Shown one piece after another: positions 1-48,618 of a DNA stretch of 48,618 nt. The stretch is from a virus: the IMG/VR virus record IMGVR_UViG_3300037507_001713, positions 1 through 48,618 of that record; one strand, written 5' to 3'. Within the stretch, counting starts at the first letter, position 1. Each line of letters begins with the position of its first letter. The notes under the pieces are model-generated. The model searched no databases. It was not told where the DNA came from and saw nothing but the letters and a program-made list of their open reading frames with translations. Made by a program: the position numbers and the translations under genes.

Positions 1-351
1 CTTTTAGCTCAGTCTGACGGTGATCTAGAAAAGGCTTGGCGCAATATCCGAGCACCGTTCAGATCTCATCAACTACAGGGTCAGGTTTACTTGCACCTAA
101 CTCATCTTATGGTAGAGAACGGTGACCTACCTTCTGCCCCTGATGAGATTGTTTTTATCTATGAGCTTAAAGCAAACCAAGATTATAAAGAGTTCACTGT
201 TAAATACAATCCAGAATTTACAAAAGACCTGTTCGACCAAGCTCTGGACGTCGCTTGGGCAGTTGACAACAACCGGCCACCTGTGTGTAACATTGACCCT
301 GTAAAGGGATGTAAGCGCTGTCAACCTTACATGGAGGTAACTAATGCCTGA
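1..351 (+). CDS. C-terminal part of PD-(D/E)XK (RecB/Cas4-like) nuclease
   Basis: The frame is open from base 1, so the gene begins upstream of the window; about 116 residues are visible. The segment around VFIYELKANQDYKEF, followed by a helical stretch and a closing Cys cluster (PVCN, then CKRC), resembles the end of phage RecB/Cas4-type exonucleases, where C-terminal cysteines bind an Fe-S cluster or zinc. The upstream catalytic residues are outside the window, so the call rests on this tail and on the neighbouring dNMP kinase and resolvase-like genes. The stop overlaps the next gene by 8 nt. Another metal-binding nuclease is possible. Confidence 0.4.
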   Translation, partial: LLAQSDGDLEKAWRNIRAPFRSHQLQGQVYLHLTHLMVENGDLPSAPDEIVFIYELKANQDYKEFTVKYNPEFTKDLFDQALDVAWAVDNNRPPVCNIDPVKGCKRCQPYMEVTNA

Positions 352-514
352 TTATGAATACAAGTGCGAGTCGTGTTTAAAGATTATAAGTAGTTTCTTT
401 CCTATGAAAGATGGCCCAGCACCTGCAGTAATGTGTAGTTGCGGTAACGAAGCGTTTAGAGTATTTTCTTCTCCAGGAGTTCAATTTAAAGGCGGAGGGT
501 GGGGCGGACAATGA
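344..514 (+). CDS. FmdB-family zinc ribbon protein
   Basis: This 56-residue protein starts MPDYEYKCESC and has CxxC near residues 8-11 and CxC at residues 31-33. It ends with SSPGVQFKGGGWGG, the typical tail of FmdB-type regulatory zinc ribbons. These proteins bind one zinc ion and are thought to be small regulators; the target is unknown. It overlaps the preceding gene by 8 nt and shares an ATGA stop/start with the following gene, so all three are probably translationally coupled. Confidence 0.8.
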   Translation: MPDYEYKCESCLKIISSFFPMKDGPAPAVMCSCGNEAFRVFSSPGVQFKGGGWGGQ

Positions 515-1008
515 GTCCAATTGAATTAAGAGTTGCTGAAGCTAGCAAGAAAACAATAGGGGCTTTAAAAGATCAAGGCTTGTTGGTTAACGAGGGGTAC
601 GGTTACGATGCTCCGGTAATTCCACCTGATCTAACAGATATGATGGAAGAACAGGTAATGGATCTGTACGCTAAGTACGTTGCGTATTTAGAGTTTATTA
701 ACCTACAGCTTTGGTGCGCTGATGTTGACAAGTCTGAGGCAGACAAGAACTTGAATGTGATCAAAGCACAGAAGAAGTTGGCTCTCAAGAAGGCTGGTTC
801 TGCTGTAGCTATGATTGACGCTGAGATTGAAGTGGATCCTGAATATCGTGCCAAGGCAGATGCTTTGCAAGAGCTGTCTAATTACCACGGATTGATTCAC
901 ATTATTTCAGATCGTTTATCAAAGGACATTTCTTTAATTAACAGAGAGATCACGAGACGAGTTAACATTAACAAGTCTCTTGGTAGAAGCAGTTGGATGA
1001 CACCATGA
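511..1008 (+). CDS. Helical protein, possibly UvsY-like recombination mediator
   Basis: A 165-residue, mostly alpha-helical, charged protein. The ATG at 511 forms an ATGA overlap with the upstream stop and is preferred over a GTG at 499. The central part (DLYAKYVAYLEF, then IKAQKKLALKK, then a long helix ending LINREITRR) has the layout of T4 UvsY-type recombination mediators. That match is by eye and weak. Its position between a PD-(D/E)XK nuclease end and a dNMP kinase fits DNA metabolism. I cannot exclude an unrelated helical family. Confidence 0.3.
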   Translation: MSPIELRVAEASKKTIGALKDQGLLVNEGYGYDAPVIPPDLTDMMEEQVMDLYAKYVAYLEFINLQLWCADVDKSEADKNLNVIKAQKKLALKKAGSAVAMIDAEIEVDPEYRAKADALQELSNYHGLIHIISDRLSKDISLINREITRRVNINKSLGRSSWMTP

Positions 1009-1610
1009 AGCCAACCTGGGAACAGCTTTCTTTATTTACCGACGAAGAGTTAAACATCTCCACTGATTACAAAATCATTGGGCTTACTGGTTATGCTCAA
1101 TCAGGTAAAGACACCGTTGCTAATATTCTTGTAGAGAAGTACGGATACAAAAGAATTGCTTTTGCTGACAAGATCAGAGACTTTCTGTATGCCATGAATC
1201 CTTTAGTAGCCTGCAGTCCAAGCGGTTACTTGCAGGGTTTAGTTGATCTTGTAGGTTGGGATAAAGCTAAGCAAGAACCTCAAGTACGAATGCTTTTACA
1301 AAATGTTGGGGTTGCTGCTCGTGAAGTAATTGCTGAAGACATCTGGATTATTTCCGCATTAGCTAACGTGGGCGTTGATGACAAGATCGTAATAGCCGAT
1401 GTTCGTTTTGAGAATGAAGCGGAGATTCTTAAGTCCTTGGGCGGTCAAATTTGGAGAGTAAGACGTCTAGGGGTAGAGGCTGTAAATAGGCATATATCTG
1501 AGACTCAAATGGATGGCTACAAGGTTGATCAAATCTTTATTAACAACGGCACCATAGAAGACCTAGAAAATCTAATTCAAACTAGGATGCGTAATGCCAT
1601 CCCAGAGTAG
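1005..1610 (+). CDS. Deoxynucleoside monophosphate kinase-like P-loop kinase
   Basis: A 201-residue P-loop protein with Walker A in GLTGYAQSGKDTV (residues about 26-38) after a short N-terminal extension. A strand followed by DVRFENEAE (VIADVRFENEAE) is typical of phage dNMP kinases of the T4 gp1 type. Such enzymes phosphorylate dNMPs to dNDPs, which feeds dNTP synthesis and complements the ribonucleotide reductase at 16.2 kb. The ATG at 1005 overlaps the preceding TGA; the TTG at 993 is less likely. The 3' end overlaps the next gene by 17 nt. Confidence 0.75.
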   Translation: MKPTWEQLSLFTDEELNISTDYKIIGLTGYAQSGKDTVANILVEKYGYKRIAFADKIRDFLYAMNPLVACSPSGYLQGLVDLVGWDKAKQEPQVRMLLQNVGVAAREVIAEDIWIISALANVGVDDKIVIADVRFENEAEILKSLGGQIWRVRRLGVEAVNRHISETQMDGYKVDQIFINNGTIEDLENLIQTRMRNAIPE

Positions 1611-1944
1611 AAAACATCGTGGGTATAAGTCACAAAAAATCGTAGCTAACTATTTAGTAGAAAATGGTTGGCCTTACGCCGAGTCTACTGGAGCTGGTCG
1701 TTCAGGAACAGACGTTACCGGCACCATAGGTATTGATTGGGAAGTCAAGGCTAGAAAAGATTTCAACCCATCAGCCGCTATAAAGCAACTAAAAGAGCGT
1801 CATAACGGGTTAGACCTGCCAGTTGCAGTTCTTAGATTAAACGGCCAAGGAGAGGCAAATATAGGGGAATGGCCGGTTATGCTACGGCTAGAAGACTTTG
1901 TTAAGCTTTTAAAAGAGGCTGGATACGCTGACGCAACCCCTTAA
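1594..1944 (+). CDS. Holliday-junction-resolvase-like PD-(D/E)XK nuclease
   Basis: A 116-residue basic protein. An N-terminal helix (RKHRGYKSQKIVANYL) precedes ESTGAGRSGTDVTG, then IDWEVKARK. The D...ExK arrangement is the catalytic signature of archaeal Hjc-like and phage PD-(D/E)XK resolvases. It probably cuts branched DNA during phage recombination or packaging. It overlaps the kinase gene by 17 nt, so the two are coupled. A VRR-NUC-type nuclease is an alternative. Confidence 0.6.
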   Translation: MPSQSRKHRGYKSQKIVANYLVENGWPYAESTGAGRSGTDVTGTIGIDWEVKARKDFNPSAAIKQLKERHNGLDLPVAVLRLNGQGEANIGEWPVMLRLEDFVKLLKEAGYADATP

Positions 1945-2002
1945 ATAACGTACCGTTTTCCCTAGAGGGCGACTCTAAATCGAAACCTAAGGACTACAAA
2001 AC

Positions 2003-2287
2003 GTGATAGAAAAAGATTCCGCAGAAGAGCAGTTCCTGCGTGTAAGTGCAGGTTCTAATGCACAGTCGGTTGGCTCAGCTATTGCACACGCTTTATATGA
2101 GCGGCCACAAGTAAAGCTACGGGCGGTAGGGGCTTCCGCAGTAAATCAAGCAGTAAAAGCTATTGCAATTGCCCGGGGCTACGTTGCTCCAAGAGGCTTA
2201 GATCTAAGCTGTCGACCAGGATTTACCACGGTAGATTCCCGAGACGGACAAATTTCTGCAATAGTCTTTACTATCAATGTAAATTGA
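2003..2287 (+). CDS. spoVS: SpoVS-like protein (stage V sporulation protein S family)
   Basis: A 94-residue protein matching SpoVS along its length: LRVSAGSNAQSVGSAIAHAL, then an AVGASAVNQAVKAIAIARGY segment, then a C-terminal strand region. SpoVS is a small Alba-like nucleic-acid-binding protein that affects cell division and sporulation in Bacillus. The start is GTG at 2003 with an AAGGAC-type Shine-Dalgarno just upstream. It stands after a 58-nt gap and is not overlapped with its neighbours. In a phage it could act on host nucleoid or division control; that role is inference. Confidence 0.85.
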   Translation: MIEKDSAEEQFLRVSAGSNAQSVGSAIAHALYERPQVKLRAVGASAVNQAVKAIAIARGYVAPRGLDLSCRPGFTTVDSRDGQISAIVFTINVN

Positions 2288-2303
2288 TATATTCTTTATT
2301 TTA

Positions 2304-2313
2304 AGAGATCTCT
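2304..2313. promoter_or_regulatory. 10-bp palindrome upstream of the 2331 gene
   Basis: AGAGATCTCT is a perfect 10-bp palindrome 18 bp before the start codon at 2331, in an AT-rich stretch. It could be a small operator or be chance; no second copy was noticed. Confidence 0.2.
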
Positions 2314-2330
2314 AAACAGTTAGGAACACC

Positions 2331-2699
2331 ATGGCAAAAGGCTCAATCCCAAGCCCTGACGAGGCGCTTGCAGGTATGGCAAAGCAAGGTCGTCAACCTA
2401 TGATGAAGGATGGAATTAAGTTTACTTCTCCATCTGCATCACCAAAGGCTGGCACACTTGTTAAGAAGAAGAACACAGCGGCTGGCGATCCGTACGCACA
2501 GTCAAAGCCTTCACGTGCAAACGTGTCTGCTACAGGTCAAGATCGTGCAGGAGCTGCCTACTCAATTAAGGGCGCACCTCGCTACACAAAGATGACAGAC
2601 CCAGCTGCCGGGGCAACTCAGGCAAATGGAATTGTTATCAGCACCGCTGCAAAGCGTGACCGTGCAAACTTTGATTCAGGAAATAGCACTTCTTACTAA
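2331..2699 (+). CDS. Low-complexity basic protein of unknown function
   Basis: A 122-residue protein rich in A, K, S, T and G, with no recognisable domain and probably disordered. Codons are very uniform (many aca, gca, cgt, aag), as in the capsid and other abundant virion genes of this window, which suggests high expression. It is followed by a hairpin at 2717-2747. It could be an abundant virion or internal protein; I do not recognise the family. Confidence 0.55.
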   Translation: MAKGSIPSPDEALAGMAKQGRQPMMKDGIKFTSPSASPKAGTLVKKKNTAAGDPYAQSKPSRANVSATGQDRAGAAYSIKGAPRYTKMTDPAAGATQANGIVISTAAKRDRANFDSGNSTSY

Positions 2700-2716
2700 T
2701 TTGATGTATGCTAGTT

Positions 2717-2747
2717 ACTAGGCCTTGGGGTTTCCTCAGGGCCTAGT
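2717..2747 (+). terminator. Hairpin, probable terminator
   Basis: ACTAGGCCTTGGGG pairs with CCTCAGGGCCTAGT (about 13 bp, with wobbles) around a TTT loop, 18 nt after the stop at 2699. No clear U tract follows, so termination is likely but may be inefficient. Confidence 0.5.
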
Positions 2748-2778
2748 ACTGCAATTGGACTAAAAATTGGAGGCATTT

Positions 2779-3012
2779 ATGTCATTGCAAGATTTGTATG
2801 CGGAAGTAAAAACAATGAATACTTTAAAATCATGCATTGTAGGACAATGGGCAGCTACCCTTTCTGAAGAAGATAAGAAAGCTTTAGACACAGCTATTGA
2901 AGATGATGACTTAAGTACAAAAGATCTATTTATGTTGCTCCGTCGTGCCGGGGGCACGTTTGGCAAAACCGCTGTTCGTGACCACCGACAAGGAGATTGT
3001 GTATGTCTTTAG
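2779..3012 (+). CDS. Small HTH-like protein upstream of phosphoesterase
   Basis: A 77-residue protein. The ATG at 2779 follows a strong TTGGAGG Shine-Dalgarno. The pattern is W..TLSEED...L then LFMLLRRAGGTFGKTAVRDHR and a Cys-rich end (GDCVCL). It matches small helix-turn-helix-like proteins of actinophages, which end in HR..xC.C. It overlaps the next gene by 10 nt. A DNA-binding role is plausible but unproven. Confidence 0.5.
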   Translation: MSLQDLYAEVKTMNTLKSCIVGQWAATLSEEDKKALDTAIEDDDLSTKDLFMLLRRAGGTFGKTAVRDHRQGDCVCL

Positions 3013-4172
3013 CAGATGATTATGATGCAATAATTCAAACCAGTAATCAAGGTTCTGACAAGTTAAATAAAGTTATTCCAGAAGCATGGCGACCACGTTC
3101 TGAAATTGGAACGGATGGTGGCTTTATTGTTTCCACACCACGCCCAGACGGTAATACTCCGGGTGCAGAAGAAATTCTTATTGAGGCAAAGCTAGATCCA
3201 GCTGAGTGGACTGTTGTATCTCACAGACGCTCACGTTGGCAAACCTTTAATGGTGATTGGTTAGAGTCGTTTAGAGTTAACGTTGTACCTTCAGGTAAAT
3301 CAACTAGTCCTGACTATGACCTAGAACAATTACTGTCTTTAATTGTTACTTGGGAACCTACAGAAGTTATTAAATCAAGGGGTGACTTAACTGCTGTGTA
3401 CAGCATTGGAGATACTCAGTACGGTAAAGACGATACACCTCTCATTATTGATAGGGTTTTAAATTCAATTAATGAAGCAGTTGAGCACCATAAATATTTA
3501 GCTACTAAGTACGGTATTGGTCAGATTGCGTTACCTCAATTAGGGGATTGTATTGAGGGTATGACAAGTCAAAAAGGCAAGGTAATGGGACGCCATGACA
3601 TTGGTGTCTCAGAGCAAGTGCGAGTAGGTCGCAGAATGTTACTTGCACAGATCAAAGCTTTAGCACCATTAGCTGACAAGATCATTGTTCCGGTAGTTCC
3701 TGGAAACCACGATGAAGTACAGCGTTTTTTAGTTGGACGTCCTGAAGACTCCTGGCAAATTGATGTGGTTGCTCAAGTAGAAGACATATGTAAGGAAAGC
3801 GAATTCTTAAAAGATCGGGTTGAGTTCCGTTATCCAGCTGCTGATGACAGCACCTTGACTGTTAATCTAAGTGGGGTTATGTACGGCATGGCTCACGGCC
3901 ATCAGGCACGTGACATGGTTAAGTGGTGGCAAGGACAAGTTATGGGTCGTTGCTCTGTAGCAGATGCAGACATCTTAAACGTTGGTCACTATCATCATTA
4001 TCGTGCCCAAAATGTAGGTCCTAGATTGTTTATACAGAATCCTTCTATGGATAATGGGTCTGCTTGGTTTAGAGATAAATCTGGTTTAGATAGTGCGCCG
4101 GGAATCATTTCTTTAGTTCTTGGTGACGGTATAGATCCAAGACGAGAATTAATAGTATTAGGCGGAAATTAA
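3003..4172 (+). CDS. Calcineurin-like (Mre11-type) metallophosphoesterase
   Basis: A 389-residue protein. After a beta-rich N-terminal region of about 130 residues come the metal-binding motifs in order: GDTQ, PQLGDCIEG, PGNHDE, GMAHGHQ and GHYHHY. These are the five motifs of the calcineurin/Mre11 superfamily, which binds two metal ions and hydrolyses phosphoesters, often as a DNA exonuclease. It begins inside the preceding HTH-like gene and ends just before a strong bidirectional terminator. An Mre11-like nuclease role is favoured by the DNA-metabolism neighbours; a phosphatase is possible. Confidence 0.8.
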   Translation: MSLADDYDAIIQTSNQGSDKLNKVIPEAWRPRSEIGTDGGFIVSTPRPDGNTPGAEEILIEAKLDPAEWTVVSHRRSRWQTFNGDWLESFRVNVVPSGKSTSPDYDLEQLLSLIVTWEPTEVIKSRGDLTAVYSIGDTQYGKDDTPLIIDRVLNSINEAVEHHKYLATKYGIGQIALPQLGDCIEGMTSQKGKVMGRHDIGVSEQVRVGRRMLLAQIKALAPLADKIIVPVVPGNHDEVQRFLVGRPEDSWQIDVVAQVEDICKESEFLKDRVEFRYPAADDSTLTVNLSGVMYGMAHGHQARDMVKWWQGQVMGRCSVADADILNVGHYHHYRAQNVGPRLFIQNPSMDNGSAWFRDKSGLDSAPGIISLVLGDGIDPRRELIVLGGN

Positions 4173-4174
4173 AA

Positions 4175-4204
4175 AATCCCCCCAGCTAATAACTGGGGGG
4201 ATTT
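4175..4204. terminator. Bidirectional intrinsic terminator
   Basis: AAATCCCCCCAG pairs with CTGGGGGGATTT around a 6-nt loop, with A/T runs on both sides. It lies between the convergent phosphoesterase (stop 4172) and endolysin (stop 4213) genes and can stop transcription from both. Confidence 0.9.
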
Positions 4205-4212
4205 CTATTTAA

Positions 4213-4761
4213 TTACTTACCGCAGCAAGAACACTTAGTAGCTACAGGTGCTGCAGGAGCTCCGCCAAACTTAGGGCGGCCAAATCCTACAATAGAAATC
4301 TGAACCTTCTTAGGGTTCTTCTTATACGCACGAAGTTTCTTAGATACTTGACCACCATTACGTTGTGATCCTTTATCGTCCGGGCTTGTGTTTCCTTCGA
4401 TGCACCAAACAGTTCCGTCGCCATTGTCTTTAATAACAATACCTACGTGAGAAATTCTATCGACTCCATCTGAAGGGAAATCAAAATACGCAATATCTCC
4501 TGGTTCTGGGTCTGCTAGATCTCCATCGATCCATGCGTTCTTTTTCTTAAATGCTGCTGCTCCACCAGGTGTGTAAACAGTATTAGGTACTTTTACACCG
4601 GCTTCGTTAGCGCACCAGTTTACGAATGATCCACACCATGGCTGAAAGTTAGCCTTAGTATACGCACCGTACTTGGTTTCGTTATCTTTAGGACCTTCAA
4701 TGGTTCCTAGCTCTGCTGTAGCAACCTCAATAAGACGGGCTGCTGTTCCTTGATCTGCCAT
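4213..4761 (-). CDS. CHAP-domain endolysin
   Basis: A 182-residue protein with a CHAP peptidoglycan hydrolase domain: catalytic Cys in QPWCGSFVNWC, His in ISHVGIVI, and a following WCIEGNT. CHAP enzymes cut peptide or amide bonds in the cell wall. No signal peptide is seen, so release would need a holin; the next two genes upstream in the operon encode membrane proteins. The tail (ATKCSCCGK) is a short Cys cluster and not a known wall-binding domain. Its start codon shares one base with the upstream gene's stop. Confidence 0.85.
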   Translation of the reverse strand: MADQGTAARLIEVATAELGTIEGPKDNETKYGAYTKANFQPWCGSFVNWCANEAGVKVPNTVYTPGGAAAFKKKNAWIDGDLADPEPGDIAYFDFPSDGVDRISHVGIVIKDNGDGTVWCIEGNTSPDDKGSQRNGGQVSKKLRAYKKNPKKVQISIVGFGRPKFGGAPAAPVATKCSCCGK

Positions 4762-5147
4762 TATCGCTTATCCCAATCTTCATCTACAGGTTGTTCTGCT
4801 GGGACTTCACCATCAGGCTTAGTTGCAGCTGCGTAAGAGACAGCGCCTGCAGCACTGATTACAATGTCATGTCCATTTTGTTTAGCCTCAACCTTTAGAT
4901 CAGACTCGCTCTTTGCCTTAGTATCTACTGCAGCAAATGCGGCATTTATCTCTTCTAGATCTAATTTACCGTCATTCATAAAGCCGCGGGCAAGTTTTTC
5001 AACCACTGCTGCAACAGCTGTAAGACCAGCTACAGTTACTGCTGTGAGAGTGTCAACTCCTGCAATAGCTCCAGCACCGATAACAGATAGACCGCTAGCT
5101 GCAAACGTAGCTACGATTCTTAAAATAATATTTCCGATTGATTTCAT
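4761..5147 (-). CDS. Membrane protein with EF-hand-like segment, holin candidate
   Basis: A 128-residue protein. Two hydrophobic segments (about residues 5-30 and 33-50) are followed by FMNDGKLDLEEINAAF, an EF-hand-like DGxLxxxE element, and an acidic soluble tail. The layout and its position directly before the CHAP endolysin suggest a holin or a regulator of lysis. The start overlaps the stop of the 50-aa membrane gene (TAATG). The same DGKL..xE motif recurs in the surface protein at 5.3 kb. Confidence 0.5.
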   Translation of the reverse strand: MKSIGNIILRIVATFAASGLSVIGAGAIAGVDTLTAVTVAGLTAVAAVVEKLARGFMNDGKLDLEEINAAFAAVDTKAKSESDLKVEAKQNGHDIVISAAGAVSYAAATKPDGEVPAEQPVDEDWDKR

Positions 5148-5299
5148 TATTCCTCATCCTTAGGGTTACGAAGGGGATAGGTAACGGCCCAAGCAAATAA
5201 AGTTCCAATAATTGCGTACCCAACAACAGTCTTTGCAGATCCGTCAAGAACAACCCAGGCAATAAACATGCCTAACAATGTCCATAGTTGGTCAATCAT
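5147..5299 (-). CDS. 50-aa two-TM membrane protein, holin candidate
   Basis: A short ORF: MIDQLWTLLGMFIAWVV, a short loop, a second hydrophobic stretch (VVGYAIIGTLFAWAVTY), then a charged tail PLRNPKDEE. Two transmembrane helices with a short hairpin are typical of small class II holins. It is the first gene of a three-gene overlapping lysis set with the 128-aa membrane protein and the endolysin. Confidence 0.6.
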   Translation of the reverse strand: MIDQLWTLLGMFIAWVVLDGSAKTVVGYAIIGTLFAWAVTYPLRNPKDEE

Positions 5300-5313
5300 G
5301 TCTCTAATAATCT

Positions 5314-6612
5314 TCAAGGTTTACGTCTCCTAACGCCTTTAGAATCTCCTGATGGACCTCCGCCACCAGAGCTACCTCCGCCACCAGAACCACCAGTGCT
5401 TCCACCAGTGCTTCCTGTTGCTGCACCAACTGCATTAATAGCAGCGCCTGCAGCCACAACGGCAGCAACTACCATTTCGGTCGCTTCTTCACGTTCTTCA
5501 TCTGACATATCAGCACCGATACTTCCAAGTGCTTGTAGGGCTTGACCAGGGTCATCAAATATTGCGCCAATTAACTCCGCAGGGTTCTCTAGTAGCACGA
5601 GGGCTGCAGCAACGTCTGCTGTAATGATAACTTCATTTCCGTTTTCATCCTGCCTAACCTCAACAGGAGTATCCGCGGGAAGGTCCTTATACTCAATGCC
5701 CGCGTCTTGAATTTGCTCTGATGTAAGAGTTTCTCCAGGGGCTACAGATTCAATAAGGGCTTCGGCTACCAACTCTTTTTCAGCAGTAGTTAACTTGCCA
5801 TCAGCAGATAGGGCCTCAGATAACGCTCCAACTTCTTCAGCAGTAACTTCTCCATCTGCGTTTAGAGCATCCATAACAGCCTCAGCATCGGCAGCAGAAA
5901 GCTTGCCATCAGATAGGACATCCTCAACCGCATTGACAACTTCCTCTTCAGGTGTGATAGGCTCAGACTCTTCAATAGGAGGTTCTAATGGTTCTGTGGA
6001 CGGATTTTCTTGCTCTGTTTCTGGTGACTCTGGTTCTGGTGTTGATTCCTCGGGTGTATCAACTTCCTCAACAGGCGCCTCGGGCTCTACGGGTTGCTCT
6101 TCGGGCTCTACCGGCTCTGGTTGGGGTTCTGTGGGTGTCTCTGGCTCTTCTGTGGAGGGCTCAGTAGGTGCGGGCTCTTGTGGAAGTGGCTCTGGTTCAG
6201 GCTCGGGCTCAGGTAAAGGTTCTGGAACAGGCTCAGGATCAGGTAAAGGTTCAGGCTCAGGAACAGGTTCAGGCTCTGGGGTTGGCTCTGGTAAAGGCTC
6301 AGGCTGTGGTTGTGTCTCTGGCAAAGGCTCAGAAGGATTTGTTGGCTGAGGAGCAGGCTCGGGCTGAGGCTGAGGCTGAGGCTCAGGTTGAGGAACAGGA
6401 GTAGGTTCAGGTGAAGAAGGTTGTGGTTGGGGTTGTGGCTCTGGCTGCGGTGCTGGTGGCTCTGGCGTTGGCGGCTGTGGAGTTGGCGCTGGTTCTTGAG
6501 GAACCGGAACTTGAAGAGCTGTGACAGCTGTTGCTACGCTAGCTGTTGCAGTATCCGCTAATTGATTTGCAGTATTAATCGCTGTAGTAGCCGTTGATTG
6601 GAGGGTAGTCAA
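5314..6612 (-). CDS. 3' part of frameshifted surface/fibre protein (Pro/Glu/Gln linker, EF-like repeats)
   Basis: A 432-residue frame. An N-terminal TA-rich helical part continues the pattern of the upstream frame. It is followed by about 160 residues of PEP/PQP repeats, then three EF/dockerin-like repeats ([34 protein letters not shown]). After these come a hydrophobic Ala/Val segment, a Gly/Ser-rich stretch and a basic tail (KGVRRRKP). The only start is TTG without a Shine-Dalgarno, and the frame stays open upstream through the 8-bp duplication at 6647-6662. It is almost certainly the second half of one protein begun at 6630-7898. Expression as it stands is doubtful. Confidence 0.6.
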
Positions 6613-6629
6613 TGTTTGATTTTCTGTTG

Positions 6630-7898
6630 TTAATGTGGTCTGAGCTGTTGCAAAGTTGCAACTTCAACTGCTTTAACTTCTGTCTTGTCAACAACTACGG
6701 CTGTTTGGCTTGTAATTTGAGCCGTTAAAGTTTCATTGGTTACATTGGTCATTGGCTTTACTGCTTGACCTGCTGCTTCACGAACACCGATACGTGGTCC
6801 GTTATGAAGATCGGTGGTATTTCCCGCAACCGTTCCAACACCAGTCCATTCCCCTGTTGTTGGGTTGACTGTCATCTTCCAATTTACATTTGTAATCGGG
6901 CTATTTGGTTGTGCAAATTTGTGCAAATTCCAATCGACTTCTAAAGTAGTTTCGGTAGTTTTTACAACAGTTGAAGAGCCATTTGCGTTATCGTTCATAA
7001 AATCACTGCCAAATACAGAGATGTGAGGACCTGCTGGGAAGTCCCACCAGTTAACGTCTCCATTGCCAAAGGTAATAGTTGCCTTAGAGGACACGTAAAT
7101 TTGGCTGTTTGTTCCTTGACCTTCGTACACAGTGTTACCCATTTTTATGTCAAAAGGCGTATTAATTTTTGTAAAGCCATCATACATAGTTGGGAGTGTG
7201 GTTGTAGTAACGGTTGGGGTTTCTGGAGCAACAGGGGCTACATATCCTTCAGTTGTGTAGGTTTTGCTATCTGAAGGGGTATTTTGAAGAGCGGTCAATG
7301 TAGTTTGAGCATTAGTTAAGTTAGTTGTTGCAACTGCTACTACTGCTGTTTGAGACTCTACTGCTGCTGTGGCTGTAGCCACTACTGCTGTAGCTGAATC
7401 TACGTTAGTAACGGCTTGCGTTACTACTGCTGTTTGAGTATCTACGGCTGCAACTGCTGTCACGGCTACTGCTACCGCAGCGGTTGCTGTTGAGATGTCT
7501 GCTTGAGCTGTTGCTACGGGTGCAGCAGCAGCGGTTACTTGCTCAGTGCTGGCTGCAGCAACCGCAGTATTTAATGCTATAGTTGCGGTTTCAATTTTTG
7601 TTTCAACAGTGGAGGGAGTAACTAATGTTGTGGTTTCTGTTTGGGTTAGGGTTGGGGTTGGCGTTGGACTGGGTGTTGGTGAAGTTGATGTTGAAGAGTC
7701 TGAAGAAGCGGGTGTCGGCGTTGGAGTCGGAGAAGTCTCTGGGGCAGGAGTTGGACCGCCAGTATTTGGAGAAGAATCTGTGGAGGCAGGGCTAACTACA
7801 ACCGTAGTCTCGGTTGTTTCTTCGGCTTGTGCTGAATTTTGTCCCAATATAAAGAGGAATAGTGTGAGAATTAATGCTGCGAATAGGCGCAGAGCTAT
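6630..7898 (-). CDS. 5' part of frameshifted secreted surface/fibre protein
   Basis: The frame encodes a signal peptide ([19 protein letters not shown], cleavage after SAQA), an S/T/P-rich linker and Ala/Val/Thr helical repeats. A beta-rich domain of about 150 residues follows ([32 protein letters not shown]), resembling extracellular adhesin-type domains. No ATG, GTG or TTG lies between the upstream in-frame stop and the signal peptide. An AAGGAG Shine-Dalgarno is 8 nt before ATA at 7896-7898; CTG at 7892 is an alternative, and TTG at 7847 would lose the signal peptide. The frame ends early at 6630 because of the duplication. It may be a displayed virion or host-surface protein; function unknown. 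Confidence 0.6.
6647..6662. repeat. 8-bp tandem duplication causing a frameshift
   Basis: GTTGCAAA followed by GTTGCAAC. Deleting either copy joins the 7898-6630 and 6612-5314 frames into one protein reading [14 protein letters not shown] across the junction. Confidence 0.75.
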
Positions 7899-7901
7899 TA
7901 T

Positions 7902-7995
7902 TTTTTCTCCTTCTTAACTATGTTCATACTTTAACATGACTAGGTGTAATTTGTGTATCATAGTTACGCTTACAACTTGATCTCTTGGAGACTTA
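7902..7995. promoter_or_regulatory. Divergent intergenic promoter region
   Basis: This AT-rich interval separates the leftward surface-protein/lysis operon from the rightward operon starting at 7996. It holds AAGGAG for the leftward gene and TTGGAG for the rightward one. TATCAT (within TTGTGTATCATAG) is a possible rightward -10. No confident -35 is seen. Confidence 0.4.
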
Positions 7996-8202
7996 ATGAC
8001 ACCTCAAGACTGGGCAGCGTTTGCGCTCTCGATAACTTCTTTAATTGGCGCATTTGCCATTATGGTTCGTTGGATGGTAAAACATTATCTATCTGAATTA
8101 AAACCAAATTCTGGTAGTAGTTTAAAAGATGCCGTTAACAGATTAGAATCAAGAATTGACGATCTATACGTAATGATCGCAGAACGAAATAACAAGGAGT
8201 AA
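7996..8202 (+). CDS. Small membrane protein, one TM plus coiled coil
   Basis: A 68-residue protein. A single transmembrane helix (about residues 8-27) is followed by a charged helical, probably coiled-coil tail (SLKDAVNRLESRIDDLYVMI). Similar one-TM proteins sit beside holins in actinophage lysis cassettes. A strong TTGGAG Shine-Dalgarno precedes the ATG, and the next gene starts 3 nt downstream. Lysis function is inferred from architecture. Confidence 0.5.
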   Translation: MTPQDWAAFALSITSLIGAFAIMVRWMVKHYLSELKPNSGSSLKDAVNRLESRIDDLYVMIAERNNKE

Positions 8203-8204
8203 TT

Positions 8205-8492
8205 ATGAAACTAGATTCAAAAACAAAGGCAATGCTTGCATCTTACGGCCGCTCATTTATTGCAGCAGCCGGAGCACTACTTGCCACAGGCAACACAGAT
8301 CCAAAGGGCCTTATTGCAGCAGGTTTGATTGCCGTAATCCCAGTAGCGCTTCGTGCGTTCAACCCAAAGGACCCAGCATTTGGTCTAATCGCCAAGATTG
8401 CTCTTCCAGAGATCACAAAGCAGCTTAACGCTATCTTGGATGACTCAAAGAAAAAGGCAACTAAGAAAGCCTCAAGCCCTAAAAAGAAGTAA
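8205..8492 (+). CDS. Holin-like membrane protein with Lys-rich tail
   Basis: A 95-residue protein. The segments SFIAAAGALLATG and GLIAAGLIAVIPVALRAF form a two-helix hydrophobic hairpin, followed by DPAFGLIAKIALPEI and a Lys-rich C-terminus (KKKATKKASSPKKK). This resembles r1t-type phage holins of actinophages, with a cytoplasmic basic tail. It lies 3 nt after the one-TM/coiled-coil gene, but is separated from the endolysin operon by the divergent promoter. Confidence 0.55.
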   Translation: MKLDSKTKAMLASYGRSFIAAAGALLATGNTDPKGLIAAGLIAVIPVALRAFNPKDPAFGLIAKIALPEITKQLNAILDDSKKKATKKASSPKKK

Positions 8493-8501
8493 ACTTTAGG
8501 T

Positions 8502-9044
8502 ATGCCTTCCTCACATCAAAATTGGCAGTACCTCGGAGCCAGTGGTTACATTGGCGCTTACACCACCACTGGTGGTGGAGGCACGCCTGTTGTACCAAGA
8601 AGTTCTATGGACTTCTTGCGTATGGGTGTGGGAAGAGCACCTCAAGCAGAATACCCAGATGGTTACTTAGGAACAATTCGTTCTCGTCGTGACGATAGAG
8701 GCAAGCCTTACGCAACTTCAGATACAGTCCTCGATTCACTTAAGGCACGCCAAAACCAACGTGGATATCAACGCGGTGTTCACAAAGGTGAGCGAATTGA
8801 TCCGGGTGAGTACATGTGGCCAGACGGATTAAAACCAGATCGCAGACTAAAAGTAGCTGCTAAGGTAAATGAAGAAGATGGAAGTCTTCTTATGTATGTT
8901 CGTAGAAACGCACCTAAACAAGACTTAGCTCCCGCACCACATTTAGTTAATGACGGTAAAGCAAATGTATCAGCTAACGTTCCTGCAGAATTCCACCCTA
9001 GAACAGCTAAGCATTTCCAGCATCTGAAGCCGAGGTTTCAATGA
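8502..9044 (+). CDS. Unknown protein, virion-type
   Basis: A 180-residue protein: Gly/Tyr-rich N-terminus (GASGYIGAYTTTGGGG), then a basic middle with RGYQRGVHKGERIDPGEYMWPDG. No family is recognised. It starts a run of nine or ten closely packed small genes with ATGA or TAATG overlaps, typical of an actinophage virion-associated or accessory operon. Confidence 0.5.
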   Translation: MPSSHQNWQYLGASGYIGAYTTTGGGGTPVVPRSSMDFLRMGVGRAPQAEYPDGYLGTIRSRRDDRGKPYATSDTVLDSLKARQNQRGYQRGVHKGERIDPGEYMWPDGLKPDRRLKVAAKVNEEDGSLLMYVRRNAPKQDLAPAPHLVNDGKANVSANVPAEFHPRTAKHFQHLKPRFQ

Positions 9045-9388
9045 ATCAAGATTCAGTTTATGATCATAGTAAGAATCGTCCCATTCTTTCTGAGGATCCA
9101 CAGATCCGTTACGATTATATGGGGCCATTTGCTGACACACAAGAAGCTTTATTAACAAGAGCTGTACGGTCCGTAACTCTTCCTAAGTCTATGATTCAAG
9201 ATATTGTAAGACCACCCTTGCCACAGGTTCAGTTGTTCCCGCCACGTTTTGGATACAGAACTCGGGCTATTGGAATTATGGACGTCATGGATGTTAATGA
9301 GCAGTTTGAACCTACCAGAACTGATTACTCACAATCACCTACTTCATATCAGGGAACTAGCCGAAACGTATCTGAGTCAGTATGGTAA
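9041..9388 (+). CDS. Unknown 115-aa protein
   Basis: It starts at an ATGA overlap with the previous gene. It has a Pro-rich middle (VRPPLPQVQLFPPRFGYR) and polar ends. No known domain; probably structural or accessory, by context only. Confidence 0.5.
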   Translation: MNQDSVYDHSKNRPILSEDPQIRYDYMGPFADTQEALLTRAVRSVTLPKSMIQDIVRPPLPQVQLFPPRFGYRTRAIGIMDVMDVNEQFEPTRTDYSQSPTSYQGTSRNVSESVW

Positions 9389-9394
9389 CGGATA

Positions 9395-9631
9395 ATGAGC
9401 GATGAGTTTGTAAAAAAATGGAAAGGTGTAAAAAAAGGAGATCCTGAATACACCGGAGTTATGACAAATTCAAGGTATCATTGTAAAGATTGTTTTGTAA
9501 ATTCTGGTTGGTCTCACGGAGAGGATCGAGCTGCAGCAGTAGCTGCTAATCGTTCTCCTAAGCTTTCTGGAATTTGCAGAGATTGCTCTACCCTTAGGTC
9601 TACAGATGGGAAGTGTGGTTGTAATGATTGA
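9395..9631 (+). CDS. Small Cys-rich zinc-binding protein
   Basis: A 78-residue basic protein with HCKDC, CRDC and a final CGC, spaced as one or two zinc knuckles. Its 3' end overlaps the next, also Cys-rich, gene by 8 nt. Function unknown. Confidence 0.6.
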   Translation: MSDEFVKKWKGVKKGDPEYTGVMTNSRYHCKDCFVNSGWSHGEDRAAAVAANRSPKLSGICRDCSTLRSTDGKCGCND

Positions 9632-9794
9632 ACAGTATTCAACTGAAACTATTTATGATGGCAGTGTTGAGTGCCCTAAATGTGGAATCTTTATGACCCC
9701 AGTCGAAGCTATGTACACAGATGGAAAAATGTGCCCTACTTGTAGAAATGCATTGTATGGAAAGCATATGAAAGGAGCCATGAGTGGCCGCTAA
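9624..9794 (+). CDS. Zinc ribbon protein (CPKC/CPTC)
   Basis: A 56-residue protein with CPKC (residues about 17-20) and CPTC (37-40), a classic zinc ribbon. The ATG at 9624 is preferred over the TTG at 9606. It overlaps both neighbouring genes. Role unknown. Confidence 0.6.
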   Translation: MIEQYSTETIYDGSVECPKCGIFMTPVEAMYTDGKMCPTCRNALYGKHMKGAMSGR

Positions 9795-10074
9795 TTCTGG
9801 TGGCAAACCACCTCGTAGAGCAACCCCCTCCGGAGCTCCTAAAGCACGTGTTACTAAAGTTACTACAGTTAAAGCAATTAAACGTCGTTCATTTAAATCG
9901 GTGGAGTCTTGGGACCGCCGTTCCTCAGGAAAATGGCAGGCGGGGCAGTCCAGCACCTTAAATCCTGGATCAACAACCGCCACAGCTAGACGTAGAAATA
10001 GCCCTAAGTATGTAGCCAGAACTAAGAAGGTCATTCGTCCAAGAGTTCGTAAACAACAAAGACCTGACAACTAA
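9784..10074 (+). CDS. Highly basic small protein
   Basis: A 96-residue protein rich in R, K, S and T (KAIKRRSFKSV, RKQQRPDN), probably disordered and nucleic-acid binding. The start is GTG at 9784 with AAAGGAG about 9 nt upstream. No family is recognised. Confidence 0.5.
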   Translation: MAANSGGKPPRRATPSGAPKARVTKVTTVKAIKRRSFKSVESWDRRSSGKWQAGQSSTLNPGSTTATARRRNSPKYVARTKKVIRPRVRKQQRPDN

Positions 10075-10098
10075 TAAAAAAGGGTAGATACTAGGAAT

Positions 10099-10227
10099 AT
10101 GGCTATTAAGACTCCTGACGGCAAGGACGCTAAGTACAAGGTCGTACCTATCAAGGTAAAGACCAAAGCGGACCTTGACAAGGAAAAAGAGTCTAAAAAG
10201 AAAAAGAAAGCGGGTAAGAAGAAATGA
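10099..10227 (+). CDS. 42-aa Lys-rich protein
   Basis: A short ORF, MAIKTPDGKDAKYKVVPIKV, followed by a Lys-rich end (about half Lys). It has an ATGA overlap with the next gene. Its function is unknown; the charge suggests DNA or RNA binding. Confidence 0.5.
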   Translation: MAIKTPDGKDAKYKVVPIKVKTKADLDKEKESKKKKKAGKKK

Positions 10228-10376
10228 AGTTTGTACCTCGTCGTGAGAAAGTACGTAAGGGATTTTCTTCCCCACAAGGGTTTGCCCTTCTAGCTAAGGC
10301 TACTGGAGACAAGAAGGCTGAATCAAAGACTGTAAGAAAAGTTACGCCGCTTTATGACCAAGAAAAGGATAAATAA
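10224..10376 (+). CDS. 50-aa basic protein
   Basis: A short ORF starting MKFVPRREKVRKGFSSPQGF and ending LYDQEKDK. It overlaps both neighbours by stop/start sharing (ATGA and TAATG), which supports a real coupled gene. Function unknown. Confidence 0.5.
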   Translation: MKFVPRREKVRKGFSSPQGFALLAKATGDKKAESKTVRKVTPLYDQEKDK

Positions 10377-10663
10377 TGGCAACTAACCAATCACGTTCAC
10401 TTAACACCTCTATGGTAGAGGGAGCAACTGATGGGAAGTATCGCAAGGTACGTCCAAATACAACTGTTGTCGATCCTTCAACTGGCGATGACATTATGCG
10501 AGCAAACCGCAGTGGTCTAAACCCATACATGAACTATGACTTTATTGAGCAAGAGGCAAATGTAAAGGTTAATCCACTATCTAATACTGCATCTTCTGCT
10601 GCTCGTCGTTCTTCAATGTCTGTTGCAGATACTGAGAACAATCAAATGGGCGCTAACTATTAA
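10376..10663 (+). CDS. Unknown 95-aa protein, likely abundant
   Basis: A polar protein (N, S, T and A rich) with no known domain. Codon use is biased as in the capsid genes, which suggests high expression and possibly a virion component. Its start overlaps the previous stop (TAATG). Confidence 0.5.
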   Translation: MATNQSRSLNTSMVEGATDGKYRKVRPNTTVVDPSTGDDIMRANRSGLNPYMNYDFIEQEANVKVNPLSNTASSAARRSSMSVADTENNQMGANY

Positions 10664-10665
10664 AA

Positions 10666-10923
10666 ATGCCTAATGATAAGTGGGAAAAAGTAAAGGACAA
10701 CGTACGGAAAATTTCCGACACCGTTGGCCTTACTGAGCCCAACTCTCATTGGATTCCTATTCCAGGAAAAGCTTATGATGAGATGCACCCTGCCATTCGT
10801 TCACAACGTAGCGGAGATCGTGCAGAACATTTGAAGCAGTTTAATTTAAGTGGTCCATCCAACGTTGTATCTATTAACGTTGCTAGAGAGAATAGACGTA
10901 TTAAAGAATCAAAAGGTGAATAA
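10666..10923 (+). CDS. Unknown 85-aa protein
   Basis: A charged small protein (WEKVKDNVRKISDTVGL; ARENRRIKESKGE). It lies 2 nt after one gene and directly before the next. No family is recognised. Confidence 0.5.
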   Translation: MPNDKWEKVKDNVRKISDTVGLTEPNSHWIPIPGKAYDEMHPAIRSQRSGDRAEHLKQFNLSGPSNVVSINVARENRRIKESKGE

Positions 10924-12012
10924 ATGGCACGCAGACGAGCCAGTTCTGGCCCTAAATTAGATGCCACTGATTTTGAGGCATTAAGTTCTACTGACGTACC
11001 TACGCCTAATAAACGCCCTGCTTCAAAAAATATTACAGACCCTGACGCAGACTCTTACTTACGCAACCCAATGCTTAAAAAAACAAGTAGGTTGTCTTGC
11101 GAAGCTGACCTGACCGGACATGACGCTACTCATTTTTTTACTCCACAAGGTGGGGACGAAGTCGCTCTTTGTAAAAATCATTTAGATACTGCCGTAACTA
11201 AGGGCATACTTATGAACAAAACAATTAAACAGCGACCTATAACAAGAGATGATGTAGAGCCTCATGCACTAAAGCGACGTTTAGAAATGTTTGAACAACG
11301 CCGTGTAGCAGAAGAAGGTTTAAGAGCACGCGGATTAACGGGAGAAGACGCACTTAGCGGTAGAAAAAAGATTCAGGTAGGTGGTGGAAGAGCCCCTCAC
11401 AGAGACCCAGAAGCTGCTCCCCCTTCTTCTGGAAAAGAACTAGCTACTTCTGCACGACAAGGGGTACACCCTGCAGAAGAACTATTGTCTGCTGTAGAGG
11501 AAAGTGGTGGGCACAATGTCAATGTTCTTAGAGATCTTAATATCCTTAATGCTGAGAAAAACAAAATAGAACAACCACATATGTATGATCAAAGTGGAAA
11601 TAGAATTTATGAATTAAGTAATAAAGGCAGAACTAAGCCGATTCCCGCACCTAGTGAAAAAACTTTTGAAGAAATTAGGGCAGAAAACCACGCTAAAAGA
11701 AGCGAGGCGGCTAAAAAGGCAAAGAACACCGGTAGATTTAGGCCGGGAAGCAATGTCAATCCTGGAAGGGGTGGCGTACCTATCGTGCCTAACACAGGTC
11801 CTAAAGAAGACACAGACGTCTTAGGAAAAGCTTTTGAAAAGAAACAATCTTTGGACGATGTCAGAGCCACTGCCGGTATAGAGTCTTCTACAGAGGCTGA
11901 AAGATTACGTCACATTGAACGTTTAAAAACAGACCCTGCTTATCGTAAACAGGCAGAAATAGAAGCAAGGAAAGCGGCAAAGAACAAGTCGGCACCACCT
12001 TTTACAACATAG
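10924..12012 (+). CDS. Unknown 362-aa basic, largely disordered protein
   Basis: It is rich in K, R, E, P and A with long low-complexity stretches. A short ordered part has CEADLTGHDATHFF and then CKNHLDTAV, a possible zinc site of the CxnH...CxxH type. The C-terminal part is Lys/Ala/Glu helical. It resembles the large disordered proteins at 33.8-36.8 kb in style. Function unknown. Confidence 0.5.
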   Translation: MARRRASSGPKLDATDFEALSSTDVPTPNKRPASKNITDPDADSYLRNPMLKKTSRLSCEADLTGHDATHFFTPQGGDEVALCKNHLDTAVTKGILMNKTIKQRPITRDDVEPHALKRRLEMFEQRRVAEEGLRARGLTGEDALSGRKKIQVGGGRAPHRDPEAAPPSSGKELATSARQGVHPAEELLSAVEESGGHNVNVLRDLNILNAEKNKIEQPHMYDQSGNRIYELSNKGRTKPIPAPSEKTFEEIRAENHAKRSEAAKKAKNTGRFRPGSNVNPGRGGVPIVPNTGPKEDTDVLGKAFEKKQSLDDVRATAGIESSTEAERLRHIERLKTDPAYRKQAEIEARKAAKNKSAPPFTT

Positions 12013-12045
12013 TATACTAATACGACTACAAACTCGGAGGAAAAT

Positions 12046-12627
12046 ATGAGCATCCCTATCCTGGGCCAAGGCGGTAAACCCGCTGATGAAGGAACTTACA
12101 CAGAGATCAAAGATGACGGCCCTAAAATCAGGCTGCTCTATTGCTATAACTGTAAGACCATAGAAGAGATTCCTGACTATGAAGGTAATCCAGATGATGA
12201 CGTGGTACTTCAGGTATTAATTGACCGCCACGAATCTGCGGGTATCCCTCACACAGGGTTCTTAGCAAAAATAGGTGCCAAGACTTACTCTCGTCCTGAG
12301 GTAAGGAAACAGGTTATCGAAAACCTGCGTAACCGCGTTGGTGGTGGACTTGCTGATATTGACCCTGAGTATTACACTACTAAAGCTACATTTTACGATG
12401 ATGCTATGAAGTGCTATAGTGAGCACCTCAGACCAAAAGAAGGCTGTGGAGATTGGCGAGCAAAGAACAAGCGGCTCGTACCAAAGAACACTGCTGAACT
12501 TCGTAAAGAAGCAGGTTTGATGTCCGCTGCTAAGTCAGCAGGCACCAACGTGTATCTTTGTGATTTTTGTCCTGTTAAAACTTTCGTAGCAACCCAGCAG
12601 CGCAAGGCCGCTGGAATGTATAACTAA
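12046..12627 (+). CDS. Cys-rich zinc-binding protein of unknown function
   Basis: A 193-residue protein. CYNC near residue 34, later CYSEH and GCGDW, and a C-terminal CDFC indicate one or two metal sites. The ATG follows a strong CGGAGG Shine-Dalgarno after a 33-nt gap. ATAGTATACTAATAC in that gap could be part of a promoter. I do not recognise the function. Confidence 0.55.
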   Translation: MSIPILGQGGKPADEGTYTEIKDDGPKIRLLYCYNCKTIEEIPDYEGNPDDDVVLQVLIDRHESAGIPHTGFLAKIGAKTYSRPEVRKQVIENLRNRVGGGLADIDPEYYTTKATFYDDAMKCYSEHLRPKEGCGDWRAKNKRLVPKNTAELRKEAGLMSAAKSAGTNVYLCDFCPVKTFVATQQRKAAGMYN

Positions 12628-12637
12628 GGAGAACTAA

Positions 12638-12955
12638 ATGTCCGAAGACCGCCCAGTAAACGCAGCAATTGAAGATTCAGCAGAAGAACTTTTAGAAACA
12701 CTTAACCCTGAGCCAGAAGTAACAGACAATCCTCCAAAGATTGCAACCGGCTTTGCAGTGTTGATTGATGTGAATGGTCACGTATTTGTAGAGCGCGACC
12801 GCACACTATTCTCTATGCCAATTGAGCGAGAGATTAGCTTGCTAGAGGTACGCCGCTATGCACAGGAGATCATCGCAGATCTTCAGGCACAGGCAGCAGC
12901 CGAGTACACAGTTGCTCGTATTGAGGCTCTAGAACTACAAAAGAAAAAGAAGTAA
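12638..12955 (+). CDS. Unknown acidic 105-aa protein
   Basis: An acidic N-terminus (SAEELLETLNPEPEV), then a small beta-rich part (GFAVLIDVNGHVFVERDR) and a C-terminal helix ending in a Lys run. It has uniform codon use and a strong AAGGAG Shine-Dalgarno, and it is followed by a strong terminator. It is probably abundant; role unknown. Confidence 0.5.
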   Translation: MSEDRPVNAAIEDSAEELLETLNPEPEVTDNPPKIATGFAVLIDVNGHVFVERDRTLFSMPIEREISLLEVRRYAQEIIADLQAQAAAEYTVARIEALELQKKKK

Positions 12956-12969
12956 TCCCTAATTTAAGT

Positions 12970-13005
12970 AATAGGCAGGCCTTTAGGGGCCTGCCTATTG
13001 TTTTG
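12970..13005 (+). terminator. Intrinsic terminator
   Basis: AATAGGCAGGCC pairs with GGCCTGCCTATT around a 6-nt loop and is followed by GTTTTGTT. It ends the 8.0-13.0 kb operon. Confidence 0.9.
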
Positions 13006-13023
13006 TTATGAAAGAATAGGTCT

Positions 13024-13899
13024 ATGACCTTTGCAACTTCCTACTTCAGTAGGCCCTCAACCCAGCTTGATCCAAAGCTGTTTGACAACGAAGGTCTAAA
13101 GCCTTGGGTACGCACTGGCGTACTATCAATGCTCTTTGAGTATTTGGCAACACACTTTGTAGCCCCTCACACCTGGACCAGAGCTTGGTTAGCTGGATCT
13201 GGTGTTTCTTATCAGTGGGAAGCTGCACGGGAGCCGGGAGATTTAGATTGTTTAGTTGGAATTAACTATGTTCTTTTTAGACAGAACAACAACGAGTACC
13301 TAAGTTTTTCAGATCAAGAGATTGCATCACTAATAAACGAGGGATTTAATAAAGAACTTATGCCAAAAACCCGTAACTGGGAAGGCTATGAATTAACTTA
13401 TTATGTTAACGCACAGTCAGACATAAGAGATATCAACCCATACGCAGCATATGATTTAGTTGCAGATACCTGGACAGTTGAGCCAGATAAAAACCCAGAG
13501 CCTCCTTACAGTCGTGCGTGGGAACAAAAAGCGAACAGAGACCATGAAGTTGCTAAAGAATTACTGAATAGGCATTCGTCTGCTTTAGAAGAGGTTCGTA
13601 GGGCATCAAACCCTGCTCATAGATTAAACGCAGAGCGTAAATTAAAGCTTGCTGTTGAACAAGTATCAGATTTTTATGATGACATCCATGCCGGAAGAAA
13701 GATTGCATTTAGCAAAATAGGTGCGGGTTACTCAGACTTCAATAATTATAGGTGGCAAGCAGGAAAGCGATTTGGCCACGTACAGGCATTAAGAGCAATC
13801 AAAGATGCAAAAACAGAGTCAGATAAGCAGCAACAACTTCAGACTTATGGAATAGAGTTACCAGATACCGATACACTGATAAGGAGAATCCATGGCTAA
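13024..13899 (+). CDS. Nucleotidyltransferase-fold protein
   Basis: A 291-residue protein. AWLAGSGVSYQWEAA followed by GDLDCLVGI matches the nucleotidyltransferase core (hG[G/S], then a spacer, then DhD). The rest is helical and charged. Such proteins transfer nucleotides to proteins, RNA or small molecules. The substrate cannot be told, and no toxin/antitoxin partner is adjacent. It begins a new operon after the terminator and overlaps the next gene by 8 nt. Confidence 0.45.
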   Translation: MTFATSYFSRPSTQLDPKLFDNEGLKPWVRTGVLSMLFEYLATHFVAPHTWTRAWLAGSGVSYQWEAAREPGDLDCLVGINYVLFRQNNNEYLSFSDQEIASLINEGFNKELMPKTRNWEGYELTYYVNAQSDIRDINPYAAYDLVADTWTVEPDKNPEPPYSRAWEQKANRDHEVAKELLNRHSSALEEVRRASNPAHRLNAERKLKLAVEQVSDFYDDIHAGRKIAFSKIGAGYSDFNNYRWQAGKRFGHVQALRAIKDAKTESDKQQQLQTYGIELPDTDTLIRRIHG

Positions 13900-14152
13900 G
13901 TCACCAGCATGGCAACGTAAAGAGGGTAAAAACCCTGAAGGTGGACTAAACGCTAAAGGGCGTGCATCTGCTAAAGCACAGGGACATAACTTAAAGCCTC
14001 CTGTATCAGCAGAGCAAGCAAAGAAGTCTAAGAAATCTGCCGCACGTCGCAAGTCTTTCTGTGCACGCATGGGTGGTATGCCCGGCCCTATGAAAGATAA
14101 GAATGGTAAACCAACTCGCAAGGCACTAGCACTTAGAAAGTGGGATTGTTAG
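13892..14152 (+). CDS. DUF6321-like small basic protein
   Basis: An 86-residue protein: SPAWQRKEGKNPEGGLNAKG, then RRKSFCARMGGMPGPMKD, ending ALRKWDC. This pattern is widespread in aquatic phages (DUF6321-like) with unknown function. The two cysteines and basic charge suggest nucleic-acid contact. It overlaps the nucleotidyltransferase gene by 8 nt. Confidence 0.7.
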   Translation: MAKSPAWQRKEGKNPEGGLNAKGRASAKAQGHNLKPPVSAEQAKKSKKSAARRKSFCARMGGMPGPMKDKNGKPTRKALALRKWDC

Positions 14153-14160
14153 AGAATTAA

Positions 14161-14625
14161 ATGGCCACAGCATTCGTAGCATTAGACGGAGTACTAAGAA
14201 CAGAAGTAGGCGATCCCATAGCGGAAGGCGTCAAGCTTTTTCGTATTCTTGCACAACATTACCGGGTCATTATTGCCTCGGATCACAGCCCTAAGCAAAC
14301 AGATCACTGGCTTCGTACTAACCTGATAGTAGGGTATGGAGATATCTATGATGATAGATACTTCTTTGAAGGCCAGGACTTGCGAGCTCGGCAGCTAGCT
14401 ATAGCTCAAGCTCAAGGTCGAGTCGACCTATTCGTAGATCCAGACGCCGATAGGTGTGCTTACGCTTTGTCTAAAGGCGTACCAACTATGCTCTTTGCTT
14501 CCCCTAAATTTGTTAGACGCTCCCGAGAAGTACGTCCATGGCAGGACCTTAAAGAGGAGATTGAGAACCAACGTGCAGCTCTTCTGGCGGCTGAACTTGG
14601 CAGCAACATTAAGAGATTTGAATGA
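14161..14625 (+). CDS. HAD-like protein lacking the nucleophilic Asp
   Basis: A 154-residue protein with HAD-superfamily features: motif I region FVALDGVLRT, motif II-like IIASDHS, motif IV-like LFVDPDADRCAYALSKG. In HAD enzymes motif I is DxDG with the first Asp as nucleophile; here the first position is Ala (ALDG). It is therefore probably catalytically dead or non-hydrolytic. It overlaps the next gene by 4 nt (ATGA). Confidence 0.55.
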   Translation: MATAFVALDGVLRTEVGDPIAEGVKLFRILAQHYRVIIASDHSPKQTDHWLRTNLIVGYGDIYDDRYFFEGQDLRARQLAIAQAQGRVDLFVDPDADRCAYALSKGVPTMLFASPKFVRRSREVRPWQDLKEEIENQRAALLAAELGSNIKRFE

Positions 14626-16136
14626 ACATAGTTTTCATGGGCGGGGAAGTACCGTCTCACAGATTATTGTTAATTGATGCCGGTGTAAAGCACATATCTC
14701 TGAGCTACTGGGGCCTAGCTAAACGAGGCCTACCTAAGACTAAGAACTATCTATTATCAGAGAAGTATCCAGATGATATCAAGATATATCTTGATGGCGG
14801 CGGCCGGCACGCAGATGCAGCTGGGCTAAGCACCCGCGAGCTGCAGGATTACGCCGCATCCTTTGAGGACTTCATTGCAAATAACTATGATCATATTGCC
14901 GGGGTAATTGAGTTTGACTCACAAGTTCTAGGATCCGAATGGATCTCAGAACAACGCAAGACTTTGGGGTTTGAATTACAAGAAAAATACTGGCCAGTAT
15001 GGAAACCAGAAATGGGGCATGCTGCCCTGTTTGCACTGTCTGAACAATGGGAGAACGTTGCTCTACTAGGAGAGACCATAGATAGCGATACAACCTTAGC
15101 AGGGCGCACACGGGCCCTCAAGGCCCAGTTGGGCACCAACTTCCACGGTCTGGGTTGTGCCAAACCTGATAACTTGCGTCAAGTTCCTTTGGAGACTGCG
15201 AGCACTTTATCGTGGCTATCTCCCATGATGCGTGGTGAGACAATAGTTTGGGATACGACTAGACTAGTCCGGTATCAAAAGAAGCAAAAAGACCAGGCCC
15301 GCCCCCGTTATAAAAATGTTATAAATAAAGCAGGTTTAGACTTTGATAAGATTCTCAATGATGATAGCAATGAGGTAACTCGCCTCGCCATATGGTCCTA
15401 CTTAGAGCTGGAGAAGTCCTTGGATAAAAAGAAACCACCACACTTAACTCTCATAGATAACGAGAAGTTATCTGATAACAGTGTGCACACAGATGATCCC
15501 GGTTCTGCGGAAACTATGGGTATAGACCCTGATAATAGTGGTCTTGAGGTGCGGAAAGATTCTGCAGTAGAAGTACCTAAAATTGTAGTAAGAGATGCGT
15601 CAGAAACGCGTACTTTGCCAGTATTTGCGGTAAATACAAGAACAGTTTTGGATAAAGACAGTGATGGAAGAGACCTGATAAGAGACGTTCCAGTCATAGA
15701 AACTACACACTCTTCATTACGTCAATGTAATACATGTTTTGTTGCTGCCAACTGCCCGGCTTTTAAGCCAGATAATACTTGTGCGTTTAATTTACCGGTA
15801 GAGGTAAAGACTAAAGACCAACTTAAGGGTTTGTTAAATGCCATTATTGAAATGCAGGGCGCCCGGGTCGCTTTTGCCAGATATGCTGAAGAACTCAACG
15901 GCGGTTACCCAGATCCAAACACAGGACAAGAGATTGACCGACTATTTAAGATTGTTAAGAGTTTGAAAGAATTAGAGGAGAACAAAGAATTTGTCAGAAT
16001 GACCGTAGAACGGCAAACTTCAGGAGGTGTACTGTCAGCCTTGTTTGGTGATAAAGCTAACACCCTGAAGGAGATACCAAACGGCGGGATTTCTGAAGAA
16101 GAAACCACTAGAATAATCTCCGAGCATATAGACTAA
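14622..16136 (+). CDS. TGT/DpdA-like domain fused to Cys-rich C-terminal domain
   Basis: A 504-residue protein. Residues about 1-240 follow the order of the tRNA-guanine/DNA deazaguanine transglycosylase TIM barrel: IYLDGGG (56-61), VIEFDS, ENVALLG, NFHGLG (173-178), then ETASTLSWLS where TGT/DpdA usually have a nucleophilic Asp (SvDSxsW). The expected catalytic Asp is missing, so activity is uncertain. After an acidic linker comes CNTCFVAANCPAFKPDNTC, probably a metal site, and a helical end (MQGARVAF, EIDRLFKIVKSL). Family assignment is by motif order only. Confidence 0.4.
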   Translation: MNIVFMGGEVPSHRLLLIDAGVKHISLSYWGLAKRGLPKTKNYLLSEKYPDDIKIYLDGGGRHADAAGLSTRELQDYAASFEDFIANNYDHIAGVIEFDSQVLGSEWISEQRKTLGFELQEKYWPVWKPEMGHAALFALSEQWENVALLGETIDSDTTLAGRTRALKAQLGTNFHGLGCAKPDNLRQVPLETASTLSWLSPMMRGETIVWDTTRLVRYQKKQKDQARPRYKNVINKAGLDFDKILNDDSNEVTRLAIWSYLELEKSLDKKKPPHLTLIDNEKLSDNSVHTDDPGSAETMGIDPDNSGLEVRKDSAVEVPKIVVRDASETRTLPVFAVNTRTVLDKDSDGRDLIRDVPVIETTHSSLRQCNTCFVAANCPAFKPDNTCAFNLPVEVKTKDQLKGLLNAIIEMQGARVAFARYAEELNGGYPDPNTGQEIDRLFKIVKSLKELEENKEFVRMTVERQTSGGVLSALFGDKANTLKEIPNGGISEEETTRIISEHID

Positions 16137-16174
16137 TTATGTAACACACCCACATTCTAGAGAAGGGCATTACT

Positions 16175-18205
16175 TTGTTTTCTTTTAAATTAGCCGAAGA
16201 CTTCGTTAATTCATATCGTGGAAAGACAGTACCTTGGGGGTACTCAGACGCAGCGGGAAATAGTGTCGGAGAAATTACTTTCCTACGAACATACTCTCGG
16301 CTTAAAGAAGACGGAACTAAAGAAACTTGGGTAGATGTATGCGAACGTGTCATCAATGGCATGTACTCATTACAAAAAGACCACGCTAAATCTCAACGAC
16401 TTCCTTGGTCAGATTCAAAGGCTGCGGCTTCGGCTAAAGAAGCGTTTGATCGATTGTTTACTTTGAAGTGGACTCCACCGGGACGTGGACTATGGGTAAT
16501 GGGAACTTCAATTGTTAATGAGCAGAGGAACTCTGCTGCACTACAAAACTGTGCTTTTGTTTCTACAACTGAAATGACAAAGCTCAATCCAGCAAAACCA
16601 TTTGCTTTCCTAATGGAAGCATCCATGTTAGGTGTCGGAGTAGGGTTCGACGATAAGGGGGCCGACAAGGACTTTACTATCTATGAACCAACTCAAGGAG
16701 ATACATATGTCGTACCAGACACCCGAGAAGGATGGGTCGAGTCAGTCACGTCCATCATCAATGCCTACCTCAAGCCAGATAGCAAGGCTCCAGTATTTGA
16801 TTACAAAGAAATCCGTCCAGCAGGAACTCCAATCAAAACGTTTGGTGGAACAGCAGCCGGACATGAACCTCTAGAACGACTACATAACTACATTCATAAA
16901 TTGTTTGTAGGAAGAGCAGGAGAAAAGCTAACCCGTAAAGACATTGCTGATATCGGCAACCTAATCGGGGTTTGTGTTGTAAGCGGAAACGTACGTCGCT
17001 CTGCTGAGCTTCTAATTGGTAGAATTGACGACGAAGACTTTCTGAACTTAAAGAATGCAGAAGTTTACCCAGAACGAAACTCCTATGATCCAAAGAATCC
17101 GGGTTGGGCTTGGATGTCTAACAACTCTGTAGAAGCAAAGGTTGGCTCTGACTTCTCAAAGATCATTGATGGCATTGTCCGCAACGGTGAGCCGGGAGTA
17201 GTCTGGATGGACGTTTCCCGGAAATATGGTCGTTTGATTGACCCACCTAACAATAAGGATTGGCGAGTAGCGGGGTATAACCCATGCGCTGAGCAAAGTC
17301 TTGAGTCTTTTGAGATGTGTACTTTGGTAGAAACATATCTAAATAGACACGATTCGCTTGAAGACTTCAAGAGGACTTTGAAGTTTGCTTATCTATATGC
17401 CAAAACTGTGACACTTCTCCCTACTCACTGGGAGGAAACCAACGCAATCATGCAGCGTAACCGTCGTATTGGAACATCAATTTCTGGTATTGCTAACTTT
17501 GCTGATAATAATGGTTGGACTATTCTTCGTGACTGGCTCAATGAAGGCTACGCTGTAGTCAAGGGGTATGACGAGTCCTACTCTGAATGGTTGGGTGTAC
17601 GCCCATCAATCAAGATGACAACGGTAAAACCGTCCGGCACTGTATCTATTCTGGCAGGAGAATCCCCTGGAGTTCACTGGGCATCAGGAGGTAAGTTCTT
17701 TAATAGAGCAATTCGATTTGCTAACTCTGACCCAATGCTCCCATTGTTCAAAATGGCAAACTATCGGGTAGAGCCTGCTTCCGAATCACCGGAAACAACT
17801 TCGGTGGTCTTCTTCCCTATCAAAACTAATGCGAAGCGTGCGGAGAAGGAAGTGTCTGTACATGAAAAGGTTGCTCTTGCGGTTGTAACTCAACGGTATT
17901 GGTCAGATAACTCTGTATCAGTAACTGTGACCTTTGACCCGGAGAAAGAAGCCGACTCAATTGCGTCAATCCTACACATGCATGATGGTCAGCTGAAGAC
18001 TGTTTCGTTCTTGCCTATGGGTAACACTGTATACCCACAGATGCCATATACTCAGATTACTGAGAGTGAGTACGAAGAGGCTCGCATGAAGCTGTTCCCG
18101 ATCGACTTTGCCGGAGTGTACGCAGGTATGGCGGCGGATGCGGTTGGCGAGGCGTATTGCACTACAGATGCTTGCGAAGTTAAACTAATCAAAGACAATA
18201 AATAA
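16175..18205 (+). CDS. nrdJ: Adenosylcobalamin-dependent (class II) ribonucleoside-triphosphate reductase
   Basis: A 676-residue monomeric class II RNR. It makes dNTPs from NTPs using B12. Visible key residues are the redox Cys in LQNCAF (C126), the active-site loop NPCAEQSLESFEMC (C371, E373, C382), and the C-terminal shuttle pair CTTDAC (C662, C667). The start is TTG at 16175 after AGAGAAGGG. It is somewhat shorter than the Lactobacillus enzyme. It needs no oxygen or partner subunit but depends on host or imported cobalamin. A CobS/CobT-like pair lies 3 kb downstream on the other strand. Confidence 0.95.
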   Translation: MFSFKLAEDFVNSYRGKTVPWGYSDAAGNSVGEITFLRTYSRLKEDGTKETWVDVCERVINGMYSLQKDHAKSQRLPWSDSKAAASAKEAFDRLFTLKWTPPGRGLWVMGTSIVNEQRNSAALQNCAFVSTTEMTKLNPAKPFAFLMEASMLGVGVGFDDKGADKDFTIYEPTQGDTYVVPDTREGWVESVTSIINAYLKPDSKAPVFDYKEIRPAGTPIKTFGGTAAGHEPLERLHNYIHKLFVGRAGEKLTRKDIADIGNLIGVCVVSGNVRRSAELLIGRIDDEDFLNLKNAEVYPERNSYDPKNPGWAWMSNNSVEAKVGSDFSKIIDGIVRNGEPGVVWMDVSRKYGRLIDPPNNKDWRVAGYNPCAEQSLESFEMCTLVETYLNRHDSLEDFKRTLKFAYLYAKTVTLLPTHWEETNAIMQRNRRIGTSISGIANFADNNGWTILRDWLNEGYAVVKGYDESYSEWLGVRPSIKMTTVKPSGTVSILAGESPGVHWASGGKFFNRAIRFANSDPMLPLFKMANYRVEPASESPETTSVVFFPIKTNAKRAEKEVSVHEKVALAVVTQRYWSDNSVSVTVTFDPEKEADSIASILHMHDGQLKTVSFLPMGNTVYPQMPYTQITESEYEEARMKLFPIDFAGVYAGMAADAVGEAYCTTDACEVKLIKDNK

Positions 18206-18245
18206 TAGTGTACGATTTATATACCTACTAGTACTGGGAGATGCA

Positions 18246-18377
18246 ATGGAAGACCTAGATCCAGATCTATTTGATGAAGACTTCGAAGATGACTTTGAAG
18301 ACATCGTGGATGAATTAGAAGAAGACGATTTAGAAGACCTAGAAGACTTACTTCTAGATGACGAAATCGACTCCTAA
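18246..18377 (+). CDS. Extremely acidic 43-aa protein
   Basis: A short ORF: MEDLDPDLFDEDFEDDFEDI, then further D/E/L repeats ending LLLDDEIDS. More than half the residues are Asp or Glu and there is no Lys or Arg. GGGAG lies 5 nt before the ATG. It follows the RNR gene by 40 nt and ends just before the convergent terminator. The charge suggests a DNA mimic or a binder of basic proteins; this is inference. Confidence 0.6.
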   Translation: MEDLDPDLFDEDFEDDFEDIVDELEEDDLEDLEDLLLDDEIDS

Positions 18378-18381
18378 AAAA

Positions 18382-18393
18382 CCCAACACAAAC
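18382..18393 (+). repeat. CCAACACAAAC motif, copy 1
   Basis: CCCAACACAAAC directly after the stop of the acidic gene and before the terminator; sense orientation for rightward transcription. Confidence 0.8.
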
Positions 18394-18396
18394 ATT

Positions 18397-18424
18397 TGGC
18401 CCCCCGTCGTGAGACGAGGGGCCA
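18397..18424. terminator. Convergent bidirectional terminator
   Basis: TGGCCCCCCGTC pairs with GACGAGGGGCCA (one mismatch on +, a U-G wobble on -) around GTGA. It separates the rightward RNR operon from the leftward 18.4-30.9 kb operon. Confidence 0.85.
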
Positions 18425-18437
18425 TTTGCTTTGTGTC

Positions 18438-18548
18438 TTATTTACAGGTGCAGTTACCGCAACTACATTGTGGTTCTTCTGCTGCTTCTTTTTGTTCTTT
18501 GATTATGTCATTAACTGTCTTTAATGGAAGAACTGTTTCATAATCCAT
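18438..18548 (-). CDS. 36-aa Cys-cluster protein
   Basis: A short ORF, MDYETVLPLKTVNDIIKEQK, then acidic residues and CSCGNCTCK. Four closely spaced Cys (CxCxxCxC) could bind a metal, as in tiny metallothioneins. The TAATG overlap with the upstream gene supports coupled translation. It is the last gene of the leftward operon. Confidence 0.55.
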   Translation of the reverse strand: MDYETVLPLKTVNDIIKEQKEAAEEPQCSCGNCTCK

Positions 18549-18814
18549 TATGCGTCCGCTTTCCAACTTAACTCACCTGCAAGGTGTGTTGGTTTTCCGG
18601 CATCGTTGGTAGCACCAACTACCATCTTAATTGACTTACGTGGGGTATTTTCTTGCACGTATGCTTTTAGATAACGTTTAGCTGCTGATGGGTTAGCCCA
18701 CGCAGAGTGTGTTACGTCGTCACAGCAGTCGATTGTAAGGAGCCATGCTCCACCCTTCTCAACTGCGGTGTTTTTTGTTAGTGTTGCAGTTAGTGTCTTT
18801 GTTACTTTAGCCAT
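18548..18814 (-). CDS. Unknown 88-aa protein
   Basis: A small alpha/beta protein (TLTATLTKNTAVEKGGAWLL; SAAKRYLKAYVQENTPRKSI) with a CCDD pair. No known family. It is coupled to the 36-aa Cys-rich gene through a shared stop/start. Confidence 0.5.
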   Translation of the reverse strand: MAKVTKTLTATLTKNTAVEKGGAWLLTIDCCDDVTHSAWANPSAAKRYLKAYVQENTPRKSIKMVVGATNDAGKPTHLAGELSWKADA

Positions 18815-18823
18815 GTGCTATTC

Positions 18824-19072
18824 CTAACCTAGTTTGATGTCTTCATTGAAACCTACCTGTTTTAGGTCTCTGAGTATATTTTTTGCGGCTCGCCAATCTC
18901 CCAGTGAATTGCCACCGAAGAAGACTACCTTATGAGTAGAGGGATTCTCTACCCTGATGTGTTGCTTGCCTTTGGTTACAGATACTTCTAGACCTGCTTG
19001 TTTTAAGGCATTTACTAGTTTTCTAATGTGTTTATCTTTGATAGGCACACTAGCGAACTCAAGTATGGGCAC
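18824..19072 (-). CDS. HicA-like fold small protein
   Basis: An 82-residue protein. KLVNALKQAGLEVSVTKGKQHIRV followed by DWRAAKNILRDLKQVG has the order of HicA mRNA-interferase folds (helix, strand, GxxH, strands, C-terminal helix). The His of GKQHIRV occupies the place of the HicA catalytic His. No HicB antitoxin is adjacent. The start is GTG at 19072 with AAAGGAAA upstream. Confidence 0.45.
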   Translation of the reverse strand: MPILEFASVPIKDKHIRKLVNALKQAGLEVSVTKGKQHIRVENPSTHKVVFFGGNSLGDWRAAKNILRDLKQVGFNEDIKLG

Positions 19073-19099
19073 TTATATTTCCTTTCTCTCATGGTATAT

Positions 19100-19113
19100 A
19101 CTATACATGTAAA
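19100..19113 (-). promoter_or_regulatory. Possible leftward promoter -10
   Basis: On the minus strand TTTACATGTATAGT contains TATAGT preceded by TG, 28 nt before the GTG at 19072. No good -35 is visible at the right distance. Confidence 0.3.
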
Positions 19114-19138
19114 CTCTTAAAGCTCAGAGTTCACGCCT

Positions 19139-19372
19139 TCAGTTGGAGTCCTCCGGAGTGCTACCGGAGGCTTCATTCTCATCATAGACATGTACGTCCG
19201 TAATCCTGTGAGACTCTCCGGGTCTTGTGCATTCGGACAACGGAATCCATTGACCTAAGTTTCTATCGAATACTGACAGAGACCAGTCATGGTTCTTTAA
19301 GTCTGTTGGATCATCCATACGCCATGGGGCAATGTGAATGTCAAACGTCAGCCGTATGTGATACGGTTTCAT
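19139..19372 (-). CDS. Unknown 77-aa protein
   Basis: MKPYHIRLTFDIHIAPWRMD is followed by an acidic C-terminus. The ATG at 19372 follows AGAGGGGG with good spacing and is preferred to an upstream ATG at 19411. It overlaps the 3' end of the Api92-like gene by 32 nt. No family is recognised. Confidence 0.5.
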   Translation of the reverse strand: MKPYHIRLTFDIHIAPWRMDDPTDLKNHDWSLSVFDRNLGQWIPLSECTRPGESHRITDVHVYDENEASGSTPEDSN

Positions 19373-19958
19373 TTTGTTCCCCCTCTGCTGTTTGTGTTGG
19401 AAACATCTCAAAGATATCTTCGCTTGGTTCTAAATACATACGTACGTTAGTCCAAGAGTCATAATCTTTGCTTTCTACTAGTTCACCCCCAATATACATT
19501 CTGTAACCCGAAAAGTCACTTCCGGACTCATCGTACGTGTGATGAATTTTTACTTTAGGGAATTGTTTTGCTAGCATATCGATAGCAAACACAGGTGGAG
19601 ACCAAGCACTATCAAACTCCATGTGAACAAAACGTTCTCCGGGGTCTGTGTAGGCTTTGTATCCTATTGCTTGTTCATTACTGTCATAGATAACACGTGC
19701 ATCCACGTCCCATTTGGTTCCCCAATTTTTGACTTGGAAGTCGTACCAATCTACTGCTCCGTAGAGCTTAGCTAGTCTTTCTTTTTGATCTTCATCTCTG
19801 TTAGGTGCAGACAGTTGAGTAAGTTCTTCTGGAACAGCAATTATCTTTTTTAGGGATAAAGTGCTATCTCCTTCATCAGCCTTAACTGTTTCAATGAGCT
19901 TAGTTACCTCTTCTGAATTACCTTTAAACAGTATTGCATTTGTACACCAATTAGGCAT
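19341..19958 (-). CDS. Api92-like (ferredoxin-like fold) protein
   Basis: A 205-residue protein. MPNWCTNAILFKG at the N-terminus and WYDFQVKNWGTKWDV in the middle are hallmarks of the phage/plasmid Api92-like family (YubB/DUF1281 type), followed by RFVHMEFDSAWSPP. Its molecular role is unknown; it is common in phage accessory regions. A CCAACACAAAC motif lies within its C-terminal codons (FPTQT). It overlaps both neighbours. Confidence 0.75.
   Translation of the reverse strand: MPNWCTNAILFKGNSEEVTKLIETVKADEGDSTLSLKKIIAVPEELTQLSAPNRDEDQKERLAKLYGAVDWYDFQVKNWGTKWDVDARVIYDSNEQAIGYKAYTDPGERFVHMEFDSAWSPPVFAIDMLAKQFPKVKIHHTYDESGSDFSGYRMYIGGELVESKDYDSWTNVRMYLEPSEDIFEMFPTQTAEGEQNETVSHTADV
19390..19400 (-). 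repeat. CCAACACAAAC motif, copy 2
   Basis: On the minus (sense) strand, within the Api92-like gene (codons for PTQT) and 18 nt before the ATG at 19372. Confidence 0.8.
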
Positions 19959-20145
19959 CTTCAGTTACCTCATCTACTTCCCACACCTCTGCGCCTTCCC
20001 ATTCAAGGGGGCTTGGAAGCGTGGCTTCGTCTAGCAGGTTACCAAACATGTCAAGGCCTTCTGCTTCTGCGTCCCACTTTTCTTTGGTTTCGATTTCTAC
20101 ATCGTAATACACAGATGCTTTACAGCGCACTAAGTATTTAGACAT
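19951..20145 (-). CDS. Unknown acidic 64-aa protein
   Basis: MSKYLVRCKASVYYDVEIET, then acidic residues with W and L (WEGAEVWEVDEVTED). It looks like a single alpha/beta domain of an unknown phage family. AAAGGAG is well placed before the ATG. It overlaps the Api92-like gene by 8 nt. Confidence 0.5.
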   Translation of the reverse strand: MSKYLVRCKASVYYDVEIETKEKWDAEAEGLDMFGNLLDEATLPSPLEWEGAEVWEVDEVTEDA

Positions 20146-20149
20146 GTGT

Positions 20150-20602
20150 TTACTCCTTTACTTTAGTTGTGCGTAATGTGCCGATTGTTTGTGTTGGCCA
20201 TAGATATGGCAGGTCATCTTCAACAGCAAACTGATAATGCAATGGATCTTTGCGTTTGAGGTTGGACTGATGACTTTTGTGGAACTCTTCATTACCCATC
20301 CACCAAGGATCTTCATAAGATTCCGGAGGTAGGTCTTTCATTAGTTCTACTACTTGATCGTGAACATTATCTTTGTATCCCAAGGCTGCCCATCTAGCAC
20401 ACATGAATAGTGTGTAGACAGCGAGAGAACCTTCATGACCTCGCCACATTACAGCAGCGGGGTGATTCCTCCAACCTTTGGTCATACCTAGATTAGCTCT
20501 GAGTATCTGTAGTGCTTCTACTCTCTGTTTCCCCAGACGTTTCGTGTCCAGAGTCCTCGCTACTTGTTGGTAGATTGGAAGAGGTAGGAATGTGTTTACC
20601 AT
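20150..20602 (-). CDS. DenV-like pyrimidine-dimer glycosylase family protein
   Basis: A 150-residue protein that fits the bacterial MSMEG/DenV-like family. MVNTFLPLPIYQQVARTLD, RLGKQRVEALQIL, NHPAAVMWRGHE, WWMGNEEFHKSHQ and LKRKDPLHY are all in the expected order. T4 DenV excises UV pyrimidine dimers by glycosylase/AP lyase action; these relatives are presumed repair enzymes. Its 5' end lies inside the 3' 110 nt of the upstream gene. A CCAACACAAAC motif is near its 3' end (WPTQT). Confidence 0.75.
   Translation of the reverse strand: MVNTFLPLPIYQQVARTLDTKRLGKQRVEALQILRANLGMTKGWRNHPAAVMWRGHEGSLAVYTLFMCARWAALGYKDNVHDQVVELMKDLPPESYEDPWWMGNEEFHKSHQSNLKRKDPLHYQFAVEDDLPYLWPTQTIGTLRTTKVKE
20187..20197 (-). 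repeat. CCAACACAAAC motif, copy 3
   Basis: Sense strand of the DenV-like gene. The extended match CCAACACAAACAATCG is shared with the copies at 25437 and 38201. It lies about 42 nt upstream of the start at 20145. Confidence 0.8.
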
Positions 20603-21071
20603 TGTTGTTCTCCAGCTTCTTGATTAGATATTCAGGTTCTTCTGTGTAACAGACCTTCATAACAGCAGCATGAAGTTCATCTCTCATCTTAGTTAGCATT
20701 GTTCCAGGGAAATTATTAGCAGCACACCTGGCAAGCACTTGTGCTAGAGAATAATCTCGTCCATGACACATTACATAACCTATGTGTGTGTAGAACACTT
20801 GTGCTTCGTTTGCTTCGTATGCCAGTGCAGCATTGACTGTGATGAACGGTATGTCTTCACCTACAGGTGCTTCATTGGACATGTGGCACAAGAAGTTAAT
20901 TACTTCTTGCATGTCATAGTATTTTGGTAGACCTAACAAGAAGTCTCTAACTGACATGTCATTGTTCACTGCGTAAACAATTTTGTCAAAGTTTTCACCC
21001 TCTGGAACGTCTTTACCTATACATGAACGTATTAATTCACACGCTTCCTTACGTGTTATGGTTATGCTCAT
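20493..21071 (-). CDS. DUF4192-like protein
   Basis: A 192-residue protein. Its middle (PFITVNAALAYEANEAQ, then HGRDYSLAQVLARCAANNFPG) resembles the C-terminal half of DUF4192, a family largely confined to actinobacteria and their phages. The last 37 residues are a Ser/Thr/Glu-rich tail whose codons overlap the start of the DenV-like gene by 110 nt in another frame. Function unknown. Confidence 0.5.
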   Translation of the reverse strand: MSITITRKEACELIRSCIGKDVPEGENFDKIVYAVNNDMSVRDFLLGLPKYYDMQEVINFLCHMSNEAPVGEDIPFITVNAALAYEANEAQVFYTHIGYVMCHGRDYSLAQVLARCAANNFPGTMLTKMRDELHAAVMKVCYTEEPEYLIKKLENNNGKHIPTSSNLPTSSEDSGHETSGETESRSTTDTQS

Positions 21072-21226
21072 GTGTTTTCCTCCTCTAGTCCGAGCATTGG
21101 TAATAGGTCTTCCGCTTTGTGTTTGATTAACAAAGAGCGGGTTGCAGCCTTATACGTTTCGTATAAAGCATCTTCTTGTTCTTTCATTGCTTCATTGCTC
21201 ATGAGTATGTCGACTTTTTTATTCAT
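21068..21226 (-). CDS. Unknown 52-aa helical protein
   Basis: MNKKVDILMSNEAMKEQEDA, then a helical charged end. ATG at 21226 with AGGAG upstream is preferred over the longer start at 21271. Both ends overlap neighbours by 4 nt (ATGA). Function unknown. Confidence 0.5.
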   Translation of the reverse strand: MNKKVDILMSNEAMKEQEDALYETYKAATRSLLIKHKAEDLLPMLGLEEENT

Positions 21227-21423
21227 CCGATAACTCCTAGTTGTGATTCTAAACCATTGTCTAAAGCCCATTCCTGTGGTTCAGAAACAGGTTCAATAGT
21301 TAAGTCTGAAACATAATCATTAATAGTTATGTCTGATGCGTGTAAAACGAACATCTGTGCATCTTCATAGTCATTAAATGGTCCAATTATTGTTTCAGTT
21401 ATATTGTCATATACAACGTACAT
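21223..21423 (-). CDS. Unknown 66-aa acidic protein
   Basis: MYVVYDNITETIIGPFNDYE, then AQMFVLHASDITIND. This looks like a small alpha/beta phage protein. A GGAGG-type site precedes the ATG. No known family. Confidence 0.5.
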   Translation of the reverse strand: MYVVYDNITETIIGPFNDYEDAQMFVLHASDITINDYVSDLTIEPVSEPQEWALDNGLESQLGVIG

Positions 21424-21432
21424 GTCTACCTC

Positions 21433-23352
21433 CTAACGCATTCTCGAACGTTTTTTGATGGCACTTACTACGACCTGTTTTGCAAAGGGAAGCAGGTCTT
21501 TGGCATTGCTGATGCGGGAAAATACTTCTGCTTTGTGACGCAACTGCTCAAGGTTGAGTTGTTGGTGGTCTTCTACATAGTATTTGTATTCTTTATCATC
21601 CATGATTAGGGTCATAGCTGTCAACACCCCACGACGATTAATGCGTTCGATTAGCTCGTCATTTTTGTTTGTGTCGAACACGCCATCGGTTACTATGAAC
21701 AGCATCTTATTCTTCTTACGTGAAGCCATAAGTAACTGCTCAGCAGCAAGCAGGGTTGGATACGGATCCGTACCACCATTGCCATAGATGAACTTGTATT
21801 CAGTCTTGTGTGCAGGTTCATTACGTGTGTATGCAACCTCGGCTTGGTCATCAAATGCATAGACTGTTACCGGGGCTTGGATGTGTTCCAATGCACGCTT
21901 GATAGTCCAGCATGCAATAGATGCTTTCTTATCATTATGCCCACTAGACATTGAGCCGGAACGATCGACAAGGATGACTGCTTCGATATCACAGCCATCA
22001 TCACCTTCATCCCAACGGTCAAAGGCTTGATCAATTTCACAGCCTCTGATTACACGTTGCACGTTAAGACGACCGGTAGGTGTCTCTCTTTGCCACGTAG
22101 GTTCTGAGTCATCACGTAAGCGTTGTAATTCCTTAGCGAACTTACGATAAGAAATGATTGCTTCTTGAGGCACGGAAGTTGTATTAAACTTACCGCGTTT
22201 CGTGATGTCCTCGTGTTTACCGTCTCCACCAATGATTACACGTTGTTTGGTTTTGACATCAGCCTGTACGTCCTTGCGTGCTAGAACATCTTCGATAGCA
22301 TTGTTTAGCATGTCATTGATGTTGTCTGGCAAACCACCGAGGCTAGGTGCATGACCTGAACCTGCTTGTGTAGACGTTGCGTTATTTACATTCTGTTCTC
22401 GAATATCTAACGCTTCTTGAACAGATGTAGGTGCGCTATTTGTTGATGGGCCCGGTTTGTTTCCCTCATTGTTTGGATTATTGTTAGATTCACCAGACGA
22501 TGGTTGTGGGTTTGTGTTGGGCTGTGGTTGAGCCTTAGGTTTAGGAACATAAGTTGATTCTTTTGTACCGATACCTTTGGCACGCTCAGCGTCTTTCTCC
22601 TGAGCCTTGCCTGGCTCTGGTCGTCCTTTGGCTGTGGGGCTACGTTCACCGCACTTGTTTGGACCACCATCCATCTCAGGCAGCATGCCCATTGGCAAGC
22701 ATACCTCTTTGTAGAATCGTTCTACTAGTTCTTTTGCTCGTTCATAACCTTGCGGGAATGCAAGCAAACGATACTCGTCAACGATGTCAATGATTGCTGG
22801 GATTAGTTCGGGGAATGCAAACTCATCTCTGAATGCTTGTCTAATCTCAACAGGAAGATAACGACGACCACGAATGCAGACGTAATTACCATTGATATCT
22901 TCTGATGCACCTAGCCAACGAGCCACTGTGGCTGTTAGATATGGAGCAATAGATGGGTATCTACCAGTCAATAGAGTTTCGATACGTTGATCCTCCAAGA
23001 TGTTAAACGCTTGGAAGTATTGATTATCGACAACCCATTTGACTAGGTCTGTGCCTTTGCGAGGCGTATACAGGTGATGGGCTAGCTCGTGATAATTGAG
23101 GCCGTTAACCTGTGTCAATGTTTCTAAGTCCATGTCCTCAATCTCATTGAGGTTAATGTAAATAGATGCACCATCAGACCACGCAGGTGCGGGGCCATCT
23201 GGTACAACATTGACTATGACTGGGTCACCAGTTAGAACGCGGTCCGCCTGTTCGTACACGCGGCATAGTGCGTTAAGACGAACAGCTCTTTCCTGTTCCT
23301 CTTCTGCTCTGGCTTCATAATAACGACTGTTATCGAAATTATCAATTAACAT
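21433..23352 (-). CDS. CobT-like VWA protein with HExxH motif
   Basis: A 639-residue protein. The N-terminal part has NYHELAHHLYTP (residues about 87-96) and NILEDQRIE (117-125), the arrangement found in CobT/VWA-type proteins. A disordered Q/P/N linker (240-340) leads to a VWA domain with the MIDAS motif DRSGSMS (463-469) and IVTDGVFDT. With the adjacent AAA+ gene it forms a MoxR/VWA pair, as in cobaltochelatase CobS/CobT or RavA/ViaA, where the ATPase remodels a target through the VWA protein. The chelatase role is not proven. ATG at 23352 lies 2 nt after the upstream stop. Confidence 0.8.
   Translation of the reverse strand: MLIDNFDNSRYYEARAEEEQERAVRLNALCRVYEQADRVLTGDPVIVNVVPDGPAPAWSDGASIYINLNEIEDMDLETLTQVNGLNYHELAHHLYTPRKGTDLVKWVVDNQYFQAFNILEDQRIETLLTGRYPSIAPYLTATVARWLGASEDINGNYVCIRGRRYLPVEIRQAFRDEFAFPELIPAIIDIVDEYRLLAFPQGYERAKELVERFYKEVCLPMGMLPEMDGGPNKCGERSPTAKGRPEPGKAQEKDAERAKGIGTKESTYVPKPKAQPQPNTNPQPSSGESNNNPNNEGNKPGPSTNSAPTSVQEALDIREQNVNNATSTQAGSGHAPSLGGLPDNINDMLNNAIEDVLARKDVQADVKTKQRVIIGGDGKHEDITKRGKFNTTSVPQEAIISYRKFAKELQRLRDDSEPTWQRETPTGRLNVQRVIRGCEIDQAFDRWDEGDDGCDIEAVILVDRSGSMSSGHNDKKASIACWTIKRALEHIQAPVTVYAFDDQAEVAYTRNEPAHKTEYKFIYGNGGTDPYPTLLAAEQLLMASRKKNKMLFIVTDGVFDTNKNDELIERINRRGVLTAMTLIMDDKEYKYYVEDHQQLNLEQLRHKAEVFSRISNAKDLLPFAKQVVVSAIKKRSRMR
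22510..22521 (-). repeat. CCAACACAAAC motif, copy 4
   Basis: Sense strand, inside the linker of the VWA gene, read in frame as PNTN, a different frame from the PTQT copies. Confidence 0.8.
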
Positions 23353-23354
23353 AG

Positions 23355-24827
23355 TTATACCAGTCCGTTGACTTGTGCGTATTGACCCGCCCACTCCTTG
23401 AGTTGTTCTTCAGGAGATTTTCCTTCAGGTTCTTGTTCAAGGACAATAGGTATTTCAATACCAAAGTCTGTCTTGATGTTGTGTTCGTGAGTCTGGAATA
23501 CCAATCTAACGCTTGCTGCTTCGTCAGCACTGAAGTGAGCAATGAAGTTTTCCACTGCGAACTCATAGCCAAGAGCATCAACAAAGTTAACGAACTCTTG
23601 AAGCATGTTAGTTGAGATTGGTGTTTCGTACTGACCCTTGTTAGCTTCAACACGTAGTTGTTTTGCAACTACAAGTAACGCCTTAGATGTAACCAACTTA
23701 GACTCCACCTTGTCATCGTAATCCCAAGGGATTTGGATATCAAAGCGATTGCGGAATGCAAAGTTGAGCGGTGTTGTGCCAATGTAATCTGGATTCATAG
23801 TAGCGAAGATAGTGAGATCTGGATGAGCCTCAATAACTTCACCGTGGTGGTCTAGCAATGTAATAGAGCGACGACCATCTAACAATGAATATAGAACGGT
23901 ATAGATCTTAGGGCTGATGAAGTTAACCTCGTCAAGCAATAAGACGCCACCATTACGCACTACATCAGTTACCGGACCATCGATCCAAGCAAATGAACCA
24001 TTGCCATCTGATACGAACTTACCGGTCATTTGACTTGGCTCCATTGAAGCATTGCCTGAGACCGTAGCCATACGTAGGTTGCGTTCAGCAGCCCACGCTT
24101 CTACAGATGTGGTTTTACCTGGACCGGTAGGACCGTAGATTAGAACGTTGATGTTCTTACTACGAGCATAGTCAAAGATTTCAAAGTCTTGACGGGACCA
24201 GATGTCACGATGTACGTAGCGCTTTGCTAGTTCGATGCGTGGCACAGATGCCAATGATGCTTTAATCATTGGGCCCGTAGACTCTGCAACTCGTATAGGA
24301 GTTGGTTCGACTATTACCGGTGTTGGCGTTGTTTGTGTTGGTGCTGATACTAGCGGGACCGGATTTCCTGGCATACGGCGATTGTCAATTACATGAGCCT
24401 CAAGAGCATCATCACCTACACTTACTGCTTCATAGATTTCGCATAAGCGTTCTACGAATGACATAGTGTCTGTGCTTAGTGCTGCTTTGGTATGTGCTTG
24501 ACACGCTTTAGTGCCTAGGACTGGGGAATAACCTTTGTCCGTCATGGCACGCTCATCTGCTGATGTAACATATACAGCAACTGGTGTGCGTGTTAGCTTT
24601 TCGTCAGTACCTATCTGTCCCGTGATAGTGTCGAGGTCTGTTTCCTCCCACTTGTTGTGAGGACCTTTAGTCCCGTCAGTATCACGTGAATAGATTCGTA
24701 CATTTCCATCATGTGGAGTGATAAGAACCTGACGGCGCTTAGCCCCCATGGTTGGTTCGTACGACTCTGTGAATACAGCGATATCCATAGCTTTTACCCC
24801 TTCTTTGGTAATGGAATCGTTTGTCAT
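23355..24827 (-). CDS. CobS/MoxR-like AAA+ ATPase
   Basis: A 490-residue protein. An N-terminal region of about 160 residues and a Pro/Thr linker precede an AAA+ core: Walker A GPTGPGKT (232-239), Walker B VLLLDEVNF (about 295-303), sensor ATMNPDY and an arginine-rich lid. The sequence fits the MoxR/CobS branch. It probably acts with the VWA protein encoded 2 nt downstream. Both lie on the strand opposite to the B12-dependent RNR but close to it. A CCAACACAAAC motif is in the linker. Confidence 0.88.
   Translation of the reverse strand: MTNDSITKEGVKAMDIAVFTESYEPTMGAKRRQVLITPHDGNVRIYSRDTDGTKGPHNKWEETDLDTITGQIGTDEKLTRTPVAVYVTSADERAMTDKGYSPVLGTKACQAHTKAALSTDTMSFVERLCEIYEAVSVGDDALEAHVIDNRRMPGNPVPLVSAPTQTTPTPVIVEPTPIRVAESTGPMIKASLASVPRIELAKRYVHRDIWSRQDFEIFDYARSKNINVLIYGPTGPGKTTSVEAWAAERNLRMATVSGNASMEPSQMTGKFVSDGNGSFAWIDGPVTDVVRNGGVLLLDEVNFISPKIYTVLYSLLDGRRSITLLDHHGEVIEAHPDLTIFATMNPDYIGTTPLNFAFRNRFDIQIPWDYDDKVESKLVTSKALLVVAKQLRVEANKGQYETPISTNMLQEFVNFVDALGYEFAVENFIAHFSADEAASVRLVFQTHEHNIKTDFGIEIPIVLEQEPEGKSPEEQLKEWAGQYAQVNGLV
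24331..24341 (-). repeat. CCAACACAAAC motif, copy 5
   Basis: Sense strand, inside the linker of the AAA+ gene (codons APTQTTPTP). Confidence 0.8.
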
Positions 24828-24864
24828 ATTGCTATGACATTCCCTAACGATTTGTTAGGGAAAC

Positions 24865-25095
24865 TTAGTCTTCGTCGTCTTCTAGGACGCGGTTTTCAAT
24901 TACGGCTGCCATTTCGTAGGCTACCTGCTTATCACGAGGCCATTTAGTAATTAAGTCAAACAACACTCCGCTGTTCTCGGCCTTATTCATAATTAAATGC
25001 ATTTGCTTTGTAATGTAATCATAAAATTCTTGTTTCTCAACTGGGGATAAGGAATCAAAACTAGGTAAATCGTCATCTTCATTTTCGTCAAACAT
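24865..25095 (-). CDS. Unknown acidic 76-aa protein
   Basis: It begins MFDENEDDDLPSFDSLSPVE, continues as a helical part with FYDYITKQMHLIMNK, and ends LEDDED. The ATG at 25095 follows AGAAGGG; the frame stays open further upstream, but that part runs through the hairpin at 25122-25154 and looks noncoding. Function unknown. Confidence 0.5.
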   Translation of the reverse strand: MFDENEDDDLPSFDSLSPVEKQEFYDYITKQMHLIMNKAENSGVLFDLITKWPRDKQVAYEMAAVIENRVLEDDED

Positions 25096-25121
25096 GTTGT
25101 TCCCTTCTGTTAGGTTTAAAT

Positions 25122-25154
25122 CCCCGAAGCAGGTCTCTAAGACCTGCCTCGGGG
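25122..25154 (-). terminator. 15-bp hairpin, terminator or attenuator
   Basis: On the minus strand CCCCGAGGCAGGTCT pairs with AGACCTGCTTCGGGG around TAG; the only imperfection is a G-U wobble on this strand. ATTTAAACC follows instead of a U tract, 27 nt before the start at 25095, so it may be an attenuator or mRNA-stability hairpin. Confidence 0.55.
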
Positions 25155-25436
25155 TATCTATAAGACTTACGCACGGAGGGACAAGAGAGGCTGGAAACTT
25201 AGCAACTACGGGTTCGCTCACGTGATTTATGTGCTCGCGGAAGTGGTTAGTTGGACTAAACATCTGTCACGATCAACCATCTCCCTAACGGCCCACGGCT
25301 ATTGCTTTCCGGCTTGGGTCGAATCAAGTATCTTGCCGAGTGCTTCTTGTCTTACAGAATGGATACGCCCCCAAGGAGAGGCACTTGATTGCCAGATTGT
25401 GGTCGAAGGTCCTGGTCAAGGGAGCGCATCACGATT

Positions 25437-25447
25437 GTTTGTGTTGG
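25437..25447 (-). repeat. CCAACACAAAC motif, copy 6
   Basis: Sense strand, immediately after the TAA of the 25448 gene. It shares 17 nt (CCAACACAAACAATCGT) with the copy at 38201. Confidence 0.8.
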
Positions 25448-25915
25448 TTAGATGCCTGCGGTCTGTGTGAACGCAGCCTCTGCTTGATTCATTTGGCCAA
25501 TTATCAAAGTCTGATAGAAAGGGCCAGGCATTTGCTTGTTCATTGCTTGTGCTACTGACCACAAGAATGATGTTGCTTCTGCTGGTTCGTTACGAGAGAT
25601 TGCTTTGACTGTAATGTCCTTACGTTCAAACGCAAAGGAAACAGCGGCTACATACTCACTGAATGTACGAACCTGCACTTTTTCTGCTGCACTTCGTAGT
25701 GCTGCACACAATGTGTTAAGCACTGCGTCGTGGTCTGTTGTATCTCTAAGCACATAACCAAGCACAGCATCTCTGAAGTGACTGTTGGTGCTCATGTCCA
25801 CAAGGTTTGCTGGAATGTATCCACCCATAATCTGAGTAGCTGCCTGAATAGGCGTAGTTACTAGACCTTGAGTTGGAACATTCTCTCCTGTGTAATCAAC
25901 TGATGTTGTTGACAT
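25448..25915 (-). CDS. DUF4192-like small protein
   Basis: A 155-residue protein: a charged beta/alpha middle (GYVLRDTTDHDAVLNTLCAA) and a C-terminal part (EATSFLWSVAQAMNKQMPG) resembling the protein at 20.5-21.1 kb and the C-terminal DUF4192 pattern. The similarity is weak and judged by eye. It overlaps the upstream gene by 20 nt. Function unknown. Confidence 0.4.
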   Translation of the reverse strand: MSTTSVDYTGENVPTQGLVTTPIQAATQIMGGYIPANLVDMSTNSHFRDAVLGYVLRDTTDHDAVLNTLCAALRSAAEKVQVRTFSEYVAAVSFAFERKDITVKAISRNEPAEATSFLWSVAQAMNKQMPGPFYQTLIIGQMNQAEAAFTQTAGI

Positions 25916-26603
25916 ACGCTGCGATCCTTTTCTCTAGTTCGGTTGGAGGTTGTTTTACTAATGACCCATTGCTTAGTCTGAGTGGAGAACCATCCCAGAG
26001 TAAAGATATAGGTTTATTTCCATAGTCTCGTTTGCCACTACCATTACAGCCGTAACATTCACGTGATTTAGGAACGTTGTGGGAAGAGTTGAATCCATGT
26101 TCACACTTACCATAATGCCAATACTGGCTGGTGCCTGATTTTGGCATCCACTCTGGATGGTCTTCACATGGAAATGAGTTATTACAATAAGACGGACTGC
26201 ACCAAGAGTCTACTAAACCAGAACCTCTACACCCTCTACATTTTTGAATTTTAGATGGTGAGATAACTGCATCTGTTGTGGTTATGTAAATTTGGCCGTC
26301 TCTTTGGAATACATTTTTGAGGCCACTAAAATCTCTAATGTTACGACGAACTGTTTGAGATCTTAATGGGAACCAACTGCCACCCCAACTTGTTGTAGAT
26401 TGTGATGGACATTGGATTGTTAACGTGCCATCAGGGTGAAATAAGATTGGGTCAAATTGTGCCCACTTATCCAAGATAGCAATGTCTTTGCCCCGATGTT
26501 GTAGACGAAGACCACGCATATACATTGGTCGGTCCCATTTTTTACGACCGCCTGCTAGATATGACTTGGCTTCATCATAGTTTGATACCCACCACGCACC
26601 CAT
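25896..26603 (-). CDS. Protein with DnaJ-type zinc-finger repeats
   Basis: A 235-residue protein. Two CxxCxGxG motifs (KCRGCRGSG and ECYGCNGSG) flank a Cys/His-rich segment (WCSPSYCNNSFPCEDH, KCEHGF). They form a zinc-binding module like the DnaJ central domain, without any J domain. The N-terminal part is an unknown alpha/beta domain. It may bind unfolded protein or RNA. It shares its start base with the downstream end of the 96-aa gene. Confidence 0.5.
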   Translation of the reverse strand: MGAWWVSNYDEAKSYLAGGRKKWDRPMYMRGLRLQHRGKDIAILDKWAQFDPILFHPDGTLTIQCPSQSTTSWGGSWFPLRSQTVRRNIRDFSGLKNVFQRDGQIYITTTDAVISPSKIQKCRGCRGSGLVDSWCSPSYCNNSFPCEDHPEWMPKSGTSQYWHYGKCEHGFNSSHNVPKSRECYGCNGSGKRDYGNKPISLLWDGSPLRLSNGSLVKQPPTELEKRIAAYVNNIS

Positions 26604-26893
26604 TACTTTGCTTCTGCACTTTCGAACAGACTTGTATTAGTTGCATCAAAGAAGGTTTCCCTGTCTTGTTCTGCTTTGCGTGGTTCGTCGTAATCTTCAT
26701 CAAACCATACGATACTGATTGGATTACGTTTTGCTGCTATTGGTGATACTGCATAGAGCGCCATACCTAAGCCATCTATCATGCCGGTATGGTATGCCCT
26801 ACTGTGTTGCGAATCAAGACCGTGAAGTTCGAGTTCTTCCTCGACCATCATGCGTTCTATTTTCGCTATCAACTTGCGCTTGTTAAGCCACAT
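26603..26893 (-). CDS. Unknown 96-aa protein
   Basis: MWLNKRKLIAKIERMMVEEE, then a short Gly/His part and an acidic C-terminus (DEDYDEPRKAEQD). ATG at 26893 lies 7 nt after AGAAGGG. The frame is open upstream to 27022, but that part contains the motif copy and a pseudoknot-like element and is taken as leader. Function unknown. Confidence 0.5.
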   Translation of the reverse strand: MWLNKRKLIAKIERMMVEEELELHGLDSQHSRAYHTGMIDGLGMALYAVSPIAAKRNPISIVWFDEDYDEPRKAEQDRETFFDATNTSLFESAEAK

Positions 26894-27243
26894 GTTGCAT
26901 CCCTTCTGTGTGTTGGGCGGTTTGTTTGTGTTGGGCAGAGGCGCCACTTTCAACGGTATCCTGACTCTAGCCTCGGCACACGTGGGAATTACCCCGAGGT
27001 GTGCTGTCATCAGCAAACGCATTTAGTCTCTGGTGTTTTGATTAGTTGCACATAGGCGGGAGTAATGTCCCCATGGGATACCCGCTAGATACTTTCTCTT
27101 GGCTAACCATTATGCCTCTGCCAACGTGCTTGCATAGACTGTGACATCTATACAAGCTCCATCACATTTGTATACCGCATGATGGTGCGGTCCTACGAGG
27201 GCTATAACTTCATAGCAAAGCAGTATGCTATAGCCGTGCAAGA
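26894..27243 (-). ncRNA. Candidate structured RNA / long leader
   Basis: No convincing gene is present. On the minus strand, in order, four stems occur within 190 nt: GGCTATA/TATAGCC (27200-27235, with inner CATA/TATG), ACCGCA/TGCGGT (27174-27191), an 11-bp GCTTGTATAGA/TCTATGCAAGC (27128-27157, one G-U), and GCGGG/CCCGC with nested TCCC/GGGA (27056-27085). A pseudoknot-like pair of 6-bp stems follows at 26971-27004, then CCAACACAAAC and the AGAAGGG site of the 26893 gene. It could be a cis-regulatory leader or a processed ncRNA. Confidence 0.5.
26924..26935 (-). repeat. CCAACACAAAC motif, copy 7
   Basis: Sense strand in the leader of the 26893 gene, followed by the related CCCAACACACAGAAGGGA. 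Confidence 0.8.
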
Positions 27244-27441
27244 TTAATCTTTAAAGAAAGATTTTGAATACAACTCATCCATTTGTGTGCGCTTATAACC
27301 TTCTTGTTTACGCTCATAGATGCGGTAAGACTGTGAGTCGTAGTATCTACTACGCCACATATATGCATAGGTTGTTATACCTATTGAATAAAACAATAGG
27401 AATAAAAATAACCACGATTGACTAGGCGTCATTGGAAACAC
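27244..27441 (-). CDS. Small membrane protein (one TM)
   Basis: A 65-residue protein. An N-terminal hydrophobic helix (SWLFLFLLFYSIGITTYAYMW) precedes a basic Tyr/Arg/Lys-rich tail. GTG at 27441 has AAAGGA well spaced; ATG at 27432 is an alternative. It overlaps the upstream gene by 20 nt. An inner-membrane accessory protein; role unknown. Confidence 0.5.
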   Translation of the reverse strand: MFPMTPSQSWLFLFLLFYSIGITTYAYMWRSRYYDSQSYRIYERKQEGYKRTQMDELYSKSFFKD

Positions 27442-27679
27442 TAGTTGTTTCCTTTCTTACTTTGCCTGTCTTCCAGTGTGGGATAGTTGGGTGGTCAACA
27501 CGACCGCCTGCTGCTTTCCAGGCTTCACGCTTCTCATGGTTGCTTGCACTGCGACCGTTAATACGACCTGGTCTAGACTCAAACTTGGATTTGACTCCAT
27601 CTGGGCCAGGATTCTTTTTCCATGCTTTGCCATTAGGTCGGCTATCATTTCTTGAACCGCCTGATTTTTTCCCTGCCAT
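27422..27679 (-). CDS. Basic 85-aa protein
   Basis: A Lys/Arg/Gly/Asn-rich protein (MAGKKSGGSRNDSRPNGKAW; RINGRSASNHEKREAWKAAG), probably nucleic-acid binding and partly disordered. AAAGGAG precedes the ATG, with a CCAACACAAAC motif 27-37 nt upstream. No known family. Confidence 0.5.
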   Translation of the reverse strand: MAGKKSGGSRNDSRPNGKAWKKNPGPDGVKSKFESRPGRINGRSASNHEKREAWKAAGGRVDHPTIPHWKTGKVRKETTSVSNDA

Positions 27680-27705
27680 TGAAGGCTCCTTTCGGGGGTG
27701 TGTGG

Positions 27706-27716
27706 GTTTGTGTTGG
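27706..27716 (-). repeat. CCAACACAAAC motif, copy 8
   Basis: Sense strand, in the 5' leader of the 27679 gene, directly after the stop of the upstream gene. Confidence 0.8.
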
Positions 27717-27866
27717 TTATGGACATTGGCATATCCCTTGTGAGCACTGCCAGTTTAGAAGTGCTTCTGATTCTGTGTAGCCATTGAGTATCTCAATAGC
27801 CATGAACAGGTCTTTCTTTAATTCATCAAGCGTTGGGGAATTGCTTGTGCCAGTTTTTGTTGACAT
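27717..27866 (-). CDS. Unknown 49-aa protein
   Basis: MSTKTGTSNSPTLDELKKDL, then a helix and a Cys-containing end (WQCSQGICQCP). It starts inside the 3' end of the upstream gene (41-nt overlap). The Shine-Dalgarno is weak, so the start is uncertain. The Cys tail is like those of other small proteins here. Confidence 0.4.
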   Translation of the reverse strand: MSTKTGTSNSPTLDELKKDLFMAIEILNGYTESEALLNWQCSQGICQCP

Positions 27867-28185
27867 AGGCAATGCTTTTTCTGTATTGCTCGTCAAACCA
27901 TTCTTTGGTGTAGCCACTGCAGTATTCCTCCTCTGTATTTGAGTGCCAGTTAAACACTGTGGTCTCAGGTATACACATGAACTTTGTGAATTCGTGGGCA
28001 CACTTGTGGCACAATGTAAATTGCAGGGGGTTCTTACCACCCTCAGCATAGATGTTGTCTACGAACATTGCGTAACCACCATCTAATGATATGTCTAAAG
28101 CAACAGGTATATCAGAGTCCATAGACATGGGCTTGAATACTTGTGGGTCTTGACATCTTGCGCATTCAACTATGGTTATAGTCAT
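27826..28185 (-). CDS. Zinc-binding protein of unknown function
   Basis: A 119-residue protein. CARC near residue 8 and LCHKCAHEF near residue 58 make a split zinc site (CxxC...CxxC) in a small alpha/beta protein. The leader CCTAACAGAAGGGA, shared with the 25095 gene, precedes its ATG. Function unknown. Confidence 0.55.
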   Translation of the reverse strand: MTITIVECARCQDPQVFKPMSMDSDIPVALDISLDGGYAMFVDNIYAEGGKNPLQFTLCHKCAHEFTKFMCIPETTVFNWHSNTEEEYCSGYTKEWFDEQYRKSIAYVNKNWHKQFPNA

Positions 28186-28345
28186 TGTTATCCCTTCTGT
28201 TAGGTGAGCAGTTTAGCCTTCACATGCTCAGGTGAGGCGCAGATATACCCCGTTGCTCGGGCCGTGTTTTACCTCAGGTCTCGTCAGACCAACCACATGG
28301 TCGCATCGCTGTGCGACGCTTAATGTGTATCCCTTTCTCTGGGAA
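28186..28345 (-). other. Structured noncoding spacer/leader
   Basis: No gene is visible in these 160 nt. On the minus strand it contains GTCGCA/TGCGAC (28300-28317), GGTCT/AGACC (28277-28290) and TGAGCA/TGCTCA (28205-28230). It then ends in the CCTAACAGAAGGGA leader of the 28185 gene. A regulatory leader is likely. Confidence 0.4.
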
Positions 28346-28432
28346 TTATTTACGCCATGCTTTGATGGCAACGATGAAGACTAGTGAGATACAGATGATC
28401 ACGATAGTCTGTGGCTCGAATTCAATATACAT
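28346..28432 (-). CDS. 28-aa single-TM microprotein
   Basis: MYIEFEPQTIVIICISLVFI followed by a short basic end (KAWRK). One transmembrane helix with an acidic N-terminus. Its ATG directly follows the stop of the upstream gene, which supports coupled translation. Function unknown; small phage membrane peptides can act in superinfection or lysis control. Confidence 0.45.
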   Translation of the reverse strand: MYIEFEPQTIVIICISLVFIVAIKAWRK

Positions 28433-29104
28433 TTACAAACCCTCCACTTCTCGTAGAGCCTTTTGCAAAGCGTCTTGCTGTTCTTTGAGTGAAGCAATCT
28501 TTGCTTCTTTTATCTTTTCCTTAGCCGTTGCTAAGAATGATGCTAGTTCTGTGCACTCAGACAATTCAAGTCTGATTGAACGACCAGCTTTGCTTACATC
28601 TACACTCATAGAGTGTTCGTTGACTTCGTATGACAATGGGTCGTCACACCAACTTGATGTTCTAGGCATTGTTCCCTTTCTTGTTGTTGTTGTGTTTAGA
28701 TAGTTGAACTTGTCAATCCAATGAGCAAAACTAGGGTCATGAGGAGTTTCTGCTTTAGATGTAAATCCATAAGTAGAAAGCCATTTAACCTGGTAGTAAA
28801 TGCCTGTTGTTTCGTCAAAGACATAGTCTGGCCAATACCAAGACTGTCGTCGCTTGTCGAAGTTCTCATCAAACAATGCTTCTTGCTTGCTCACTTCCCT
28901 GAGTAAATAGAATTGATCAGGGTCGCTTCGCTTGCCACAATACATGTCGTATAGAGTCCACGAATTACCTTTGTAGGTAACTTTGTCGGGATACTCCAAG
29001 ATGTGAAGACGATAGGCAATCCACTGCTTATCAGCACTCACCTTATGGTTTCTATACCACCGATTGTATGATTGTTCTAGAGTCATGATGTCCTCATCGG
29101 ACAT
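28433..29104 (-). CDS. Unknown 223-aa protein, looks like two fused small genes
   Basis: The first 132 residues (MSDEDIMTLEQSYNRWYRNH...; WYWPDYVFDETTGIYYQVKW) form one unknown domain. The linker NTTTTRKGT is encoded by a sequence that looks like a leader, with AGAAAGGGA before ATG at 28670. The last 78 residues (MPRTSSWCDDPLSYEVNEHS...) end in a coiled coil. An internal start producing the C-terminal part alone is plausible. GAGGGG precedes ATG 29104, which lies 12 nt after a terminator U tract. Confidence 0.5.
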   Translation of the reverse strand: MSDEDIMTLEQSYNRWYRNHKVSADKQWIAYRLHILEYPDKVTYKGNSWTLYDMYCGKRSDPDQFYLLREVSKQEALFDENFDKRRQSWYWPDYVFDETTGIYYQVKWLSTYGFTSKAETPHDPSFAHWIDKFNYLNTTTTRKGTMPRTSSWCDDPLSYEVNEHSMSVDVSKAGRSIRLELSECTELASFLATAKEKIKEAKIASLKEQQDALQKALREVEGL

Positions 29105-29707
29105 TTGTGCCCCTCTCAATAAAAATAGAACGGGAGGTTTCCTATACCCTCCCGCTCTACTTCCCTTCTCTAGGTTATCTATCTCCCACTGAGATAGATA
29201 GAGGACACACTGAATTACTGAAGGAATTGCGTGAGACTCACAGCCACAGGCCCTCTTGCGTCGTTTCACTCTGTATGCAGCATCGGTCGCGTCTCTTACT
29301 ACATACTCCACTCTTACTTAGGTAGGTAACTATCTCAGCGCCTGTGCCTCGACACCTAAGTCCGTCCTGTTTCGCTTCTTCACGCCCTCTCTATCTTCAT
29401 AGTTACACCCCAATAGAGATTTCGTTCTCGATGCAATCAACAGCCTATTCAGTGTGCCCTCTGTCCATCTCAGACTTCGCGGGGAAGAATTGGTGTATTA
29501 CCAATGAGAGGCACACCAAACGAGGGATGTTATACGGCCATTTTCGGGGGGACGAGTGGAACTATGTAAGTAGATGTGTATACATACATAACTGCGCCAA
29601 GCGGAAGTCAGACGAGACCACATCTAGTGCCTCTGACAATACTTACCAACCGGTGGGTATCCGTGCTTGATGTGCCTTCCATCAGCAATACTAAAAAAGC
29701 GGGGGGA
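29105..29707 (-). ncRNA. Candidate large structured noncoding RNA
   Basis: No credible gene exists in about 600 nt between two minus-strand genes. Minus-strand folding elements, 5' to 3': TAGATGTG/CACATCTA (29571-29626), TTGGTGT/ACACCAA (29490-29519), CTTC/GAAG (29475-29487), and a 16-bp long-range helix AGAGGGCACACTGAAT with ATTCAGTGTGTCCTCT (29447-29462 with 29200-29215, one G-U). This helix encloses a pseudoknot of an 8-bp (29326-29333/29399-29406) and a 7-bp stem (29316-29322/29355-29361). A 10-bp hairpin TATCTATCTC/GAGATAGATA and an intrinsic terminator close it. This layout resembles large ornate phage RNAs such as GOLLD or ROOL in style; class unassigned. Confidence 0.6.
29116..29159 (-). 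terminator. Intrinsic terminator ending the noncoding interval
   Basis: On the minus strand AGAGCGGGAGG pairs with CCTCCCGTTCT (one G-U) around a 10-nt loop and is followed by ATTTTTATTG. It lies directly before the 29104 start codon, so it most likely ends an RNA made from 29.1-29.7 kb. Confidence 0.8.
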
Positions 29708-29911
29708 TTACTGTCTACCTGATGACTTACCATCTAATAGATGAGGACTATCCTTCTCTACAATGCCAAAGCCTTGCTTAGGATTGAGAACAAGTCTGTA
29801 GTCTCTTGCTACTTCATAATTGGCTTTGTAACTGCCACAGGTTGGACAGGTGTTCTTACCTATCTCCCAACGAGCAGGAGATACAGGCTGTCCGCAAACT
29901 ACGCAATTCAT
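29708..29911 (-). CDS. Zinc ribbon protein, 67 aa
   Basis: MNCVVCGQPVSPARWEIGKN followed by CPTCGS: a CxxC...CxxC zinc ribbon, then an alpha/beta tail (YEVARDYRLVLNP). AAAGGA precedes the ATG. It is flanked on both sides by long structured noncoding DNA. Function unknown; RNA or DNA binding is possible. Confidence 0.6.
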   Translation of the reverse strand: MNCVVCGQPVSPARWEIGKNTCPTCGSYKANYEVARDYRLVLNPKQGFGIVEKDSPHLLDGKSSGRQ

Positions 29912-30333
29912 AACTATCCTTTCTTACTATCTTGATAGATAGTGAGAGATACATAGGAATACATTTACACTGGCTCTCAGCGACCCATGTATCTTTCACA
30001 ACCTACCTGATAACAGACCTAGACCCTAGTCGTAGACCTGGTGTGTCTCTCAATGCTCATAGTTATGTAATTAGCAGTAGCCAATTATGTATGATGAGAG
30101 ATAGCTCACATTGTGAGATGAGAAAGCCCTAGCCGACATTGTGAAGGGGACGGCTAGGGCTTCTCGATAGACAGAAGACACGATAACAGCAGGCTCTACT
30201 CGGGGGAGATAACTGGTTCCCTATGGCTACGAACCAATAGGGCTTTCTCCACTCCCCATCTATACCCATAGGGATACTATGGACATAGAAAGGAAGTGGG
30301 CGGGGGTTTTCCCCCACCCACTAACTTGTCTAA
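29912..30333 (-). ncRNA. Second structured noncoding interval
   Basis: About 420 nt without a credible gene. It has a 12-bp perfect hairpin AAGCCCTAGCCG/CGGCTAGGGCTT (30124-30162) and CCATAG/CTATGG near 30270. Crossed stems TGGTTC/GAACCA and CCTAT/ATAGG (30214-30241) form an H-type pseudoknot pattern. AGATACAT/ATGTATCT (29947-29994) and a hairpin in the 29911 leader complete it. The interval begins after the terminator at 30296-30321. It may encode a separate ncRNA or a long leader of the zinc-ribbon gene. Confidence 0.45.
30296..30321 (-). terminator. Strong terminator hairpin
   Basis: On the minus strand GTGGGTGGGGG pairs with CCCCCGCCCAC around AAAA, followed by TTCCTTTCT. It lies 12 nt after the stop of the 30858 gene. 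Confidence 0.85.
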
Positions 30334-30858
30334 CTAAGCAGACACTTTCTCTGATAGGAGAACGAACTCCAACTTAGCCTGAGCGGAAGCAATTAGGTCT
30401 TCCAACTCTTGGCGTGCTTTCGGTGTCTTGAGGATAGTCACCTTATCGAGAGCCTTGCGGGCTTGGGCGATAGAGGCTTCAGCATCAAGTCCGAACTTGG
30501 TGCGCTCTGCTTGGGCAATAGCAACGGAAGTTGCGATTTGGGTTTCCATCTGGTTTATCTGGGAGATGAACTCATCTTTGTCATAGTCCAAGATGGTGTC
30601 AATGACATCATACTTCTTGGAGATAACATCACGCATAGAGTAGACCTTATCTGGGTCTACGCCATACTTGTATGAGATGAAGCCCCCGAATAGAACGAGA
30701 GCCTTAGCAGAGTCCAACTTCTCACCACTCTGGTAGAAGTTAGATGGGACAAGCGTCTTATCTGCGCTGAAGTGCTTACTCGCTTGCTTGATGGACTCAA
30801 CAGAGCCACCCTTGCCACGAGTCGCAAGTAGGGCGGATAGGGATTCGCGTGCTGACAT
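30334..30858 (-). CDS. Unknown 174-aa helical protein
   Basis: A mostly helical protein: SARESLSALLATRGKGGSVE, then YKYGVDPDKVYSMRDVISKK, then a long Ala/Glu/Lys coiled-coil-like C-terminus. It is the first gene of the leftward arm, after a 340-nt spacer with repeats. Its codons look more GC-rich than its neighbours'. The position suggests an early gene; function unknown. Confidence 0.5.
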   Translation of the reverse strand: MSARESLSALLATRGKGGSVESIKQASKHFSADKTLVPSNFYQSGEKLDSAKALVLFGGFISYKYGVDPDKVYSMRDVISKKYDVIDTILDYDKDEFISQINQMETQIATSVAIAQAERTKFGLDAEASIAQARKALDKVTILKTPKARQELEDLIASAQAKLEFVLLSEKVSA

Positions 30859-30904
30859 TTTACTGCTTTCTACTGCTGATAGACAGGGCTACCAATACAG
30901 CGTG

Positions 30905-30933
30905 CCCCTATAAGGAGTTGCACCTTATAGAGG
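30905..30933 (-). promoter_or_regulatory. Leader hairpin of first leftward gene
   Basis: On the minus strand CCTCTATAAGG pairs with CCTTATAGGGG (11 bp, one U-G) around TGCAACT, about 47 nt upstream of the ATG at 30858. Probably part of the mRNA leader. The rest of 30859-30960 shows no gene. Confidence 0.45.
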
Positions 30934-31004
30934 CTAGCGAGTAATGCCTGCTGTTATTATTACTTTTAACTTTGTGGTCTGACCGCCTTGCCCCCTTATC
31001 TTAC

Positions 31005-31085
31005 TTTTCCGTTTTCTCCCAATTTGTCCGTTTTGTCCGATTTGTCCGTTTTGACCCCCTATGCCTTAATTGTCCCTTTTGTCCG
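31005..31085. repeat. 9-bp iteron-like tandem repeats at divergent junction
   Basis: Four units with exact 9-bp period: TTTGTCCGT, TTTGTCCGA, TTTGTCCGT, TTTGACCCC (31023-31058). They are preceded by the related TTTTCCGTT and TTCTCCCAA and followed by ATTGTCCC and TTTTGTCCG (31077-31085). The array lies between the leftward and rightward gene blocks. Likely a binding array for an initiator or regulator. The flanking 31086-31196 shows no gene. Confidence 0.65.
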
Positions 31086-31196
31086 AATTCGGCCAGGAGA
31101 GATAGATGGTTGGGACCTATAGTGCTAAGCAGTGGCCAAAAATCCGGGGGACCTAAAGCCTTTTAAGGCAGTAGCCAATAGATACAATCGCCTCAT

Positions 31197-31319
31197 ATGG
31201 ATGATCGGGAGCGTCGAGAGCGCTGGACATGTCAACTATGTAGAAAAATCTATGTAGTTCCTGATTTAGCTCGCATGTGCGAGGAGAAACATTTGGAGGC
31301 GGAGTACAATGGTCGATAG
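31197..31319 (+). CDS. 40-aa CxxC protein, first rightward gene after repeats
   Basis: A short ORF MDDRERRERWTCQLCRKIYV, then a helical end with a third Cys and a His (ARMCEEKH). It looks like a half zinc finger. Its 3' end overlaps the next gene by 11 nt and encloses that gene's GGAGGCGG Shine-Dalgarno. No good Shine-Dalgarno of its own is seen. Confidence 0.45.
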   Translation: MDDRERRERWTCQLCRKIYVVPDLARMCEEKHLEAEYNGR

Positions 31320-31809
31320 AGGCAGAGGTAAAGATTTAGATCGTCTTGCTCAACAATATGCAGACCAGCAGAACAAGCTTCTAAACCTGTCTCTACGAGG
31401 CCGTGAGAAGGTCTTTGGGGATGAAGATGAACTAACTACAAGCACATTAGAGGGACGGGAAGCCAGAATCGCTTCTATGACCTCTAGCAACCCTTGTGGG
31501 CCTGGCTACGAGTACATTACAGCTCCTACATCTGGAAAGACAGATGTCTTAGGCCGTCCGCGTCCTAGAGCCTATTACGCCTGCTACTCCTTGGATAAGG
31601 AGATGGAGGTCCTAGTCATAGGCATGAGAGACGGTTCCATGATCCAATACGATGGAGTAGACCCAATCCTATGGGATATCCTGAAAAACTCAGACTCCAC
31701 CCACGATTTTATTACCCTCTACCTAGATGGAGCACCTTGGAGTAAGACAGACTACTCAAATCTCCCCCGCAAAAGGCCTGATGAGTTCCAGTTTGGATCT
31801 GGCCTGTAA
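31309..31809 (+). CDS. KTSC-like domain protein
   Basis: A 166-residue protein. The C-terminal half (MEVLVIGMRDGSMIQYDGVD, then ILWDILKNSDSTHDF) follows the KTSC pattern (sh.xF..G..Y.Y.gVp...w..l..A.S.G..F). KTSC domains occur in phage and lysyl-tRNA synthetase-like contexts, with unclear function. The N-terminal part is a charged helix. The start has a strong GGAGG site. Confidence 0.5.
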   Translation: MVDRGRGKDLDRLAQQYADQQNKLLNLSLRGREKVFGDEDELTTSTLEGREARIASMTSSNPCGPGYEYITAPTSGKTDVLGRPRPRAYYACYSLDKEMEVLVIGMRDGSMIQYDGVDPILWDILKNSDSTHDFITLYLDGAPWSKTDYSNLPRKRPDEFQFGSGL

Positions 31810-31820
31810 TATAGTAGACT
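31810..31820 (+). promoter_or_regulatory. Possible late promoter element TATAGTAGACT
   Basis: TATAGTAGACT occurs here, 25 nt before the Ntn-hydrolase gene, and again at 41546 after a structural gene. It contains a -10-like TATAGT. AGTAGA also pairs with TCTACT at about 31830, so a small hairpin is an alternative. Confidence 0.35.
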
Positions 31821-31844
31821 TGCTATATCTACTGAAGGGCTCCC

Positions 31845-32411
31845 ATGACAACGCTTGCTGCAATCCAAGGTGATGGCTGGTCCGTTATAGGTTGTGATTC
31901 CCGCGCCTCTGATGAAGATGGTCGCTATATGGAGCTTGCTACATCTAAGATTGTTAATAATAACGGTGTACTGATAGCTGTCTCCGGCGCTTCTAGAGGT
32001 GGAAACATTACGCAATTTGGTTGGAAACCTCCGAAGCCAGGTGCAACTGTTGATTTAGATACATTTATGACTAAAAAGTTTATTCCTTCAATGCGTAAAG
32101 CTTTCCAAGATGCAGGCTTTGAAGGTAAAGAAGATGGCGATGCAGCATGGCAAGACTCTAACTTGCTTGTATCTGTTAGAGGAATCATCTACCCGATCTT
32201 TAATGACTACTCTTGGGATAGAGAAGCCCGCAAAGTTTACTACGCTGGTAGTGGTGGAGACATTGCACTAGGTGCTCTTGAAGCTATGAACTATGATCGC
32301 ATAAATACACCCGAGGCCGCCGAAAAGGTTTTGAAGAAGGCGATTGCAATTGCTATCAAGCATGACATTTATTCGGGTGGAGACATCCATACATACATAC
32401 AAGAGGCTTAA
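31845..32411 (+). CDS. Proteasome-beta-like Ntn-hydrolase
   Basis: A 188-residue protein. MTTLAAIQGDGWSVIGCDSR places Thr2/Thr3 where the Ntn nucleophile sits after Met removal, followed by the Asp of CDSR and the Lys of TSKIV. Later YYAGSGGDIALGALEAM matches the proteasome/HslV core. Actinophages often carry such lone proteasome-like proteases. It could process virion proteins or degrade host proteins; targets are unknown. No alpha subunit or ATPase is adjacent. Confidence 0.75.
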   Translation: MTTLAAIQGDGWSVIGCDSRASDEDGRYMELATSKIVNNNGVLIAVSGASRGGNITQFGWKPPKPGATVDLDTFMTKKFIPSMRKAFQDAGFEGKEDGDAAWQDSNLLVSVRGIIYPIFNDYSWDREARKVYYAGSGGDIALGALEAMNYDRINTPEAAEKVLKKAIAIAIKHDIYSGGDIHTYIQEA

Positions 32412-32471
32412 TCTCTGTCACCATATGTGGGTTCGAACGAACAATCACATTGATCAGTGAGGAAACTATAA

Positions 32472-33533
32472 ATGTCAAGCTACAACCTACCCGCGGCCGT
32501 TGGGTCGCCAAGTGGTACCGGAGCAGAATCCATTGAAATTGGAAACACTGCTGCAACAACTAACAACAACGGTAATCTTACCGACTCAGCAGGAAACCTA
32601 CAGACCGATTTTGTATGGGGTAACTTCCCTAAGCAACCAAATGATGAGCGTGCTGATGGAACTCCAACAGCTACCGAAACATATGGTGCTGCACAAAACG
32701 GACAGTGGACAACTAAGAGCACGATTGCATCTGCTCGTCTAAACGCAACACTAGGAGATCACTCAGATATCGAAGCTGAGTGGGCTAACTTCCCTTCATA
32801 CATCGAAGCAGCAGGTAACTACATGGTTACAGCAGCTTCAGGTAACGGCACAACTGTTACATACACAGCGCAGAATAATCTTTCAGCTGGCGACGTTGTA
32901 AACATCACAGGCCTAACAGCTTCTGCTTACAACCTATCTTCAGCAACAGTTGCTACAGCAAACCCACTTAAGTTCACAGTAACTAACTCAGCTAACGCTG
33001 GTGAAATTACAGGACAGTGGTACGGCAAGGTACAGCTAACAACAGCCGCTTCAGCAGCTGATGGAGCTGGAATTGGTTACATCAACGTACCTTCAGTAGT
33101 TGGTAACACTACAGCAGTTGCTCTTGATACTCTTAAGGATGCTGGTTACGAAGCAGCTAACATTACAACTGCAACAGCAGCTACAAACGCAGCTATTTCA
33201 GTAACTGCAGCAGCTCGCACAGCTGGTTCAACAACTGCAACTCTTACAGCAACCGGAGCAGGCGCAGCCTTCCCAGTTGGCACAAAGATTACAGTTGCAT
33301 CTCTTGCTGACACTGGTGCTCCACTTAACGGAACATACACAGTTACAGCTAATGCAACTAACACAGTTTCATTCGTATCTTCTGCTTCAACCGTACTTGC
33401 CCTCACAGGCTTGTCTGCTGGAACAGTCGTGGGCGTTGCTGGAACAATCAAGTCTCAGTCAGTTGCAGCTGGAACAGCTTCAGTTGCTTCAACAGCTACA
33501 ATTACAGTTACACCATACGCAACAGCTTCATAA
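32472..33533 (+). CDS. Abundant virion protein with Ig-like/PASTA-like segments
   Basis: A 353-residue Ala/Thr/Asn-rich beta protein. Repeated strand-turn motifs (TVTYTAQNNLSAGDVVNITG; TYTVTANATNTVSF) suggest Ig-like domains. VPSVVGNTTAVALDTLKDAGY resembles a PASTA unit. Codons are strongly biased (aca, gct, gca, aac), as in the capsid gene, so it is probably very abundant: a head decoration or major tail/fibre protein. AGGAAAC precedes the ATG, and a strong terminator follows. Confidence 0.6.
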   Translation: MSSYNLPAAVGSPSGTGAESIEIGNTAATTNNNGNLTDSAGNLQTDFVWGNFPKQPNDERADGTPTATETYGAAQNGQWTTKSTIASARLNATLGDHSDIEAEWANFPSYIEAAGNYMVTAASGNGTTVTYTAQNNLSAGDVVNITGLTASAYNLSSATVATANPLKFTVTNSANAGEITGQWYGKVQLTTAASAADGAGIGYINVPSVVGNTTAVALDTLKDAGYEAANITTATAATNAAISVTAAARTAGSTTATLTATGAGAAFPVGTKITVASLADTGAPLNGTYTVTANATNTVSFVSSASTVLALTGLSAGTVVGVAGTIKSQSVAAGTASVASTATITVTPYATAS

Positions 33534-33555
33534 GTCTTACAACTTAATAGCGCAG

Positions 33556-33585
33556 AGGCCGGGAGAAATCCCGGCCTTTGGCATT
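33556..33585 (+). terminator. Intrinsic terminator
   Basis: AGGCCGGGA pairs with TCCCGGCCT around a GAAA tetraloop, followed by TTGGCATTT, 22 nt after the stop at 33533. Confidence 0.85.
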
Positions 33586-33616
33586 TATGTGGCACACAAT
33601 GGTGAGACTATTAACT

Positions 33617-33826
33617 ATGCAGTCTGAACAAGTAATGTATACGGACCAAGAAGAGCTGCAGCTTTTGACTGTAGGGGTCCGAGAGCAGTGTGACCTGTGC
33701 TCTGCCAGAGCGCAATTTGGGGTTTTTCTACAAAATGGCCCTCTTACCTTCTGTGCACACCACTATAACGACCATGCAGATGCCCTTACAAAAAGCGGGG
33801 CCGTAGTTAAAATGATCTTACACTAA
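33617..33826 (+). CDS. DUF7455-like zinc protein
   Basis: A 69-residue protein. EQCDLCSARAQFGVFLQNGP followed by FCAHHYNDHADAL matches the actinobacterial DUF7455 pattern (CdxCsAxAxV...FCxHH), a zinc-binding module of unknown role. It supports an actinobacterial host. ATG at 33617 is chosen; in-frame ATGs at 33578 and 33599 are alternatives. Confidence 0.7.
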   Translation: MQSEQVMYTDQEELQLLTVGVREQCDLCSARAQFGVFLQNGPLTFCAHHYNDHADALTKSGAVVKMILH

Positions 33827-33847
33827 GAAAAGGAACGGATCCTTATT

Positions 33848-34522
33848 ATGCCAGCACCACAGAATAACCAAGGTTTTGTAGCCCCTAGAAGCGGCGGAAC
33901 CGGTAATTGGATTGGAAAGTTATTTGGAGGTATTGGCGACGCTACACGTGCTCGTTCAATGGCTCAAGTTCAACTAGACCTTCACCATGAAAAAACAAAA
34001 ATTGATACAGAGCACCTGAAAGAACGCACTACTCACAAGTATGTTACTGAGGGTGCAACTAAAGATTATCTAGACGAATCTAAATTTAAGCGTGGTGGTA
34101 GAGCTATACGTCGAGGCATTAAATATGGTGATGACCTCAACGCTAAAAATATTGCAGAGTTTGATGCTAACTACATGCCAAGAATGCAGAGAACAGGTCA
34201 GAAGCAAGGCGGAAAAGCAGAGACTAAAGGTGCAAAGGTAACTACTGATGCGACCTCAACCCCAACACAAACTCCACCAGCTGATCGTGCCGCAGATCAA
34301 GCACGTAAACCAAGATCACGTTCTGGAACTATTAAAGAAGTAACTGCTGCTATGGCTAGCGGAAATATTGATAGAGAACAAGCAACAATGATAAGCCCAG
34401 CCTTTGCTGCAAAAGAAGGACGTAAAGCAGCTGCGGCATCAATGTCTCCTGACTCTCCTCAAGTTACTCCCTCAACAGTTAAGCCACCACGTAAGCCTCG
34501 TACTCCGAAAGCTGGTGCATAA
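33848..34522 (+). CDS. Unknown 224-aa disordered protein
   Basis: An N-terminal amphipathic part (GNWIGKLFGGIGDATRARSM) and a helical basic middle, then a long Pro/Thr/Lys-rich disordered end. It contains a CCAACACAAAC motif (TPTQTPP). Its stop overlaps the next start by one base (TAATG). Probably virion-associated by position; no family recognised. Confidence 0.5.
   Translation: MPAPQNNQGFVAPRSGGTGNWIGKLFGGIGDATRARSMAQVQLDLHHEKTKIDTEHLKERTTHKYVTEGATKDYLDESKFKRGGRAIRRGIKYGDDLNAKNIAEFDANYMPRMQRTGQKQGGKAETKGAKVTTDATSTPTQTPPADRAADQARKPRSRSGTIKEVTAAMASGNIDREQATMISPAFAAKEGRKAAAASMSPDSPQVTPSTVKPPRKPRTPKAGA
34261..34272 (+). repeat. CCAACACAAAC motif, copy 9
   Basis: CCCAACACAAAC in sense orientation inside the disordered region of the 33848 gene (PTQT frame). 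Confidence 0.8.
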
Positions 34523-36825
34523 TGCCTAGAAAGAAAAAAGCCAGCCCTGCAAAAGTATACGCAACCGGTAAGAAGATTAAAAAAGAACGCCTTGAAAAAA
34601 GAAAAGCCAATATTGTTGAGGCAACTGCTGCCACCGCAGCTGAACTGAAGAACACCCCTAGAACACCTGTTGTTAAAGAAGAAACTCCAAAACCAACAGG
34701 AAGAAAAAAATCTAGAGCGTATCGACCTGAACCAATTCCAGGATCAGACGCAAAAGAAATAGTTCAAGAGGTTAAGCCGGGCGCACCTGATTTTTCTTCA
34801 GAAGGTGCTCGTTCAGAAATTATGAAAGCTGCAGCAAAAGCTAGAGATGCGGAAATTGGAACTGAAAAGAAGTATGATCTGAGTGAAATTCCTACCGGAC
34901 CAGATCCAGAAAAAATTAAGAACACAGCCGCAGAAGATCCTCGTTTAACTCCTAAGCTTACTGTTGAGCCACTACCTAGCGAAAACCAAGCAGAACTTGC
35001 TCGTCGACGTAATGCTCCATTAGCTAGACCACAAAGATCTGGTGTGTTAACCGGAGGAACTCCAGAACGTTACCGCACCCCGCTTACTGATCCAACAAAC
35101 GACCAGACTCGTGAACGCCGAGGTATGGGTATTGCTGGAGAAGAAAAGGGAATTGTTTCTCACGCTATTAGTTTGTTAAACCGAGATAACGAAGTCCTAT
35201 GGCGTAAGGGAAAGCTATTTGAAAAACCAAAAATTGCTACAAGCTATGAAGATGTAAGAGATACGCATCAACATCGTTTAGCAAAGGTTCTGCACACCTT
35301 TAACGTTTCAGAAGATGCTTTGCAAGCACATGCTGAAGCAACAAAGGGTGGGTCTAGAAGAGCTTACGAAGATACCGTTGAAGAGTTGCACTCTGCTACT
35401 CAAGAACACAATGATTTTTATGGTAAAAAAGTTACTTTAGTTCCTGGACCTAATGATCTTTGGGAACATCCAACTCTTACAGATGAGCGTGGAGTTAAGC
35501 GAACATTCCCTGTATCCGCTAACCACCCAGATATGCCAAGAAAGTTTGAAAGATCAAAACAACCTATTACAAGGTTGACTAGAGGATCTGACGGTGGTCT
35601 TAAGTACAAGAGGGGTCATGAAGGCTGGGACTCTTTTAATGCTGCAGGAACAAAAGTTTGGCGTCAACAAACTGCTCCTGAAGGCATGGACCTTGTTGAT
35701 CACCTTCGTAAAGAAGTATTAGATAGTCATGCTGCTGGATCTGCTAGACGAGAGCGCAAAGTTCGTAATGCTCGGACTGTTCTAGATAGCTTAGCTGGTG
35801 GTAAAACAGTCATCGGTATGAGAGAACGTGGACGTGCTACTCCTGGAACAGGTATTCCAACAGCTAGGACTGAACCTACTGCAAGTACTACTCCAAGAAA
35901 GCGTAACGCAGTAACTGTTAAGTACGATGCTGGACAAAACTCTGTTTCTGAAGCTTTAGTAGCTGCTGGTGATCCTCCTACAGGTTTACCTACAGGAAAA
36001 GAAAAAACTGCTCGTGCACCTAAAGCTACCTCAGGTAGAGTCAGAGTTACAAAGGGAACACGTGGTTTGCCTATTAGTTCTTCAAACATGGCTACAAAAG
36101 AAGCTGAAGTTGAAACAGAGGCGGGAACTAGAGTAACTGCAAAAAGTCTTCTAAAACCTTTAGTAGACAAGAACGCAATGTTGCCTAGCAAAGTACCTGG
36201 CGCAGCTGTAGTTCCAGAACCTAAGAAGGTTAAGCAAACTACAGAAGAAAAGGCTTTAGCAAGAGCAAAGAAGAAAGATGCTGCTGCCAAGGTTCGTGAA
36301 GGCGCAGGAGTAGGACCACTACAGAAGAACCAAAACTGGGCTGGAAAACCTGCTTTTGGTACTGCGGGTAGTCCACAAAATCCACAGCTTGCTCTTCCAG
36401 GTTTTGAAAATGTAGAGAACATGCGTGTTGGTGCTAGAGCTCAACGCTTACTAGCAGAAACTCACGGAATGGTTCCTAAAGAAACTACTGGACTTGAAGA
36501 CGTAAGAGCTATGAAGGCTGCGGGAATTATTCAAAAACCAACACCAAGTCCTAGCCGTGAAGTTGCGGTTAGAGAGGGTGGGCCAAGAACTCGTGCTAAG
36601 GCTAAAGCTGCAGCTATTGATACTCGTAATGCAAGCCGTCCTATGGAACAACCTATGCTTCCAGGAAAAGAACTACGTTCTGCCGCTTTTGCATTAGGTG
36701 GGTCTTCAGAAAAAGTAAGCGAAAAGACTAGAGAACTGCAAGGTGCAGCTAGAAAACCATCTAGGCCAACTAATGAACTCTACGTTGCTGCTAACAAAAT
36801 TCTTGAAGAGAACAAAGAGAAGTAA
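34522..36825 (+). CDS. Large basic disordered protein (767 aa)
   Basis: It is Lys/Arg/Pro/Ala-rich throughout with few ordered parts; one is near residues 210-320 (HAISLLNRDNEVLWRKGKLF; TSYEDVRDTHQHRLAKVLHT). Short repeated patterns such as LPGFENVENMRVG and QLALPG occur. It could be an internal virion or DNA-associated protein. It overlaps the previous gene by one base and is followed by the 36829 gene after 3 nt. No family is recognised. Confidence 0.5.
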   Translation: MPRKKKASPAKVYATGKKIKKERLEKRKANIVEATAATAAELKNTPRTPVVKEETPKPTGRKKSRAYRPEPIPGSDAKEIVQEVKPGAPDFSSEGARSEIMKAAAKARDAEIGTEKKYDLSEIPTGPDPEKIKNTAAEDPRLTPKLTVEPLPSENQAELARRRNAPLARPQRSGVLTGGTPERYRTPLTDPTNDQTRERRGMGIAGEEKGIVSHAISLLNRDNEVLWRKGKLFEKPKIATSYEDVRDTHQHRLAKVLHTFNVSEDALQAHAEATKGGSRRAYEDTVEELHSATQEHNDFYGKKVTLVPGPNDLWEHPTLTDERGVKRTFPVSANHPDMPRKFERSKQPITRLTRGSDGGLKYKRGHEGWDSFNAAGTKVWRQQTAPEGMDLVDHLRKEVLDSHAAGSARRERKVRNARTVLDSLAGGKTVIGMRERGRATPGTGIPTARTEPTASTTPRKRNAVTVKYDAGQNSVSEALVAAGDPPTGLPTGKEKTARAPKATSGRVRVTKGTRGLPISSSNMATKEAEVETEAGTRVTAKSLLKPLVDKNAMLPSKVPGAAVVPEPKKVKQTTEEKALARAKKKDAAAKVREGAGVGPLQKNQNWAGKPAFGTAGSPQNPQLALPGFENVENMRVGARAQRLLAETHGMVPKETTGLEDVRAMKAAGIIQKPTPSPSREVAVREGGPRTRAKAKAAAIDTRNASRPMEQPMLPGKELRSAAFALGGSSEKVSEKTRELQGAARKPSRPTNELYVAANKILEENKEK

Positions 36826-36828
36826 ACC

Positions 36829-37011
36829 ATGGCTAGGGTAGCAAGTTTTTCCCCTGAACCAGAAAAGTTTGATCGGTATAAGTCTCTTCGTCACAACGCA
36901 AGAGAAGCTGCCGAGTACTTAACTGGCCTCCCTTACGAACAACCTAAGGCACCTAATTTTGACGTGTACAAGAAGCCTGGGCGTGGTCCTAACGGGGAGT
37001 CATCAAACTAA
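36829..37011 (+). CDS. Unknown 60-aa protein
   Basis: MARVASFSPEPEKFDRYKSL, then REAAEYLTGLPYEQPKAPNF. A small Pro-rich, basic protein. Its stop overlaps the next ATG (TAATG). Function unknown. Confidence 0.5.
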   Translation: MARVASFSPEPEKFDRYKSLRHNAREAAEYLTGLPYEQPKAPNFDVYKKPGRGPNGESSN

Positions 37012-37301
37012 TGGGACGTTCTAAGAAAGACCTGCATTACGGCTCTAGAGACGGTAAGGGCGGCGTTATACGCACGTCTGTAACTGACCGTAGCTCTAAG
37101 GCTGCACGTCCTTGGAATGAACCTCAAGTTGTTAATGCTTCGTCTACCTACGGAGTTAAATTTAATAGCTACAAGCAGGTTCACAGCTATGAAAATACTC
37201 TTGAATCTCAGGGGTCTCTTCAATCCCACGAACGATTTACTTGTGGACCATGTGGTAAATTAAACGCCTCATGTGCGTGTAAAGGACCTGCTAATGAATA
37301 A
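37011..37301 (+). CDS. Small protein with C-terminal zinc cluster
   Basis: A 96-residue protein with a basic N-terminus and a C-terminal FTCGPCGKLNASCACKG (CxxC...CxC) zinc site. Its 3' end overlaps the next, also Cys-containing, gene by 8 nt. Function unknown. Confidence 0.5.
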   Translation: MGRSKKDLHYGSRDGKGGVIRTSVTDRSSKAARPWNEPQVVNASSTYGVKFNSYKQVHSYENTLESQGSLQSHERFTCGPCGKLNASCACKGPANE

Positions 37302-37455
37302 CTGCAGACACGTATATGAAAATATTGGTTTTGAGACCTGTCCCGACTGTAATAAAGCTACGCACGAAGTCAATTGGCAACTTCAAGCAACTTTATTAAA
37401 AGAGTGGAAGTTAGCAAACCCTAACGCTAAATACAATGGATGGTGGTCAATCTAA
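37294..37455 (+). CDS. Small zinc-finger protein
   Basis: A 53-residue protein: MNNCRHVYENIGFETCPDCN (CxH...CxxC), then WQLQATLLKEWKL. ATG at 37294 is preferred to 37273 because the Cys/His motif starts at residue 4. Overlaps on both sides suggest coupling with the HNH gene. Confidence 0.5.
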   Translation: MNNCRHVYENIGFETCPDCNKATHEVNWQLQATLLKEWKLANPNAKYNGWWSI

Positions 37456-37736
37456 TGGCTGAAGTAAAAAAGTTTGGTCCTTACAAGGGTTCTGCCCAGA
37501 ATGGAGGTCGACCTATCTACGTTTACAAGAAAAAGGTAAACGGTAAGTGGGTTACAACATCGAAAAATAAAGCTCGTGCCGACTATGAAAAGGACCACGG
37601 CAAGCTTTCAAAGGGTACAGATGTAGACCATAAAAACAATAACCATAACGATGACCGAAAGAGCAATCTAAGGCCATTGAAGCACGGTAAGAACACGGCT
37701 AAAGAAAATAAACGAAGAGCTGGAAAAAAGAAGTAA
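37455..37736 (+). CDS. HNH endonuclease-like protein
   Basis: A 93-residue protein. GTDVDHKNNNHNDDRKSNLR followed by LKHGKNTAKEN matches the phage HNH core (DHxxxNxxxNRxxNLRxxt). A basic N-terminal part and a Lys-rich tail flank it. It lies 1.7 kb before the terminase large subunit; HNH proteins beside terminases often assist DNA packaging, while others are homing enzymes. The start is at a TAATG overlap. Confidence 0.75.
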   Translation: MAEVKKFGPYKGSAQNGGRPIYVYKKKVNGKWVTTSKNKARADYEKDHGKLSKGTDVDHKNNNHNDDRKSNLRPLKHGKNTAKENKRRAGKKK

Positions 37737-37740
37737 ATAA

Positions 37741-37766
37741 AAAAGGCCCGGTCTCCCGGGCCTTTT
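37741..37766. terminator. Bidirectional intrinsic terminator
   Basis: AAAAGGCCCGG pairs with CCGGGCCTTTT around TCTC, between the convergent HNH and transglycosylase genes. U runs occur on both strands. Confidence 0.9.
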
Positions 37767-37773
37767 CTATTAT

Positions 37774-38316
37774 TTAATCTTTAGTGAAATCATCAAACCA
37801 TTTAGTAATACCTGGTTCTTCAGGATCCCCATCGTAAGCCCCAGGGCCATAGCCCCAAGAACTCCAGTTGGTTCCTTTACCAGTCATGTAGAACGCTGCT
37901 TGAGCGTTTATTACCGGATCGAATAGTTCCACATCGGTTTTAATACCGAACTTCTCCCTACGAATTGCTCCCAGATCTCCAATCATGTTGATCTGGAATA
38001 ACCCATAGGAGTTGTCCCCTGTGGCTGTGGTCTTGTTATGTGAGTCTGGGTTACCCCTGGACTCCTTCATAACTACTGACCAAGCTACTTTTAGGTTGTT
38101 GCCTTTGAATCCGACTAGGGATAGCAGGTCTTTCAACTCGCTATTAGTCAGTTCTGTTGCCCCACGGTACTTATCGAGTGGGTCTACGACCTCTACGATT
38201 GTTTGTGTTGGGGTATCTTTTTTTATATTCTCGGTAGCCATAGCTGCGGGGATCCCACAGATCAACATTAAATAGGCCACCATAATTGCAATTTGAGAAG
38301 TTGCATCTTTATTCAC
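37774..38316 (-). CDS. Lytic transglycosylase-like (SLT/lysozyme fold) exported protein
   Basis: A 180-residue protein. An N-terminal hydrophobic segment (QIAIMVAYLMLICGIPAAMA) looks like a signal peptide or anchor. The lysozyme-fold core has the catalytic Glu in VVMKESRGNP, then GDNSYGLFQINM, and a C-terminal AAFYMTGKGTNWSSWGYG. It cleaves peptidoglycan glycan strands, for entry or lysis. It lies alone on the minus strand inside the rightward structural region. The start is GTG at 38316 with AGGAGATA. A CCAACACAAAC motif encodes PTQT after the signal. Confidence 0.85.
   Translation of the reverse strand: MNKDATSQIAIMVAYLMLICGIPAAMATENIKKDTPTQTIVEVVDPLDKYRGATELTNSELKDLLSLVGFKGNNLKVAWSVVMKESRGNPDSHNKTTATGDNSYGLFQINMIGDLGAIRREKFGIKTDVELFDPVINAQAAFYMTGKGTNWSSWGYGPGAYDGDPEEPGITKWFDDFTKD
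38201..38212 (-). repeat. CCAACACAAAC motif, copy 10
   Basis: Sense strand of the transglycosylase gene (PTQT frame); followed by AATCGT, as at 25437. Confidence 0.8.
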
Positions 38317-38330
38317 ACTATCTCCTAGGC

Positions 38331-38530
38331 TAGAAGGCCAGTTCTGACTCTATGTGCCTGTCACCCACATAAAGCAATCTGACGTCGGTCTGCCAGATTC
38401 GTACTGCAACCCTTTTGTTACGTAGTTAGTGATGGCCCAGTTGCCCGGGCCATGGATATACCGTACCAGTAACTACAGGGGGTCAGCAACCTGCAAACCC
38501 ATGTAGAATAGTTTTTTGTCTAACGAGAGG
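38331..38530 (+). other. Structured 5' leader or small RNA between divergent genes
   Basis: About 220 nt without a gene. AATCTG/CAGATT (38376-38399) is followed by an outer helix GTAGTTA/TAACTAC (38422-38476) enclosing ATGGCCC/GGGCCAT (38432-38453). GCAAC (38406) could pair with the inner loop GTTGC (38440). This could be a riboswitch-like leader for the 38539 gene; no known class is recognised. TAGAAT near 38505 might be a -10. Confidence 0.4.
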
Positions 38531-38538
38531 AATATCAC

Positions 38539-38673
38539 ATGACAAGCTGGTCAAAACCATGGAATACACCAGAAGCTGTAGAAACTGCTGCTCCTGCACC
38601 AGTTGTAGAAACACCAGTTGTAGAAGAACCAAAGAAGCCTGCTAAAAAAGCTGCTGACACACCAGCGGAATAA
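38539..38673 (+). CDS. 44-aa low-complexity protein
   Basis: A short ORF: MTSWSKPWNTPEAVETAAPA, then VVETPVVEEPKKPAKKAAD. A disordered P/E/V/A/K repeat. AGAGGAA precedes the ATG. Biased codons suggest good expression. Function unknown. Confidence 0.5.
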   Translation: MTSWSKPWNTPEAVETAAPAPVVETPVVEEPKKPAKKAADTPAE

Positions 38674-38675
38674 CT

Positions 38676-38936
38676 ATGCGTATTGAGCGCATCATTACGA
38701 GGCAAGGGCACCCCGTACCTGAAACAGCGCATCAGCCTAAAGGACCATTTCCACCTGAGTTATTTGAATCACCGGAAGTGGTTTCTGATTACATTCCACA
38801 ACCTGATGGTGGTGTAGATGTCCCTATGGGCGCAACAGCACAAAATAATTTTCAAGTATCTAAATGGTTTAGGTGTAAGATTTGTAGCGAACATCTGCGT
38901 GAAGCAGAGGTAATGGATCACGACTGTGAGGTTTAA
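38676..38936 (+). CDS. Small protein with C-terminal zinc finger
   Basis: An 86-residue protein: Pro-rich N-terminal part, then FRCKICSEHLREAEVMDHDC, a CxxC...HxC zinc finger. It starts 2 nt after the previous stop. Role unknown; it lies in the run leading to the terminase. Confidence 0.55.
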   Translation: MRIERIITRQGHPVPETAHQPKGPFPPELFESPEVVSDYIPQPDGGVDVPMGATAQNNFQVSKWFRCKICSEHLREAEVMDHDCEV

Positions 38937-38938
38937 GA

Positions 38939-39235
38939 TTGGCAAATCCAAGAGACTTTGGACCAATATATTGGCATACGTTGGTTTATCCAGTGAAACC
39001 ACCCATTATGTGGGAAAGAGCTGAAACTCAAGAAATAGATGATCCATTTAGAGGTGGAGTAGGCATTTCAATACGCTTACCTTTTACTAGGCTAGCTTTA
39101 GTTATTGGTAAATGGGTTTCTTCTTATAGTGAAAGTCAAGCATTAACAAATGCCATTCACGGTAGGGCATTGCCTGAAGAAGAGATAGACTGGGACTATG
39201 TTAGATATGGAGCACAAAATGATATTGGGAATTAG
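38939..39235 (+). CDS. Unknown 98-aa protein
   Basis: MANPRDFGPIYWHTLVYPVK, then a beta/alpha part (SIRLPFTRLALVIGKWVSSY). The start is TTG at 38939 with GAGG upstream. It overlaps the next gene by 17 nt. Its function is not known. Confidence 0.5.
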   Translation: MANPRDFGPIYWHTLVYPVKPPIMWERAETQEIDDPFRGGVGISIRLPFTRLALVIGKWVSSYSESQALTNAIHGRALPEEEIDWDYVRYGAQNDIGN

Positions 39236-39473
39236 ATCTAAACACGGCAAGACTCAGGCTGCAAAAGAAAAGTCTAAGATTGAAAAAAGAGTTGAGTCTC
39301 TTCCTACGGGAGAGCTTCTTCCTTGGACTGAAAATGCTCTATACACGATTGGCAGAAATCTTTCTTCTTGGCAAAAAACAAAAGATCCAGCTACGTTAGA
39401 AGAAGCTCGTATTGGGGCTGAAGCTTTGCACGTAATCTTAGAGTCTCTAGTAAAGAGACATGCTAATGACTGA
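39219..39473 (+). CDS. Unknown 84-aa protein directly before terminase
   Basis: A charged helical protein (KHGKTQAAKEKSKIEKRVES; ARIGAEALHVILESLVKRHA). ATG at 39219 follows GGAG and is preferred to 39198. The position and small helical form would fit a small terminase subunit, but no HTH is obvious, so this is only a guess. It overlaps the terminase gene by 14 nt. Confidence 0.45.
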   Translation: MILGIRSKHGKTQAAKEKSKIEKRVESLPTGELLPWTENALYTIGRNLSSWQKTKDPATLEEARIGAEALHVILESLVKRHAND

Positions 39474-41061
39474 TTTTGAGTACGACGAAGATCAGTTTGA
39501 AGAGGTAGATCCTGAAGAAGAACTGTTTGAAGAGGCTGAAACGGACTTTGAAGAAGAACCTGATGAGCTAGATGAGCTATCGAGGGAGTTCGTTAAAGCT
39601 TTAATTAATAAGATTATGGCTTTTATGGAGATGCTAGTTGGGTACAAGCTGCACTCATATCAAGAGCCTCTAGCAAGAAGAATTATTGAATCCGTCATTA
39701 TTAACGATGGAGAAGAAGTAACCGCACTGGCTTCTCGTCAGTCAGGCAAGTCTGAAACAATTGCTAATACCGTAGCTACCTTGATGGTCATTCTTCCACG
39801 TCTTGCAAAGATGTATCCAGATCTATTGGGTAAGTTTGGAGATGGCATCTGGGTAGGTATGTTTGCTCCAATTCAATCTCAGGTAGAAACTTTGTACGGA
39901 AGAACCGTTTCTCGATTAACTAGCGAAAGAGCTTTAGAAGTTCTTGGGGACCCAGAGATCGACGACATGGCAACTAAAAGCCCTGGAGTTATTCGTAACA
40001 TACGTTTAAAGAACTCAGGGTCAACCCTAATGATGATGACAGCTAACCCTAGAGCTAAGATTGAATCTAAGTCGTTTCATTTAATTATTATTGATGAGTG
40101 TCAAGAAGCTGACGACTTTGTAGTCTCAAAGTCTATTGCTCCTATGGGTGCGTACTACAACGCCACCATTGTTAAGACTGGAACACCTACCACTTCTAAG
40201 AATAACTTCTATAGAGCTATTCAATTAAACAAGCGTAGACAAACCGGTAGGTCTTCAAAACAGAACCATTTCCAATGGGACTGGAGAGATGTTGCAAAAT
40301 TTAATACTAATTATGAAAAGTTTATTAAAAAAGAAATGCTACGAGTAGGAGAAGATTCAGATGAGTTCCAGATGTCGTACAACTGTAAGTGGCTTTTGGA
40401 ACGCGGTATGTTCCTCACTTCTTCTATTATGGATGATTTGGGGGATACGTCCCAAGAGCTTGTTAAAAGCTGGCATAGGTCTCCAGTCGTTGTTGGCATT
40501 GACCCAGCTAGAAAAATGGATTCTACGGTTGTTACTGTTGTCTGGGTTGATTGGGATCGTCCTGATGAGTTTGGTTATTATGACCATCGTGTTCTAAACT
40601 GGTTAGAAATCCAGGGGGATGACTGGGAAGAGCAATATTTCCAGATAGTAAACTTCCTAGAAAACTACGACGTTTTGGCTATCGGGGTGGACTCTAACGG
40701 AGTTGGAGATGCTGTTGCCGGTAGACTGAAAGTATTGATGCCTAGAGCTGAAGTAGTTCCAATTACCTCTAGTCCCTCAGAGCAATCTAAACGCTGGAAA
40801 CATCTACAGGCCCTAATTCAAAGACAAATGGTTTCTTGGCCTGCACACGCAAAAACACGTCGTTTACGTATTTGGAAGAAGTTTTACCAACAAATGACGG
40901 ATGCCGAAGTCCAGTATAAAGGGCCCAACTTTTTAGTTGCTGCCCCGGACGAGGCCCACGCCCACGACGACTTTGTGGACTCTTTAGCAATCGCCTGTGC
41001 CATGACCCAGGATATGGTTATGCCTACGGTTGAAGTAAGTGCTTCACCATTTTTTTCTTAA
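39460..41061 (+). CDS. terL: Terminase large subunit
   Basis: A 533-residue protein. It is the packaging motor ATPase and nuclease that cuts and translocates DNA into the prohead. A very acidic N-terminal extension of about 45 residues precedes the ATPase: Walker A-like SRQSGKSE, Walker B LIIIDECQE, and coupling motif KTGTPTTSK. The RNase H-like nuclease has Asp in VVGIDPARKMD, AIGVDSNGVGD and DDFVDSLA. ATG 39466 (ATGA overlap region) is an alternative start. It is followed by an AT-rich gap and the 41138 virion gene. Confidence 0.95.
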   Translation: MLMTDFEYDEDQFEEVDPEEELFEEAETDFEEEPDELDELSREFVKALINKIMAFMEMLVGYKLHSYQEPLARRIIESVIINDGEEVTALASRQSGKSETIANTVATLMVILPRLAKMYPDLLGKFGDGIWVGMFAPIQSQVETLYGRTVSRLTSERALEVLGDPEIDDMATKSPGVIRNIRLKNSGSTLMMMTANPRAKIESKSFHLIIIDECQEADDFVVSKSIAPMGAYYNATIVKTGTPTTSKNNFYRAIQLNKRRQTGRSSKQNHFQWDWRDVAKFNTNYEKFIKKEMLRVGEDSDEFQMSYNCKWLLERGMFLTSSIMDDLGDTSQELVKSWHRSPVVVGIDPARKMDSTVVTVVWVDWDRPDEFGYYDHRVLNWLEIQGDDWEEQYFQIVNFLENYDVLAIGVDSNGVGDAVAGRLKVLMPRAEVVPITSSPSEQSKRWKHLQALIQRQMVSWPAHAKTRRLRIWKKFYQQMTDAEVQYKGPNFLVAAPDEAHAHDDFVDSLAIACAMTQDMVMPTVEVSASPFFS

Positions 41062-41137
41062 TTTAGCATTTAAAAAGAAGCCTTAAGGTAGAGACTTATA
41101 CCTGAGGACCCTCAATCCCTATGCATAAGGAGTAAAC

Positions 41138-41545
41138 ATGGCAGTAGAAAACATTGCCCCAACCCCTCAGTTCCCTGAGAAAGTTGGAGCAACATATGAA
41201 AGAAAGATGTCACCTGCACAACCTGGTCTTCGTGGACCACTTCGTTTTGAAGAAGGTATTGCAACTGACACAGACGTCCCAACAGATTTTCAGTTGGGTC
41301 TAGATCAAGGATATGACACCCCAGCTGGTCGTCCAAACCACAATGTTAACGTGTTTGAAAAGTATCCAGAAGAAACAATGAAGCAACGTGCACATGTCGG
41401 CTCAGCCGCATGGCCAGAAGCACCAGTCTATAACGCAGAATTCAACCAAGGTAACTTCGGTGATCACTCACAGGTAGTTATTGAAGAGGTTGTGCGTTCA
41501 GGTGGGCGCTATCAACGCATGAACCCTGCTCAAGTAGCAGACTAG
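41138..41545 (+). CDS. Abundant 135-aa virion-type protein
   Basis: MAVENIAPTPQFPEKVGATY, then polar, Pro/Gly-rich sequence with no domain. Strong AAGGAG and biased codons suggest high expression. It lies between terminase and portal, where small head or neck proteins are common. It is followed by a strong terminator. Confidence 0.5.
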   Translation: MAVENIAPTPQFPEKVGATYERKMSPAQPGLRGPLRFEEGIATDTDVPTDFQLGLDQGYDTPAGRPNHNVNVFEKYPEETMKQRAHVGSAAWPEAPVYNAEFNQGNFGDHSQVVIEEVVRSGGRYQRMNPAQVAD

Positions 41546-41556
41546 TATAGTAGACT
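41546..41556 (+). promoter_or_regulatory. TATAGTAGACT, second copy
   Basis: The same 11-mer as at 31810, here directly after a stop codon and before a terminator hairpin. Its function as a promoter is doubtful at this spot. Confidence 0.3.
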
Positions 41557-41561
41557 GTAGA

Positions 41562-41600
41562 GGCTCCCAACCCCGCACCCCTTCTCCGGGGTTGGGAGTC
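41562..41600 (+). terminator. Intrinsic terminator
   Basis: CTCCCAACCCCG pairs with CGGGGTTGGGAG around an 11-nt loop, then TCTTTACTT. It separates the 41138 gene from the portal gene. The AT-rich 41601-41681 that follows could hold the portal promoter. Confidence 0.85.
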
Positions 41601-41681
41601 TTTACTTAGATATTATTTCTAAGTAGAAAAAAGAGAAGGAAAACAAAGGGGTTTAAAAATTAAGATGGGGAGTTGTGAATA

Positions 41682-43388
41682 ATGGCTGGTGGTATTGATT
41701 TTTCACCTCCCAGTTACAGAGCTGCGTCATCTGATTTAACCATCTCGATTTCTCCGCTTGGTTTAGTAGAACTAGCAGATGAAGAATTTGAAGTACATGG
41801 TCCAAGATTAAATCGCTATTCTCTTAACTGGGCAATGTATCTAGGACATCATTGGTCTTATCGCCGTGAAATAGGCGAATCACAAATGGTTTACAATTAT
41901 TATCGTGCATTTACAGATTACATAATTAACTTTACATTTGGTCGTGGAGCATCTTTTCGAAGCCCAGCAGAAACAGAATCAGTAGTCCCTGACGCTCTTA
42001 AAAGAGTTTGGGAAGTAGATAATGATAAATATTCTGTTATGTGGGAAATGGGACAACAAGGCGGAGTGTCCGGAGATTGTTTTGTTAAAGTAGCTTATGA
42101 AGAAGCCTATGAAGATTCTACAGGCCATCGACACCCAGGACGTGTTCGTATTCTTCCTCTCAATGCGTCTTTTTGTTTTCCAGAGTTTCACCCACATGAT
42201 CGTTCACGCCTAATTCGTTTTAAGCTTAAGTATCGTTTTTGGGGTACCTCTTTAGAAGGTACTCGTCAGGTATATACCTACACAGAAATTCTTACTGATG
42301 ATCGTATTGAAGAATACATTAATGATGAGTTAATTGACTCTCGTCCAAACCCTATTGGCATTGTCCCTATCGTTCATATTGCAAATGTTCGTGTATCTGG
42401 CTCTCCTTGGGGCTTATCTGATTGCCACGACATTATCGTTCTAAACCGCAACTACAACGAAGTTGCTACAGATGTAGCAGACATTATTAATTACCACGCT
42501 GCACCCGTTACTGTTATTACAGGAGCTAAAGCTTCATCCCTAGAAAAGGGGCCTAAGAAAGTATGGGGCGGTCTTCCAAAGGATGCACAAGTATTTAACC
42601 TAGAAGGTGGCGGTCAAGGTCTTCAAGGCGCTATGGAATACTTAAAGATCATTAAGACAGCCATGCATGAAATGGTTGGAGTTCCAGAGACTGCTCTAGG
42701 ACAAGTACAGCCTATTTCAAACACCTCAGGTGTAGCCCTATCTATTCAGTACCAACCTTTGATGAATCGTTATCAACAGAAGATGATTCAATACGGCGAA
42801 GGAATGCAGCAGATAAATAGCTTGATTCTTCGCACCCTTGCATTTAAAGAACCAGAAGTTTTTGTTTGGGATCAACTTAAGAATGGTCCAATAAAGGCAA
42901 ATCAACTTCCAGTCCTAGATCTTGAAGATCCAACAACTTATGAATCTAAAGTACACTTCCCACCTCCACTCCCATTAGATAAGCTAATTGTTCTTAATGA
43001 AATTCAAAGTAAGATGGCTATGGGTCTTGAGAGCCGTGAAGGTGCTTTGCGTCAACTTGGTGAAGAATTCCCAGACGAAAAGCTTGAAGAAATTAGAGCA
43101 GAGTTAATTGCCGACGCTAAGGCAGATGGCGCCCTACAGCTGGTAAAGAACCAGATTGCATCATCTATCGCATCTTTAACTGGAATTTTGCCAGATGGAA
43201 CCACACCTCCAGGACAAGACCCTGGTCAAGGTATCGGGCCAGGACCTACCGGCCAGCCAGGAGTTATTTCTCCTCTAGAAGAAGGAGTACTGCAAGAACT
43301 ACAGCAGACTCAAGTTGATCTTGTTACAGAAGCATACGGAACAAAGATTCCTCAAAAGAGGACTCCAGATCCGGATAAACCTGAATAA
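41682..43388 (+). CDS. Portal protein
   Basis: A 568-residue protein matching phage portals of the SPP1 gp6-like group. N-terminal NRYSLNWAMYLGHHWSYRRE and YRAFTDYIINFTFGRG, a stem region with HDIIVLNRNYNEVATDVADI, and VGVPETALGQV followed by SNTSGVALSIQYQPLM are typical. Twelve copies would form the DNA entry channel and dock the terminase. The C-terminal 60 residues are Gly/Pro-rich. GGGGAG lies before the ATG. Confidence 0.9.
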   Translation: MAGGIDFSPPSYRAASSDLTISISPLGLVELADEEFEVHGPRLNRYSLNWAMYLGHHWSYRREIGESQMVYNYYRAFTDYIINFTFGRGASFRSPAETESVVPDALKRVWEVDNDKYSVMWEMGQQGGVSGDCFVKVAYEEAYEDSTGHRHPGRVRILPLNASFCFPEFHPHDRSRLIRFKLKYRFWGTSLEGTRQVYTYTEILTDDRIEEYINDELIDSRPNPIGIVPIVHIANVRVSGSPWGLSDCHDIIVLNRNYNEVATDVADIINYHAAPVTVITGAKASSLEKGPKKVWGGLPKDAQVFNLEGGGQGLQGAMEYLKIIKTAMHEMVGVPETALGQVQPISNTSGVALSIQYQPLMNRYQQKMIQYGEGMQQINSLILRTLAFKEPEVFVWDQLKNGPIKANQLPVLDLEDPTTYESKVHFPPPLPLDKLIVLNEIQSKMAMGLESREGALRQLGEEFPDEKLEEIRAELIADAKADGALQLVKNQIASSIASLTGILPDGTTPPGQDPGQGIGPGPTGQPGVISPLEEGVLQELQQTQVDLVTEAYGTKIPQKRTPDPDKPE

Positions 43389-43502
43389 CAAGTTTAGGCA
43401 GACAAACTAGCAATAGTTTGAAAGCCTATTACCACCTAATAATCCGCAGGTCATCGTGGCACTAAATCGGACAACGACCTCTTAAACCTAAGGAAAAAAA
43501 GT

Positions 43503-44279
43503 ATGTCAGAAGCAACAAATATTGTTGATTCACCGGAAGCACAGGCAGCGTTTTTAGCCGATGTTCCAGTAGCAACAGAAAGTAAAGTAGTAGAAACAAA
43601 AGAGCAGGTTTTGACAGACAAGGCCTATAGCGAAGAAGATCTAAAGCGTGTGAGAGAGCAAGAGAAATCTAAGCTCTATCCGCAGATAGATTCTTTAAAG
43701 GAAGAACTCACTGTTCTTAAGAAGGAACGTGAAGAGCGTCTTGCAGAAGCTGCAGCTCGTGCAGCAGAGGCAGAAGCAGAAGCCAAGAAAAAGGCAGAAG
43801 CTGAGATGGATGTTCGTCAACTTCTTGAGGCAAAAGAAGTAGAGTGGGCTCAAAAGTTGGAAGCGGAGCGCTTAGAGCGTGAACGTGCTTTCACTCTTCT
43901 TGAGCGTGAGCGTCAATATGCGGAACTCACTGAGTATCGCACACGCCGCTTGGAAGATGAGCGTGACAACATCATGCCAGAGCTCGTAGATCTCATCTCA
44001 GGAAATACCCCTGAAGAGATTGAACAAAGTATTACAGGACTTAGAGAACGATCTTCAAGAATCCTGGAATCGGCGCAATCTGCAATGCAGAATGCCCGTA
44101 AAGAAATGACTGGGAGTCGTGTAACAGCGCCTCCATCCGGACCGATGGACACTAATATGGAGCAAAACTCGTTTACTGCGGAGCAGATTGCCGCAATGTC
44201 GGTTACCGAATACGCAAAATACCGAGGTAAGTTGCTGGGTAAATCAGCATCTGACCGAGGCAAGGGAATCTTCGGGTAA
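43503..44279 (+). CDS. Capsid scaffold protein
   Basis: A 258-residue protein with a long Ala/Glu/Lys/Arg coiled coil (about residues 45-150) and a disordered C-terminus ending SDRGKGIFG. This is the usual form of HK97-type scaffolds located directly before the capsid gene. It would be removed after prohead assembly; no protease domain is seen in it. The 43389-43500 spacer holds small hairpins only. Confidence 0.8.
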   Translation: MSEATNIVDSPEAQAAFLADVPVATESKVVETKEQVLTDKAYSEEDLKRVREQEKSKLYPQIDSLKEELTVLKKEREERLAEAAARAAEAEAEAKKKAEAEMDVRQLLEAKEVEWAQKLEAERLERERAFTLLERERQYAELTEYRTRRLEDERDNIMPELVDLISGNTPEEIEQSITGLRERSSRILESAQSAMQNARKEMTGSRVTAPPSGPMDTNMEQNSFTAEQIAAMSVTEYAKYRGKLLGKSASDRGKGIFG

Positions 44280-44324
44280 GAAGTTACCTAATAAATTAAA
44301 AACTAACTAAGGAGTAAAACCGAC

Positions 44325-45395
44325 ATGGCATCAGCCGTAACAGGTACCGGCAATTTAGCCGCAGCACCTACCGCGTACTCTGGTTCTAACAGCCAGCTTA
44401 CACAAGCAATTCAGACCATCTGGTCAAAGGAAATCCTTTTCCAGTCAATGCCTATTCTTCGCTTCGAACAGTTCGCTGTTAAGAAGACAGAACTAGGAGT
44501 TGCACCAGGTCTACAGATCAACTTTATGCGTTACAACAACCTCGGCTTCGCGGGTTCACTCGTTGAAGGCGTTCGTATGTCAACAAACGCACTAACAGCT
44601 CAACAGTTCTCAATCACAGTTGCAGAGCATGGCTATGCAATTGCTGTATCTGAGCTTCTATTGAATGCTTCATTCGATGACGTAATGGCTTCAGCCTCAC
44701 GTCTTCTTGGACGTAACATGGCTCTCTACCTAGATGGCCAGGCTCGTGACACACTCATGGCTGCATCTTCAGTTATCTACGGCTACGACCGCTCAGGTCT
44801 TTCAGCTGCAAATGACTGGTACGGCACAGGTACCGCTGGTACAAGCCGTGCATCTCTAACTGGTGCATTCGACCTTACAACAGGTGTTGTAAAGGACGCA
44901 GTAGAGACACTTGCAACCAAGAACATCCCTCGCCTAGGTGAGACATATGTTGCATTCATTCACCCACACCAGAGCCGCAAGCTTCGTGACAATCCAGAGT
45001 TCATCGAAGTTACAAAGTACGCTGCTCCAGGTAACTTCATGCTTGGTGAAATTGGTCGTTTGTACGACACAGTATTCATTGAGACAACACAGATCCAGAA
45101 GGTAGCAAACGGAGCTGGTTCAGGTTACTCAGCCGATTCAGCTGTAAGCCCAATCGTCTACCCAACTGGCGGAGGTTACACTTCACCAGCAACAAAGACC
45201 GGTAACGGTAACAAGGACCGCTACACAGCTATCTTCATTGGAGATAACGCATTCGGTCACGCAATCTCTCTACCAGTAGAACTCCGCGATGGCGGTATTC
45301 TAGACTTCGGTCGTGAGCATGCACTTGCTTGGTATGCAATCTACGGTCTAGGTCTAATCACTGACCAGTCTGTAGTCTTGGCAGAAACCAACTAA
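44325..45395 (+). CDS. Major capsid protein (HK97 fold)
   Basis: A 356-residue protein. N-terminal helix region QAIQTIWSKEILFQSMPILR, FEQFAVKKTELGVAPGLQIN, then VAEHGYAIAVSELLLNASFD and YVAFIHPHQSRKLRDNPEF fit N4 gp56-like/HK97-fold capsid proteins. Codons are the most biased of the window, as expected for the most abundant virion protein. It follows the scaffold gene by 45 nt with AAGGAG. A terminator hairpin fused to a CCAACACAAAC motif follows. Confidence 0.88.
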   Translation: MASAVTGTGNLAAAPTAYSGSNSQLTQAIQTIWSKEILFQSMPILRFEQFAVKKTELGVAPGLQINFMRYNNLGFAGSLVEGVRMSTNALTAQQFSITVAEHGYAIAVSELLLNASFDDVMASASRLLGRNMALYLDGQARDTLMAASSVIYGYDRSGLSAANDWYGTGTAGTSRASLTGAFDLTTGVVKDAVETLATKNIPRLGETYVAFIHPHQSRKLRDNPEFIEVTKYAAPGNFMLGEIGRLYDTVFIETTQIQKVANGAGSGYSADSAVSPIVYPTGGGYTSPATKTGNGNKDRYTAIFIGDNAFGHAISLPVELRDGGILDFGREHALAWYAIYGLGLITDQSVVLAETN

Positions 45396-45407
45396 TTTAA
45401 TCAGTTC

Positions 45408-45433
45408 GGGGGCGGGCCTAAAAACCCGCCCCC
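45408..45433 (+). terminator. Terminator-like hairpin overlapping the repeat motif
   Basis: GGGGGCGGG pairs with CCCGCCCCC around CCTAAAAA after the capsid gene. Instead of a U tract the RNA continues AACACAAAC. It may act by another mechanism or protect mRNA ends. Confidence 0.6.
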
Positions 45434-45442
45434 AACACAAAC
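45431..45442 (+). repeat. CCAACACAAAC motif, copy 11
   Basis: CCCAACACAAAC in sense orientation; starts inside the 3' arm of the hairpin after the capsid gene, 20 nt before the GTG at 45462. Confidence 0.8.
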
Positions 45443-45461
45443 TTATAGGAGAATAATAATC

Positions 45462-45827
45462 GTGGCAAAAGCAAAAGTAACAGACGTCACAGGACGTCAG
45501 CGTGAAGCTCAAATTGCAGCTAACGCAGAAGCACTTGCACAACGTGCAGGTGAAATGTCAATGGCTACTGCAGAGGCTGCAGCAAAGCTAGAAACAGAAG
45601 TTTTGGACCTAACAGTTCCAGGAAACCCAACAGTTATTGACGAAGTCGAAACCGTAGGCGTAAGTCTTGCAGACGATTCACAAGTTATTCGTGTCGCTGA
45701 AGACCTAGATTTTGTAACAATCGGCGCAGGAAACAACTATTCCTTCAAAGCCGGACAGAAGTACAAAGTAGCAAAGCATGTTGCTCAGCACTTGCAAGAA
45801 AAAGGCTATTTGTACGATCGTCTCTAA
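45462..45827 (+). CDS. Capsid-associated / head-completion candidate
   Basis: A 121-residue protein. Helical Ala/Glu/Arg-rich N-terminus (REAQIAANAEALAQRAGEMS), then a small beta domain (VIRVAEDLDFVTIGAGNNYS) and VAQHLQEKGYLYDR. The end pattern is common in proteins following actinophage capsid genes. The start is GTG at 45462 with AGGAG. Role inferred from position. Confidence 0.55.
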   Translation: MAKAKVTDVTGRQREAQIAANAEALAQRAGEMSMATAEAAAKLETEVLDLTVPGNPTVIDEVETVGVSLADDSQVIRVAEDLDFVTIGAGNNYSFKAGQKYKVAKHVAQHLQEKGYLYDRL

Positions 45828-45846
45828 GAGAGACACAATCTAGAAC

Positions 45847-45882
45847 GCCCTCATGGACAAGCCGCCCTTCGTCCATGAGGGC
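45847..45882 (+). terminator. Intrinsic terminator
   Basis: GCCCTCATGGAC pairs with GTCCATGAGGGC around a 12-nt loop. A second small hairpin, AATAATC/GATTATT, lies at 45909-45926 before the next gene. Confidence 0.8.
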
Positions 45883-45953
45883 CCTTAACGTTTGCCCTGA
45901 CTTATGTTAATAATCGCGGGATTATTTGAACATTAACTTCATCGGAGGAATCA

Positions 45954-47027
45954 GTGGCAACACTTGCGGCATTATCTGAACGTCTTCGTTTTGAACTAGG
46001 TGATCAAGGAAGATCTTTTTCAGAGACCTTTAGAGGTGATGGTTCTACCACACGCTTTAATCTTACTGTTTCTCCGGTAGACGGCGCAACAATGACCGTA
46101 CGAGTAGGTCAAACAAATGTTTCAGGAACCACCTCTGTTGAGGAAAGAACAGGGCTTATTGTCCTTACCACCCCTCCAGCTGATGGTGTAATTGTTACCG
46201 TTACAGGAACCGCATTTAAATATTTTACAACAGCAGAGATTAATCAATACGTAAACACCGCTTTTGCAGAACACGCCAATAGCACTGCCGATACTAATGG
46301 TAGTAGAGCAACACTTCTTACTCTTCCGGTTATTGACGAATACCCAATGATTCTTCTTGCAACCACTATGGCTCTTTATACTCTAGCCACAGATGCTTCA
46401 TTCGATATAGATATTATTTCTCCTGACGGCGTATCTATCCCTCGTACAGAACGATTCCGCCAGCTAACAGACATTATTAATCAGCGTAAAGAACAGTACC
46501 GAGAGCTATGTAATCTTCTTGGTATTGGCCTTTACAAGATTGATGTATTTAGTCTACGTCGTATTAGTCGTTTGACTAATAAGCTTGTCCCTATCTACAG
46601 ACCACAGGAGATTGATGATGCTTCTCTTCCACAACGGGTACGTTTGTCACTCAATGATTATGGAGATGTCACTCCCGAAGGTGATGTTATTACCAGAGAC
46701 CTCTCTATGTATGCGGGAGACGACTTTGCTATTAAACTCAAGTTCTCAATGGATCTCGCCACTTACACGCCTAAATCTCAACTACGCCTATTCCATACTG
46801 GGGGCCGTGCTCAAGTAGGTCCAGTAATTGTTGGTGAGTTTGTAATTACTAAGCTTCAATCAACTGTTGGTGGAATCTACGATACTATTCAGCTTGCTCT
46901 TGCAGGATCTGTTACTAAAGAACTTCCTTACGCCTGTTACTACGATGTCCAATTAACTGGCACAGATGGAAAGACTAGAACGTTTATGACTGGAAAGGTC
47001 TTTACTGAAAAACAGGTAACACTGTAA
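45954..47027 (+). CDS. Structural protein, head-tail connector/fibre-base candidate
   Basis: A 357-residue protein. The N-terminal region has [19 protein letters not shown] and VTGTAFKYF, a beta-rich module. A helical middle ([34 protein letters not shown]) resembles phage adaptor proteins. A C-terminal beta domain ([33 protein letters not shown]) resembles small receptor or baseplate domains. The start is GTG at 45954 with CGGAGG. It is adjacent to collagen-like fibre genes. Confidence 0.55.
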
Positions 47028-48058
47028 TGGCTGATATTGAAATTGTTGAAATAATTGAACAGCCAACAACAGTAATTACTATTGGTGCTGATCAAACAGG
47101 AAGTACTGGTCCGCAAGGTCCTGCGGGTCCTACCGGCCCTACAGGAGCAGTAGGAGCAACAGGAGCTACCGGACCTACAGGTGCACAGGGTGCAACTGGC
47201 GCTACTGGTGCAACTGGACCCGCATCAACTGTAACTGGTCCGCAAGGACCGCAAGGTGTTCAAGGACCAACTGGGCCTACAGGTCCTGAAGGAGCACCAT
47301 CTAATATTGCCGGACCTACCGGTCCAATTGGACATACTGGTCCTGCAGGTCCTATAGGACCAACAGGATCTATTGGTGCAACTGGACAAACTGGTCCTAC
47401 TGGTGCAGCTGGTGCAACCGGACCTACAGGTCCGCAAGGAACTTCAATTCGTTTTCTTGGATCAATTTCTACATTTGCTGCATTGCCTACAGTTGGTAAC
47501 ACCATAAATGATTCTTATCTTGTAAATGATGAGGGCGATCTTTATGTTTGGGATGGTTCACAATGGGATAACGTAGGACAAATTGTTGGTCCTAAAGGTG
47601 ACACTGGTCCACAAGGACCTACTGGTCCAACAGGTTTAACTGGATTAACTGGTAATACTGGACCAACCGGTGCTACTGGAGCTGCAAGCACAGTAACTGG
47701 TCCTACTGGACCAACTGGTGCAACCGGTATTCGTGGTTTACAAGGTGAAGTTGGACCAACAGGTTCTCAAGGTATTCAAGGAGTAAGTGGACCAACAGGT
47801 GCAACAGGACCACTAGGTCCTACTGGACCGCAAGGAGTGACAGGTCCACAAGGTGTAACTGGCCCAACTGGATCTACAGGACCAACCGGATCTACTGGTC
47901 CAACAGGTGTTCAAGGTGTAACAGGACCAACAGGTCCACAAGGTTTGCAAGGATTAACTGGTGCGGCAGGAAGTACAATACTTAACGTAGACGCAGGAGC
48001 TCCCAACACAAACTATGGCGGCGTCGATACTATTGATTGCGGAGGAGTTAACGGCTAA
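47027..48058 (+). CDS. Collagen-like tail fibre protein
   Basis: A 343-residue protein. After a 30-residue N-terminus it consists of Gly-X-Y collagen repeats (GPTGPTGA type), interrupted at about residues 142-182 by a small domain ([34 protein letters not shown]). That domain resembles carbohydrate-binding modules. Collagen triple helices form long fibres on virions. A CCAACACAAAC motif encodes APNTNY near the end. The stop overlaps the next start. Confidence 0.85.
48002..48013 (+). repeat. CCAACACAAAC motif, copy 12
   Basis: CCCAACACAAAC in sense orientation (PNTN frame) near the end of the collagen gene, 44 nt before the start at 48058. Confidence 0.8.
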
Positions 48059-48618
48059 TGGCAGTTAAAGTTCAATTTAGACGTGGCACCGCAGCAGAGT
48101 GGGCTGCAACAAATCCCGTACTTGCACAAGGTGAAGCAGGTTACGAATACGATACTGGTAAATTTAAAATTGGTAATGGAACACTTGCGTGGAATTCATT
48201 ATCTTATTCTTCAGGAGTAACTGGACCTACTGGTCCCGCAGGGTTAACAGGGCCTACAGGTCCCACAGGTGCAGCCTCAACTGTAACTGGTCCTACCGGA
48301 GCAACAGGAGCAACAGGTGCAACAGGTCCGCAAGGAACTAGCATCAATATTCGTGGCACAGTAGCCGCAGTAATAAATCTTCCCGCATCTGGTAACGCAA
48401 TTAACGATGCATTTATTGTTACTGCGAATGAAGATCTTTATGTTTGGAACGGCACGACTTGGAATAACGTTGGGCAGATTGTTGGACCAATGGGACCTAC
48501 CGGTGCAACAGGACCTACCGGTCCAACAGGTTCTCCTGGTTATGTAGGTAGTGATGGAGCTACTGGCCCTACTGGAGCAACCGGTGCCACTGGCCCTACT
48601 GGAGCTGCATCAACTGTT
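48058..48618 (+). CDS. Collagen-like fibre protein with Mtd-N-like domain (partial)
   Basis: The gene runs off the window; 187 codons are visible. The N-terminus (VQFRRGTAAEWAATNPVLAQ, GEAGYEYDTGKFKIGNG) matches the small N-terminal domain of phage tropism and fibre proteins that begin RRGTAaeWt...L..GE.g.etDt.k.KiGdG. It continues with Gly-X-Y repeats and the same inserted domain as the previous gene (INIRGTVAAVINLP; LYVWNGTTWNNVGQIVG). Probably a host-receptor-binding fibre. Confidence 0.8.
   Translation, partial: MAVKVQFRRGTAAEWAATNPVLAQGEAGYEYDTGKFKIGNGTLAWNSLSYSSGVTGPTGPAGLTGPTGPTGAASTVTGPTGATGATGATGPQGTSINIRGTVAAVINLPASGNAINDAFIVTANEDLYVWNGTTWNNVGQIVGPMGPTGATGPTGPTGSPGYVGSDGATGPTGATGATGPTGAASTV

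Follow-up and report, generated by a model that had tools for sequence, protein, structure and literature searches.

The locus considered here, the minus strand of positions 29105-29707 in the DNA of an uncultured virus, raises the question of whether this interval encodes a structured RNA and, if so, how such an RNA might act. The window, that is the whole stretch of 48,618 nucleotides that was analysed, corresponds to positions 1-48,618 of the IMG/VR record IMGVR_UViG_3300037507_001713. A preliminary description, made from the sequence alone, had proposed that the interval is a structured noncoding RNA of about 600 nt that could not be assigned to a class. Apart from the size, this proposal is supported: no Rfam family is matched, and the interval contains a noncoding, folded RNA of about 300 bases, not previously described, which we call B. 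A companion element upstream, which we call A, had been missed.

Relatives of the RNA were drawn from IMG/VR contigs by means of an exact 16-mer from the RNA, and about a dozen distinct members, on contigs of up to 104 kb (L numbers below), came from scans with RNA motifs and neighbouring proteins. Long conserved blocks connect the window with its relatives (blastn, nhmmer), and the longest of these suggest that the window is about half a genome. The carriers are a group of uncultured viruses related to actinobacterial phages. Since the terminase is 50-52% identical to that of Streptomyces phage BRock and its relatives, the best-matched isolated phages, an actinobacterial host is likely, this being an inference from terminase similarity. 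No match to the RNA was obtained in GTDB genomes with a 22-base pattern, and there were no DNA matches in phage and plasmid records.

The conserved RNA of B spans approximately 29510 to 29176 (about 295-335 nt), to which a local terminator is added. The first third of the flagged interval on the minus strand (29511-29707) is not conserved, and the size of about 600 nt therefore failed for the conserved part. The two portions are:
29188-29481, minus strand: core of B (about 294 nt; z -5.0), matched by covariance model R1 and supported by covariation
29482-29510, minus strand: lead-in GUAAUACACCAAUUCUUCCCCGCGAAGU, conserved in the window-type clade

The interval 29105-29707 folds better on its minus strand than all 20 shuffles (z -4.70), the plus strand being weaker (z -2.53), and the core (29481-29188) reaches a z of -5.00 against 200 shuffles. 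All ORFs within 29105-29707 are short, and in the core stops are present in all six frames in 12 of 12 sequences. The claim that no credible ORF exists thus held for the conserved core; a genuine gene does lie immediately beyond the interval, at 29708-29911. A promoter scan gave matches at chance level only. As a separate observation, the 8-mer TTCCCCGC, located where B begins in the window clade, occurs again in contig L226 at 1456, 3046, 3183 and 3428 (plus strand), mostly in intergenic positions, and is possibly a regulatory or repeat motif there.

By sequence comparison, B is composed of a long closing helix (P1), a multi-branch interior, and two hairpins, c and b, which a kissing interaction of 8 bp locks together:
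29447-29472, minus strand: 5' strand of P1 (segment S2), UGAGAUGGACAGAGGGCACACUGAAU, forming a helix with 29190-29215
29190-29215, minus strand: 3' strand of P1 (segment S3), forming a helix with 29447-29472
29441-29444, minus strand: 5' strand of P2, pairing with 29217-29220
29388-29419, minus strand: hairpin c (29419-29413/29394-29388), whose loop holds kissing strand a
29399-29406, minus strand: pseudoknot strand a, GUAACUAU, pairing with 29326-29333
29326-29333, minus strand: pseudoknot strand a', AUAGUUAC, pairing with 29399-29406
29316-29361, minus strand: hairpin b (29361-29354/29323-29316), which crosses a/a'
29344-29342/29338-29336, minus strand: inner 3-bp stem of hairpin b, with the best covariation E-values
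29246-29370, minus strand: helix e (29370-29366/29250-29246), enclosing hairpins b and d, with 4 of 5 pairs changed on both sides
29273-29306, minus strand: hairpin d (29306-29299/29280-29273), with 5 of 8 pairs changed on both sides
29231-29241, minus strand: hairpin f (GUGA-GUC-UCAC), with 98% of cells paired and 2 pairs changed on both sides

All the helices that had been proposed held. The 16-bp long-range helix 29447-29462/29200-29215 is part of a 25/26-bp helix (29472-29447/29215-29190), and the P1 duplex is worth -25 to -50 kcal/mol in every lineage; together, P1 and P2 present 19 of 29 pairs changed on both sides among 13 sequences. The 8-bp stem between 29326-29333 and 29399-29406 corresponds to helix a/a', in which 89% of cells are paired and 5 of 8 pairs have changed on both sides, and the 7-bp stem 29316-29322/29355-29361 is really the 8-bp helix b/b' (29354-29361/29316-29323), with double changes in 3 of its 8 pairs. 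The two stems cross, forming the pseudoknot that had been claimed. Moreover, a/a' is a loop-loop (kissing) contact, joining the loop of hairpin 29419-29388 to that of hairpin 29361-29316.

The covariation alignment comprised 13 sequences and 72 pairs and was made with MAFFT without use of the structure. Pairing is kept in 91.1% of the cells of these pairs against 80.6% in shuffles (0 of 500 as high), and 43 of the 72 pairs have changed on both sides (16.6 in shuffles). The covariation score of 0.358 fell to 0.12 or less when the partners were slid by 1-3 columns. We also performed a neutral test in which evolution was simulated from the window sequence along the inferred tree (1000 runs, 65 pairs): broken cells in B numbered 47 against a neutral mean of 190 and a minimum of 115, and double compensating changes were found in 24 pairs (neutral mean 9.4, maximum 19). 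The support for individual pairs is weak, the best E-value being 0.04 (one pair) in the open test, with five pairs below 0.05 in the structure-restricted test. These values are modest because only 13 sequences were available, the per-pair calculation on 12-13 sequences being underpowered. In the paired positions of B, 59 cells are G-U and 9 are A-C, and this large excess of G-U indicates that the minus strand is the RNA.

The strongest independent test of B came from detection by structure. A structure (covariance) model, R1, was built from 11 sequences, and a model R2 from the same alignment without base pairs; R1 matched B in all 14 B-holding sources searched. Two of the contigs, L242 and L243, had been fetched through protein M and not through the RNA. 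L243 was matched by R1 with 76 bits (E ~1e-26), the sequence-only R2 giving nothing at E<=10, so that this contig was rescued by structure-only signal, and in L242 the score rose by 77 bits, from 129 (R2) to 206 (R1). By sequence comparison, the fold 29481-29188 is shown to be selected as RNA on the minus strand and to be noncoding, and B is very probably a conserved noncoding structured RNA. The pseudoknot is supported by covariation and the RNA family itself is well supported. Three outcomes that the preliminary description had named as refuting it (no covariation among homologues, pairing no better than in shuffled sequence, a conserved ORF across the interval) were all checked and none was obtained: covariation is strong, pairing exceeds that of shuffles and no ORF is conserved.

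B is present in a single copy in 12 of 12 records searched, the weaker second matches in these 12 records being the inverted arm of P1 or chance. With model R1 it was not found in Streptomyces phage BRock (L231, KX925554). This phage possesses at 103322-103903 an unannotated stretch of about 580 nt, beside the gene of an 'RNA-binding protein' (gp191) and within a tRNA-rich region, which is possibly an RNA locus in its own right.

No match of B to a known class was obtained. Rfam 15 gave 0 matches at the gathering threshold in the window and 7 relatives, and at E<=10 only chance-like matches, none involving 29105-29707. The GOLLD model (RF02032) found nothing over the cut-off in the window and 11 relatives, apart from one spurious 7-bit match elsewhere, and was silent in cmscan up to E 10. 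The ROOL model (RF03087) gave nothing at E<=10; its control was silent too, which makes this a weak test, and the all-Rfam cmscan was equally silent. GOLLD, ROOL or another Rfam family are thus not supported by the model searches. A group I intron was rejected by inspection, as the order of crossed helices and the missing core motifs do not fit. A Ro60/Y RNA system was likewise rejected: the TROVE (Ro60) protein PF05731 is absent from 13 records, some of them fragments, in a search whose control rang. ARAGORN detected no tRNA genes in the window or in 14 loci.

A and B belong to a single gene cluster and are on its sense strand, the relevant features being:
30334-30858, minus strand: gene U, directly upstream of A (synteny)
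29984-30326, minus strand: A, a second structured RNA (about 340 nt), directly after gene U (30334-30858)
29708-29911, minus strand: zinc-ribbon gene (67 aa), between A and B and not part of the RNA
29116-29159, minus strand: intrinsic terminator after B, identified from its fold

Element A folds with a z of -5.86 (29990-30332) and is conserved in the B-holding contigs wherever the region is covered, as well as in L226, which lacks B. Its hairpins 30288-30260, 30163-30122 and 30080-30003 are kept beyond neutral expectation, 21 cells being broken where 105 were expected (1000 runs, minimum 49); the neutral test gives no support to its GC-rich first hairpin nor to the stems of 30257-30203. Protein U is predicted by AlphaFold to be all-helical, and no PDB match was found for its fold. 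The zinc-ribbon protein is conserved in L003, L004, L006, L010, L013, L014, L154 and L226. One continuous RNA of 1.2 kb, composed of A, the zinc-ribbon ORF and B, had been suggested by blastn. It was rejected because genes part A and B in L154 and L139 and because the zinc ribbon is a conserved gene. In these two relatives about 3-4 kb and several genes separate A from B, and in L242/L243 the distance is about 3.5 kb; such distances in distant relatives indicate that they are two elements.

Part of A is shifted within the element in L139 and L154. The sub-module concerned (GGCUACUG ... CAGGUCU ... UUAUCAG) forms the 3' end of A in the window clade (30326-29984) and is placed inside the second hairpin in L139 (~6140-6600) and L154 (4530-4960), a change of position that amounts to a domain rearrangement within a structured RNA.

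The gene that follows B varies: it is D in the window, L003 and L013, a 5537-like gene in L008/L009/L011, M in L139 and L154, and C or others elsewhere. This persistence of B in front of different genes argues against the control of one downstream gene. The terminator with a U tract that had been claimed at 29116-29159 held in the window; it is found also in L003, L008/L009/L011 and L014, and not in L006, L230, L013, L139 and L154, and therefore is not a defining part of B. In L006, L013 and L230 genes come directly after B without a terminator.

Some further features of the surroundings were observed. Between B and gene M, just upstream of M, L154 (~8030-8065) and L139 (at the corresponding place) have a hairpin, CCAAUGUAGAU..GUCAAAG..UUUACAUUGG / CAUGUAAGC..GUCAAAG..UUUACGUGGG, which looks conserved with compensating changes. 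In the window, 27422-27679 (minus strand) encodes a small protein with the conserved signature KKNPGP ... VNGRS..SHAKREAWKAAGGRADH..IPHWKTG, whose order relative to B varies among relatives. On the same strand as A and B, and downstream of both, 21433-24827 encodes an AAA ATPase (MoxR-like, PF07728) and, after it, a protein that weakly matches a VWA domain. On the plus strand, 16175-18205 matches the ribonucleotide reductase alpha domain and a B12-dependent (class II) insertion domain; just before it, a 504-aa ORF (14622-16136) matched no Pfam family.

A possible relationship between A and B is given by segments that can pair in alternative ways:
30166-30181, minus strand: segment S1 in A, GUGUCUUCUGUCUAUC, able to form 16 pairs with 29469-29454 of B
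29176-29200, minus strand: hairpin S3:S4 (UAUCUAUCUC/GAGAUAGAUA), whose 5' arm is common with P1

The first 12 nt of S1, GUGUCUUCUGUC, are identical in all B-holding relatives examined. Pairing of S1 with S2 is possible in every B-holding lineage (8 to 16 bp), and all the variants of the 8-nt core of S2 among lineages still pair with S1. The S1:S2 duplex has a z of about -2 to -4, i.e. it is only about 2 to 4 standard deviations better than shuffles. In L226, A is present after U, and neither B nor the S1 motif is found; this co-absence rests on one case and on an incomplete contig. A matrix of cross-lineage pairings revealed that A pairs equally well with the B of other lineages, and lineage-specific matching was therefore rejected. 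As such matching is lacking and P1 places its own constraint on S2, covariation does not prove S1:S2. The 5' arm of hairpin S3:S4 also belongs to P1, so that the hairpin and the lower part of that helix cannot form together. The hairpin persists through compensating changes in 9 of 13 lineages (the window, L003, L006, L010, L013, L014, L230, L242 and L243), is weaker in L008/L009, and is absent in L139 and L154, where S4 is missing. Strands are thus common to three alternative pairings, S1:S2, S2:S3 and S3:S4. An A-B strand-exchange switch can be inferred from them, which we hold to be somewhat less likely than not.

The reading that we favour, with no more conviction than an even chance would give, is that B is a trans-acting structured RNA under the control of its upstream partner A; its function is unproven and there are no expression data. 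B would be freed from the operon transcript by cleavage or termination and would work as a discrete RNA, its folding being governed by strand exchange. In a first state S1 in A would hold S2, the 5' strand of P1, with S3 folded on the local hairpin strand S4; in a second state S2 and S3 would close P1 and lock the core. A might then be a chaperone, timer or partner of B, either holding the 5' strand until P1 closes or releasing B from P1. That B acts in trans is the part we are more inclined to accept than to reject, although this is inferred without expression data. The folded RNA would most likely serve as a scaffold that binds host machinery or itself, an inference for which the binding partner is unknown.

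Two rivals to the trans-acting reading are serious. In the first, B would be a self-assembling scaffold of the GOLLD/ROOL kind, in which kissing loops join copies into a multimer, A being either a separate RNA or the leader of that same particle. This is possible, multimerisation being untested. In its favour are the multi-branch fold with an 8-bp loop-loop pairing that could form between copies as well as within one, the near-palindromic GUGAGUCUCAC hairpin, and the fact that B is encoded by a phage and lacks a conserved protein partner, a situation also reported for GOLLD and ROOL (PMC12286853). Against it, GOLLD was not matched in 12 records nor was any Rfam family, ROOL gave nothing with a silent control, the core of about 295 nt is shorter than GOLLD or ROOL, and no tRNAs are nearby.

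In the second rival, A and B would be cis-acting operon elements (antitermination/attenuation, mRNA processing or stability) and B would never be a separate RNA, which is also possible. It is consistent with their common place on the sense strand of one cluster, with A always following gene U, as nutR follows cro in lambda, with S3:S4 and P1 being mutually exclusive like attenuator hairpins, and with the relatives L006, L013 and L230, where genes follow B directly without a terminator. RNase III cuts long near-perfect duplexes, and P1 is a duplex of this type. Nevertheless, at least five relatives have a different gene downstream and in others a terminator separates B from the gene that follows, a 295-nt core with a conserved interior exceeds the needs of an attenuator, and no conserved U-tract follows S3:S4.

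A by-product of DNA-level constraint (e.g. replication inverted repeats) or of chance is all but excluded: inverted repeats do exist in the DNA and the plus strand also folds somewhat better than its shuffles, but the 59 G-U against 9 A-C cells, the structure-only rescue of L243, and double changes exceeding all shuffles and slid controls speak against it.

A bolder possibility is that A and B, which flank protein genes within one cluster, are two halves of one RNA machine joined by S1:S2, S2:S3 and S3:S4, or that B is a self-assembling particle gated by A. The companion element leads to concrete predictions that set S1:S2 against S2:S3, and compensating mutations would put the A-B pairing to the test. 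The core of about 295 nt is small enough for probing and cryo-EM, and with a BRock-like terminase the actinobacterial hosts are the first place to seek an experimental system.

Among known systems, the HK022 put and lambda nut sites are RNA elements in a phage operon that act on transcription in cis, nutR following the first gene of the operon (cro in lambda). A and B resemble them in lying within a phage operon and differ in being several times larger (about 340 and 295 nt); the sequences were not compared. In bacterial pre-rRNA, the processing stems are long helices that close off a compact structured RNA as a loop, an arrangement similar to that of P1 around the core, whereas B is phage-encoded and has no rRNA similarity. 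GOLLD and ROOL are larger RNAs, often beside tRNA genes, which form cages (PMC12286853). B resembles ROOL as a phage or prophage RNA of unknown function with a conserved kissing loop and no known protein partner, and differs in its smaller size and in having no tRNA island. GOLLD is known from lakes and from actinobacterial (Mycobacterium) tRNA arrays; like it, B is large, ornate, noncoding and encoded by a phage, contains pseudoknots or kissing loops, and combines a conserved 3' region with a variable 5' region. B differs from GOLLD in the length of the core (about 295 nt against over 800 nt), in having no tRNAs nearby and in being accompanied upstream by another RNA, one segment of which is complementary to it. 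Only a few large structured RNAs, GOLLD and ROOL among them, are known from phages, all of unknown role, and B adds to them a family with a well-defined core.
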